Assembly (NCBI GenBank): GCA_022508265.1
Contig: JAFLVP010000011.1
Span: 7,671 to 49,100, forward strand
Reading direction: 5' to 3'
Source of the DNA: Clostridiales bacterium
GTDB taxonomy: Bacteria > Bacillota > Clostridia > Christensenellales > Borkfalkiaceae
Length of the DNA stretch: 41,430 bases
Part shown: positions 1 through 41,430 of the stretch, piece by piece
Numbering within the stretch: position 1 is the first letter of the stretch
Layout of the letters: every line of letters starts with the position of its first letter
Program-made: the position numbers and the translations under genes
The notes under the pieces: generated by a model
Database searches by the model: none
The model's input: the letters and a program-made list of their open reading frames with translations, nothing else
Told to the model about the DNA's origin: nothing

Positions 1-8
1 TATTGTGA

Positions 9-14
9 TATAAT
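9..14 (+). promoter_or_regulatory. -10 box of promoter for the aldo/keto reductase operon
   Basis: A perfect TATAAT lies 19 bp upstream of the first ATG, followed by an AAGGAG ribosome binding site at about 22-27. The -35 box would fall outside the window, so only half of the promoter can be seen. Confidence 0.6.
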
Positions 15-33
15 CGTCTTTAAGGAGTAAGAA

Positions 34-1146
34 ATGAAATTTGATAACGTACATAAAAATTTCGGTTTCGGCTGTATGCGCTTGCCCATGAAGGGCGGCG
101 AAGTTGACTATGCCGAGTTCAATAAAATGATTGACGCGTTCATTGAAAACGGCTTCAATTATTTCGATACGGCGCACGGCTATCTGCAAGGTAAAAGCGA
201 AATTGCCTTGCGCGACTGCCTTGTAAAGCGCTATCCGCGTGATAAATATATTTTCACCAACAAGCTGACGAATTTCTTTTTCAAGACGGAAGCGGATGTT
301 CGCCCGTTCTTTGAAAGTCAGCTTAAAATCTGCGGCGTGGATTATTTCGATTTCTATTTAATGCACGCACAGTCAAAAGAGAATTTTGCAATGTTTAAGC
401 GTTGCCGCGCCTACGAACAGGCGTTGGAGTTCAAGAAAGAGGGGAAAATTCGGCACTTCGGAATTTCCTTCCACGATACGGCGGAAGTGTTGGAACAGAT
501 ACTTTCCGAATATCCGCAGATTGAAGTAGTGCAAATTCAACTCAATTACATTGACTATGACGATCCCGCCGTTCAATCTCGCAAATGCTTGGAGGTCTGC
601 AATAAGTACAACAAGCCCGTTATAATTATGGAGCCTGTAAAGGGCGGAAATCTCGTCAATCTACCCGAAGCGGCAAAAAAATATTTTGAGCAACTCGGCA
701 CGGCAAGTCCCGCAAGCTATGCAATCCGCTATGCGGCAGGCTGTGAAGGCGTGTTTATGGTGCTTTCGGGTATGAGCAATATGGCGCAAATGAGCGACAA
801 TATCTCTTATATGAAGGATTTTAAGCCGTTGAGCGAAAGAGAAATGCAAGCTGTAAATAATGTGTGTGCGGTATTTAAGGGAATGAATTTAATTGCCTGC
901 ACCGCTTGCCGTTACTGCACGGACTGCTGTCCGAAGAAGATATCCATCCCCGATTTGTTTGCGTGCATGAATACCAAAAACATTTATCACGATTGGAACG
1001 CAGATTACTATTACAAAGAGGTACATACCAAAAACGGCGGCAAGGCTTCGGAATGTATCGCCTGCGGCAAGTGCGAAAAGGCTTGCCCCCAGCATTTGCC
1101 GATAAGAAATTTATTAAAAGACGTGGCAAAGGAGTTTGAACGCTGA
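34..1146 (+). CDS. Aldo/keto reductase with C-terminal 2x[4Fe-4S] ferredoxin domain
   Basis: This is a 370-residue cytoplasmic oxidoreductase. Residues 1 to about 270 form an aldo/keto reductase barrel. The usual tetrad is visible: Asp and Tyr in FDTAHGY, Lys in FTNKLTN and His in LMHAQ. The tail carries two cluster motifs, Cys289/292/295/299 followed by Pro and Cys341/344/347/351 followed by Pro, as in bacterial ferredoxins. Proteins of this architecture are common in anaerobic Firmicutes, but their substrates are mostly unknown. The tail suggests electron exchange with ferredoxin rather than, or as well as, NADPH; that is inference. The start has AAGGAG 6 bp upstream. The stop TGA shares its A with the ATG of the next gene, so the two reductases are translationally coupled. 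Confidence 0.93.
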   Translation: MKFDNVHKNFGFGCMRLPMKGGEVDYAEFNKMIDAFIENGFNYFDTAHGYLQGKSEIALRDCLVKRYPRDKYIFTNKLTNFFFKTEADVRPFFESQLKICGVDYFDFYLMHAQSKENFAMFKRCRAYEQALEFKKEGKIRHFGISFHDTAEVLEQILSEYPQIEVVQIQLNYIDYDDPAVQSRKCLEVCNKYNKPVIIMEPVKGGNLVNLPEAAKKYFEQLGTASPASYAIRYAAGCEGVFMVLSGMSNMAQMSDNISYMKDFKPLSEREMQAVNNVCAVFKGMNLIACTACRYCTDCCPKKISIPDLFACMNTKNIYHDWNADYYYKEVHTKNGGKASECIACGKCEKACPQHLPIRNLLKDVAKEFER

Positions 1147-2252
1147 TGGAATACAGAAAACTGCCGCACGGCAACGAAGAGATTTCAACGCTCGGACTCG
1201 GAATGGGCGGCATTCAGAAATGTTCGCCTGAAGAACTGCAAGCGGTTATCGAAAGAGCAATAGACCACGGCGTAAACTTTTTCGATTTGTGCGCAGGCGG
1301 AAAGAACGTGTACGAGCCGTTTGGCAAGGCAATAAAAGGCAAGCGCGATAAAGTTTATTTTCAGCTCCATTTCGGCGCAGTCTATAAGGAAAACGGTGAG
1401 TATGGCTGGTCGAGAGATTTGAACGCTATCAAAAGCACGTTTGATTGGGAGTTGAAAGCTCTTGGAACTGATTACGTGGACTTCGGTTTTCTTCACTGTA
1501 TAGACGAGGACAGCGATTTCGAGGACATAAAAAATAACGGTATTTTTGATTACGTTAAAGATCTGAAGGAGCGCAAAATCGTAAGACATATCGGTTTTTC
1601 CTCGCACACGCCGAGCGTTGCTCACAAGGTCATAGACACGGGTTTAATTGATTTATTTATGTTTTCAATCAACCCCGCTTACGATTTGGAGTGCGGCGAC
1701 GAATACGGAATAGGCTCGACTAATGAGCGCGCCGAACTTTTACGCCGTTGCGAGGCGGAAGGGATAGGCGTTACGGTAATGAAGCCTTTTCACGGCGGAC
1801 AGCTTTTAAGCGAAAACACCTCTCCGTTCAAGCAAGCTCTTACAAAAAATCAATGTATTCAATATTGCCTTGACCGTCCTGCGGTTCTTGCGGTTGTGCC
1901 GGGAGTAAGGAATCTCAACGATTTATTTGAACTGTTAAAATATCCCGCATCTTCAAGCGAGGAGCGCGATTATTCGGTTATAGGTAAATTCACGCCCGAA
2001 TCGGCGGTGGGTAACTGCGTTTACTGCAATCACTGTCAGCCCTGCCCTGCCGGTATTGATATCGGTATCGTCAACAAGTATTACGATTTATCGCTTGCAG
2101 GGGACAAAATGGCGCATAACCACTACGATAAGCTCGCAGTAAAAGCGGACGCCTGTTTAAAATGCGGTCATTGCGATAGGCGGTGTCCTTTCAAAGTAAA
2201 ACAGCAAAATAAAATGAAAACAATCGCCGAATACTTCGGCAAAGGAGTTTAA
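1146..2252 (+). CDS. Second ferredoxin-tailed aldo/keto reductase, with atypical active site
   Basis: This 368-residue protein has the same architecture as the gene before it. The tail carries Cys291/294/297/300 and Cys337/340/343/347. The first motif is C-x2-C-x2-C-x2-C-P, one residue shorter than the usual last spacing. The barrel is more diverged: the Asp survives in FFDLCAGG and a His in FLHCIDE, but the strand that normally carries the catalytic Lys reads VYFQLHFG and has no Lys. It may therefore use a different chemistry or serve as a partner subunit. It overlaps the upstream stop by one base. An AAAGGAG near its own 3' end serves the next gene. Family assignment is firm; substrate is unknown. 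Confidence 0.9.
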   Translation: MEYRKLPHGNEEISTLGLGMGGIQKCSPEELQAVIERAIDHGVNFFDLCAGGKNVYEPFGKAIKGKRDKVYFQLHFGAVYKENGEYGWSRDLNAIKSTFDWELKALGTDYVDFGFLHCIDEDSDFEDIKNNGIFDYVKDLKERKIVRHIGFSSHTPSVAHKVIDTGLIDLFMFSINPAYDLECGDEYGIGSTNERAELLRRCEAEGIGVTVMKPFHGGQLLSENTSPFKQALTKNQCIQYCLDRPAVLAVVPGVRNLNDLFELLKYPASSSEERDYSVIGKFTPESAVGNCVYCNHCQPCPAGIDIGIVNKYYDLSLAGDKMAHNHYDKLAVKADACLKCGHCDRRCPFKVKQQNKMKTIAEYFGKGV

Positions 2253-2254
2253 AT

Positions 2255-2836
2255 ATGATTGAAAACGTTTTAGTCAGAAAGAACCTTTCTTTGAAAGTAA
2301 AGATTACGGTTAAAAGCCTTATATCAGCAGGAATTGTCGCCCTTGCGGTAATATTGCCGCAGCTCGTTCACTTGATTGCAGGACAGCCGGGCGGCGTTCA
2401 ATGGCTTCCCATGTATTTGCCCGTACTTATCGGCGGTTGCCTTTTAGGTTGGGCTTGGGGATTGGGCGTCGGTATCGCCTCACCCGTCGTCAGCTTTTTA
2501 ATTACGCTTGCTTTCGGCAACCCTATGCCTGCACTTGCAAGGCTTCCCTTTATGATGGCAGAGCTTGCAGTGTTCGCCGCAGTTTCGGGATTGTTCTCCA
2601 AAAAGATTGCCGCAAACGGCTGGATGGCGTTCCCTGCAGTTCTTCTTGCGCAGGTATCGGGCAGAGCTGTGTTTATGTTGCTCGTACTTATCTTCCAATC
2701 CGTGACGCCGTTTACGCCTGCGCTTATCTGGTCGCAGATTCAAACGGGACTTTTAGGGTTAGTTTTGCAGGCAGTAATCGTTCCGTTTATAATAATGGGC
2801 TTGAAACTACTTTTAGACAGGGATAAAAATGACTGA
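2255..2836 (+). CDS. ECF-type transporter S component (substrate-binding membrane protein)
   Basis: A very hydrophobic 193-residue protein with about six predicted membrane segments and a short basic N-terminus. Its pattern, including an aromatic/Pro-Met loop (WLPMYLPVLIGG) after the first segment and Gly-rich helices, fits S components of energy-coupling factor transporters, which bind a vitamin or related small molecule and use a shared EcfAAT module encoded elsewhere. No ATPase or T component is seen here. AAAGGAG lies 7 bp upstream of the ATG, 2 bp after the reductase stop. The operon context suggests that the imported compound, or a cofactor made from it, is linked to the two Fe-S reductases, but the substrate cannot be read from sequence. 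Confidence 0.75.
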   Translation: MIENVLVRKNLSLKVKITVKSLISAGIVALAVILPQLVHLIAGQPGGVQWLPMYLPVLIGGCLLGWAWGLGVGIASPVVSFLITLAFGNPMPALARLPFMMAELAVFAAVSGLFSKKIAANGWMAFPAVLLAQVSGRAVFMLLVLIFQSVTPFTPALIWSQIQTGLLGLVLQAVIVPFIIMGLKLLLDRDKND

Positions 2837-3251
2837 TTTACAGACGGCGAAAAACAACCTCGAAGGGCATACTGTTTGTCTTTGCAAGGACGGCAAATGC
2901 CTTTTCAGCGAAAAGCGCGGCATTGCGCCGATGATGGATTTCATTGCGGACGGCGTTGACCTTTCGGGCTATTCGGTTGCGGATTTGGTAGTGGGCAAAG
3001 CGGCGGCTCTGCTTTTTGTGAAGTGCGGTATCAAAAGAGTTTTTGCGAAAACGATTTCCGAACACGCAAAAAGGGTGCTTGAATTGTACGGTGTGGACTA
3101 CGAGTATGATTCGCTTACCGAAAAGATTATAAACCGCGACGGGACGGATATATGCCCTATGGAAAAAGCGGTGTTGGGTTGTGACGACGTTGAAGAAGCG
3201 TATTTGATTTTGCAAAACAAGTTAAACGATTTGAGGAATAAAAACATATAA
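2829..3251 (+). CDS. DUF1893 family protein
   Basis: A 140-residue soluble protein matching the DUF1893 family by its overall pattern: an N-terminal strand with a Gly-Lys-rich loop (CLCKDGKCLFSEKRGI), a central DLVVGKAAALLF segment, and a C-terminal CPMEKAVLG motif. The family has a cytidine deaminase-like fold, and I know of no assigned reaction. The start overlaps the last 8 bases of the S-component gene and is preceded by AGGG. It is the last gene of the operon; a strong hairpin terminator follows 15 bp after the stop. A role with the transporter or reductases is implied only by position. Confidence 0.8.
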   Translation: MTDLQTAKNNLEGHTVCLCKDGKCLFSEKRGIAPMMDFIADGVDLSGYSVADLVVGKAAALLFVKCGIKRVFAKTISEHAKRVLELYGVDYEYDSLTEKIINRDGTDICPMEKAVLGCDDVEEAYLILQNKLNDLRNKNI

Positions 3252-3266
3252 TAGTAAGGTAAGATT

Positions 3267-3296
3267 AAAAGGCTCTGCCGTGTGCAGAGCCTTTTT
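3267..3296. terminator. Bidirectional intrinsic terminator between convergent genes
   Basis: An inverted repeat (AAAAGGCTCTGC and its complement) with a short loop has a T-run on the right and an A-run on the left, so it can stop the DUF1893 operon and the leftward P-loop kinase operon. Confidence 0.88.
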
Positions 3297-3325
3297 TGCA
3301 TGACGTAATTTATGATGAATTGAGT

Positions 3326-3838
3326 CTATAAATCAATATCAACTTTGTATTCGTTATCAATCAGAATATAGTTCAATCCGTATTGTTTGCACGTTTGCAA
3401 ATTGAGTTCGTTGTCCTTAATCAACTCTTCCTGAGTTATGTCGCTGCTCACAAGTCGTTTTTCAATTGCGCTTTCATTAGCCAAAATTTCAGCAAAATTA
3501 TTTTGTATGTAGCGCTTGCTCATTATAAGGCAATAAAACTTGATTTCAGCCAAATACTCCTTTGTAAAATCCTTTTGCCAATCGAACGGGATATAGCAGC
3601 CCTCGACAATCAGATTCTGTCCGTTCTCAATCGCCGTTTTAACTATTTCCTTAACTATCGACCAAAGATAAGGCGTAAGGTTCTCGTCATCGAAAACGCT
3701 TAAGTCCATCTTGCCGCTTCTTATAAGCCCCATTTTCAAGTGGTCGAGGGAGAGGTAGGGAAATTTATATTTTTCCAATAACCGCTGGGCAAGCGCAGTT
3801 TTTCCCGTATGCGTCGTGCCGGCTATCAATATTATCAT
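3326..3838 (-). CDS. P-loop NTP-binding kinase-like protein (AAA_33 / adenylate-kinase type)
   Basis: A 170-residue protein with an N-terminal Walker A motif, GTTHTGKTAL, directly after a short beta strand. This is the layout of small P-loop kinases such as 2-phosphoglycerate kinase-like, shikimate kinase-like or zeta-toxin-like proteins. A hydrophobic strand ending in an acidic residue (NLIVEGCYIP) probably supplies the second metal-binding site. The substrate is unknown. The start has GGAG 11 bp upstream, which is rather far. It is the last gene of a leftward run and ends in TAG at a shared terminator. No antitoxin-like partner is obvious, although a 40-residue microprotein lies immediately upstream. 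Confidence 0.75.
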   Translation of the reverse strand: MIILIAGTTHTGKTALAQRLLEKYKFPYLSLDHLKMGLIRSGKMDLSVFDDENLTPYLWSIVKEIVKTAIENGQNLIVEGCYIPFDWQKDFTKEYLAEIKFYCLIMSKRYIQNNFAEILANESAIEKRLVSSDITQEELIKDNELNLQTCKQYGLNYILIDNEYKVDIDL

Positions 3839-3869
3839 AAATAAGAAATCTCCGCTGAATTGAAATTAT

Positions 3870-3992
3870 CTAATCATCGCGCGTGCAACTTTCCGTGAGT
3901 CGTACCAACTTTTGATAGTATGTACACCAACACAAAAAGAAGTCAGCTGTTCGTTGGCAATAAGGGCAGTTAGAGCAGCTATACGTTGTCAT
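3870..3992 (-). CDS. 40-residue cysteine-rich microprotein
   Basis: This short reading frame starts inside the last codons of the 108-residue gene (14-nt overlap, different frame). It has an excellent ribosome binding site, AAAGGAG, 7 bp before its ATG. The product has six cysteines: an N-terminal C-x2-C-x2-C group (SCSNCPYC), a C-x-C pair (LCWC) and one near the C-terminus. This resembles a tiny metal- or thiol-binding module, with no signal peptide or membrane segment. It ends in TAG 31 bp before the P-loop kinase. I recognise no named family. The overlap plus strong ribosome binding site is the main evidence that it is translated. Confidence 0.62.
   Translation of the reverse strand: MTTYSCSNCPYCQRTADFFLCWCTYYQKLVRLTESCTRDD
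3890..3906. repeat. 17-bp direct repeat, copy 1 (partner at 4281-4297)
   Basis: The string TTTCCGTGAGTCGTACC occurs here and again at 4281-4297. Both copies lie in leftward reading frames and encode Val-Arg-Leu-Thr-Glu, once near the C-terminus of the microprotein and once at the N-terminus of the 108-residue protein. Confidence 0.8.
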
Positions 3993-4305
3993 TGTCAATC
4001 TCCTTTGCCCAAATGAGCAGGTTGGTAGGGAATACATTTTTGTGGCCGTTGATATTGACGAGTATAAATTCGAGCTGTTCATATCCGTTCACATTGATTA
4101 CTATTGCACCCTGATAATTCAGCTTGAATTTGCTGTCGTGAAATATGTCGGTTTCTTCCATGTCGCCTTTGAATAGCGTTTCAATCAACAAGTTGCGTAG
4201 TTCTTTGTGCTTTTTGCAATCGAAGTAGCCGAGTTCACGCAGCTGTCTTGTAATTGCCTTCTTGTCGGCTGTTCTGATGATTTCCGTGAGTCGTACCGAT
4301 GTCAT
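3979..4305 (-). CDS. Hypothetical 108-residue protein
   Basis: A small soluble protein with no signal peptide. The N-terminal third is charged and helical (ADKKAITRQLRELG), and the rest looks like alternating strands (GAIVINVNGYEQLEFILVNING). I do not recognise the family. The ribosome binding site is weak (GGGG about 11 bp upstream). It lies 23 bp downstream of the CsaA gene on the same strand, and its end overlaps the microprotein start, so the two are probably translated together. Confidence 0.65.
   Translation of the reverse strand: MTSVRLTEIIRTADKKAITRQLRELGYFDCKKHKELRNLLIETLFKGDMEETDIFHDSKFKLNYQGAIVINVNGYEQLEFILVNINGHKNVFPTNLLIWAKEIDNDNV
4281..4297. repeat. 17-bp direct repeat, copy 2
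   Basis: Identical to 3890-3906, within codons 4-9 of the 108-residue gene. Confidence 0.8.
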
Positions 4306-4328
4306 ATTTTATTTACCCCGCTTTTTTG

Positions 4329-4658
4329 TCAGCCTAGCTTATCGCCGTTGTCAACGGGTTTATCGGGCGTGATAAGAACAACGCCGCCGTTGCTGTATGT
4401 GCCCAAGACAAGCACTTCCGACATAAAATCCGCAATTTGCCTCGGCGGGAAATTGACTACGGCTAAGACTTGTTTGCCAATGAGCTCGTTCGCCGAATAA
4501 CGCTCGGTAATCTGCGCGGAAGATTTTTTAATGCCTATTTCCTTGCCGAAATCAATCTTTAACTTATACGCCGGCTTTTTGGCTTTTTCGAAAACTTCGG
4601 CTTCAATCACCGTGCCGACCCGTATATCCAATTTTAAGAAATCATCAAAAATAGCCAT
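4329..4658 (-). CDS. csaA: CsaA-like tRNA-binding domain protein
   Basis: This 109-residue protein is a stand-alone tRNA-binding OB-fold of the CsaA type. Typical landmarks are FLKLDIRVGTVIEAE at the N-terminus, the KIDFGKEIGIKKSSAQIT segment, and the VNFPPRQIADFMSEVLVLG motif. CsaA has been described as a chaperone with export-related activity and binds tRNA; the cellular role in this organism is not shown. Length matches the family. The ATG is only 2 bp from the stop of the preceding dehydrogenase frame, so the two were built as one translation unit. That matters because the dehydrogenase carries an internal stop, which may lower CsaA expression. Confidence 0.9.
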   Translation of the reverse strand: MAIFDDFLKLDIRVGTVIEAEVFEKAKKPAYKLKIDFGKEIGIKKSSAQITERYSANELIGKQVLAVVNFPPRQIADFMSEVLVLGTYSNGGVVLITPDKPVDNGDKLG

Positions 4659-4660
4659 TT

Positions 4661-5368
4661 TTATTCTTCAAACTTCCAGCCGTGGTCGCCGTGGTAAATC
4701 ATCAGCTTGGTCATTCCACCATCGATAGTTATATTTTCGCCGGTGATAAAGCCCGACTTGTCCGAGCAGAGGTAGAGGACCATGTTCGCAATGTCGAGCG
4801 GATTGCCCACTCTGCCCGCGGGATGTTGATTCGCGTCCGCACCTTCGTAGACCGCAAATTCCCTGTCAATCTAGCCGTGGGGAATGGAGTTCACTCGCAC
4901 CTTGCCCGCAAGAGAAATGGCGAGTGCGTGAGTTAAAGCATGTATGCCGCCCTTTGCCGCGGTATAGCTTTCAGACTGGGGCTGACTCTGTCTGTCGCGC
5001 GTGGACGAAATATTGACTATACTCGCGTCCGTGTTGAAATAGGGCAGGAACAGTTTTGTGAGGTAGAACGGAGCTGTTACGCCGACGTCCAGAGCGTAGC
5101 GGAACTCATCGAAGGTGCATTTGTCAATGCCTTTGAAGAGGGGTATGGCGTTGTTTATCAGATAGTCCACGTGCCCGTAATCTTTAATAACTTTTTGTGC
5201 GAATGCTTCAAGCGTTGCCTTGTCGGCAATGTCGCCTTTAAAGTAGTCGTTGTCGAGTATGTCGATTACGCAGACCTTCGCACCATGCGCTTCGAATTGT
5301 TCTTTAATGCACTTGCCAATGCCTTTCGCGCCGCCCGTAACGACGACAATCTTGTCCTTGAATTCCAT
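4661..5368 (-). pseudogene. Short-chain dehydrogenase/reductase interrupted by one in-frame TAG
   Basis: The frame from the ATG at 5368 to the TAA at 4661-4663 encodes a complete classical SDR of about 235 residues. It has the TGGAKGIG cofactor loop, NNA motif, active-site Ser in NISSTRD and YTAAK catalytic pair. Residue 166 is a TAG codon at 4871-4873. It lies in the sequence VRVNSIPHG-stop-ID, where the family normally has VNSIxPGWI, so the change is most simply TGG (Trp) to TAG. Beyond it the frame continues intact for 69 codons (NPLDIANMVLYLCS, then GFITGENITIDGGM), the usual SDR C-terminus. Either a recent nonsense mutation, a sequencing error or readthrough is possible. Truncation at 165 residues would remove the substrate-loop region. 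Confidence 0.85.
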
Positions 5369-5677
5369 AGTAGCTCCGAAAAGTTTTTTACTATTTTACC
5401 ATTTATAAAGTAAATTTGCAAGATAAGTTAGAGGTATAAATATTGAGTAGAAATTTGCCGATTTTTGTAACAAAGAACTGTTCAAAATCGTCTTAATATT
5501 AAAAGTAATAAAAATGTGTATGATTTTCTTATCAATTCATTACTCATGATAATTTTAGGCTGTATTAAACCGATAGTGTTAGATTTTACTGTGACCAGCT
5601 GATGATGTAATAAATAAAAGTACTAAACGAAAATATAATTTAAAAATATGTTTGATTTAAATTTTAACGAGGGAAAT
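5369..5677. other. AT-rich intergenic stretch before the NACHT gene
   Basis: No gene is visible in these 309 bases. The base composition changes abruptly to AT-rich compared with the left side, matching the NACHT gene that follows, so this is probably the left edge of an acquired segment. No tRNA, integrase or clear direct-repeat border was found. Confidence 0.6.
5634..5639 (+). promoter_or_regulatory. Possible -10 box for the NACHT gene
   Basis: TATAAT lies 39 bp upstream of the ATG at 5678. The -35 position is poor (TAAATA at 5611-5616), so this would be a weak or activated promoter. Confidence 0.35.
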
Positions 5678-8600
5678 ATGCATTACGAATTAACAAGACT
5701 TAGTAGCTACACGTTTGAAAAAATGATTCAGTCACTCTGCCAAAAAATTCTTGGTAACGGTGTCAAAATTTTTGGCTCAGGACCTGACGGACAAAGGGAG
5801 GCAACGTTTGAAGGCAAAGCCGCTTATCCAGGGAAAGATGAAATGTGGGAGGGGTATTGGGTAATTCAAGTAAAATTCAAAAGCGCAACCACCAAAGAAA
5901 AAGATTACGAATGGATTAGGAAAAATTTTGTAGATGAAATGAAGGGTTTTATGGCAAAGAAAGCTGCCGATAAAAAAATCCCGGATAATTACCTGTTTTT
6001 TACTAATATTGTTTTGACCCCAAAAGAACAGACTGGCATTCACGATAAACTGAATAAACTTGCTCAAAATTATAAAGAGTTAATACCGAATATTAGTTTT
6101 ATCGGTTATGATGAAATATGCGCTCTTCTTGATAATAACAGAGATGTGGCAACGGCATATTCAAGCTTTATCTTGTCCGGGGACATTATATCTCTCTTAT
6201 ATAAGAATATAACAGACAGGGAAGTAAGAAATCATAAGGCTCTTTTGAGATATATTTCCACAGAGTTCAAAAACGATATGTATTCAAGGATGGAGCAAGC
6301 CGGTCAGTACACAGATGCCAAAGTTCTTGTAGATAAAGTATATATAGATTTAAACTTTGAATTCGACAATTTTCGTGCGCCGTTTGTTAGGCATACGATA
6401 GATGTGTCAAATAACTGTATGCGTGATTTTGGTTTTTCCAATAATGAAACCCGTCGCGTACAGTCAAAAAATCAGATTAGCACTACAAATAAATTTGTCT
6501 TGAAGGGCTCTGCGGGACAAGGTAAATCTACAGTATGTCAATTCTTATCTCAAATTTACAGGGCTGCCTTCTTCAAGCAGTATGCCGATTCGGAAGATGG
6601 GAATATTAAAGCATTTTTGGAAAGGTTAGAAACTGAAGAATTTCAATTGCCGGTATGTTGCCGAGTTCCGGTACGAATAGTTTTGAGATTATATTCGGGT
6701 TGGATAGAAGAACGCGAAAAGGCACATCAATCGGTTGATCTTATAGATTACATCATTCATATAATCAATGACGCTTCGTCCTTTGAATTTGAAAAGGACA
6801 TTTTGAGACTTTATTTTAAAAAATTCTCGTGGCTGTTTATCTTCGACGGCTTGGATGAAGTTCCGGAGACGTCCAACAGAAAAACTGTCATGCAGGGAAT
6901 TGAGAAATTTATGCAGATAGAGCTGGCGCAAGCTAATTGCGACAGCGTCTTTATTGCTACAACTAGACCGGAAGGATATGTAGGAGAATTCAAAGATACA
7001 AAATTTGCGCATCTTAATTTATCTCTTTTGGATGAAAAAGATTGCATGAAGTATCTTAATAAATTGTTGGATACTATTGCAAATAATGATTCCGATAAAA
7101 AAGAATATTTAAAGATTTTGGAAAAATCGTTAAAATCAGAACAGACGTCATATATGATGAAAACGCCGTTACAAGCAACAATAATGGCTATACTTGTCAG
7201 ATCGGGTGGGGAGCCGCCAAGAAACAAGTATACCTTATTTAAAGATTATTTTGATATTATTATTAAAAGAGAAAAGCAAAAATCGGTTGGAACCGTTTTA
7301 AACGAGTGTCAGGATATAATAGTAAAAATTTACAAATTGCTTGGTTTTGAGCTGCAGAGGAAATCTTCAACTACAGAGCGAAGCAATGCGTTGCTGTCAA
7401 AGAGTGAAATGGGACAGCTTATTGAGAAATACCTTGCAGATAAAGGTTACTGCCAATCAGATGATGGCTATTCAAAACTGCTGAAAGATATTTTTGATAT
7501 GATAGTTCTCAGAATAAATTTTGCGGCAGAAATCCAAGAGGACGGAATAGGCTTCAGTATTCGTTCTATGCAGGAATATCTTGCCGCCGAACATATAATT
7601 GTTGCTAATACCGATGAGTCTTTAAGAACAATATTATATGATATAGCTCAAAATTCATATTGGAAAAATACTTTTTCATTTCTTGTAGCGGGACTTGAAG
7701 AACAGCGCCCTCACATGTCTAACTATCTTGTGGATACAGTTCTTGCCGAACTTAACGGGAATAATTTGCCTCTTGACGAAGTATCATGTTCAAGCAGTAT
7801 AAAATGGGGTTCGCAGATTGCGTATTATTTATTGTTAGATAATACCTTTATTCACAATTTAAAGGTGGAAAATAAACTTTGCAAATATCTGGATGCATTT
7901 TGCGATCTCAATTACAGACCGGACTTAATCAGTCTCAACAACTTTACAGAGAACGCGCGGCGAGAATTTCATAAAATTTTGCTTAACAGAGCAAAAAGCG
8001 GCAAGGTAAATAACGGTTTCTATGAGTTGGTTGCCGTAGCCGCAAAGACGGGATATGATGATTTAAAAGATATTATTCTTGGGAATCCTGTTGAAGTGAT
8101 ACTTGCATATCACAGATTATATGGAAATTATGAGGAACCCTATATTATTGAACTTTTAAACTCCGTTTTTGAGCAAAATCCCGATGCCTTTGAAATCGAC
8201 TCAAACGATATTATTTATCTGATTTGTAAATTGAATAAAACGGAAGGTATCAAAAAGGCATTATTCAAATATGCGGTTATGCTTAGTATAGATTATCGAT
8301 ATAGGGGACAAATCAGCGCTTCGGCGGATAACATTTATATCAATTATTTCGGGTTCGAATTCAATTGTTTTTATCACTTATTGAATAATACTGATGAATT
8401 CAATATAAAAAATTTTGAAGGCAGAATTAATATTGGGCGCTGGGATGCAAAAAAAATGAGTAAGGTAATAAGTGTGGCTGAAAAGTATGATTTTAAGGCA
8501 CTATCTGAAATATTAAATTGCATATGTTCAAGCGATGCGGACAAATATATTGACTTAATATATAAATTGGATGAATATAAGGTAGATATTCAAAAATATA

Positions 8601-9526
8601 GGCTCATAATCCTTATAAATTTTAATGCAATATTAAATGCGGCGTACAGAAAAACTTTGCCGGTTAAGTATGAACGAACCGAACTGAAAAAATATATCAA
8701 CACGATATTACAACTTAATACATCCGTAAAGACGATTAAGCAATGTATAGAATTGATGAAAGAAGAGATAGATTTGGTATCGTTATATTTTATACATGAC
8801 AAAAGTTACTATTTTAATTTATTCGAATATGTTATGAAATACATAGGGGAAGAAGAATTCGCAAATTACCATAACATTAACATGCAGGGTATTTTCTTTT
8901 ACGCGTGTATTTTGGAATACTTATTCGAGGAAACGTCTCAAAGTTACATAAAAAAGATAAAATACTGGCAGCCCTATGTATTCAGGATGATTAAGGAAAG
9001 TGGGTCTGATTGTTTTTGGACTTTTTCTGCATTTATATATATGTTGATGAAAACTCCCCGAAAAGAGTATATTAGCTTTGCTGACATTGATTTAACTGAT
9101 GTGAGGAAAAATTATATAACAGCTGGGGATATTGATAAAAATGAGATAGTAAAGTGTTTAAATGATTACATATTAATAACAGAAAACTATACTGCATTGA
9201 ATATGCTTTTTAAACTCATCTCCAATAAAGCCGAAAGAATAAAAGTAAAAGACATTAATTGGAAAGAGCTTTTAAAGTCTGGCGATGTGCGTGTGGACAT
9301 TGCGAATATACTTGTAAATGAAGAAGAATTAACAGATGAAATGTTCGCTGGAAATGAAAAATTTATTCTGGAGTTTATTCAGACTGTTTTTGAGAATAAC
9401 GACTATATATGCGGATTACTTATTAGATTACTAATTTATTTTAGAAAGAAATCAGATTATGATGAAATTACTAAATGCGAATCGCTACTGAATAATATAT
9501 TAACTACAAACAATATAACAATATAA
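5678..9526 (+). CDS. Nuclease-like/NACHT NTPase, predicted phage-defence protein
   Basis: A 1,282-residue protein. Residues about 15-160 look like a PD-(D/E)xK nuclease domain of the Mrr type: Asp37 in GPDGQREA, then Gln64-Val65-Lys66 at the end of a strand (WVIQVKFK). A NACHT-type STAND ATPase follows, with Walker A GSAGQGKST (Gly277 to Thr285, Lys283) and Walker B/DGLDE (WLFIFDGLDEVPE, Asp390 to Glu394). The last 700 residues are helical with no motif I recognise and probably form the sensor. Bacterial NACHT proteins (bNACHT, Avs relatives) include many that protect against phage; this role is inferred from architecture. An earlier in-frame ATG at 5648 lacks a ribosome binding site, whereas the ATG at 5678 has GAGGG 5 bp upstream. 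The gene stands alone and is much AT-richer than its neighbours, suggesting transfer. Confidence 0.88.
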   Translation: MHYELTRLSSYTFEKMIQSLCQKILGNGVKIFGSGPDGQREATFEGKAAYPGKDEMWEGYWVIQVKFKSATTKEKDYEWIRKNFVDEMKGFMAKKAADKKIPDNYLFFTNIVLTPKEQTGIHDKLNKLAQNYKELIPNISFIGYDEICALLDNNRDVATAYSSFILSGDIISLLYKNITDREVRNHKALLRYISTEFKNDMYSRMEQAGQYTDAKVLVDKVYIDLNFEFDNFRAPFVRHTIDVSNNCMRDFGFSNNETRRVQSKNQISTTNKFVLKGSAGQGKSTVCQFLSQIYRAAFFKQYADSEDGNIKAFLERLETEEFQLPVCCRVPVRIVLRLYSGWIEEREKAHQSVDLIDYIIHIINDASSFEFEKDILRLYFKKFSWLFIFDGLDEVPETSNRKTVMQGIEKFMQIELAQANCDSVFIATTRPEGYVGEFKDTKFAHLNLSLLDEKDCMKYLNKLLDTIANNDSDKKEYLKILEKSLKSEQTSYMMKTPLQATIMAILVRSGGEPPRNKYTLFKDYFDIIIKREKQKSVGTVLNECQDIIVKIYKLLGFELQRKSSTTERSNALLSKSEMGQLIEKYLADKGYCQSDDGYSKLLKDIFDMIVLRINFAAEIQEDGIGFSIRSMQEYLAAEHIIVANTDESLRTILYDIAQNSYWKNTFSFLVAGLEEQRPHMSNYLVDTVLAELNGNNLPLDEVSCSSSIKWGSQIAYYLLLDNTFIHNLKVENKLCKYLDAFCDLNYRPDLISLNNFTENARREFHKILLNRAKSGKVNNGFYELVAVAAKTGYDDLKDIILGNPVEVILAYHRLYGNYEEPYIIELLNSVFEQNPDAFEIDSNDIIYLICKLNKTEGIKKALFKYAVMLSIDYRYRGQISASADNIYINYFGFEFNCFYHLLNNTDEFNIKNFEGRINIGRWDAKKMSKVISVAEKYDFKALSEILNCICSSDADKYIDLIYKLDEYKVDIQKYRLIILINFNAILNAAYRKTLPVKYERTELKKYINTILQLNTSVKTIKQCIELMKEEIDLVSLYFIHDKSYYFNLFEYVMKYIGEEEFANYHNINMQGIFFYACILEYLFEETSQSYIKKIKYWQPYVFRMIKESGSDCFWTFSAFIYMLMKTPRKEYISFADIDLTDVRKNYITAGDIDKNEIVKCLNDYILITENYTALNMLFKLISNKAERIKVKDINWKELLKSGDVRVDIANILVNEEELTDEMFAGNEKFILEFIQTVFENNDYICGLLIRLLIYFRKKSDYDEITKCESLLNNILTTNNITI

Positions 9527-9569
9527 AATTTATGCTGTTTATATTATTTATACATCAAAGTTCATAAAA

Positions 9570-9749
9570 AGCGGCGATTTACATAGCCTTGACTTAATCT
9601 GCAACGCAGATGGGATATAGATTCAGCCTAACGAAATAGCGCACTCGTTTTACGGTAAAGTGTCGGATGCGGCAAGAACAAATAACGTGGAAGTTTGCTA
9701 TTTCAGCTATACCAGCGCGAGGAAATGTGCTGAGCAGTTTTGTAAAAAA
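9570..9749 (+). pseudogene. Decayed coding fragment with in-frame TAG
   Basis: One reading frame gives a protein-like sequence of about 60 codons with a single stop: SGDLHSLDLICNADGI, then TAG at 9618-9620, then IQPNEIAHSFYGKV and onwards to YTSARKCAEQFCKK. No start codon with a ribosome binding site is seen, and the frame runs into a terminator hairpin, so this looks like the 3' end of a lost gene. Its composition is less AT-rich than the NACHT gene. I cannot name the family. A shorter GTG-started reading from 9660 is possible but has no ribosome binding site. Confidence 0.4.
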
Positions 9750-9770
9750 ATCAATATTCTAAAACAAGTT

Positions 9771-9799
9771 CCCCGACGGTTTCACGCCGTCGGGGGTTT
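9771..9799. terminator. Hairpin terminator
   Basis: CCCCGACGG (9771-9779) pairs with CCGTCGGGG (9787-9795) and is followed by GTTTT. It lies just after the decayed fragment, and a short leftward frame also ends close to it from the other side. Confidence 0.75.
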
Positions 9800-9917
9800 T
9801 GCTTATATATCAAAAATGTCTGATAGGTTAAAGGTTTCCATGGCGAGGCAGAGGCCGATTTTGGAGTCGAGGCGTAATTACCCCTTGGGTTTATAGCGGT
9901 TAAAAAAATCAACAATA

Positions 9918-9949
9918 AAAGCGGTCGACTTGTGCCGACCGCTTTATTA
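9918..9949. terminator. Bidirectional hairpin terminator
   Basis: AAAGCGGTCG (9918-9927) pairs with CGACCGCTTT (9936-9945), with an AATAAA run on the left and TTATTAT on the right. It insulates the lipoprotein promoter from upstream transcription. Confidence 0.7.
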
Positions 9950-10016
9950 TATTCCGCTAAATTTATCTACTCATTTACAGACCCCTTTATTATATTGACT
10001 TTTATTAACTGAGTTA

Positions 10017-10045
10017 TTGACATTTTTCAAAGTTAATGATACTAT
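10017..10045 (+). promoter_or_regulatory. Promoter of the LRR lipoprotein gene
   Basis: TTGACA (10017-10022), a 17-bp spacer and TACTAT (10040-10045). It is followed directly by a 9-bp inverted repeat. Confidence 0.65.
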
Positions 10046-10049
10046 TGAC

Positions 10050-10075
10050 TTGTCATTATTTAATATTAATGACAA
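10050..10075. promoter_or_regulatory. Inverted repeat downstream of promoter, possible operator
   Basis: TTGTCATTA (10050-10058) and TAATGACAA (10067-10075) form a 9-bp inverted repeat around the expected transcription start. A further TAATGA half-site lies at 10034-10039 within the promoter spacer. The low GC makes an RNA hairpin weak, so a protein binding site is more likely. Confidence 0.45.
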
Positions 10076-10102
10076 TGTTTAACAAAATTGACGGAGTATT
10101 AT

Positions 10103-11557
10103 ATGAAAAGAAGATTACTGATTATAATTTTGGCAGTTATCGGCTGTTTGGCTTGCGTGACCGGGCTTACTGCTTGCGACTCAAACGGCTTAGGTCTTAT
10201 CTCCTGCAACGGCAGTTGCAATTCTAATGGTGGAGATAACGGTCAGTCACCTGGCGAAGAACTCGATGAACTTATAGAATTTATTTATGTGAAGATAGAT
10301 GGTGGATATGAAATTACAGGAGTAAAAAATCCTCTTATTACAAAAGCAGTTATTCCCGATTGCGTTATTTCTATTGCACACGATGCTTTCAGTGAGTGCG
10401 GAAATCTTCAAAGCTTGGTTGTTTCCGACAGTGTAATTTCTATCGGAGAGGGCGCGTTTTCGGGTTGCGACAATATCAAAGACGCAACGTTGCCCGCGTT
10501 GGCTATATCGAGTATACCCAAAACCACCATAAAAACAGTTGCAATTACAAGCGGAAATACTATCGAAGAAAAAGCTTTTTTGAATTGCGGTAGTCTTGAA
10601 AGCATCACAATCCCCGACAGTATCCGTACTATTGGAGAGAGTGCGTTCAGTGGTTGCGGAAACCTTGCAAGTATAGAAATTCCTGACAGCGTAACAACAA
10701 TTGGAGAGAGTGCATTCAGTGGTTGCGGAAGCCTTGAAAGCATCACAATCCCCGACAGCGTAACAGCAATCGGAGGCAGCGCATTCAGTGGTTGTACCGC
10801 AAAAATAGTTTGGGGGGACAATCCGCAGATAACCCAAATCGGCGAATCTGCATTTAGCGGGTATAAAGGAACGGATATAGAAATCCCTGACAGTGTAACA
10901 GCAATCGGCAAACTCGCTTTCGATGATTGCAGTAATTTTACAAGCATAACAATCCCCGACAGTGTAATTTCTATCGGAGAGGGCGCGTTTACGGGTTGCG
11001 ACAATATCGAAGACGCAACGTTGCCCGCGTTGGCTATATCGAGTATATCAAAAACCAACTTAAAATCTGTAGTAGTTACAAGCGGAGACACTATCGGAGA
11101 ACAAGCGTTTTGGAGTTGTGGGAAACTCAAAAGCGTAACAATTGCCGACAGTATAACTTCTATTGGGAATCAAGCGTTCTGGGGTTGCACAGCACTTGAA
11201 AGCATAACGATAGGCAACAGCGTTTCGTCCATCGGGGAAGGGGCGTTTTATCATTGCGACAGCCTCGCAAGCATAACAATCCCCGACAGCGTAACATCGA
11301 TCGGCGACACTGCATTCCAGAGTTGCAAAGGTCTTGAAAGCATAACGATAGGCAACAGCGTTTCGTCAATCGGGGCAGGTGCGTTTTTCGGTTGTACAAA
11401 ACTTGAAAATGCAGTGTTTAAGAATACTGACGGCTGGTGGGTATCTACATCACCTACCGCGACAAGCGGTACCGCGTTAACGGGTCTTGAAGACAGCGCT
11501 ACCGCCGCAACGTATTTTAAAAGTACATATCTCGATTATTATTGGAAACGGAGCTGA
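10103..11557 (+). CDS. BspA-like leucine-rich repeat lipoprotein
   Basis: A 484-residue surface protein. It begins with a lipoprotein signal peptide: basic MKRR, a hydrophobic stretch and the lipobox LTAC, so it should be anchored to the membrane outer face. A short Gly/Asn/Ser-rich linker follows, then about fifteen LRR_5 repeats of about 23 residues (SITIPDSVTSIGxxAFxxC pattern) and a short repeat-free C-terminus ending in YYWKRS. BspA-type repeats occur in adhesins and many gut bacterial surface proteins; the ligand is unknown. The ATG at 10103 has GGAG 8 bp upstream, better than an earlier in-frame codon. The gene contains near-identical internal DNA duplications. It has its own promoter and is not in an operon with the NACHT gene. 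Confidence 0.85.
   Translation: MKRRLLIIILAVIGCLACVTGLTACDSNGLGLISCNGSCNSNGGDNGQSPGEELDELIEFIYVKIDGGYEITGVKNPLITKAVIPDCVISIAHDAFSECGNLQSLVVSDSVISIGEGAFSGCDNIKDATLPALAISSIPKTTIKTVAITSGNTIEEKAFLNCGSLESITIPDSIRTIGESAFSGCGNLASIEIPDSVTTIGESAFSGCGSLESITIPDSVTAIGGSAFSGCTAKIVWGDNPQITQIGESAFSGYKGTDIEIPDSVTAIGKLAFDDCSNFTSITIPDSVISIGEGAFTGCDNIEDATLPALAISSISKTNLKSVVVTSGDTIGEQAFWSCGKLKSVTIADSITSIGNQAFWGCTALESITIGNSVSSIGEGAFYHCDSLASITIPDSVTSIGDTAFQSCKGLESITIGNSVSSIGAGAFFGCTKLENAVFKNTDGWWVSTSPTATSGTALTGLEDSATAATYFKSTYLDYYWKRS
10425..10516 (+). repeat. 92-bp internal duplication in LRR gene, copy 1
   Basis: Matches 10956-11047 with two visible differences, at a distance of 531 bp (177 codons). Similarity, at a lower level, continues downstream of both copies, so the duplicated block is larger than the near-identical core. 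Confidence 0.85.
10956..11047 (+). repeat. 92-bp internal duplication in LRR gene, copy 2
   Basis: Second copy of 10425-10516. The near identity at silent positions points to a recent duplication or gene conversion. Confidence 0.85.
11195..11242 (+). repeat. Short tandem-type LRR duplication (partner 11333-11380)
   Basis: About 48 bases starting CTTGAAAGCATAACGATAGG recur 138 bp downstream with few changes. The spacing equals two 23-residue repeats. Confidence 0.75.
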
Positions 11558-11666
11558 CGCATAAAAAGTTGAAATAAAATTTACAAACAACTAATAAAGC
11601 GGCTCTGCAAGCAGTTTAAAGTCGGCAGTTATGCACAAATCAGATAGCGTATTTTGGAGCAGGGAA

Positions 11667-12986
11667 ATGTTTGAACAGCGCACGATTTTTGAAAACGACG
11701 ATATGCAGCCGCTCGCGTCAAGGTTAAGACCGCAGACGCTGGACGAATTTTGCGGACAGAGGCATCTTTTGGGTGAAGGCAAGGTCTTGCGCAGGCTGAT
11801 TGAGGGCGACAAGGTGGGCTCTATGATATTTTGGGGCCCGCCGGGAGTCGGGAAAACCACGCTTGCCCGAATTATCGCAAACCGCACCAGGGCAAACTTT
11901 ATCGACTTTTCCGCGGTAACGAGCGGAATTAAGGAAATAAAGCAGGTAATGGAGCAGGCTGAAAAGAACCGTAGGTTCGGCGCCAAAACCATACTTTTCG
12001 TGGACGAGATACACCGTTTCAACAAGGCGCAACAGGACGCGTTTTTACCTTTCGTTGAAAAGGGCAGTATTATACTTATAGGTGCAACTACGGAAAATCC
12101 GTCGTTCGAGGTCAACGGAGCATTACTTTCCCGCTGTAAGGTGTTCGTCTTGCAGGCTCTTAAAACCGAAGAGCTTACCGAGCTTTTAAGCCGTGCAATT
12201 ACCGATGAGCGCGGATTCGGCAAGCAGAAAGTGGAAATTTCGCGCGATTTATTGGAAATTATCGCAAACTTTGCAAACGGCGACGCGCGCAGTGCGCTCT
12301 CCACGCTTGAAATGGCAGTGCTCAACGGCGAGCTAACGCAAGACGGCACTACAATAGTCACGCAGGAGACGATAGAACAGTGCACCTCCAAAAAATCGCT
12401 ACTGTACGATAAAACGGGCGAGGAGCACTACAACTTAATTTCCGCGTTGCATAAATCTATGAGAAATTCCGACCCCGACGCCGCCGTGTATTGGCTTGCC
12501 AGAATGTTGGAAGCGGGGGAGGACCCTTTATATATCGCAAGGCGGGTCACGCGGTTTGCAAGCGAGGATATAGGTCTTGCCGATCCTCGCGCACTCGAAA
12601 TTGCGGTTGCCGCATATCAGGCTTGCCACTTTATAGGTATGCCCGAGTGCACCGTTCATTTGACGGAAGCGGTCGTATATATGTCGATGGCGCCCAAGTC
12701 CAATTCGCTCTATATAGCGTACGGTATGGCAAAAAAGGACGCGCTTACGATGCTGGCCGAACCCGTTCCGCTGGTAATCCGCAACGCGCCCACTAAACTT
12801 ATGAAGGAGCTCGACTACGGCAAAGGCTATCAATATGCGCACGATACCGAGGAAAAGCTGACCAATATGCAGTGTCTTCCGGACAGTCTTTCGGGCAAGG
12901 AATATTACTTCCCCACGGAGGAGGGGATAGAGGGCAAAATCAAAACCCGACTTGACGAAATCAAGAAATGGAAAAAGAACAATTAA
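11667..12986 (+). CDS. rarA: Replication-associated recombination protein A (RarA/MgsA)
   Basis: A 439-residue AAA+ ATPase related to clamp loaders. RarA acts at stalled replication forks. Near the N-terminus is the family opening PLASRLRPQTLDEFCGQ. Walker A is GPPGVGKTT (Lys63), Walker B is LFVDEIHRFNKAQQD and sensor 1 is GATTENPS. The C-terminal tetramerisation half contains SDPDAAVYWLARMLEAGEDPLYIARR and the ASEDIGLADP motif. Full length for the family. Two in-frame ATGs exist: the one at 11631 lacks a ribosome binding site, while 11667 has AGCAGGG just upstream and fits the usual RarA N-terminus. It is monocistronic, with a strong hairpin after the stop. Confidence 0.95.
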   Translation: MFEQRTIFENDDMQPLASRLRPQTLDEFCGQRHLLGEGKVLRRLIEGDKVGSMIFWGPPGVGKTTLARIIANRTRANFIDFSAVTSGIKEIKQVMEQAEKNRRFGAKTILFVDEIHRFNKAQQDAFLPFVEKGSIILIGATTENPSFEVNGALLSRCKVFVLQALKTEELTELLSRAITDERGFGKQKVEISRDLLEIIANFANGDARSALSTLEMAVLNGELTQDGTTIVTQETIEQCTSKKSLLYDKTGEEHYNLISALHKSMRNSDPDAAVYWLARMLEAGEDPLYIARRVTRFASEDIGLADPRALEIAVAAYQACHFIGMPECTVHLTEAVVYMSMAPKSNSLYIAYGMAKKDALTMLAEPVPLVIRNAPTKLMKELDYGKGYQYAHDTEEKLTNMQCLPDSLSGKEYYFPTEEGIEGKIKTRLDEIKKWKKNN

Positions 12987-12990
12987 AATA

Positions 12991-13023
12991 ACTGCGGGGC
13001 GTGCAATTTGCACGCCCCGCAGT
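12991..13023. terminator. Perfect 16-bp inverted repeat between convergent genes
   Basis: ACTGCGGGGCGTGCAA and its exact complement are separated by one base. It lacks a good T-run on the plus side, but its strength and position between two gene ends support a shared terminator. Confidence 0.8.
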
Positions 13024-13026
13024 CGC

Positions 13027-13833
13027 CTAAACAATATAGGTAATAATATATTCTGTCGAGCCGTCCACTTCGAAATCGGGCTTGCAGTCTACGAACCTGC
13101 CCTCAATCCCGCTCTCTTTAAGCGTCAAATCGAAGTGGGCAAGGGCAATTCCGATGTCAATTTTCTGTATATCAAACGTGCCCGCCGCATTTAAGGATTT
13201 CTTTTTGAAAAAATGTACGCAATTATCGCATATCACTGCGCGCCAAGGTTGCTTGTTTACGGCAGAGGGGGCAAGACGCACCATTTCAAGCGCATCGGCA
13301 AATTGCCCTGCGCTCTCTGATATCAAGCCTTTAGCGAATGAATTTTCAAAAAAGAGTTTTTCGAAGGGCAACCGTTCGTCCGCTTTTACCGCCTTTCTCA
13401 TCAGCTTTTCGCGCACGGATTGTTTCTTTGCGGGGTAGCCGACGGGACTTGCAACGGGCATAACTTCATTTTCGGCAAGCTCCATAGCCTTTTCAAAGCT
13501 TTTACGGTTGAAAGTTCCCCCAAGCATTACCGTGCCCAGCCCGCAGGAGGTGGCGCATAGGCAGAATTTTTCAAAGCTGTACCCTAAAGCTATTTCAAAA
13601 TGCGGACAGGTGTTGATTTTTGCGCCTACGTAGCAGTCCGTGCCCACGATTACCGGACTTGAAAGCTTGTGCTCTTTGGCGTCGAGAATTCGGAACTCCA
13701 CCTCGATTCCAAAGGGGTTTTTCATCTCCTTAAAGCTCTCTGCAAGCTTATTTTTGTCGTCATCGGAAAGAGGTTTTCCGTCAAACGTGCGCACGCTTCT
13801 TCTTTTGCGGATAATATCTTTTATATTTTCCAT
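13027..13833 (-). CDS. Nitroreductase family protein (TM1586 type)
   Basis: A 268-residue flavin-dependent oxidoreductase-like protein. The N-terminus has the nitroreductase signature RRSVRTFDGKPL. Mid-protein motifs are GYSFEKFCLCATSCGLGTVMLGGTF and PVGYPAKK, and a second LAPSAVNKQPWRAVI motif lies near residue 185, a layout seen in the longer nitroreductases that contain two half-domains. They bind FMN and reduce quinones or nitro compounds; the natural substrate is unknown. The start has AGAGG 4 bp before the ATG, and the stop is TAG. It is convergent with rarA and appears to be monocistronic. Confidence 0.88.
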   Translation of the reverse strand: MENIKDIIRKRRSVRTFDGKPLSDDDKNKLAESFKEMKNPFGIEVEFRILDAKEHKLSSPVIVGTDCYVGAKINTCPHFEIALGYSFEKFCLCATSCGLGTVMLGGTFNRKSFEKAMELAENEVMPVASPVGYPAKKQSVREKLMRKAVKADERLPFEKLFFENSFAKGLISESAGQFADALEMVRLAPSAVNKQPWRAVICDNCVHFFKKKSLNAAGTFDIQKIDIGIALAHFDLTLKESGIEGRFVDCKPDFEVDGSTEYIITYIV

Positions 13834-14037
13834 AGTGCCTCTTTGTATAGAATAACTCGATTAAACTCTTCTTTTCCAACATTTTACCACTTTTTAAATA
13901 AATTTGCAACACCCGTTGACCACTTGCCCGATATAGCCCCTGTTTGGCGCCCGTACGCTCGAAATTTATCATTTTGGATGTAAAAATTTTAAAAACAACA
14001 ATAAATATACATATGTCAAAAATATTCCGCAAAAAAC

Positions 14038-14066
14038 TTGCGTTTGTGTGAGCTGTGTGATAGAAT
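14038..14066 (+). promoter_or_regulatory. Promoter of the membrane protein gene at 14174
   Basis: TTGCGT (14038-14043), a 17-bp spacer and TAGAAT (14061-14066). Transcription would start near 14072, at the first bases of a 12-bp inverted repeat. Confidence 0.6.
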
Positions 14067-14070
14067 AATA

Positions 14071-14149
14071 AAAAAATATATGGCGGAAGCTTTCGGGCAG
14101 GGAAACGGGACGGAATACATAATAAAAAGTATTCCATCATATATTTTTT
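14071..14149 (+). ncRNA. Candidate structured 5' leader, unassigned
   Basis: AAAAAATATATG (14071-14082) is the perfect complement of CATATATTTTTT (14138-14149), giving a 12-bp closing stem that begins at the predicted transcription start. Inside are GGAATAC (14112-14118) pairing with GTATTCC (14129-14135), and a GC-rich, purine-rich segment from 14083 to 14111. This layout is what a cis-regulatory RNA would show. I could not match it to a known riboswitch core. Confidence 0.4.
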
Positions 14150-14173
14150 CAGAGAAATAAATAGAGGTGAATT

Positions 14174-15313
14174 ATGGCTTACGAACGTTCTGAAAATGAA
14201 GTAAGACTGCAAAGAAAACTTGTCCCCCTAAATATCGTGGTATGTGTTTTATGCTTGGTTTCGGCAATCTCGCTGCTCTTTGCTCCCTTAATTACAATCA
14301 ATTTAAGTGAAGTAAAAGATGCGTTTATGGAAATGATGGAGAGCGAGGACGGCGACTACGGTTCCGACGCCCCGGACTCCGATGGTATAGATATAGATTT
14401 TGCCGTTATGTTCGACGTGCTGTTTGACGACGAATTGTCTTTCAGTGCTATCGACCTCGCCAAGTTTGCAAATTCCGATGAAAGCGCAATAATCCCCTTT
14501 GTCGTAAGCAAAATGGACAAAATAATGGACATAATGATTATCCCCATTATGAGCCAGACGATTTTAGATGCGTTTGAGGAGGCCGGTTTCGATACTGAAG
14601 GTGTTGATTACACCGCTCTCAACGAAAAATTCGAAGCTTTCAATAACGTTGACAGCGAGGAAGATATGCGCGCTGCGGCAGGCGACATGATAGACGAAAT
14701 CGCCCGCCTTGTCGGAGGTTCGATAGATAGTGAAGGCAGAACGGAAGTAATAGAAACTTTCGTCGACCTGTACTACGATACCATCGAAGTTACGGGCGGA
14801 GATTTCGATATCGAGAAATTACTCTGCGTCCTTGCAAGTAAAGGTATGGAGCTGGAGGAACCCGTCACAAGCTATAAGGAATTCGTTGAGGAATTTTTTG
14901 CCGGCGGCGGAGACGAGGAAACGTCGGAGGTATTCGAATCGTTGGCGATGGTAGACGAGGCTCTCAAAGTCCTTGCGCAGGGCATATTCGGAATGGTAAT
15001 GTTCTCTGCCATTATGTGGTTGGTTCTTTTCCTGTTCTCACTTTTGCATATATTTGCAAGGAACAAGCGTTTCGTTATGTGGTACGTCAAGCTGTTCGGC
15101 GGTATCCCTTGGTTTATCTTCGGCCTTATTCCCATGGTTGCGGGCGGCGCATTTGCCTCCATGGGCGAGGAAATGGCAATTGTCGGCTCGATATTCGGCG
15201 CAATAACCTCGGCTACCTGGATAAGCGGCGTATGCCTCGGACTTTTGTGGCTCGTGTCCATCTTCTGGGCTTTCCCTATAAAGCACAAGATAAGAAAAGA
15301 CCGCAAGGGTTAA
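14174..15313 (+). CDS. Membrane protein with a large acidic extracytoplasmic domain
   Basis: A 379-residue protein with four predicted membrane segments: one near residues 17-40 and three after residue 270. Between them lies a very acidic loop of about 230 residues rich in Asp, Glu and Ser (for example SEDGDYGSDAPDSDGIDID) with no enzymatic motif. The basic C-terminus (KHKIRKDRKG) should be cytoplasmic. I recognise no family. GAGGTG lies 5 bp before the ATG. It has its own promoter and structured leader, and a long hairpin terminator follows. Confidence 0.82.
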   Translation: MAYERSENEVRLQRKLVPLNIVVCVLCLVSAISLLFAPLITINLSEVKDAFMEMMESEDGDYGSDAPDSDGIDIDFAVMFDVLFDDELSFSAIDLAKFANSDESAIIPFVVSKMDKIMDIMIIPIMSQTILDAFEEAGFDTEGVDYTALNEKFEAFNNVDSEEDMRAAAGDMIDEIARLVGGSIDSEGRTEVIETFVDLYYDTIEVTGGDFDIEKLLCVLASKGMELEEPVTSYKEFVEEFFAGGGDEETSEVFESLAMVDEALKVLAQGIFGMVMFSAIMWLVLFLFSLLHIFARNKRFVMWYVKLFGGIPWFIFGLIPMVAGGAFASMGEEMAIVGSIFGAITSATWISGVCLGLLWLVSIFWAFPIKHKIRKDRKG

Positions 15314-15331
15314 TGAAATACTCAACAAAAC

Positions 15332-15372
15332 GCAATATAAGGCGCGGACTTCGTCTGCGCCTTTTGTATTGC
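15332..15372 (+). terminator. Intrinsic terminator after the membrane protein gene
   Basis: AAGGCGC (15339-15345) pairs with GCGCCTT (15357-15363), extended by CAATA with TATTG, followed by TTTT within the arm. Confidence 0.75.
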
Positions 15373-15378
15373 AAAGTG

Positions 15379-15408
15379 TTGACAAGATTATGCTTGTAAT
15401 GCTAAAAT
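15379..15408 (+). promoter_or_regulatory. Promoter of the degV operon
   Basis: A perfect TTGACA (15379-15384), an 18-bp spacer and TAAAAT (15403-15408). A small palindrome, ACGGTAACCGT, lies in the leader at 15457-15467. Confidence 0.7.
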
Positions 15409-15499
15409 GTGACAAGGGGAATATTTTTCCCAAAATTCGCAAGTATAATTTAAAATACGGTAACCGTGTTAGATTATTCTGAAGATTAAGAGGAGAGAA

Positions 15500-16381
15500 A
15501 TGAGTATTTTATTATGTGATTCCAACTGCGAGCTTTGGTTTGAAAGGGTCAGAGAATTGAAGTTGGACTATATTTCAATGCCCTATTGTTACAACAACGA
15601 GGAATACGGCTACGACCTCGGCGAAAACACCGACTTCAAAAAGTTTTACAGCGCCGTTCGCGGCGGGGCAATACCCAAGACGATGGCGTTGAACCCCGAA
15701 AACTACAAGGAGATTTTAACGCCCTATTTCAAGGCGGGCGAGGACGTTTTATATATCAGCTTTTCTCACACGATGAGCGGCACCTTTGCGCAGCTCGATA
15801 AGGCGCTTGAAGAACTCAAAGAGGAGTTTCCCGAAAGAAAGTGCACCGTATTCAACACTAATTCGATATCTCTTGGCGCAGGGCTTCAGGTGGAGGCGGC
15901 GGCAGAGCTCAAGTTAAAGGGCGCGACAGACGACGAGATACTTGCATTTTTAAACGAATTTACGCACAGAGTAGCCGTCTACTTCGTGGTGGACGACCTT
16001 ATGCATTTAAAGCGGGGCGGCAGGCTCTCCGCGGGCGCGGCAGTTGCGGGAACCCTGCTATCCATTAAGCCCATACTCACGGTCAGCGCGGACGGCGGGC
16101 TCAACGTCTATACGAAGGCGCTCGGCAGGAAGAAAGCAATGCGCTCGCTCGCCGACAAGGTTAAATGCGAGCTTAAGGGCACGGAGTACAGCGTCTATAT
16201 CATAGACGCCGACTGCAAGGAGGAAGGCGACGAGCTTGAAAAGATGATTAAATCGGCAAGACCGGACGCAAAGACGGTGCGCCAACCCGTCGGACCCGTA
16301 ATAGGTTCTCACTGCGGACCGGGCACTCTCGGCGTAATTTTCGTGGCTGATAAGCGCCCCATACCTTTGGAGAAAAAATAA
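15500..16381 (+). CDS. DegV family fatty-acid-binding protein
   Basis: A 293-residue protein of the DegV/FakB family. FakB proteins hold a fatty acid and present it to the FakA kinase for phosphorylation, feeding phospholipid synthesis. The typical SFSHTMSGTFAQ motif, the NTNSISLGAGLQV segment (variant of the usual SxxxSxGxG), DDLMHLKRGGRLS and GSHCGPGTLGV are all present, and the length is normal. No FakA kinase is visible in the window. The start is preceded by GAGGAGAG. The stop codon TAA overlaps the ATG of the acetyltransferase-like gene by one base, so the two are coupled and may both act in lipid metabolism (inference). Confidence 0.92.
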   Translation: MSILLCDSNCELWFERVRELKLDYISMPYCYNNEEYGYDLGENTDFKKFYSAVRGGAIPKTMALNPENYKEILTPYFKAGEDVLYISFSHTMSGTFAQLDKALEELKEEFPERKCTVFNTNSISLGAGLQVEAAAELKLKGATDDEILAFLNEFTHRVAVYFVVDDLMHLKRGGRLSAGAAVAGTLLSIKPILTVSADGGLNVYTKALGRKKAMRSLADKVKCELKGTEYSVYIIDADCKEEGDELEKMIKSARPDAKTVRQPVGPVIGSHCGPGTLGVIFVADKRPIPLEKK

Positions 16382-17511
16382 TGATAGAAGTCAAAGAAGT
16401 ACTAACGAAAAAGGACAAAAAGAAGTTTTTCAAGTTTTATATAGACCTGTACAAAGGAAGTCCCTACGCGACGCCCAATCTTTATTCCGACGAGCTTCCC
16501 GAGTTCGACCCAAAGGAGAACGACGCCTTTCGCTTTGCCGACTGCCGTATGTTTTTGGCTTACAAAAACGGTAAAATTGCGGGCAGAATCGCGGCAATTC
16601 ATCACAGAGGCGTAAACGAAAAATTCGGCTACAAACAGGTCAGGTTCACCCGCTTCGACTTTATAGACGATTTGGAAGTTTCAAAGGCTCTTTTTGAGAA
16701 AGTCTGCGAGTGGGCAAAAGAGCTTGAGATGACCGAAATTATAGGTCCCATGGGCTTTTCCGACCTCAACGAAGAGGGTATGCTCATCGACGGGTTCGAT
16801 AAAGAGGTTATGTATATCGAGATATACAATCACGAGTACTATATAAAGCACATGGAGGCTCTCGGCGCGTACAAGGTTGTCGATTGGAACTGTTACCGCA
16901 TCAAGGTGCCCGAAAAGCACGATGAAAGGCTTAAAAAGTTGAGCGCACTCGTTGCCGAGAGGAACGGGTTCGAGCTTGTGGATATAGCCTATCTTTTAAA
17001 GCACGACAGAAAGAAGCTCGACGAATATATGATGAAATGCCTTACCGTTTTGGACGAGGCGTTTGCCGATTTATACGGCACAAGCCCCATAAACGACAAA
17101 CAAAAGGCGAGGGAGATGAAGACTGTCTATATGGCGCTCGTTCCCGAGTTTGCGGCTATTGTAACGAAGGGAGAGGACGTAGTTGCCTACGGTTTTATGA
17201 TGCCCTCCATGACCAAGGTTTTGCAAAAGGCGCGCGGCAACGTCTTCCCCAAGGGCATTTTGCCCTATATGAATGCGATGAAACACCCCGAAGTCGTCGA
17301 TTTGATGAGCATAGGCGTTGCAAAGAAGTATTCCAATCTCGGCGCGGTGGCAATGATAATCGACAGTTGCCTTGCAGGGCTCATCAAGCGCGGCTCGAAA
17401 TACATAGAGACGGGACCCGAGCTTGAAAACAATAACAACGTTCAAAACCTTTGGAAAAACTACAACCCCGAGCTCGTCAAAAGGCACCGCTGCTGGGGCG
17501 TGAAAGTATAG
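16381..17511 (+). CDS. GNAT-fold acyltransferase-like protein
   Basis: A 376-residue protein that looks like an N-acyltransferase of the GNAT superfamily. The N-terminal half has an acetyl-CoA-fold strand pair (MFLAYKNGKIAGRIAAIHHR) and a GPMGFSDLNEEGMLIDGF motif that is recurrent in a conserved but uncharacterised bacterial group. The C-terminal half repeats the fold (DLMSIGVAKKYSNLGAVAMI) and ends with a LVKRHRCWGV motif. It shares one base with degV. The acyl donor and acceptor are unknown; a fatty-acid donor is suggested only by the coupled DegV gene. There is no ribosome binding site of its own beyond GGAG at the end of degV. Confidence 0.75.
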   Translation: MIEVKEVLTKKDKKKFFKFYIDLYKGSPYATPNLYSDELPEFDPKENDAFRFADCRMFLAYKNGKIAGRIAAIHHRGVNEKFGYKQVRFTRFDFIDDLEVSKALFEKVCEWAKELEMTEIIGPMGFSDLNEEGMLIDGFDKEVMYIEIYNHEYYIKHMEALGAYKVVDWNCYRIKVPEKHDERLKKLSALVAERNGFELVDIAYLLKHDRKKLDEYMMKCLTVLDEAFADLYGTSPINDKQKAREMKTVYMALVPEFAAIVTKGEDVVAYGFMMPSMTKVLQKARGNVFPKGILPYMNAMKHPEVVDLMSIGVAKKYSNLGAVAMIIDSCLAGLIKRGSKYIETGPELENNNNVQNLWKNYNPELVKRHRCWGVKV

Positions 17512-17529
17512 AAAATTTAATTTCGGGTA

Positions 17530-17558
17530 TTGCAATTAAAGTTGATGAATGGTATAAT
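17530..17558 (+). promoter_or_regulatory. Promoter of the KDPG aldolase gene
   Basis: TTGCAA (17530-17535), a 17-bp spacer and a perfect TATAAT (17553-17558), followed by a 36-nt leader to the ATG. Confidence 0.75.
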
Positions 17559-17594
17559 AATGTTCAAAGTAATAATCAAATAAGGAGATTAAAA

Positions 17595-18209
17595 ATGGCT
17601 CACGAACAGCTTATCGAAAAAATCAAGCAAACCAAGATAGTACCCGTAGTAGTACTCAATTCAATCGAAGAGACCCTTCCCAAAATGGAGGCACTTATTA
17701 AGGGCGGACTTCCCTGCGCCGAAATCACTTTCAGAACGCCCTGCGCGGCGGAGGCAATCGCTCTTACCGTTAAAACCTTTCCCGATATGCTCGTTGGCGC
17801 GGGCACGGTAATAAACCGCGAGCAGTGCGAAAAGGCTATTGCGGCGGGTTCTAAATTTATAGTTTCCCCCGGCTTTTCCGAGGAGGTTGCCGACTGCTGT
17901 AAAGAGCACGGTATGTTATATCTTCCCGGCATAGTTACCCCCACAGAGGCGATGGCGGCAATTGCAAAGGGACTTACAACTCTTAAATTCTTCCCCGCGT
18001 CCAATTACGGCGGACTTAAAACCATAAAAGCTATCTGTGCGGCGTTCCCCTACCTTAAAATTATGCCCACGGGCGGCATTTCGGACGCGAACATTCTCGA
18101 ATACCTCGCATACGATAAAATTATCGCCTGCGGCGGCAGTTGGATGATGACCGGCACCCCCGAAGAGATAGAGGCTAAAACCAAAGCCGCTGTCGCCCTC
18201 GTAAAATAA
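17595..18209 (+). CDS. eda: 2-dehydro-3-deoxy-6-phosphogluconate (KDPG/KHG) aldolase
   Basis: A 204-residue class I aldolase that splits KDPG into pyruvate and glyceraldehyde 3-phosphate, the last step of the Entner-Doudoroff and uronate routes. The Schiff-base Lys is Lys131 in TLKFFPAS, and the catalytic Glu lies in CAEITFRTP. The GAGTV, SPGF, PGIVTPTEA and MPTGGI motifs are all present, and the length is that of the family. The ATG at 17595 is chosen because AAGGAG lies 8 bp upstream and the protein then starts where relatives do; upstream in-frame codons lie inside the previous gene. It has its own promoter and terminator. No KDG kinase is nearby; a gluconate dehydrogenase-like gene lies 17 kb away. 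Confidence 0.95.
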   Translation: MAHEQLIEKIKQTKIVPVVVLNSIEETLPKMEALIKGGLPCAEITFRTPCAAEAIALTVKTFPDMLVGAGTVINREQCEKAIAAGSKFIVSPGFSEEVADCCKEHGMLYLPGIVTPTEAMAAIAKGLTTLKFFPASNYGGLKTIKAICAAFPYLKIMPTGGISDANILEYLAYDKIIACGGSWMMTGTPEEIEAKTKAAVALVK

Positions 18210-18245
18210 TCAGTTTACAAAAAACGACTACTATTCTGCAACAAT

Positions 18246-18275
18246 AAAGGCTGTGCGATGAGCACAGCCTTTTTA
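18246..18275. terminator. Bidirectional intrinsic terminator
   Basis: AAAGGCTGTGC (18246-18256) pairs with GCACAGCCTTT (18262-18272), followed by a T-run, between the ends of eda and the leftward yitT-family gene. Confidence 0.85.
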
Positions 18276-18315
18276 CTAAATTAAGTTTAGTTGTATCTCG
18301 CGGAATAGTCGTTAA

Positions 18316-19350
18316 TTAAAACGTTCCGCCGAAGCCTTTACCCAAAATTTCGTTTGCGTCGGTAATTATTACGAATGCCATAGGGTCTACTTGCTTTACC
18401 ATTGTCTTAAGCTTTAACGCCTCGCCCCTCTTGCACACGGTCACAAGCACCTTTTTGGGCTCCTTGGTGTATCCGCCCTCGGCGTCCATAATGGTACAGC
18501 TGTGTTTTATCTTGTGTATAATATAATTGTTAATTTCATCGGGGTGTTTGGTTATAATCGTAATATATTTTGTCTTGCCGATGCTCTCGATAACTCCGTC
18601 CAAAAGGAATGACTTTGCAAACAGACCCAAAAGGGAGAAGAGCATTATGTCCGGGGTATCTGGACTGAAAGTGAAACAAATGACCACGAAGTCGATTATA
18701 AGTAGCGACATTCCTACGTTCAGCTTGGTGTACTTTTTCATTATCATTGCAAGAATGTCCGTTCCGCCCGAGGTGGAGCCGCAGTTAAAGATGATAGCGC
18801 CGCCTATTCCGAAGAGGAGTATGGCGTAGCAGAGCTCCATAAAGGGCTCGTTGGTAAGGGTTTTGCTTTCAAGGTGAATGGGCTGATTGCCCGTACCGAC
18901 CAACTGTTCAAGCACCCATATTACAGCCGTGTATAAGAGCGAGCAGTAAATTGTTCTCACCGTGCATTGTTTGCCTAAAATGACAAGTCCCAAAATTACG
19001 AGGAAAACGTTAATTATGGCAATAAACACACCCTGCGTTAAATAGGGGTTGTTGAAAGCGTATTGCAATAAAAGGGCAATACCGGCAACTCCGCCGAGCG
19101 TAAAGCCGTTAGGCGTCTGGAAAAAGAATACGCTTGACGACATCATTAACACACCCGCCGTCATAAGCACCCACCTTAAAATCGTGTGACTTATCTTCTC
19201 TTTGGGTGCGCGCTCTTTTTTGCCGTTAGCCTTGGGCTCGGGCGAATTGTCTGCGACGCCGTCAGTGTCTGCCGCATTTTGGACGACGGGGCTGGTTTGC
19301 TCCTCGCCGTTTACTTCGGAAATTTCTTTTATCGTTTCGTTCTGTTCCAT
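18316..19350 (-). CDS. YitT family membrane protein with DUF2179 domain
   Basis: A 344-residue protein. A charged, Glu/Asn-rich N-terminal tail of about 50 residues precedes five or so membrane segments (DUF161/YitT_membrane; the SSSVFFFQTPNGFTLGGVAGIAL and STSGGTDILAMI motifs are typical). A cytoplasmic DUF2179 domain follows (ITIITKHPDEINNYI, then GYTKEPKKVLVTVCKRGE) from about residue 265. The function of the family is not established; the DUF2179 fold suggests ligand sensing. The N-terminal tail is longer than in most relatives. It is divergently transcribed from the amylase gene and has its own promoter and a leader with a 7-bp long-range stem. Confidence 0.9.
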   Translation of the reverse strand: MEQNETIKEISEVNGEEQTSPVVQNAADTDGVADNSPEPKANGKKERAPKEKISHTILRWVLMTAGVLMMSSSVFFFQTPNGFTLGGVAGIALLLQYAFNNPYLTQGVFIAIINVFLVILGLVILGKQCTVRTIYCSLLYTAVIWVLEQLVGTGNQPIHLESKTLTNEPFMELCYAILLFGIGGAIIFNCGSTSGGTDILAMIMKKYTKLNVGMSLLIIDFVVICFTFSPDTPDIMLFSLLGLFAKSFLLDGVIESIGKTKYITIITKHPDEINNYIIHKIKHSCTIMDAEGGYTKEPKKVLVTVCKRGEALKLKTMVKQVDPMAFVIITDANEILGKGFGGTF

Positions 19351-19361
19351 AGTTTTCTCTC

Positions 19362-19419
19362 AAGCCGCGCTGTGATTAGTTGTATTGATTGGGATTGGCA
19401 CCCGAACCGTAAGCGGCTT
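19362..19419 (-). promoter_or_regulatory. Possible structured leader of the yitT-family gene
   Basis: On the minus strand AAGCCGC (19419-19413), near the predicted transcript start, can pair with GCGGCTT (19368-19362), just upstream of the translation start region. The enclosed bases include a GC-rich GGTTCGGGTGCC segment. The 7-bp stem is suggestive only. Confidence 0.25.
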
Positions 19420-19423
19420 TTAA

Positions 19424-19453
19424 ATCATATCATAAGTATAAAATCTTTGTCAA
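19424..19453 (-). promoter_or_regulatory. Promoter of the yitT-family gene
   Basis: On the minus strand: TTGACA (19453-19448), an 18-bp spacer and TATGAT (19429-19424). Confidence 0.65.
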
Positions 19454-19469
19454 TGAAAATATCTGATTA

Positions 19470-19498
19470 TTGACAGCAAAATTGCCATATGTTATAAT
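19470..19498 (+). promoter_or_regulatory. Promoter of the amylase/TIR/glgB operon
   Basis: Consensus TTGACA (19470-19475), a 17-bp spacer and a perfect TATAAT (19493-19498). This is one of the strongest-looking promoters in the window. It is divergent from the yitT promoter. Confidence 0.8.
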
Positions 19499-19526
19499 TT
19501 TAAAGACGGTTTTAAAGGATGACTAA

Positions 19527-21569
19527 ATGATAAACAGAGACGCAATTTTCTCGGACGAAACTATTCAGTTTAAAACTCCGTACGAGCCCAGGACGGGCGA
19601 TACGGTCACACTCACTTTGCGCACACTCAAAAACGACGTATTGCGCGCCTATGCGGTAATAAACGGGATAAAACATTCTATGTCAAAGGTTTTTACCCGC
19701 TCTTATTTTGACTATTGGCAGGCGACTTTTATATGCCCTCAAAAAGAGGTGCGCTATTATTTTACCGCCTCCGACGAAGACGATATGCTCTGCTACAACC
19801 GTCTCGGCTGTGCCGAAAATCATCAGGAAGAGTACAGCTTTTCCTTCAGACCCGACAGCTCCGTTCCCGAGTGGGCGCGCGGAGCGGTCTATTATCAGAT
19901 ATTCCCCGACAGATTTTTTAACGGCAACGAAGAAAACGACGTTGTGGACAACGAATATTACTATACGGGCGGACACTCGCACAAGGTTGCGGATTGGAAC
20001 GCCTATCCCTCGAAACTGGACGTAAACAATTTTTACGGCGGAGATTTACAGGGAGTAAAGCAAAAACTGGACTATTTAGAGGAGCTCGGGGTAGACGTAA
20101 TATATTTAAACCCCGTCTTTGTGTCGCCGTCAAACCATAAATACGACGCTCAGGACTACGACCATATCGACCCCCACCTTGCCGTGATAGAGGACGACGG
20201 CGGCAGAGTTATGGAGGGTTGGGAAAAGCACAACGGTTTTGCGGAAAAGTATATAAAGCGCATAACCTCGCAAAAAAACCTCACAAAAAGCGATAAATTT
20301 TTTGCAAAGCTTGTAGAGGATATCCACTCGCGCGGTATGAAGGTAATATTGGACGGCGTTTTCAACCACTGCGGGTCCTTCCACAAGTGGATAGATAAAG
20401 AGGGCATTTATCTGAATAAAAAGGGCTACAAAAAGGGAGCCTATCAGTCGGTACAAAGCCCGTATAGGAATTATTTCAAATTCGACAGTCCCTCGCAAAC
20501 GCAAAGCAGCTACGAGGGGTGGTGGGGGCACGCAACCCTTCCCAAGCTCAACTACGAGCACAGCGAACAGCTTGAAGAGGAAGTTTTAAAAATAGGCGAA
20601 AAATGGGTTTCGCCCCCCTTCAACTGCGACGGCTGGCGATTGGACGTTGCTGCGGATTTGGGGCACAGTCCACGCTACAATCACAAATTCTGGGCAAAAT
20701 TCCGCGAGAGAGTGAGGGCGGCAAACCCCAACGCACTGGTATTTGCCGAGCATTACGGTTCGCCCGAAAGCTGGCTTAAAAACGGCGAGTGGGATACTGT
20801 TATGAACTACGACGCCTTTATGGAGCCCGTCACCTGGTTTTTGACGGGTATGGATAAGCACAGCGACAGCTTCGACGGATACAAGTACAGGGACGGCACA
20901 GCCTTCTTTGACAGCATGTCAAAAAATATGAGCAAATTCCCCCGTCCTGCGCTCGACTGCGCTTTAAATCAGCTGTCAAATCACGACCACTCCCGATTTT
21001 TAACCCGCACCAACCGCACGGTGGGAAGATTAGGCACCCTCGGACCGGAGGCGGCGAGGGCGAACGTGGACGTGCGGGTTATGCAGCTTGCCGTACTTAT
21101 TCAGATGACCTGGCCGGGCGCACCCGGAATATACTATGCGGACGAGGCGGGGCAGGTAGGCTGGACGGACCCCGACAGCCGCAGGACCTACCCTTGGGGA
21201 CACGAGGATAAACGGCTTATAGAATTTCACCGCGCCACGATTAAAATGAGAAAGAGGTTCAGCTGTCTTTCGTCGGGCAGTATAAACAGGCTTGATGCGG
21301 GTAACGGCTATATCGCCTACGGCAGGTTCGATAAAGACGGTGGGTGCGTAGTAATTATAAACGTCAACGACGTGCCTATATCTCTGTTGGTGCCCGTGTG
21401 GCAGATGGGCGTTCCGTGGGAAGACGCAGAGATGACCTGCATATTCCGCAGCAGCGGCTCGCTCTTTTCCGAGGAAGAAGAAAAATTTTCCGTCCGTCAC
21501 GGCAGACTGTCACTCAATATCTCCGAGTGTTCGGGAATGGTTCTGCACTATTCACTTAAAGATAAATAA
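19527..21569 (+). CDS. GH13 alpha-amylase family enzyme (neopullulanase/maltogenic-like)
   Basis: A 680-residue glycoside hydrolase with no signal peptide, so cytoplasmic. Residues 1 to about 115 form a CBM34-like beta domain, and the GH13 barrel begins at AVYYQIFPDRF. All the family regions are visible: DVIYLNPVF, ILDGVFNHCG, GWRLDVAAD (nucleophile Asp373), VFAEHYG (acid/base Glu408) and SNHDHSR (Asp487). This layout fits subfamily GH13_20 enzymes that hydrolyse maltodextrin, pullulan or cyclodextrin. The ribosome binding site AAAGGA lies upstream of the ATG. The TIR gene starts 18 bp after the stop and glgB follows, so it probably acts in intracellular alpha-glucan turnover. Confidence 0.93.
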   Translation: MINRDAIFSDETIQFKTPYEPRTGDTVTLTLRTLKNDVLRAYAVINGIKHSMSKVFTRSYFDYWQATFICPQKEVRYYFTASDEDDMLCYNRLGCAENHQEEYSFSFRPDSSVPEWARGAVYYQIFPDRFFNGNEENDVVDNEYYYTGGHSHKVADWNAYPSKLDVNNFYGGDLQGVKQKLDYLEELGVDVIYLNPVFVSPSNHKYDAQDYDHIDPHLAVIEDDGGRVMEGWEKHNGFAEKYIKRITSQKNLTKSDKFFAKLVEDIHSRGMKVILDGVFNHCGSFHKWIDKEGIYLNKKGYKKGAYQSVQSPYRNYFKFDSPSQTQSSYEGWWGHATLPKLNYEHSEQLEEEVLKIGEKWVSPPFNCDGWRLDVAADLGHSPRYNHKFWAKFRERVRAANPNALVFAEHYGSPESWLKNGEWDTVMNYDAFMEPVTWFLTGMDKHSDSFDGYKYRDGTAFFDSMSKNMSKFPRPALDCALNQLSNHDHSRFLTRTNRTVGRLGTLGPEAARANVDVRVMQLAVLIQMTWPGAPGIYYADEAGQVGWTDPDSRRTYPWGHEDKRLIEFHRATIKMRKRFSCLSSGSINRLDAGNGYIAYGRFDKDGGCVVIINVNDVPISLLVPVWQMGVPWEDAEMTCIFRSSGSLFSEEEEKFSVRHGRLSLNISECSGMVLHYSLKDK

Positions 21570-21587
21570 TTACCGTTTGGGGGCAAT

Positions 21588-23321
21588 ATGGATTTAAAAC
21601 AATACCGCTGTAAAAACTGCGGCGGCGCGGACAATTTAAAAATAGACGGCGACACCTGCGAGTGCAAGTACTGCGGCAGTATAGTCCGCGTAGATACAGC
21701 ACAGGAATATATGACGGAGGTTCGCAAGGTTTTCGGCGAAGCGCTTGCCGAGCAAAAGGAGGAGCAGGTTGCCAACTGCCGCAGAAATCTGTGGAAAGCC
21801 GTGCACGCCGAGTACGTTTCGAGCGAGGAGGTATTAAATTGCGTTCGCGACCTCAAAAAACTGCTCCCCGACGACTTTCAGGCAAACTTTTTCGAGGTCG
21901 CAACAAGCGGCACGCCGCAGCAGCTTAACTCTTTTTTAAGGGGCGTCGATATTGCCCGAAACGGCGTATATATCGGGGATATGGCAGACTATATTTTGAG
22001 AAATCTCGAAAGCTCTTCCGTGCTTCCTTTAAAGGATTTGATAACCCGCGGTCTTAAAAACGAGAAGTACACCGAGTACATAACAAAGGTTGAGGACGAG
22101 GCGGAAAAATTAAAACAGGGCATTTATTCGCCGCAGGTCCCGCGCGACGTCTTTTTGGCGTATTCGAGTAAGGACTTTGCAAAGGTAAACGAAATCGCCG
22201 AGTTTTTGGAAGGGAATAAAATTTCCTGTTTCGTAGCTTTGCGCAACCTGCGCCACGGCAGGGGCTCGGTGGAAAATTACTTGAAAAACTTACAGACGGC
22301 TATGCACAACTGCAAGTGCGTGGTATTTTTATCGAGCGAAAACTCGCGCGATTTGGACTGCGACGCTCTCAAAGTGGAGCTTCCGTACATAAAGGACAAC
22401 GAGCCCGATATGGGCAGAATAGAATATATTTTATCCGACTACGGCAGTCAGACTACTTACGCCGCAAAGCTCATATTAGAGGACTTTTTCAACGGTCGGG
22501 AGTACTGCCGCACCAAAGAGGACTTACTTAAAAGAATTTTAAGATACACTACGGGAATAAAGGGCGAAAGCGCCGCATATGGCGCGGACGAAAAAGTAAA
22601 ATACTGCGTTTCCTGCGGCAAGAAGAACCCTTTGGACGCCAAGCGCTGTATGGAGTGCGGCTCCGCCGAATTCGCAAGCTCTTACGAGGCTTACCTCCGC
22701 GAAAAGCTCGAAAAGGAATATGCGGCAAAATATCAAAGTCAGCCACAGGTCGGTGCGTTCAACCATATGGGTGCATACAATCCTATGGGCGCGGCGGAGG
22801 CGGCTAAAAGAGCGCAGGAGGCGGCTTTAAGACAATCGGAAATTGCGGTAGCCAAAGCTCCCGTAAAACGCGCAACACCTTCAAACGCTCCCCAGCCCGA
22901 CTTTGAAATGTTCGGAACAGTTTTAAAGAGGTATAAGGGCAACAAATCGGAAGTTGTAATTCCCGAAGGCGTAACTGCAATCGCCGACGAGACATTCTGG
23001 TGGAACAACGGCATTAAAAGTGTAATTATTCCACAGGGCGTAACCTCTATCGGCAAAAACGCGTTCTATAATTGCGGTAATCTTGCAAGCGTAGAAATAC
23101 CGGACGGCGTGACTTCAATCGGCGAAAGAGCCTTTTCAAGCTGTTCAAAACTTGCAAGCATAACAATCCCCGAAAGCGTTACCGCTATGGGCACTCAAGT
23201 GTTCTCGAATTGCAGTAAGCTTAAAACAATAAATTGCGGAGCCCAAGGCAAGCCCAAAACCTGGGACGGTCAGTGGATAGGTTACTGTATGGCGGAAATC
23301 GTTTGGGGATATAAAAGTTAA
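21588..23321 (+). CDS. TIR-domain protein with two zinc ribbons and LRR_5 tail
   Basis: A 577-residue cytoplasmic protein with an unusual domain order. A zinc ribbon (Cys8, Cys11, Cys26, Cys29) comes first, then a helical region of about 150 residues, then a TIR domain from Asp187 (DVFLAYSSKDF, CFVALRNL, VVFLSSENS) with Glu264 in ALKVELPYI in the place of the usual catalytic Glu. A second zinc ribbon follows (Cys340, 343, 354, 357), then a low-complexity Ala/Met/Gln linker, and from about 443 four to five BspA-type leucine-rich repeats. Bacterial TIR domains often degrade or cyclise NAD and act in phage defence or signalling; neither activity is shown here. It sits between an amylase and glgB in one apparent operon. 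GGGGG precedes the ATG. Confidence 0.88.
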   Translation: MDLKQYRCKNCGGADNLKIDGDTCECKYCGSIVRVDTAQEYMTEVRKVFGEALAEQKEEQVANCRRNLWKAVHAEYVSSEEVLNCVRDLKKLLPDDFQANFFEVATSGTPQQLNSFLRGVDIARNGVYIGDMADYILRNLESSSVLPLKDLITRGLKNEKYTEYITKVEDEAEKLKQGIYSPQVPRDVFLAYSSKDFAKVNEIAEFLEGNKISCFVALRNLRHGRGSVENYLKNLQTAMHNCKCVVFLSSENSRDLDCDALKVELPYIKDNEPDMGRIEYILSDYGSQTTYAAKLILEDFFNGREYCRTKEDLLKRILRYTTGIKGESAAYGADEKVKYCVSCGKKNPLDAKRCMECGSAEFASSYEAYLREKLEKEYAAKYQSQPQVGAFNHMGAYNPMGAAEAAKRAQEAALRQSEIAVAKAPVKRATPSNAPQPDFEMFGTVLKRYKGNKSEVVIPEGVTAIADETFWWNNGIKSVIIPQGVTSIGKNAFYNCGNLASVEIPDGVTSIGERAFSSCSKLASITIPESVTAMGTQVFSNCSKLKTINCGAQGKPKTWDGQWIGYCMAEIVWGYKS

Positions 23322-23355
23322 GAATATTGTTCAAAACAATATTCAGAGGGTCAAT

Positions 23356-25362
23356 ATGGATAGATTTTTCGGCGAGCTTGACAGATATCTGTTCCACCAC
23401 GGAACGCATTACGAGCTGTACAACAAGATGGGTGCGCATATCCGCGAAGTAGACGGAGTGCGGGGCGTGCATTTCGTTGTGTGGGCTCCCAATGCGCGCG
23501 CTATCTGCGTAGTGTCGGACGGCAACGGCTGGACCCCATGGCGCGACAATATGGAAAAGGTTGACGATTGTATCTGGGAGCTCTTCGTTCCCGGAATGTG
23601 CGAGGGCGTAAAATACAAGTACCTCGTAGTCCGTGCCGACGGTTCGGAAGTTTACAAGAGCGACCCCTACGCATTCGGCTCCGAGCTCCGTCCCGCAACC
23701 GCCTCCGTAGTCGTAAATACCGACGGCTACGAATGGGGGGATAGCGAGTGGAAAAAAGCCCGGAAAGGCGAAAACTTCCTTGAAAAGCCCATGGCGGTGT
23801 ACGAGGTTCACCTCGGCAGTTGGAAAAAGGATTTGGCAAAGCACGACGAGGACCAGTTTTTAGACTATAGGCGCCTTGCGCACGAACTCTGCGAATACGT
23901 CGAATATATGGGCTACACGCACATAGAACTTATGGGCATATGCGAGTACCCTTTCGACCCCTCTTGGGGATATCAGGTGACGGGGTATTTCAGCCCTACG
24001 GCGCGGTACGGCTCGCCCCTCGACTTTATGTATTTCGTGGACTATATGCACAGGCACGGAATAGGCGTTATTCTCGACTGGGTGCCCGCGCACTTCCCCA
24101 AGGACGACTACGCGCTTGCAAACTTTGACGGCACGCCCCTGTACGAATACTCCGACCCCCTGCGCGCCGAATATCCCGAGTGGGGCACAAAAGCCTTCGA
24201 CTTGGGCAAGAAGGAGGTTTCGAATTTCTTAATTGCCTCGGCGTTTTTTTGGGTTGAAAAATACCACATAGACGCGCTCCGCGTGGACGCGGTTGCGGCG
24301 ATGTTTTATAACAGCTTCGGCCGTAAGGAGTGGCGCCCCAATATGTACGGAGGAAACGAAAACCTTGAAAGCTTTGAGTTTTTCCGTCATTTAAACAGCG
24401 TACTCCGTCAGCGCACGGACGCCTTTCTCATTGCCGAGGACTCCTCGATTATAGCAGGCGTAACCAAGCCCGCTAAAAAGGGCGGGTTCGGCTTCGGGCT
24501 CAAGTGGAATATGGGCTGGATGAACGACTCCATAAAATACTACAACACCGACCCCATATTCAGACCCTATCATCATCACCTGATGACGCACACCTTCGAG
24601 TACGCGTTCAACGAAAATTATATGCTCGTTCTCTCCCACGACGAGGTCGTGTACGGCAAGGGCAGTATGATTAACAAGTTCATGACGGGCAATTTAATGG
24701 ACAAGTTCGGGAGCCTCAAAACCTGCTACACTATGATGTTCGGTCACCCCGGAAAGAAACTGCTGTTTATGGGTCAGGACTTCGCGCAGGAGAGGGAGTG
24801 GAACTTTAAAACGGGGCTCGACTGGTACCTCTGCGACGACGAGGGTCACCGCGACGTTATGAATTGCTACCGCGCGCTTTTGCACCTTTACAGAAAATAC
24901 CCCGTGCTCTACAACGACTGCGGAGGTCCCAAAACCTGCGAGTGGATAAACAGCGGCGACTTCAACAGAAATATATTTACCTTCATAAGAAGAAACCCTT
25001 GGAACTATAACAACGCGCTCATCTTCGTGTGCAATTTTGCGCCCGTAGACAGATGGGATATGGGCGTAGGCGCACCCGTGGACGGCGTGTATAAGCGCGT
25101 ATTTTCTACTTATCCCGACGGCAGTCCTCTTGAAATCGAGGCAAAGAAAGAGCTCTGCGACGGCAGACCGTACAAGCTTATCTTCGATTTGCGCCCCTTT
25201 GAGTCGGCAATCTTCGAAATACCCTATCACGAGGCAACCGAGGAGGAGAAGAAAGCGGAAAAGGCGGTAAGAAACAAAATTAAGCGGGAGCACAAGGCGG
25301 TAAAGAACGACACCTCGCATATCCCGCAGATAGATACAGAAAAAAAACCGACAAAAAAATAA
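23356..25362 (+). CDS. glgB: 1,4-alpha-glucan branching enzyme
   Basis: A 668-residue glycogen branching enzyme that makes alpha-1,6 branches. The CBM48 domain (HFVVWAPNARAICVVSDGNGW) lies near residues 30-110. The GH13 catalytic region follows, with MGYTHIELMGI, the YFSPTARYGSP loop, DALRVDAVAAM (nucleophile Asp311), LIAEDSS (Glu361) and LSHDEV (Asp429). The C-terminal all-beta domain ends in a Lys-rich tail. Full length for a GlgB lacking the first N-domain. It lies 34 bp after the TIR gene with AGAGGG before the ATG, so probably shares the amylase promoter. No glgA, glgC or glgP is in the window. Confidence 0.96.
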   Translation: MDRFFGELDRYLFHHGTHYELYNKMGAHIREVDGVRGVHFVVWAPNARAICVVSDGNGWTPWRDNMEKVDDCIWELFVPGMCEGVKYKYLVVRADGSEVYKSDPYAFGSELRPATASVVVNTDGYEWGDSEWKKARKGENFLEKPMAVYEVHLGSWKKDLAKHDEDQFLDYRRLAHELCEYVEYMGYTHIELMGICEYPFDPSWGYQVTGYFSPTARYGSPLDFMYFVDYMHRHGIGVILDWVPAHFPKDDYALANFDGTPLYEYSDPLRAEYPEWGTKAFDLGKKEVSNFLIASAFFWVEKYHIDALRVDAVAAMFYNSFGRKEWRPNMYGGNENLESFEFFRHLNSVLRQRTDAFLIAEDSSIIAGVTKPAKKGGFGFGLKWNMGWMNDSIKYYNTDPIFRPYHHHLMTHTFEYAFNENYMLVLSHDEVVYGKGSMINKFMTGNLMDKFGSLKTCYTMMFGHPGKKLLFMGQDFAQEREWNFKTGLDWYLCDDEGHRDVMNCYRALLHLYRKYPVLYNDCGGPKTCEWINSGDFNRNIFTFIRRNPWNYNNALIFVCNFAPVDRWDMGVGAPVDGVYKRVFSTYPDGSPLEIEAKKELCDGRPYKLIFDLRPFESAIFEIPYHEATEEEKKAEKAVRNKIKREHKAVKNDTSHIPQIDTEKKPTKK

Positions 25363-25366
25363 TAAA

Positions 25367-25393
25367 AAAATCGCGGACGCTGTCCGCGATTTT
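25367..25393. terminator. Bidirectional intrinsic terminator after glgB
   Basis: AAAATCGCGGAC pairs with GTCCGCGATTTT around a 3-base loop, with an A-run on the left, between glgB and the leftward LRR gene. Confidence 0.88.
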
Positions 25394-25400
25394 AATTGTT

Positions 25401-26840
25401 TTAATCGTCCGTGCCGCCGTTACCCGAGCCGCTTGCGTTGTCTGCGTCGTCCGCTGTGTCGCCGCTATCGCCCGTATCGTGGTTATCCTCCTCGTCGGGT
25501 TCGGTAAAGGAAACTTCAACGTTATTGGGTTTCCAATCGTTACCCGTTACAACGTTTGCTTGCCACTCATCTTCCGTTCCTGCATAAACTATCTCGGTAA
25601 GGTGTGTACAGCCCGAAAATGCGCCTAAACCTATAGCGCGGATAGTTGAAGGAAGGGTTATACTTTCAAGTCCGGTACAGTCTCTGAAAGCCGAGCCTGC
25701 AATAGTGACCAACCCCTCGTTTAAAGTAATGTTATTAAGCGAAGAACAACCACGGAAAACATAATCTTTTATAATCGTAAGGGTTGCCGGGAGTGTTAAG
25801 TTGTCAAGCGAAGTGCAGCCGTCGAACGCGTTCGCACCTATTTCGGTTATTCCGTCATTAAAAATAACGGTAGTAAGCGATGTGCAGTTGCTGAAAGTAG
25901 ATTCGCGTATTTGCGTAACGCCTGCAAGGTAGGTAAACTTTGTAAGCGACTTGCAATCATGGAAGGCGTGAGAGCCTATCTCGGTTATATTGCTCGGGAT
26001 AGCAATTTCTTTAATTCCGCTTCCGTAGAACGCGCCATCGCCTATCGACGTCACAATATAGTCCGAACCGCTTTTGCGGGTGGGAATCGTGCTACCGTTA
26101 CAGCCTATAATTAGACATCTGTCCTCAATTTTTATAATGCAGTTGGAGATGCTCATATAGACGGTGTTTTGGGTGTCTATTATAATAGTTGTAAGCGATT
26201 GGCACGTTTGGAATGCCTGCGGGTCTATATCGGTAACCGTCTTGGGTATATAAATCTCTTTAAGATTACTGCAATTCGAGAATGCGTCTTTGCATATTTT
26301 CTTTACGCCGTCGAGTATAGTGAGCGTGTTTAAGTTGTTATTATGCCTGAACGCTTCTTCCGAAATTTCTACAACGTCAACCTCCTTTCCGTCGGGGGTT
26401 TTCACGGTGCCGGGAATTACAAGGTCCTCGATTGTCTCCTTTGCACCGCCAATTTTAGCGTTGCCGTCCTCGTCGAATTCAATATCCATATTTTCCTGCT
26501 TAGTGGGCAGTTTTCTTACGTAGCCGCATACTTTACAGACTGTATCTTCGCTGTTCCTGTATTCGTGAGAATCTCTGTTTTGTGTTAAAAAATCATCGGC
26601 GCAGTACTGCCAATGCTCGGTAGTGGTGTAAGTCCACACCCATTTATGCTGATGGGGAGGGTCAACGATAGGAGGGTCGTCAACAGGGTCATCGGGACCG
26701 GGTTCAACGGGGGTATTCGGACCGCCTGATTTGGGCGCGCACGACATCACGGAGCCTATCACAATGCCCGCAATAATCAGCGCAGATATTAAAGGTACGA
26801 GTACCCAAAATAAAATTTTCTTTTTCTTTGCCATTTCCAT
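25401..26840 (-). CDS. BspA-like LRR lipoprotein with acidic tail
   Basis: A 479-residue surface protein. A basic MEMAKKKK start, a hydrophobic segment and VMSC form a likely lipoprotein signal (Cys at about residue 34). A Pro/Asp-rich spacer (PVEPGPDDPVDDPP) follows, then a His/Cys module (HQHKWVWTY through CKVCGY) often seen in clostridial surface proteins, then about ten LRR_5 repeats from residue 150 to 430. The C-terminus is very acidic and Gly/Ser-rich with no LPxTG anchor. The role is probably binding at the cell surface; the ligand is unknown. The first ATG is preferred because AGG lies 7 bp upstream; a second ATG two codons later is possible. It has its own promoter. Confidence 0.87.
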   Translation of the reverse strand: MEMAKKKKILFWVLVPLISALIIAGIVIGSVMSCAPKSGGPNTPVEPGPDDPVDDPPIVDPPHQHKWVWTYTTTEHWQYCADDFLTQNRDSHEYRNSEDTVCKVCGYVRKLPTKQENMDIEFDEDGNAKIGGAKETIEDLVIPGTVKTPDGKEVDVVEISEEAFRHNNNLNTLTILDGVKKICKDAFSNCSNLKEIYIPKTVTDIDPQAFQTCQSLTTIIIDTQNTVYMSISNCIIKIEDRCLIIGCNGSTIPTRKSGSDYIVTSIGDGAFYGSGIKEIAIPSNITEIGSHAFHDCKSLTKFTYLAGVTQIRESTFSNCTSLTTVIFNDGITEIGANAFDGCTSLDNLTLPATLTIIKDYVFRGCSSLNNITLNEGLVTIAGSAFRDCTGLESITLPSTIRAIGLGAFSGCTHLTEIVYAGTEDEWQANVVTGNDWKPNNVEVSFTEPDEEDNHDTGDSGDTADDADNASGSGNGGTDD

Positions 26841-26888
26841 ATAGACCTATCGGGAAAAATTTTCGCTTAAATTTTGCTTATCACTAAT

Positions 26889-26917
26889 AATATACCACAA
26901 AATAATAAAATTTTCAA
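26889..26917 (-). promoter_or_regulatory. Promoter of the second LRR lipoprotein gene
   Basis: On the minus strand: TTGAAA (26917-26912), a 17-bp spacer and TATATT (26894-26889). Confidence 0.6.
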
Positions 26918-26952
26918 CACAATACGCTATATTTTAACGCAGTAAAATTTAT

Positions 26953-26981
26953 TTGACCTTAAACAAGATATCGTATATAAT
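26953..26981 (+). promoter_or_regulatory. Promoter of nadA placed directly at the start codon
   Basis: TTGACC (26953-26958), a 17-bp spacer and a perfect TATAAT (26976-26981). Only 6 bases separate the -10 box from the nadA ATG, so the transcript probably begins at or beside the start codon. Confidence 0.75.
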
Positions 26982-26987
26982 GAAAGT

Positions 26988-27902
26988 ATGATTAGAGAGC
27001 TACAGGATAAAATTTTAAAACTCAAAAAAGAGCGCGATTTTTGTATTCTTGCGCACAGCTATATGTCGGAGGAAATCTGCGAAATTGCGGATTTCGTCGG
27101 CGACAGTTTTGCTCTTTCCAAAATGGGCAAGAGCGCACCGCAGAAAAATATAATTATGTGCGGCGTAAGGTTTATGGCGGAGACCGTCAAAATGCTTTCC
27201 CCCGAAAAAAGAGTCTTGCTTGCAAACCCCGTGGCGGGCTGTCCTATGGCAGAACAGATGGATAGAGAGGTAATTTCCGAAGTCAAAAAAATGTACCCCG
27301 ACTACGCCGTCGTCGCGTACATAAACACCACGGCGGAGCTCAAAACGATTGCCGACGTGTGCGTAACCTCGTCGAGCGCGGTTAAAATCTGCAAGGCTTT
27401 ACCCGAAAAAAATATACTCTTTATTCCCGACATAAATTTGGGCACGTACGTGCAAAAGCAGCTTCCCGAAAAGAATTTCAAGCTGCTCTCGGGCGGTTGT
27501 CCCACCCACGCAAAAATGGAAAAAAGGGAAGTGCTTGCGGCAAAGAAAGCCCATCCCGACGCTCTGTTTTTGGTTCATCCCGAGTGCAGACCCGAGGTTT
27601 TGGAGCTTGCCGACTATATCGGTTCGACTTCGGGAATAATGGATTTTGCCGTAAAATCGAACGCGAATGAGTTTATTATCGGCACGGAAAACTCTATCAC
27701 GGAGCATCTTCGCTACAAGTGCCCAGATAAAAAATTCTATCCGCTTTCAAAAGACCTCGTCTGCCACAATATGAAGATAACCACTCTGTACGATATTTAC
27801 GATTGTCTTTCAGGCGAGGGCGGAGAGGAAATTGTTATGAGCGAAGAGCTCATAAAAGAGGCTGTAAAACCCATAGAAAGAATGATTGCGTTGGGCGGTT
27901 AA
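26988..27902 (+). CDS. nadA: Quinolinate synthase A, [4Fe-4S] enzyme of NAD synthesis
   Basis: A 304-residue NadA that condenses iminoaspartate with dihydroxyacetone phosphate to quinolinate. The three cluster cysteines are Cys58 (MCGVRFMAET), Cys200 (HPEC) and Cys259 (LVCHNM). The ILAHSYMSEEICEIADFVGDSFALS, NPVAGCPMAEQ and STSGIM motifs are also typical. Length is normal. No ribosome binding site precedes the ATG and the promoter -10 box ends 6 bp before it, pointing to a leaderless mRNA. The usual partners nadB and nadC are absent here; instead an Rrf2 regulator, nifS and nifU follow, consistent with the enzyme's need for an Fe-S cluster. Confidence 0.96.
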   Translation: MIRELQDKILKLKKERDFCILAHSYMSEEICEIADFVGDSFALSKMGKSAPQKNIIMCGVRFMAETVKMLSPEKRVLLANPVAGCPMAEQMDREVISEVKKMYPDYAVVAYINTTAELKTIADVCVTSSSAVKICKALPEKNILFIPDINLGTYVQKQLPEKNFKLLSGGCPTHAKMEKREVLAAKKAHPDALFLVHPECRPEVLELADYIGSTSGIMDFAVKSNANEFIIGTENSITEHLRYKCPDKKFYPLSKDLVCHNMKITTLYDIYDCLSGEGGEEIVMSEELIKEAVKPIERMIALGG

Positions 27903-27906
27903 TATT

Positions 27907-28305
27907 ATGATGATTACCACAAAGGGCAGGAACGCCCTCAAAGTTATGATAGACCTCGCCGCGCACGAGGGCGAGGGATTCATATCCCTTTCGGATATCG
28001 CAGAAAGGCAGAAGGAGTCTTTAAAATACCTCGAATATTCTGCAAAACAGCTTTCGACTGCGGGGCTGATTTTAAGCGCGAGAGGCAAGAGCGGGGGCTA
28101 TAAACTCGCAAGGAGGGCAGAGGACTACACTGTTGCCGAAATTCTCGTCTCGGGCGAGGGCTCGCTCGCGCCCGTTCACTGTTTGGAGGACGGAGCGCTA
28201 CCCTGCGAAAACGCCGACTCCTGCCGTACTTTGCCCCTTTTTAAAGAGCTCGACGAAGTAATAATGAATTTTTTGAAAAGTAAGACCTTAAAAGAACTCC
28301 TTTAA
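27907..28305 (+). CDS. Rrf2 family transcriptional regulator (IscR-like)
   Basis: A 132-residue winged-helix regulator: ITTKGRNALKVMIDLAAHEGEGFISLSDIAERQ is the DNA-binding start, and LKYLEYSAKQLSTAGLILSARGKSGGYKLARR contains the recognition helix and wing. Three cysteines (HC-x7-C-x5-C in HCLEDGALPCENADSC) sit where IscR-type members bind a [2Fe-2S] cluster, so it is likely to sense Fe-S status. It starts 4 bp after nadA at tandem ATGs (27907 and 27910) with no ribosome binding site, so translation probably depends on nadA coupling. A palindrome over the nifS -35 box downstream is its probable target. Confidence 0.9.
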   Translation: MMITTKGRNALKVMIDLAAHEGEGFISLSDIAERQKESLKYLEYSAKQLSTAGLILSARGKSGGYKLARRAEDYTVAEILVSGEGSLAPVHCLEDGALPCENADSCRTLPLFKELDEVIMNFLKSKTLKELL

Positions 28306-28334
28306 AAAAGTTAAAATATATTGTAATATTGTTT

Positions 28335-28359
28335 AATTCCTATTGACAAAGTAGGAATT
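28335..28359. promoter_or_regulatory. Candidate Rrf2 operator overlapping the nifS -35 box
   Basis: AATTCCTA (28335-28342) and TAGGAATT (28352-28359) form a perfect 8-bp inverted repeat around a 9-bp centre that contains the TTGACA box. This size, and CCTA/TAGG half-sites, fit Rrf2-family operators. Binding would block the promoter. Confidence 0.6.
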
Positions 28360-28371
28360 TATTTTTATAAT
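28343..28371 (+). promoter_or_regulatory. Promoter of nifS-nifU
   Basis: Consensus TTGACA (28343-28348), a 17-bp spacer and TATAAT (28366-28371). Downstream, TACTTAAA occurs twice, at 28379-28386 and 28390-28397, an 11-bp interval (about one helical turn), which may be a second protein site. Confidence 0.8.
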
Positions 28372-28425
28372 TAAGCAGTACTTAAAGCATACTTAAAATA
28401 AGCATATAAATAGAGGACGAAAAAG

Positions 28426-29616
28426 TTGAAAACTATTTACGTAGACAACGCGGCGACGACCGCAATGAGCGACAGGGCGATAGAGGCAATGACCCCCTAT
28501 TTAAAGGGAGTGTACGGCAACCCCTCATCCCTGCACACGGTGGGACAGATTGCAAAGGAGGCGCTCGATAGCGCCCGCGAAAAAATTGCAAACTGTCTCG
28601 GGGCAAACCCCAATGAAATTTACTTTACTTCGGGCGGAAGCGAGGCGGACAATCAGGCAATACGCTCGGCGGCTATTTTGGGCGCGCGCAAGGGCAAAAA
28701 ACACATAATTTCCACCGCTTTCGAGCATCACGCAGTTTTACACACCCTCAAAAAGCTTGAAAAAGAGGGATTTGAAGTAACCTATTTAGACGTTCACGAA
28801 AACGGCATTGTCACAGCCGAGGAGGTAAAGGCGGCAATCCGCCCCGACACCGCACTTGTGACAATTATGTACGCAAACAACGAGGTAGGCACAATTCAGC
28901 CCATAAGAAAAATCGGCGAGGTCTGCCGCGAGGCGGGTGTAGTATTCCATACCGACGCGGTGCAGGCGGTGGGGCATATTCCCGTAGACGTCAAAGCCGA
29001 CAATATCGATATGCTTTCCCTCTCGGGGCATAAATTTCACGGACCCAAGGGCGTGGGCGCACTCTACTGCAAGAAGGGCTTGCCCCTTTTAACTTTCGTC
29101 GAGGGCGGCGCGCAGGAGAGAGGCAAGCGTGCGGGAACGGAAAATATCGCAGGCATAGCTTCCATGGCGGCGGCGCTTGAAGAGGCGGTAGAAAATTTGG
29201 AAGAAAACTCCCAAAGGGAGGCAGCTCTTCGGGACAGGCTTATTGCAGGGCTTTCCAAAATACCCCACTCAAAGCTCAACGGCGACAGGGAAAGGAGGCT
29301 TCCCGGCAACGTAAATATGTGCTTTGAGGGAATAGAGGGAGAGAGCCTTTTGCTCCTTTTGGATTCGAAGGGAATTTGCGCCTCGTCGGGTTCTGCCTGC
29401 ACTTCGGGCTCTTTGGACCCCTCGCACGTACTGCTTGCGCTCGGACTCCCGCACGAGGTCGCGCACGGGTCATTGAGATTGAGCCTTTCGGAATACAACA
29501 CCGAGGAAGAGATTGACGAAATAATTGCAGCCGTTCCCAAGGTTGTGGAATATCTCCGCAACATCTCGCCCATTTGGGAAGACCTTGAAAAGGGCAAGAA
29601 ACATCATATAATTTAG
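28426..29616 (+). CDS. nifS: Cysteine desulfurase (NifS/IscS type)
   Basis: A 396-residue PLP enzyme that takes sulfur from cysteine for Fe-S cluster assembly. [12 protein letters not shown] opens the protein, the PLP Lys is Lys203 in [10 protein letters not shown], and the sulfur-carrying Cys325 lies in [10 protein letters not shown], the layout of group I desulfurases. Full length. The start is a TTG at 28426 with GAGG 9 bp upstream; it fits relatives, which begin just before YxDNAAT. NifU follows 60 bp later. Control by the Rrf2 regulator encoded upstream is likely because of the palindrome in its promoter. Confidence 0.96.
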
Positions 29617-29676
29617 TTCACGCAAATTTTGCACCGTTAATTTATTAAAAAATTTAAGTAGCGAAAAGGAGTTAAT

Positions 29677-30102
29677 ATGGCTTTATACAGCGAAAAGGTA
29701 ATGGACCACTTCACAAATCCGAGGAACGTGGGTAAAATCGAAGACGCGGACGGCATCGGCGAAGTCGGAAATGCAAAATGCGGAGATATAATGAAGATAT
29801 ATCTCAAAATAGATAACGGAATAATTACCGACGTAAAGTTCAATACTTTCGGGTGTGGAAGCGCAATAGCTTCGTCGTCTATGGCGACCGAGCTTATAAA
29901 GGGACAGCCCCTTGAAAAGGCGTTGGAACTCACAAACAAGGCAGTTGCCGAGGCGTTGGACGGGCTTCCCGCCCACAAAATGCACTGCTCGGTGCTCGCC
30001 GAGGAGGCAATCCGCGCCGCAATCAAGGACTACTACGACAAAAACGGTATTGCCTACGACAAGGCGCAATTTCCCGAACATAACGACGAGGACGAGCATT
30101 AA
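29677..30102 (+). CDS. nifU: Fe-S cluster scaffold protein (NifU/IscU type)
   Basis: A 141-residue scaffold of the IscU_N family, on which NifS-derived sulfur and iron are assembled. The three ligand cysteines are in NAKCGD, FGCGSAIASSS and MHCSVLAEEAI. The YSEKVMDHFTNPRNVG start is typical. It lacks the ferredoxin-like and Nfu domains of full nitrogen-fixation NifU, as is common in Clostridia. AAAAGGAG lies 7 bp before the ATG. The C-terminus is short, acidic and His-containing. Confidence 0.95.
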   Translation: MALYSEKVMDHFTNPRNVGKIEDADGIGEVGNAKCGDIMKIYLKIDNGIITDVKFNTFGCGSAIASSSMATELIKGQPLEKALELTNKAVAEALDGLPAHKMHCSVLAEEAIRAAIKDYYDKNGIAYDKAQFPEHNDEDEH

Positions 30103-30107
30103 AACAC

Positions 30108-30136
30108 TTGTAAAAACAAAAATTCTGTGGTAGAAT
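30108..30136 (+). promoter_or_regulatory. Promoter of the glycosyltransferase gene
   Basis: TTGTAA (30108-30113), a 17-bp spacer and TAGAAT (30131-30136). A small palindrome, TAGACATTTGTCTA, lies in the leader at about 30159-30172. Confidence 0.6.
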
Positions 30137-30200
30137 ACGAGTACAGGCAACGATTTTGCTAGACATTTGTCTAAAATTTTAGCTATATCGGAGAAAGAAT

Positions 30201-31373
30201 ATGGATAAGCCCAGGGTGCTTTTTCCCTTTACCGAAGCAGGTCTCGGACACATAATGCCCATGAACAGTATCGCAGACGAGTTCGAGAGGCTCTACGGCG
30301 ACAAGGTTGAGTGTGTGCGGTCGTACTTTTTTACCGAGGGAAACGACCCCAAACTTATGAAATTTGGAAAACGTTTGGCAAACGAGGTCGTCAAGCACAA
30401 CAAACACAGTATATACGGTTTTTACGCAACGCTGAATATGGAGTTCTGGCGGGTTCATCTCTCCACCTGGGCGACTATGACTTTTTTAACTCTCGGTTCA
30501 CGCAAGCGCGGCTACGCGCATATGGACGAGCTCAAGCCGGATATGGTGGTCAGTACGCACTGGGCAACAAACTACTACGCCATAAAGAGCAAGTGCAAGC
30601 CCCTAACGGTAATGTATTGCCCCGACGCGCACGTAAATCCGCTTTTCAGATACGATTGCGACCTCGTGATGGTCTCCAATCCCAGCGGTTACAGAGTTGC
30701 CGCTACCAAATACAAGAGAAGGTTTAACGAAAAAAATCTCAAACAGGTTCCCTTTCTTATCCGTGAAGAGGCGTTTACCACTTCGAGGGATAAGATAGCG
30801 CAGAGAAAAAAGCTGGGCTTCGACGAAAATAAATTTACTGTCGTTCTCGCCGAAGGCGGCTACGGAATAGGCAAAATGGAGGAAATTTGCAATATAATTC
30901 TCCAAAAAGATTTGCCCGTAACTTTGGTTCCCGTCTGCGGTAAAAACGAGGCGCTCTATAAAAAATTCTTAACTTTAAAATCAAAGGGCAACGTAGATTT
31001 CCGTCCGCAGGGATATATAAACAATATGTTCGATATCCTTGCCGCCGCCGATTTGTTCTGCGGAAAGAGCGGCGCAAGTATGATTGCTGAACCCTGCTTT
31101 TTCGGAGTTCCGCAGATAATAACAAAGTACGCCACCAACATAGAGAGGTATATCGGCAAGTACTACGTGGAAGAAGTTAAAAGCGCGCTCAAAATTTTCA
31201 AGCCAAAAAAGGTAGTCGAAAAGATAGAGGAGTTTTTAGCCCACCCCGAGGAGTTGGAACCGCTGCGCCTCAATGCCGAAGCACTGCACGATAACTACGG
31301 CCCCGAGAAGTGCGCAAGATACATTTTCGAGCTTCTCTGCACCCGATTCCCACAATTAAAAGAAGATAAATAA
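30201..31373 (+). CDS. GT28-type glycosyltransferase (diacylglycerol/MGDG-synthase-like)
   Basis: A 390-residue GT-B glycosyltransferase. The N-terminal loop TEAGLGHIMP and the C-terminal donor-binding region (LFCGKSGASMIAEPCFFGVPQI) are the hallmarks of GT28 enzymes such as MurG and the processive diacylglycerol glucosyltransferase UgtP. The second half includes the VLAEGGYGIGKM nucleotide loop. It probably transfers glucose or galactose to a membrane lipid; the acceptor is not proven. No membrane segment, so peripheral. GGAG lies upstream of the ATG, and a terminator follows, so it appears to be monocistronic. Confidence 0.85.
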   Translation: MDKPRVLFPFTEAGLGHIMPMNSIADEFERLYGDKVECVRSYFFTEGNDPKLMKFGKRLANEVVKHNKHSIYGFYATLNMEFWRVHLSTWATMTFLTLGSRKRGYAHMDELKPDMVVSTHWATNYYAIKSKCKPLTVMYCPDAHVNPLFRYDCDLVMVSNPSGYRVAATKYKRRFNEKNLKQVPFLIREEAFTTSRDKIAQRKKLGFDENKFTVVLAEGGYGIGKMEEICNIILQKDLPVTLVPVCGKNEALYKKFLTLKSKGNVDFRPQGYINNMFDILAAADLFCGKSGASMIAEPCFFGVPQIITKYATNIERYIGKYYVEEVKSALKIFKPKKVVEKIEEFLAHPEELEPLRLNAEALHDNYGPEKCARYIFELLCTRFPQLKEDK

Positions 31374-31383
31374 CAATGTTTTG

Positions 31384-31415
31384 ACCGTCCGCGCAAGAAA
31401 GCTCGGGCGGTTTTT
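31384..31415 (+). terminator. Intrinsic terminator after the glycosyltransferase gene
   Basis: ACCGTCCGCGC pairs with GCTCGGGCGGT (one mismatch, one G-U pair), followed by TTTTT. Confidence 0.8.
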
Positions 31416-31439
31416 AATATAGGGAAAATATTTTAACGC

Positions 31440-31468
31440 TTGTTTTTATTTGTGCGCTGTGGTAAAAT
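31440..31468 (+). promoter_or_regulatory. Promoter of the TIGR04076/GNAT gene pair
   Basis: TTGTTT (31440-31445), a 17-bp spacer and TAAAAT (31463-31468). Confidence 0.5.
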
Positions 31469-31500
31469 GGAAAAGTAAGCAGTATCAAGCGGAGAAGGGT

Positions 31501-31815
31501 ATGAAAAAAGTAAAAGTAACCGTTATGAAGACAGCGTGCTATAAGGATTTAATCGAAAAGTACGAAAACCCAATTTCTAACGCCTGCGATATGCAGGAGG
31601 GACAAATTTTTATTGCAAACGGCTGGGAAAAACCGCAGGGCTTTTGTGACAGCGCGTGGGAGAGCATTTCCCCGTTCGTGATGACGCTTGCGCACGGCGG
31701 CGAAGATATTTATAACGGCTGGATGAAGAACAAAAAGTCGGCTATGATTTCCTGCAACGACGGCTTCCGTCCCGTAAGCTTTCTGCTCGAAGCGACGGAC
31801 ACGGAAGCGGAATAG
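31501..31815 (+). CDS. TIGR04076 family protein
   Basis: A 104-residue protein with the features of the TIGR04076 family: an N-terminal VKVTVMKTACYKDLIEKY strand-helix, QEGQIFIANGWEKPQGFCDSAW, and MTLAHGGEDIYNGWMKN, then a C-terminal Cys in MISCNDGFRPVSF. The family is small and of unknown function. The ATG at 31501 has GGAGAAGGG just upstream and is preferred over an earlier in-frame codon that overlaps the promoter. The GNAT gene follows 22 bp later and is probably co-transcribed. Confidence 0.8.
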   Translation: MKKVKVTVMKTACYKDLIEKYENPISNACDMQEGQIFIANGWEKPQGFCDSAWESISPFVMTLAHGGEDIYNGWMKNKKSAMISCNDGFRPVSFLLEATDTEAE

Positions 31816-31837
31816 AATTTAATTCGGCGGGAGTACT

Positions 31838-32629
31838 ATGGACAATTTTGCAGACGAAAGAGATTATAAAATATTAGAGAATGACAAATATACTTTTTTT
31901 GTGCTCGGTCGTATTATGGGCGGAAAATGCGAGATTCTTCTGACCGACCATAAAAGGCTGATTATCTGCTTTACGTGTAATCCCTATCCCGTTTGGATAT
32001 GGACTCCCGACGATGCGTCGGAAGCGGAAATGGAAAGGGCTTACAGGCTTGCATTGGAATCTTCCCTGCTTGACGGAAAGCACCGCTTTAATCTCAAATA
32101 TAATTTAGCCGAATATTTTATCAAAAGAGCAGTTGAAGATGAAATAAATCTTTCAATCTCTCTGAATATGTATGCCTACGACTGCAATGCGCTTATAAAG
32201 CCGACTGTGATTGCCGACGGCGCAATACATCACTGTGTAAGCGACGACATTGACGAATTGGTCGAGTTTTTGGATTTATTCCATAAAGAAACGGGTGTCG
32301 ACAAAAAGGATATCGAAAGCTATCGCTCGGAGGCGGAGGAATATATAAATTCGGGTAATATGTACTTCTGGAAAGACGGTCACGGGAATAACGTCGCAAG
32401 CTGTAAGTTTGCGCCGAACGGGGATACGGCGTCTGTAAATCTCGTATTTACCCGCCCCGAGTTCCGCAGAAAGCACTATGCCGAAAATCTCGTTTATCAA
32501 GTTACGAAAATTATAATGGATGCGGGCTATATTCCGATGCTCTATACGGATGCAGACTATACCGCGTCAAACGCCTGCTACGAGAAAATAGGCTACGTCC
32601 TCAAAGGCAAGCTGTGTACCGTAGGATGA
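31838..32629 (+). CDS. GNAT family N-acetyltransferase
   Basis: A 263-residue protein. The N-terminal 125 residues form an unrecognised alpha/beta region. The C-terminal half is a GNAT domain with the acetyl-CoA loop in FTRPEFRRKHYAENLVYQVTK (a variant of the R/QxxGxG/A motif) and the closing YTDADYTASNACYEKIGYVLKG signature. The substrate is unknown. GGGAG precedes the ATG. It probably shares a promoter with the TIGR04076 gene, and a perfect hairpin terminator follows. Confidence 0.87.
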   Translation: MDNFADERDYKILENDKYTFFVLGRIMGGKCEILLTDHKRLIICFTCNPYPVWIWTPDDASEAEMERAYRLALESSLLDGKHRFNLKYNLAEYFIKRAVEDEINLSISLNMYAYDCNALIKPTVIADGAIHHCVSDDIDELVEFLDLFHKETGVDKKDIESYRSEAEEYINSGNMYFWKDGHGNNVASCKFAPNGDTASVNLVFTRPEFRRKHYAENLVYQVTKIIMDAGYIPMLYTDADYTASNACYEKIGYVLKGKLCTVG

Positions 32630-32649
32630 ATACAAAACTTTAATTTCGC

Positions 32650-32679
32650 AAACCCCGACTGCGACGGCAGTCGGGGTTT
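32650..32679. terminator. Intrinsic terminator after the GNAT gene
   Basis: AAACCCCGACTGC (32650-32662) and GCAGTCGGGGTTT (32667-32679) form a perfect 13-bp stem with a GACG loop. Confidence 0.85.
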
Positions 32680-32725
32680 GGTTATAAAGGCGATTGTACA
32701 AGCATAGATTATCGGGAGGTAGTCT

Positions 32726-35368
32726 ATGAATAATTATTGCTTTGAAGAGGTCGACGGGGTATTAAAGTCCTTGAAAACCGACAGAATGGGTTTGAGCGCG
32801 GACGAGGCGGAAGTGCGTCTTAAAAACTACGGTCTGAACGAAATCGAAAAGACAAAATCGGCGGGGATTGTCCGCCTGTTTTTTTCGCAGTTCAAGGATT
32901 TTATGACCCTGCTACTCATTGCCGCCGCCGCGGTTTCGGGGCTTATAGCCTTTCTTTCAAAGGACAAAAACGATTTAACCGACACGTTCATTATACTTGC
33001 AATTATCTTTATGAACGCCGTCGTCGGCACTATACAGCAGTACAGGGCGGATAAGGCGATTGAAAATTTAAAAAAGCTTTCGGCAAGCGCCTGCAAGGTT
33101 CGTCGGGACGGAAAGGAAATTACTCTGCCCTGCGAACAGGTTACGGTCGGGGATATAGTGCTGCTCGAAGAAGGGGATATTATTCCCGCGGACTGCCGCA
33201 TTATCGAATGCAACGGGCTTCTTTGCGACGAGGCGGCGCTCACTGGCGAGAGCGGAGGGGTCGAAAAGAGCGTAGAGCGTATCCGCGGCAACAGCGTTGC
33301 GCTCGGCAATATGAAAAATACTCTCTTCGGCTCGTCATTCGTTTTAAGAGGGAACGGCGAGGCGGTCGTAACCGAGGTCGGTATGAATACCCAAATGGGC
33401 AAGATTGCCTCCATGCTCGAAGGCAGTAAACAGGGAGGAACGCCCCTTGAAAACAGCTTAAACAAGCTCGGCAAGATTATTTCAATCTTCGTGCTTGCGG
33501 TTACCGCCGTAATTTTCGGGGTGGGACTGTTCGTCCGTCAGGAAGGTATATTAAAAAACTTTATGACGGCGGTAGCCGTGGCGGTTGCGGCAATTCCCGA
33601 GGGGCTGCCCGCCGTAGTCACTATTATAATGGCTATGGGCGTTCAGAAGATGAGCAAGAAAAAGGTAGTAATCCGCAAACTCAAATGCGTTGAAACACTT
33701 GGAAGCTGTTCGGTTATCTGTTCGGATAAAACGGGCACGTTAACTTGTAACGAGCTTCGGGTAGAGGCTTGCAGTGTGGACGGCAAAGATACCGAGGGCG
33801 AGGCGTTTAACAAACTTCTGCAATGTATGACGGTTTGCAACGGCGTAAAGGGCGAAAAGGGGGCGTATCTCGGCGACCCCACGGAAATTGCTCTTAAAAA
33901 ATTTGCCGACAGTCGGAATTTTCATCTTCAATTTGAAAAGACGGGGGAAATTCCCTTCACTTCCGAGCGCAAAATGATGACCGTATCTGCAAAACTCGGC
34001 GGAGAAAGGCTTTCCTTTACTAAGGGTGCGCCCGATATCCTTATAAACCATTGCGAATGTATTTTAACTGCCGACGGAGTGCGCAAACTTACCGCCGCCG
34101 ATAAAAAGGCGATAACAGAGGAAAACGACAGACTTACGGACGGCGCACTTCGCGTTCTGGGCTTTGCTTACCGAAAGGGGGATAAGTGCGAAAACGGGCT
34201 GATTTTTATAGGGCTGTGCGGACTTTCGGACGGAATTAAAGAGGGGGTAAAAGAGGCGGTTGCCGACTGCAAGCGCGCAGGCATTACAACCGTTATGATA
34301 ACGGGCGACCACGTGCGTACGGCGTACTCGGTTGCAAAAAAGCTCGGCATAGCAGACGATATAAACGAGGTTATGACGGGCGAACAGCTCGATGTGCTCG
34401 ACAAAAAAGAGCGGGACGGGGCAATAGAGAAGTGCAGGGTATTTGCTCGCGTTTCGCCGAAGCATAAAAATATGATTGTAAAAAGTCTGCAAAAAAGAGG
34501 CAAGGTGGTTGCAATGACCGGCGACGGAATTAACGACGCGCCGAGTATCAAGAGCGCGGACATAGGTATAGCTATGGGCGTTTCGGGCACGGACGTAACC
34601 AAGAGCGCCTCGGATATGGTTATTGCCGACGACAACTTCACAACCATAGTTACCGCCGTGCGCGAGGGCAGAAGAATTTCTTCCAACATAAAAAAGACTA
34701 TTTGTTTCTTTCTCTCCACAAATCTTGCCGAAGTACTTGCAATTTTATTTGCCTCGCTGTTTTTATTCAAATTCGATTTCCTGCTGTCAACACAGCTATT
34801 ATGGCTCAACCTCATAACGGACAGCTTCCCCGTGCTCGCGCTGGGTGCGGAGCGGGAGGATACCGACAGCATGCACCGCCCGCCCGAACGCTCGGAGAAA
34901 AGTCTGTTTTCCAAGACCTCGCTCGTATCTATTGCCTTTTACGGACTGTACATAACGGTTGCAACCTTGGGGATATTCCTTTTTGCGCTCTCGTCTTGGG
35001 GCAACGAAGTTGCAACCACTATGACATTTATGACAATATCCTTTTTGGAACTCTTTCAGGCATTCAATATCCGTACCGAGCGTGTTTCGGCTTTCGGCAA
35101 GGGAATGTTTTCCAATAGAGCGCTGTGGCTGACAGTCTTAATTGCCGTTGCCGTCAATATTTTGTTGTGCGTAAGTCCGCTGTCCTCGGCGTTCGGGCTT
35201 GTGAGCCTTTCCGGAGCGCAGTGGGGAATAGTGTTTGCTATCTCGCTCTCGATAATCCCCGTAGGCGAAATATACAAATTCATTCTGCGCCTTACAACCC
35301 GCCGACATAGAGATAGGCTGAAATCAAAGCCCGTTTCGGGCAAAAAAGTCAAAATCAGGGCTTTATAA
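32726..35368 (+). CDS. Calcium-type P-type ATPase
   Basis: An 880-residue P2-type cation pump. The cation ATPase N-terminal domain is followed by TGES (173-176) in the actuator domain and by IPEGLPAVVTI in the fourth membrane helix, which is typical of Ca2+ pumps. The phosphorylated Asp334 lies in SDKTGTLTCNE, with FTSERKMMTV in the nucleotide domain, MTGDGINDAPSIK in the hinge and LLWLNLITDSFP in the sixth helix. About ten membrane segments. It should export Ca2+ (possibly Mn2+) using ATP. GGGAGG lies 7 bp before the ATG. The C-terminus is basic. It appears to be monocistronic; no clear promoter was seen in the 46 bases after the upstream terminator. Confidence 0.93.
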   Translation: MNNYCFEEVDGVLKSLKTDRMGLSADEAEVRLKNYGLNEIEKTKSAGIVRLFFSQFKDFMTLLLIAAAAVSGLIAFLSKDKNDLTDTFIILAIIFMNAVVGTIQQYRADKAIENLKKLSASACKVRRDGKEITLPCEQVTVGDIVLLEEGDIIPADCRIIECNGLLCDEAALTGESGGVEKSVERIRGNSVALGNMKNTLFGSSFVLRGNGEAVVTEVGMNTQMGKIASMLEGSKQGGTPLENSLNKLGKIISIFVLAVTAVIFGVGLFVRQEGILKNFMTAVAVAVAAIPEGLPAVVTIIMAMGVQKMSKKKVVIRKLKCVETLGSCSVICSDKTGTLTCNELRVEACSVDGKDTEGEAFNKLLQCMTVCNGVKGEKGAYLGDPTEIALKKFADSRNFHLQFEKTGEIPFTSERKMMTVSAKLGGERLSFTKGAPDILINHCECILTADGVRKLTAADKKAITEENDRLTDGALRVLGFAYRKGDKCENGLIFIGLCGLSDGIKEGVKEAVADCKRAGITTVMITGDHVRTAYSVAKKLGIADDINEVMTGEQLDVLDKKERDGAIEKCRVFARVSPKHKNMIVKSLQKRGKVVAMTGDGINDAPSIKSADIGIAMGVSGTDVTKSASDMVIADDNFTTIVTAVREGRRISSNIKKTICFFLSTNLAEVLAILFASLFLFKFDFLLSTQLLWLNLITDSFPVLALGAEREDTDSMHRPPERSEKSLFSKTSLVSIAFYGLYITVATLGIFLFALSSWGNEVATTMTFMTISFLELFQAFNIRTERVSAFGKGMFSNRALWLTVLIAVAVNILLCVSPLSSAFGLVSLSGAQWGIVFAISLSIIPVGEIYKFILRLTTRRHRDRLKSKPVSGKKVKIRAL

Positions 35369-35412
35369 ATATAATTTTTTTGCAAAAAATGCCAAAAATT
35401 TCCTTATCACTA

Positions 35413-35441
35413 TGTACAAAGCAAAAATTCCGTGATATAAT
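35413..35441 (+). promoter_or_regulatory. Promoter of the gluconate 5-dehydrogenase-like gene
   Basis: A weak -35 TGTACA (35413-35418), a 17-bp spacer and a perfect TATAAT (35436-35441). Confidence 0.5.
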
Positions 35442-35481
35442 TTATTTGATAAATATAAATTGATAAGGAGAAATAAAATAT

Positions 35482-36282
35482 ATGGAAATGAAAGATTTCA
35501 GACTTGACGGAAAAGTTGCTCTCGTCACGGGCGCTTCGTACGGCATAGGTTTTGCTATTGCTTCGGGTATGGCAAAAGCAGGCGCTACTATCGTGTTCAA
35601 CGATATCAACGAGGACCTCGTAAAAAAGGGAATTGCCGCTTATAAAGAGATTGGCATAACCGCTCACGGCTACGTTTGCGACGTTACCAACGAAGAGGGC
35701 GTAAACGCTATGGTTGCCAAAATCGAAAAGGAAGTGGGGGTTATCGACATTCTCGTAAATAACGCAGGCATTATAAAGCGTATTCCCATGCTTGAAATGA
35801 CCGCCGCACAGTTCAGACAGGTTATCGATATCGACCTCAACGGACCTTTCATTATGTCCAAAGCCGTAATTCCCTCCATGATTAAAAAGGGTCACGGCAA
35901 GATTATAAATATCTGCTCGATGATGTCCGAGCTGGGTAGAGAGACCGTCTCCGCTTACGCTGCCGCAAAGGGCGGACTTAAAATGCTTACGAGAAATATC
36001 TGCTCGGAGTACGGCGAATACAACATTCAGTGCAACGGCATTGGACCTGGATATATCGCAACTCCCCAGACCGCACCGTTAAGAGAGAGACAGCCCGACG
36101 GCAGCCGTCATCCTTTCGATTCTTTCATTATCTCAAAGACCCCCGCAGGCAGATGGCTTGAAGCGGACGAACTTTCCGGCCCCGCTGTGTTCCTTGCTTC
36201 CGACGCGTCCAACGCAGTCAACGGACATATCCTCTACGTAGACGGCGGTATCCTTGCATACATCGGCAAGCAACCCCAATAA
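35482..36282 (+). CDS. Gluconate 5-dehydrogenase-like short-chain dehydrogenase
   Basis: A 266-residue classical SDR. TGASYGIG is the cofactor loop, NNAGIIKR and the ICSMMSELGRETVSAYAAAK active-site region (Ser, Tyr, Lys) follow, then GIGPGYIATPQTAPL. The NAGIIKR and SMMSELGR patterns are characteristic of the gluconate 5-dehydrogenase/2-deoxygluconate 3-dehydrogenase group, which interconverts keto-gluconates and gluconates with NAD(P). It would make substrate for a KDG/KDPG route, and eda lies in the same window but not the same operon. AAGGAG is 11 bp upstream of the first ATG; a second ATG at codon 3 is also possible. Confidence 0.88.
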   Translation: MEMKDFRLDGKVALVTGASYGIGFAIASGMAKAGATIVFNDINEDLVKKGIAAYKEIGITAHGYVCDVTNEEGVNAMVAKIEKEVGVIDILVNNAGIIKRIPMLEMTAAQFRQVIDIDLNGPFIMSKAVIPSMIKKGHGKIINICSMMSELGRETVSAYAAAKGGLKMLTRNICSEYGEYNIQCNGIGPGYIATPQTAPLRERQPDGSRHPFDSFIISKTPAGRWLEADELSGPAVFLASDASNAVNGHILYVDGGILAYIGKQPQ

Positions 36283-36297
36283 TCAGATAAAAAATTA

Positions 36298-36326
36298 TCC
36301 GCGCCGACTCTCGGCGCGGATTTGTT
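36298..36326 (+). terminator. Intrinsic terminator after the SDR gene
   Basis: TCCGCGCCGA (36298-36307) pairs with TCGGCGCGGA (36311-36320), followed by TTTGTTT. Confidence 0.82.
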
Positions 36327-36360
36327 TATACTCTGATTAAATTAAAAGTTTGCTGATTGC

Positions 36361-37701
36361 TTATTCGGTAATACTCTCGGTTTGACTGACCGTTGTAATA
36401 TCTTCCGTTTGCTTTTTATGCTCAAACTTACTCAAAAACAGCTTTTCCTCTATAAGTGATACTCCTAAATGCACGACCATACCGAACCCGAACATTAAAA
36501 TTATCACGTCCATAGTAAACGTTATTGCAACGGTTACGTACAGTATGTAGAAAATGCCGTAATAAACTAAATTTATAATCAATGAATTTATTGCGTTGTA
36601 TATTGTTTTCCCCAACCCGATAAAAATATTATCTATTATCGCACAGCCCGCGTAGGCAATATAGAAAGGGACAAGCTTTATTGTTATTAGGAATATTTCG
36701 TTTGCGTTGGACAGATTTTCCGCGTGCCTGTAAAAAGGTGTCCACAGCGGAATAGTAATTGCCCAAACCGCAACAACGGCGGCGGCAATAAAATAGTAGT
36801 CAAATTGTTTTAAATTATTATAGCCGTCTTTACAGTCGCGTCTTATCACTTCAGACAGTGCGGAAATAGGAATAAGCAGCCAACCCCAGATAAAGTTATT
36901 TGCTATCCAATAGTTGCCCTGTTCTGCAACCATATTTACCATTTTACAAATCATTACGGCATAGATGAAATTATCGATAAATTGCTGTACGCCCGAGAAA
37001 ACGCCTATTTTGCTCCAATCTTTTAAAATACGCAAATCGTCTTTTTTGAACCAACAGGGTTTAATAAGCTTTTGCAAATAAAGAATTACAAATCCCGCAA
37101 CCGAAAGAAGGGTGTTAACGATTATATTCGAAACGGCGATACCGTAAACCCCGAGGTTGGGAATAAGAGCAAAGTCCGCAATTAAAGAAAGAACGGTATT
37201 TACCGCCAAAAATATGTAAACGTTTTTATCCTTACCAATTACTACGAATACAACGTTGACAAAGCTTACGATTATTCCAATCATAAACGCAACGGTTTCA
37301 AGTTGAAGATAACTGTTGACAACGGTCACGTCTATTTCATCGGGGTTCATAGCTTTTATGAGCACAACACCGTAAATTAAAACGCCTATCGAAAACAACG
37401 TGTATATAACAAAAGCTACAAGCCCCGTTTTGAAAGTATGCTTAGCAAAATTTTCTTCGTCGTGCTTGAAAATTTTATTTAGAATAGAATACAACGGGAC
37501 TATTAAAAATGCTTGAAGTGTTTCGTTAATTAAATCAAACCACTCCATTTGACCTATAACATCAAATACTTCACTTTGGTTGTTCGCAGAAATAATAAAA
37601 GTTTTAACTGTCTGATAAATTGCAGGAATAAGCGCCAAAGCGCATAAAGCTGCAAATAGCCGCCAATTAAAAAATTTAAACTGCCTGAATTTCTCTTTCA
37701 T
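36361..37701 (-). CDS. MATE family Na+-driven efflux transporter-like protein
   Basis: A 446-residue integral membrane protein with about twelve helices in two related halves, as in the MATE/multi-antimicrobial extrusion group. Visible family-like features are the VVNSYLQLETVAFMIGIIVSF segment after the sixth helix and GVYGIAVSNIIVNTLLSVAGF. It is diverged from NorM-type members, with a long first half. The C-terminal tail is short, cytoplasmic and Thr/Glu-rich. Substrate unknown. The start has AAAGGAT 7 bp upstream. It has its own promoter, divergent from mgtE. Confidence 0.8.
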   Translation of the reverse strand: MKEKFRQFKFFNWRLFAALCALALIPAIYQTVKTFIISANNQSEVFDVIGQMEWFDLINETLQAFLIVPLYSILNKIFKHDEENFAKHTFKTGLVAFVIYTLFSIGVLIYGVVLIKAMNPDEIDVTVVNSYLQLETVAFMIGIIVSFVNVVFVVIGKDKNVYIFLAVNTVLSLIADFALIPNLGVYGIAVSNIIVNTLLSVAGFVILYLQKLIKPCWFKKDDLRILKDWSKIGVFSGVQQFIDNFIYAVMICKMVNMVAEQGNYWIANNFIWGWLLIPISALSEVIRRDCKDGYNNLKQFDYYFIAAAVVAVWAITIPLWTPFYRHAENLSNANEIFLITIKLVPFYIAYAGCAIIDNIFIGLGKTIYNAINSLIINLVYYGIFYILYVTVAITFTMDVIILMFGFGMVVHLGVSLIEEKLFLSKFEHKKQTEDITTVSQTESITE

Positions 37702-37735
37702 AAAATATCCTTTGCATTATAAAATATATAAATTG

Positions 37736-37764
37736 AATATATCAATAATTAAATTGTAAGTCAA
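37736..37764 (-). promoter_or_regulatory. Promoter of the MATE gene
   Basis: On the minus strand: TTGACT (37764-37759), a 17-bp spacer and TATATT (37741-37736). Confidence 0.65.
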
Positions 37765-37802
37765 CCATTATTGACAAATAGGCTGACAAATGAGCGAACA
37801 GT

Positions 37803-37831
37803 TTGACATTTATAAAGAATAACTATATACT
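37803..37831 (+). promoter_or_regulatory. Promoter of mgtE
   Basis: TTGACA (37803-37808), a 17-bp spacer and TATACT (37826-37831). The leader to the ATG is only about 35 nt, too short for a magnesium riboswitch. Confidence 0.7.
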
Positions 37832-37873
37832 GATATTGAACATTGAAATTATTATAAAACGGGAGGGCAGGAT

Positions 37874-39544
37874 ATGACGGAAGAGCTGAAAACTTATCTC
37901 GACGGTAAAATGTTCGGCACCGCCGCGGATATTCTCAAACGGGAAGAACCCGAGGCTGTTGCCAAAATAATCTCCGAACTCAATGCCGAGGATTTGCTTC
38001 CCCTCTGTCACGCGCTTGACAGCGAGGTTTTAGCCGACGTAATCGTCCTTTTGGATACGCCCCTGCAACAAAAAATTGTAGAGGGTTTGCGCGACGACGA
38101 GTTGCAGGACGTTATGGAAGACGTCTCGGTAGAGGACACGGCGGAGATAATCGAGGACCTGCCCGAAGGTGTGGCAAGAAGGATTGCCGAGGAAGACGAA
38201 ATTCTTCACCTTTTGGAAGAAAAGAAATTTTCCGTCTTAAAGCCCCTGCTCGCTTCCATGAACGAGATTGACCTCGCGAACGTATTCGAGAGCGCCAAAG
38301 AGGAGGATTTGCCCATACTTTTCCGCATACTGCCCAAGGATTTGGCGGCGGAAATGTTCGTTGAAATCGAACGCGACACGCAGGAAGCCCTCTTAAAGAA
38401 ACTGACCGACACGGAAATTAAGGACGTCATGGACGAACTGTTCATAGACGATACCGTCGACCTCGTTGAAGAGATGCCCGCAAATGTTGTCAGAAGACTG
38501 CTTGCGCAGAGCGATAATGAAACTCGTTCGTATATAAACGAGCTTTTAAAATACCCCAAGAACAGCGCGGGCAGTATAATGACGATAGAGTTTGTCTCGT
38601 TCACTCCCGAAATGACGGTGGAGGCGGCGTTCGACAGAATACGCAGTACTGCAATCGACAAGGAAACCATATACACCTGCTATGTAACCGACAGCGCGAA
38701 GAAGCTCGTCGGAATGGTTACGGCAAAGGACTTGCTGCTTGCAAAGAAGGACGCACTCATCTCCGAGATAATGGAGGACAACGTCATCTATTCCAACACC
38801 CTCGACGACAGAGAGGAGGTTGCGCGCAAAATTTCGGACTACGGCTTTCTTGCAATACCCGTAACGGACAACGAAAGGCGGCTTGTGGGCATTGTCACAA
38901 TCGACGACGCTATCGACGTCCTGCGGGAGGAGAACACCGAAGATATCGCGAGAATGGCGGCAATTCTGCCCGAAACCAAACCCTATTTAAAGACGAGCGT
39001 ATTTTCAATCTGGAAACACCGCGTGCCCTGGCTTTTAATACTTATGATAAGCGCAACCTTTACGGGGCTTATCATCAACACCTTTGAAGGAAAACTTAAC
39101 GCAATCAGCCCCGTACTGTTTGCCTGCGTTCCCATGCTTATGGATACGGGCGGCAACTCCGGCTCGCAGGCTTCGGTAACTATTATCCGTGCGCTTGCGC
39201 TTGGCGAGCTTTCCGTAAAGGATTCAGGCAAGGTGCTGTGGAAGGAAATACGCGCTTCGATTCTGCTTGCCGCAACGCTCGCAGTTGCGTGCTTTGCAAA
39301 GCTTCAGCTAATAGACAGATTGCTTTTCGGCTACGACGACTATACTGTCATTTTATCTGCTATCGTCTCTCTCGCATTGTTTTGCACGGTGGTTGTGGCA
39401 AAGCTTGTCGGAAGTTTACTGCCGCTAATCGTCAAGGCGTGCAAGCTCGACCCCGCGGCGGTCGCAAGCCCCTTTATTACAACCATTGTCGACGCCGTTT
39501 CGCTCATACTTTTCTGTCTGTTATCAATAGCAATTTTGGGATAA
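37874..39544 (+). CDS. mgtE: MgtE magnesium transporter with duplicated N-domain
   Basis: A 556-residue Mg2+ channel/transporter, about 100 residues longer than typical MgtE. The extra length is a second copy of the helical MgtE N-domain: residues 25-120 (DELQDVMEDVSVEDTAEIIEDLP) and 125-235 (TEIKDVMDELFIDDTVDLVEEMP) align with each other. A CBS pair (about 245-375) and five membrane helices with the pore signature DTGGNSGSQAS follow. The N and CBS domains sense Mg2+ and close the pore. Strong ribosome binding site (GGAGGGCAGG). It is monocistronic, ending at a perfect hairpin. Confidence 0.92.
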   Translation: MTEELKTYLDGKMFGTAADILKREEPEAVAKIISELNAEDLLPLCHALDSEVLADVIVLLDTPLQQKIVEGLRDDELQDVMEDVSVEDTAEIIEDLPEGVARRIAEEDEILHLLEEKKFSVLKPLLASMNEIDLANVFESAKEEDLPILFRILPKDLAAEMFVEIERDTQEALLKKLTDTEIKDVMDELFIDDTVDLVEEMPANVVRRLLAQSDNETRSYINELLKYPKNSAGSIMTIEFVSFTPEMTVEAAFDRIRSTAIDKETIYTCYVTDSAKKLVGMVTAKDLLLAKKDALISEIMEDNVIYSNTLDDREEVARKISDYGFLAIPVTDNERRLVGIVTIDDAIDVLREENTEDIARMAAILPETKPYLKTSVFSIWKHRVPWLLILMISATFTGLIINTFEGKLNAISPVLFACVPMLMDTGGNSGSQASVTIIRALALGELSVKDSGKVLWKEIRASILLAATLAVACFAKLQLIDRLLFGYDDYTVILSAIVSLALFCTVVVAKLVGSLLPLIVKACKLDPAAVASPFITTIVDAVSLILFCLLSIAILG

Positions 39545-39551
39545 AAAATAA

Positions 39552-39585
39552 AAAAGCACACAAGGCAAATGCCTTGTGTGCTTTT
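39552..39585. terminator. Bidirectional terminator between mgtE and the ridA-family gene
   Basis: AAAAGCACACAAGGCA (39552-39567) and TGCCTTGTGTGCTTTT (39570-39585) form a perfect 16-bp stem with a 2-base gap. Confidence 0.9.
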
Positions 39586-39595
39586 GATTGAAAAA

Positions 39596-39967
39596 TTATA
39601 ATTCTGCGATTACTTCGATTTCAACGAGCGCACCCTTGGGAATATCCTTTACTGCAACGCAGCTTCTTGCGGGCTTTGTAACAAAATACTCCTCGTAAAC
39701 TTTGTTAAATTCGGAAAAGTCTGCAATGTCAGCCAAAAAGCAAGTCGTTTTGATTACCTTATCAATGGAAGTCCCGGCAGCCTGAAGAAGGGCTGCAACG
39801 TTTTTGCAGGATTGATGCGTCTGTTCGCTCACGGTTTTTCCCTCGATAAGGGAAGTGGCGGGGTTTACGGGAAGCTGACCCGAGCAATATACCATATTGC
39901 CCACAATTTTAGCCTGCGAATAGGGACCTATCGCTGCGGGTGCGTTTTTTGTTTCTACAGTTTTCAT
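39596..39967 (-). CDS. ridA: RidA family enamine/imine deaminase
   Basis: A 123-residue RidA (YjgF/YER057c/UK114) protein that clears reactive enamine and imine intermediates made by PLP enzymes. AAIGPYSQAKIVGNMVYCSGQLPVNP at the start, KTTCFLADIADFSEFNKVYEEYF in the middle and the arginine/glutamate pair in PARSCVAVKDIPKGALVEIEVIA at the end are all standard. The ATG at 39967 has GAGGAG 6 bp upstream, and the frame's earlier in-frame codon lacks a ribosome binding site. It is monocistronic and convergent with mgtE. Confidence 0.95.
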   Translation of the reverse strand: MKTVETKNAPAAIGPYSQAKIVGNMVYCSGQLPVNPATSLIEGKTVSEQTHQSCKNVAALLQAAGTSIDKVIKTTCFLADIADFSEFNKVYEEYFVTKPARSCVAVKDIPKGALVEIEVIAEL

Positions 39968-40150
39968 ATAAATCTCCTCAAGATAAAGATTGATAAAATT
40001 ATATAATTTTATAGCTTCAAAGTCAATAGTTTTGTTTGCTGTTTTGCACTTGTATTTTAATTTAGCGTTCATTTTACGCGGAATTTATCCTATAAGTACA
40101 GTGGGATGTGCTCACCGTTAAAAATTGTTAAAACAAATCATTTTTTTGCG

Positions 40151-40179
40151 TTGACTTAACAAATTTATTATGATACAAT
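40151..40179 (+). promoter_or_regulatory. Promoter of the glutamine synthetase gene
   Basis: TTGACT (40151-40156), a 17-bp spacer and TACAAT (40174-40179). Confidence 0.65.
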
Positions 40180-40215
40180 CAGTGAGTAGACGAAAATAAT
40201 TAAGAGAGGTAAAAA

Positions 40216-41430
40216 ATGTTTAAAAACGTACAGGAAGTTCTGGCTTTTTGCAAAGATAAAGAAATACAAATGATCGACTTCAAAATGGTCGATATCGACG
40301 GCAGATGGCACCATCTTTCCATACCTGTTTCAAGATTTAACGAAGACACGATGAAATACGGTATAGGATTTGACGGTTCCAACTACGGTTTTGCTCCCGT
40401 TGAAAAGAGCGATATGGTGTTTATTCCCATAATCGAATCCGCAGTTGTCGACCCGTTTGCGGAAATTCCCACGCTCACTATGTCGGGCGACGTAAGAATT
40501 ATCGACGCAAACAATTCAAGATTTGACCAGTATCCCCGCAACGTGGCTATCGCCGCCGAGGAATATATGAAAAAGTCGGGCATTGCCGACAGAATGATTA
40601 TAGGACCCGAATTCGAGTTCCATCTTTTCGACCACGTAGCTTTCGAAAACAAGCCCAACAAGGCTATGTTCCACTTGGACGCTTGGGAGGCAGACTGGAA
40701 CACAGGCGACGACGAATACGGCAACAACGGCTATCACATTGCCCACAAGGGCGGTTATCACGCTTGCAAGCCTCAGGATATAACTTACGATATGCGCAGC
40801 CGTATGTGCATGATGCTTGAGGATTGGGGCGTTAAAGTTAAGTATCATCACCACGAGGTCGGCGGTCCCGGACAGGTAGAAATAGAGGTAGAGCTGGACG
40901 ACATGACCAAAATGGCGGACAATACCATGATTGCAAAATACGTTATTAAGAATCAGGCTATAGCCGAGGGTATGACCGCAACCTTTATGCCCAAGCCCAT
41001 TTACGGCGAGGCAGGCAACGGCATGCACGTACATATGCTGCTTATGAAGGACGGAAAACCCGTTTTCTATGACGCAAACGGTTATTCCCAGCTCAGCGAA
41101 ACTGCGCACTATTTCATGGGCGGACTTTTAAAACACGCCGCAAGCTTGTGCGCGTTCACAAACCCGTCCACCAACTCGTACAAAAGACTTGTACCCGGCT
41201 TTGAAGCGCCCGCAACAATCGGATACGCTACGGCAAACCGCAGCTCGGTTATCCGTATCCCCGCATATGCCAAGTCGCCCGATAAGAAGAGGTTCGAGCT
41301 CCGCAATCCCGACGCAACCTGCAACCCTTACTATGCATACGCTGCAATCTTAATGGCAGGTCTCGACGGTATTAAGAATAAAATCGACCCCCGCAAAAAC
41401 GGCTGGGGCCCCTTCGATTTCAACCTGTTC
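40216..41430 (+). CDS. glnA: Type I glutamine synthetase, 3' end outside the window
   Basis: The first 405 codons of a GSI enzyme, which joins ammonia to glutamate using ATP. The MIDFKMVDIDGRWHHLSIP start, GFDGSNYGFAPVEKSDM, the GPEFEFHLFD metal-binding site, HHEVGGPGQVEIEVE, the GNGMHVHM loop and NPSTNSYKRLVPGFEAPATIGYATANRSSVIRIP are all present, so the visible part is intact. About 40 residues are missing at the right edge. AGAGAGG precedes the ATG. The gene has its own promoter; I see no clear GlnR-type inverted repeat upstream. Confidence 0.96.
   Translation, partial: MFKNVQEVLAFCKDKEIQMIDFKMVDIDGRWHHLSIPVSRFNEDTMKYGIGFDGSNYGFAPVEKSDMVFIPIIESAVVDPFAEIPTLTMSGDVRIIDANNSRFDQYPRNVAIAAEEYMKKSGIADRMIIGPEFEFHLFDHVAFENKPNKAMFHLDAWEADWNTGDDEYGNNGYHIAHKGGYHACKPQDITYDMRSRMCMMLEDWGVKVKYHHHEVGGPGQVEIEVELDDMTKMADNTMIAKYVIKNQAIAEGMTATFMPKPIYGEAGNGMHVHMLLMKDGKPVFYDANGYSQLSETAHYFMGGLLKHAASLCAFTNPSTNSYKRLVPGFEAPATIGYATANRSSVIRIPAYAKSPDKKRFELRNPDATCNPYYAYAAILMAGLDGIKNKIDPRKNGWGPFDFNLF

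Follow-up and report, generated by a model that had tools for sequence, protein, structure and literature searches.

A TIR-domain protein inserted between two glycogen genes belongs to a modular family, some members of which lie beside ESCRT-like genes

Why should a protein built like an immune receptor be encoded in the middle of a glycogen operon? This question is raised by a gene of a Clostridiales genome (G000), located in a window of 41,430 nucleotides, which is the whole stretch of DNA analysed here. The gene begins 18 bp after a GH13 gene and ends 34 bp before glgB, in agreement with the original prediction, and the one strong promoter proposed for these genes is consistent with a promoter-like site upstream of them; with the terminator-like stem behind glgB, the layout is that of one transcription unit. 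The features, all on the plus strand, are as follows.

19470..19498, +: promoter-like site preceding the three-gene unit, 12/12 consensus matches
19527..21569, +: GH13 alpha-amylase/neopullulanase-like gene, the upstream neighbour
21588..23321, +: gene of the zinc ribbon-helical-TIR-zinc ribbon-LRR protein, 577 aa (ORF list, Pfam, structure model)
21609..21674, +: N-terminal zinc ribbon, C8-C11...C26-C29, invariant in 58/58 aligned rows
21690..22115, +: all-helical domain, residues 35-176, with no recognised family (DSSP of the model)
22140..22556, +: TIR domain, about residues 185-323 (Pfam TIR_2, 28.7 bits, cutoff 28)
22377..22379, +: codon of Glu264, the putative catalytic Glu, in helix 259-271 (model and alignments)
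22602..22664, +: second zinc ribbon, residues 339-359 (Pfam Zn_Ribbon_1, 23.4 bits, below the cutoff of 25)
22902..23306, +: BspA-type LRR module, about residues 439-573 (Pfam LRR_5, 97.6 bits, cutoff 27.7)
23322..23344, +: hairpin with 10 bp arms between the TIR gene and glgB (z -3.9 and -3.4), kept in the sister species
23356..25362, +: glgB, branching enzyme, the downstream neighbour (765.6 bits to NF003811)
25367..25393, +: terminator-like stem 3' of glgB

The presence of a zinc ribbon, helices, a TIR domain, a second zinc ribbon and an LRR in one protein was confirmed, and the LRR_5 score places the repeats in the BspA type. The N-terminal ribbon has no Pfam match. For the helical domain, profile searches returned weak matches only (best E 0.079) and no clear relative, and the Foldseek and VIA lists for the modelled protein, which consisted mostly of LRR and TIR chains, gave no lead to it. 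Inspection by eye revealed no transmembrane stretch, and the protein is probably cytoplasmic. Toll-like receptors and plant TIR-NB-LRR receptors likewise combine a TIR output with LRRs and occur in multiple copies in some genomes; however, the window protein has LRRs of the BspA type, no membrane-spanning stretch visible by eye, and the domain order TIR then LRR, and Pfam found no NB-ARC part in it. The BspA-type surface proteins have the identical repeat family and are common in G000, whereas here the repeats are fused to a TIR core, and L128, the orthologue, showed no transmembrane stretch in its C-terminal part. Elsewhere in G000, many BspA-type LRR matches fall in an open frame listed at 12,013 aa, located on contig C1 around 123157-139596.

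The identification of the TIR domain held, as the TIR fold is present in the predicted structure and the Glu of NAD-cleaving TIRs is kept. Glu264, named earlier as the candidate catalytic residue, is invariant in 58/58 rows of alignment A2 despite a mean column identity of 21%; this alignment comprises the window protein and 57 further rows, with 15 of 72 ORFs left out (second tandem copies, fragments and some divergent rows). The residue lies in the modelled helix 259-271 and aligns with a Glu of 8btn, as expected of the helix-alphaC Glu of TIR NADases. SARM1, plant TIRs including RUN1, SPARTA TIR-APAZ and Thoeris ThsB have this fold, and their catalytic position is likewise occupied by a Glu; PMC7159879 reports that further prokaryotic conflict systems contain TIR domains. 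The PADLOC models of the ThsB type, from a library without cut-off, matched up to 36 of the 58 aligned rows (best 7e-8), the window protein itself scoring 18.3 bits (E 3e-4). In contrast to these NADases, the family adds an N-terminal zinc ribbon, a helical domain and C-terminal LRR, Sel1, MORN, DUF6273 or TerD tails, and the window protein has neither an Ago nor an NB-ARC part detectable by Pfam. The window TIR is likely an NAD-cutting domain. It has to be weighed, however, that many TIRs are adaptors, and the domain might be a catalytically idle scaffold that only assembles a membrane-stress complex and yields no NAD product. In the structure search, the top match of the window model was IL-1RAcPb, and a passage of PMC7075850 states that a TLR TIR subgroup often carries the Glu as well and that the residue is not always paired with activity. 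The strict invariance of Glu264 in so divergent an alignment argues against an idle domain, and we consider this explanation unlikely.

The position of the gene had suggested that NAD signalling might be coupled to alpha-glucan storage, in which case the LRR would sense glucan and the protein would adjust the GH13 and branching enzymes through NAD or ADP-ribose signalling. The layout as a single transcription unit speaks for such a metabolic regulator, and so does the age of the arrangement. In the sister species G019, whose TIR core is 93% identical, the TIR gene likewise lies between GH13 and glgB, and because its dS between G000 and G019 (0.346) resembles that of its neighbours (0.323 and 0.370), the insertion predates the split of the two species. 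The gene is under purifying selection, with dN/dS of 0.055 in the TIR domain and 0.205 in the LRR. Nevertheless, the amylase-TIR-glgB order is not kept across relatives. Although glgB is present in 92 of 93 genus genomes, a strong TIR core was found in seven (eight before G009, which matched in the second zinc ribbon only, was dropped), and a core match shares a contig with the glgB orthologue in G000 and G019 only. We sampled 20 of the 90 glgB-bearing genus genomes besides these two, mostly the closest by glgB; L115 has no GH13 gene at its contig end, and the other 19 show both genes. In 19/19, GH13 lies immediately upstream of glgB, at distances of -4 to 137 bp and with no TIR gene between them. 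Of the 72 ORFs, five apart from the orthologue share the domain order, and none of these five has a GH13-glgB pair in flanks of up to 8 kb; within the available stretch the pair was found at none of the other family loci searched; the sole locus with any GH13 sequence was L139 (same contig as L103), where part of a different enzyme lies about 6 kb away. The proposed link to glucan storage is thus contradicted by the empty sites and by the same-order homologues elsewhere, the latter being a result that the original prediction had named as refuting it; glycogen regulation was rejected, and we regard a metabolic regulator as very improbable. The place of the TIR gene looks like one insertion, shared with one sister species. 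A phage- or plasmid-borne gene was also rejected, since viral contigs, phages and plasmids yielded no relatives at the search sensitivity used. Two further genes flank the unit on the minus strand. A BspA-LRR protein with a hydrophobic N-terminus (25401-26840), convergent to glgB, is found at the same place in G019 (64%), with conservation far below that of its neighbours; at 18316-19350 there is one YitT gene, as in G019, and two YitT genes stand there in 10 of 20 further relatives.

The protein belongs to a wider family. A pattern-based scan of 84,980 species, one genome each, gave 62 loci; because it detects only genomes matching one back-translated pattern, it falls short of a full census. 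Nearly all loci came from Clostridia and Bacilli MAGs, many of them gut or rumen by title. Anaeroplasma bactoclasticum ATCC 27112 was among the hits, and its locus (L176) showed no N-terminal ribbon pattern. Two loci were weak outliers from other groups, and the remaining 60 gave the 72 ORFs, a tally from which L188 and L189 were excluded. By regular expressions, which undercount DUF6273, the N-terminal ribbon pattern occurs in 68/72 ORFs, the second ribbon in 12, at least two LRR motifs in 39 and at least two Sel1 motifs in nine; Pfam verified MORN (L142), DUF6273 (L152), Sel1 (L145) and TerD (L091) tails. The family has a constant zinc ribbon-helical-TIR core and exchangeable LRR, Sel1, MORN, DUF6273 or TerD tails. 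The architecture had been called unusual, which holds in part: the exact domain order of the window protein recurs in 6/72 ORFs, orthologue included, yet it is one variant of a family that swaps its C-terminal modules. Two to four TIR-gene copies occur at 8/60 loci, and an order-level sample revealed the TIR core in only 3/297 genomes. Several loci deserve mention in their own right: L180 (64-12115) has four consecutive TIR-repeat genes of 516, 932, 1133 and 1389 aa; at L091 (8377-10248) a TerD domain (1e-11) is fused to the TIR core on a contig that also holds an ESCRT-like operon; and at L130 (1235-2527) and L153 (4472-6679) there are genes resembling trmFO, which adjoins the TIR gene, and topA, which is in its vicinity, each gene cluster recurring at four loci.

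The genes beside these relatives suggest a partner. An AAA ATPase gene adjoins nine TIR relatives, and at eight of the nine ESCRT-III-like genes are present too; tight TIR/ESCRT-like operons occur in several separate tree branches, and L090, the sister of the window clade in the TIR tree (support 100/89), is near an AAA gene. At L141 (2157-13494) and L150 (5544-17056), two TIR-repeat genes lie between an ESCRT-III-like/FtsK fusion and the AAA gene, with intergenic gaps of 10-20 bp. Within the genus, an ESCRT-III-like gene was found in 20/93 genomes, including 7/7 TIR-positive ones (Fisher p 8e-6; 5/5 and p 1.8e-4 with close pairs merged), and the AAA gene (at least 323 bits to the L186 protein) in 5/7 TIR-positive genomes and 0/86 others, where the best match reached 131.5 bits. 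In a family sample that overlaps the genus sample (G000, G019, G015 and other genus members are in both), the ESCRT-III-like gene was present in 9/12 TIR-positive genomes compared with 11/189 (p 2.6e-8), and all six genomes with the AAA gene were TIR-positive; the TIR count fell from 16 to 12 after G106, G122, G152 and G211 (E above 1e-20) were dropped, and the overlap stayed at nine. Both queries were taken from genes beside TIR genes, so the co-occurrence result may be favoured by this choice, and in a replicate in the family of G404, of the same order, the link fails (TIR 2/41, ESCRT-III-like 0/41).

We weighed a stand-alone anti-phage abortive-infection effector with no ESCRT-like tie, for which the co-occurrence would reflect shared mobility or lineage. 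The modular tails, multi-copy loci and patchy spread fit such an effector, as do the many matches to ThsB-type models and the TIR-positive genomes that have no ESCRT-III-like gene. Against it stand the tight ESCRT-like operons in separate branches. We consider it possible, though on the unlikely side; it ranks next after the reading that we prefer, at a probability of roughly 45%, namely that a TIR NADase with an exchangeable sensor tail cooperates with an ESCRT-like membrane system and that the two probably counter phage or envelope stress.

The nature of this putative partner requires some care. In relatives, the model of the ESCRT-III-like neighbour has an ESCRT-III topology, and ESCRT-III/Vipp1 chains made up its first 11 Foldseek matches. 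Its Snf7 similarity, however, is below the family cutoff of 27.3 bits (13.4 bits for L161), with no Snf7 match for the L137, L150 and G000 proteins. The AAA neighbour showed no MIT domain among the best 25 of at least 40 matches, and in a search with its N-terminal profile the top match was calpain-7 (E 0.047), while the VPS4A construct 2jq9 appeared at E 0.87. Its core is nearer to p97/Cdc48 (p97 198 bits, Vps4 117 bits), and a plain Vps4 label was accordingly rejected. The likeness to ESCRT-III/Vps4 and phage-shock PspA systems consists of the predicted topology, the AAA partner and, in G000, an SPFH protein, whereas the neighbourhood here also includes TIR proteins, together with a trypsin-like protease that in most cases carries a zinc ribbon. 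According to PMC11237479, PspA and Snf7 genes share operons with genes for AAA proteins in some bacteria, one such product being a two-AAA protein, so the partner system may be partly known; the section of that paper on these operons does not mention TIR domains. Among the papers listed from open-licence PMC text, a weak basis for a negative, we recognised no description of the TIR-repeat family or of a TIR-ESCRT operon. That G000 has no ESCRT-like system was considered, as no AAA match appeared at E 1e-30, and was rejected, as a small ESCRT-III-like protein was found. Contig C13 of G000, a different contig from that of the TIR gene, carries an intact ESCRT-like operon (L215, 6412-11996), which encodes an SPFH/Band 7 protein with zinc ribbons, a 140-aa protein, a 199-aa helical protein, the ESCRT-III-like protein (188 aa, 57% to L161), a double-AAA protein and a trypsin-like protease; the ESCRT-III-like ORF is intact, and the listed stops fall at match edges.

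If a TIR NADase does work with this system, we propose that the zinc ribbon, helical domain and TIR would form the constant output half of a cytoplasmic immune-type protein, and the C-terminal repeats, here a short BspA-type LRR, the exchangeable sensing or docking half; the possible sensor role raised in the original prediction is supported. The cue would most likely be a phage product or an envelope lesion. Upon its recognition the proteins may cluster and their TIR domains pair, Glu264 would catalyse NAD cleavage, with ADP-ribose or a cyclic form of it as the product, and the outcome would be growth arrest or signalling. Within its genus and family, the TIR protein would act with the ESCRT-III-like/AAA membrane-remodelling operon, in G000 presumably with the one on the other contig, including its SPFH protein. 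The insertion between GH13 and glgB would have placed the TIR gene behind a strong promoter-like site.

TIR-plus-LRR receptors are the classic immune layout of animals and plants, and in the bacterial family described here swappable repeat tails are attached to a conserved TIR core. As a wider and more doubtful suggestion, gut Clostridia and Bacilli may possess an undescribed system of TIR NADases with exchangeable LRR, Sel1, MORN or TerD sensors and an ESCRT-III-like/AAA machine, in which an ESCRT-like polymer would be the site where membrane damage or phage entry is sensed, the first response would be repair and the second NAD depletion. The window protein would then be a member that came to lie in a housekeeping operon, its partner operon having stayed elsewhere in the genome. 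A tie between TIR NAD signalling and bacterial membrane remodelling, if true, would be new to us, and it is directly testable.
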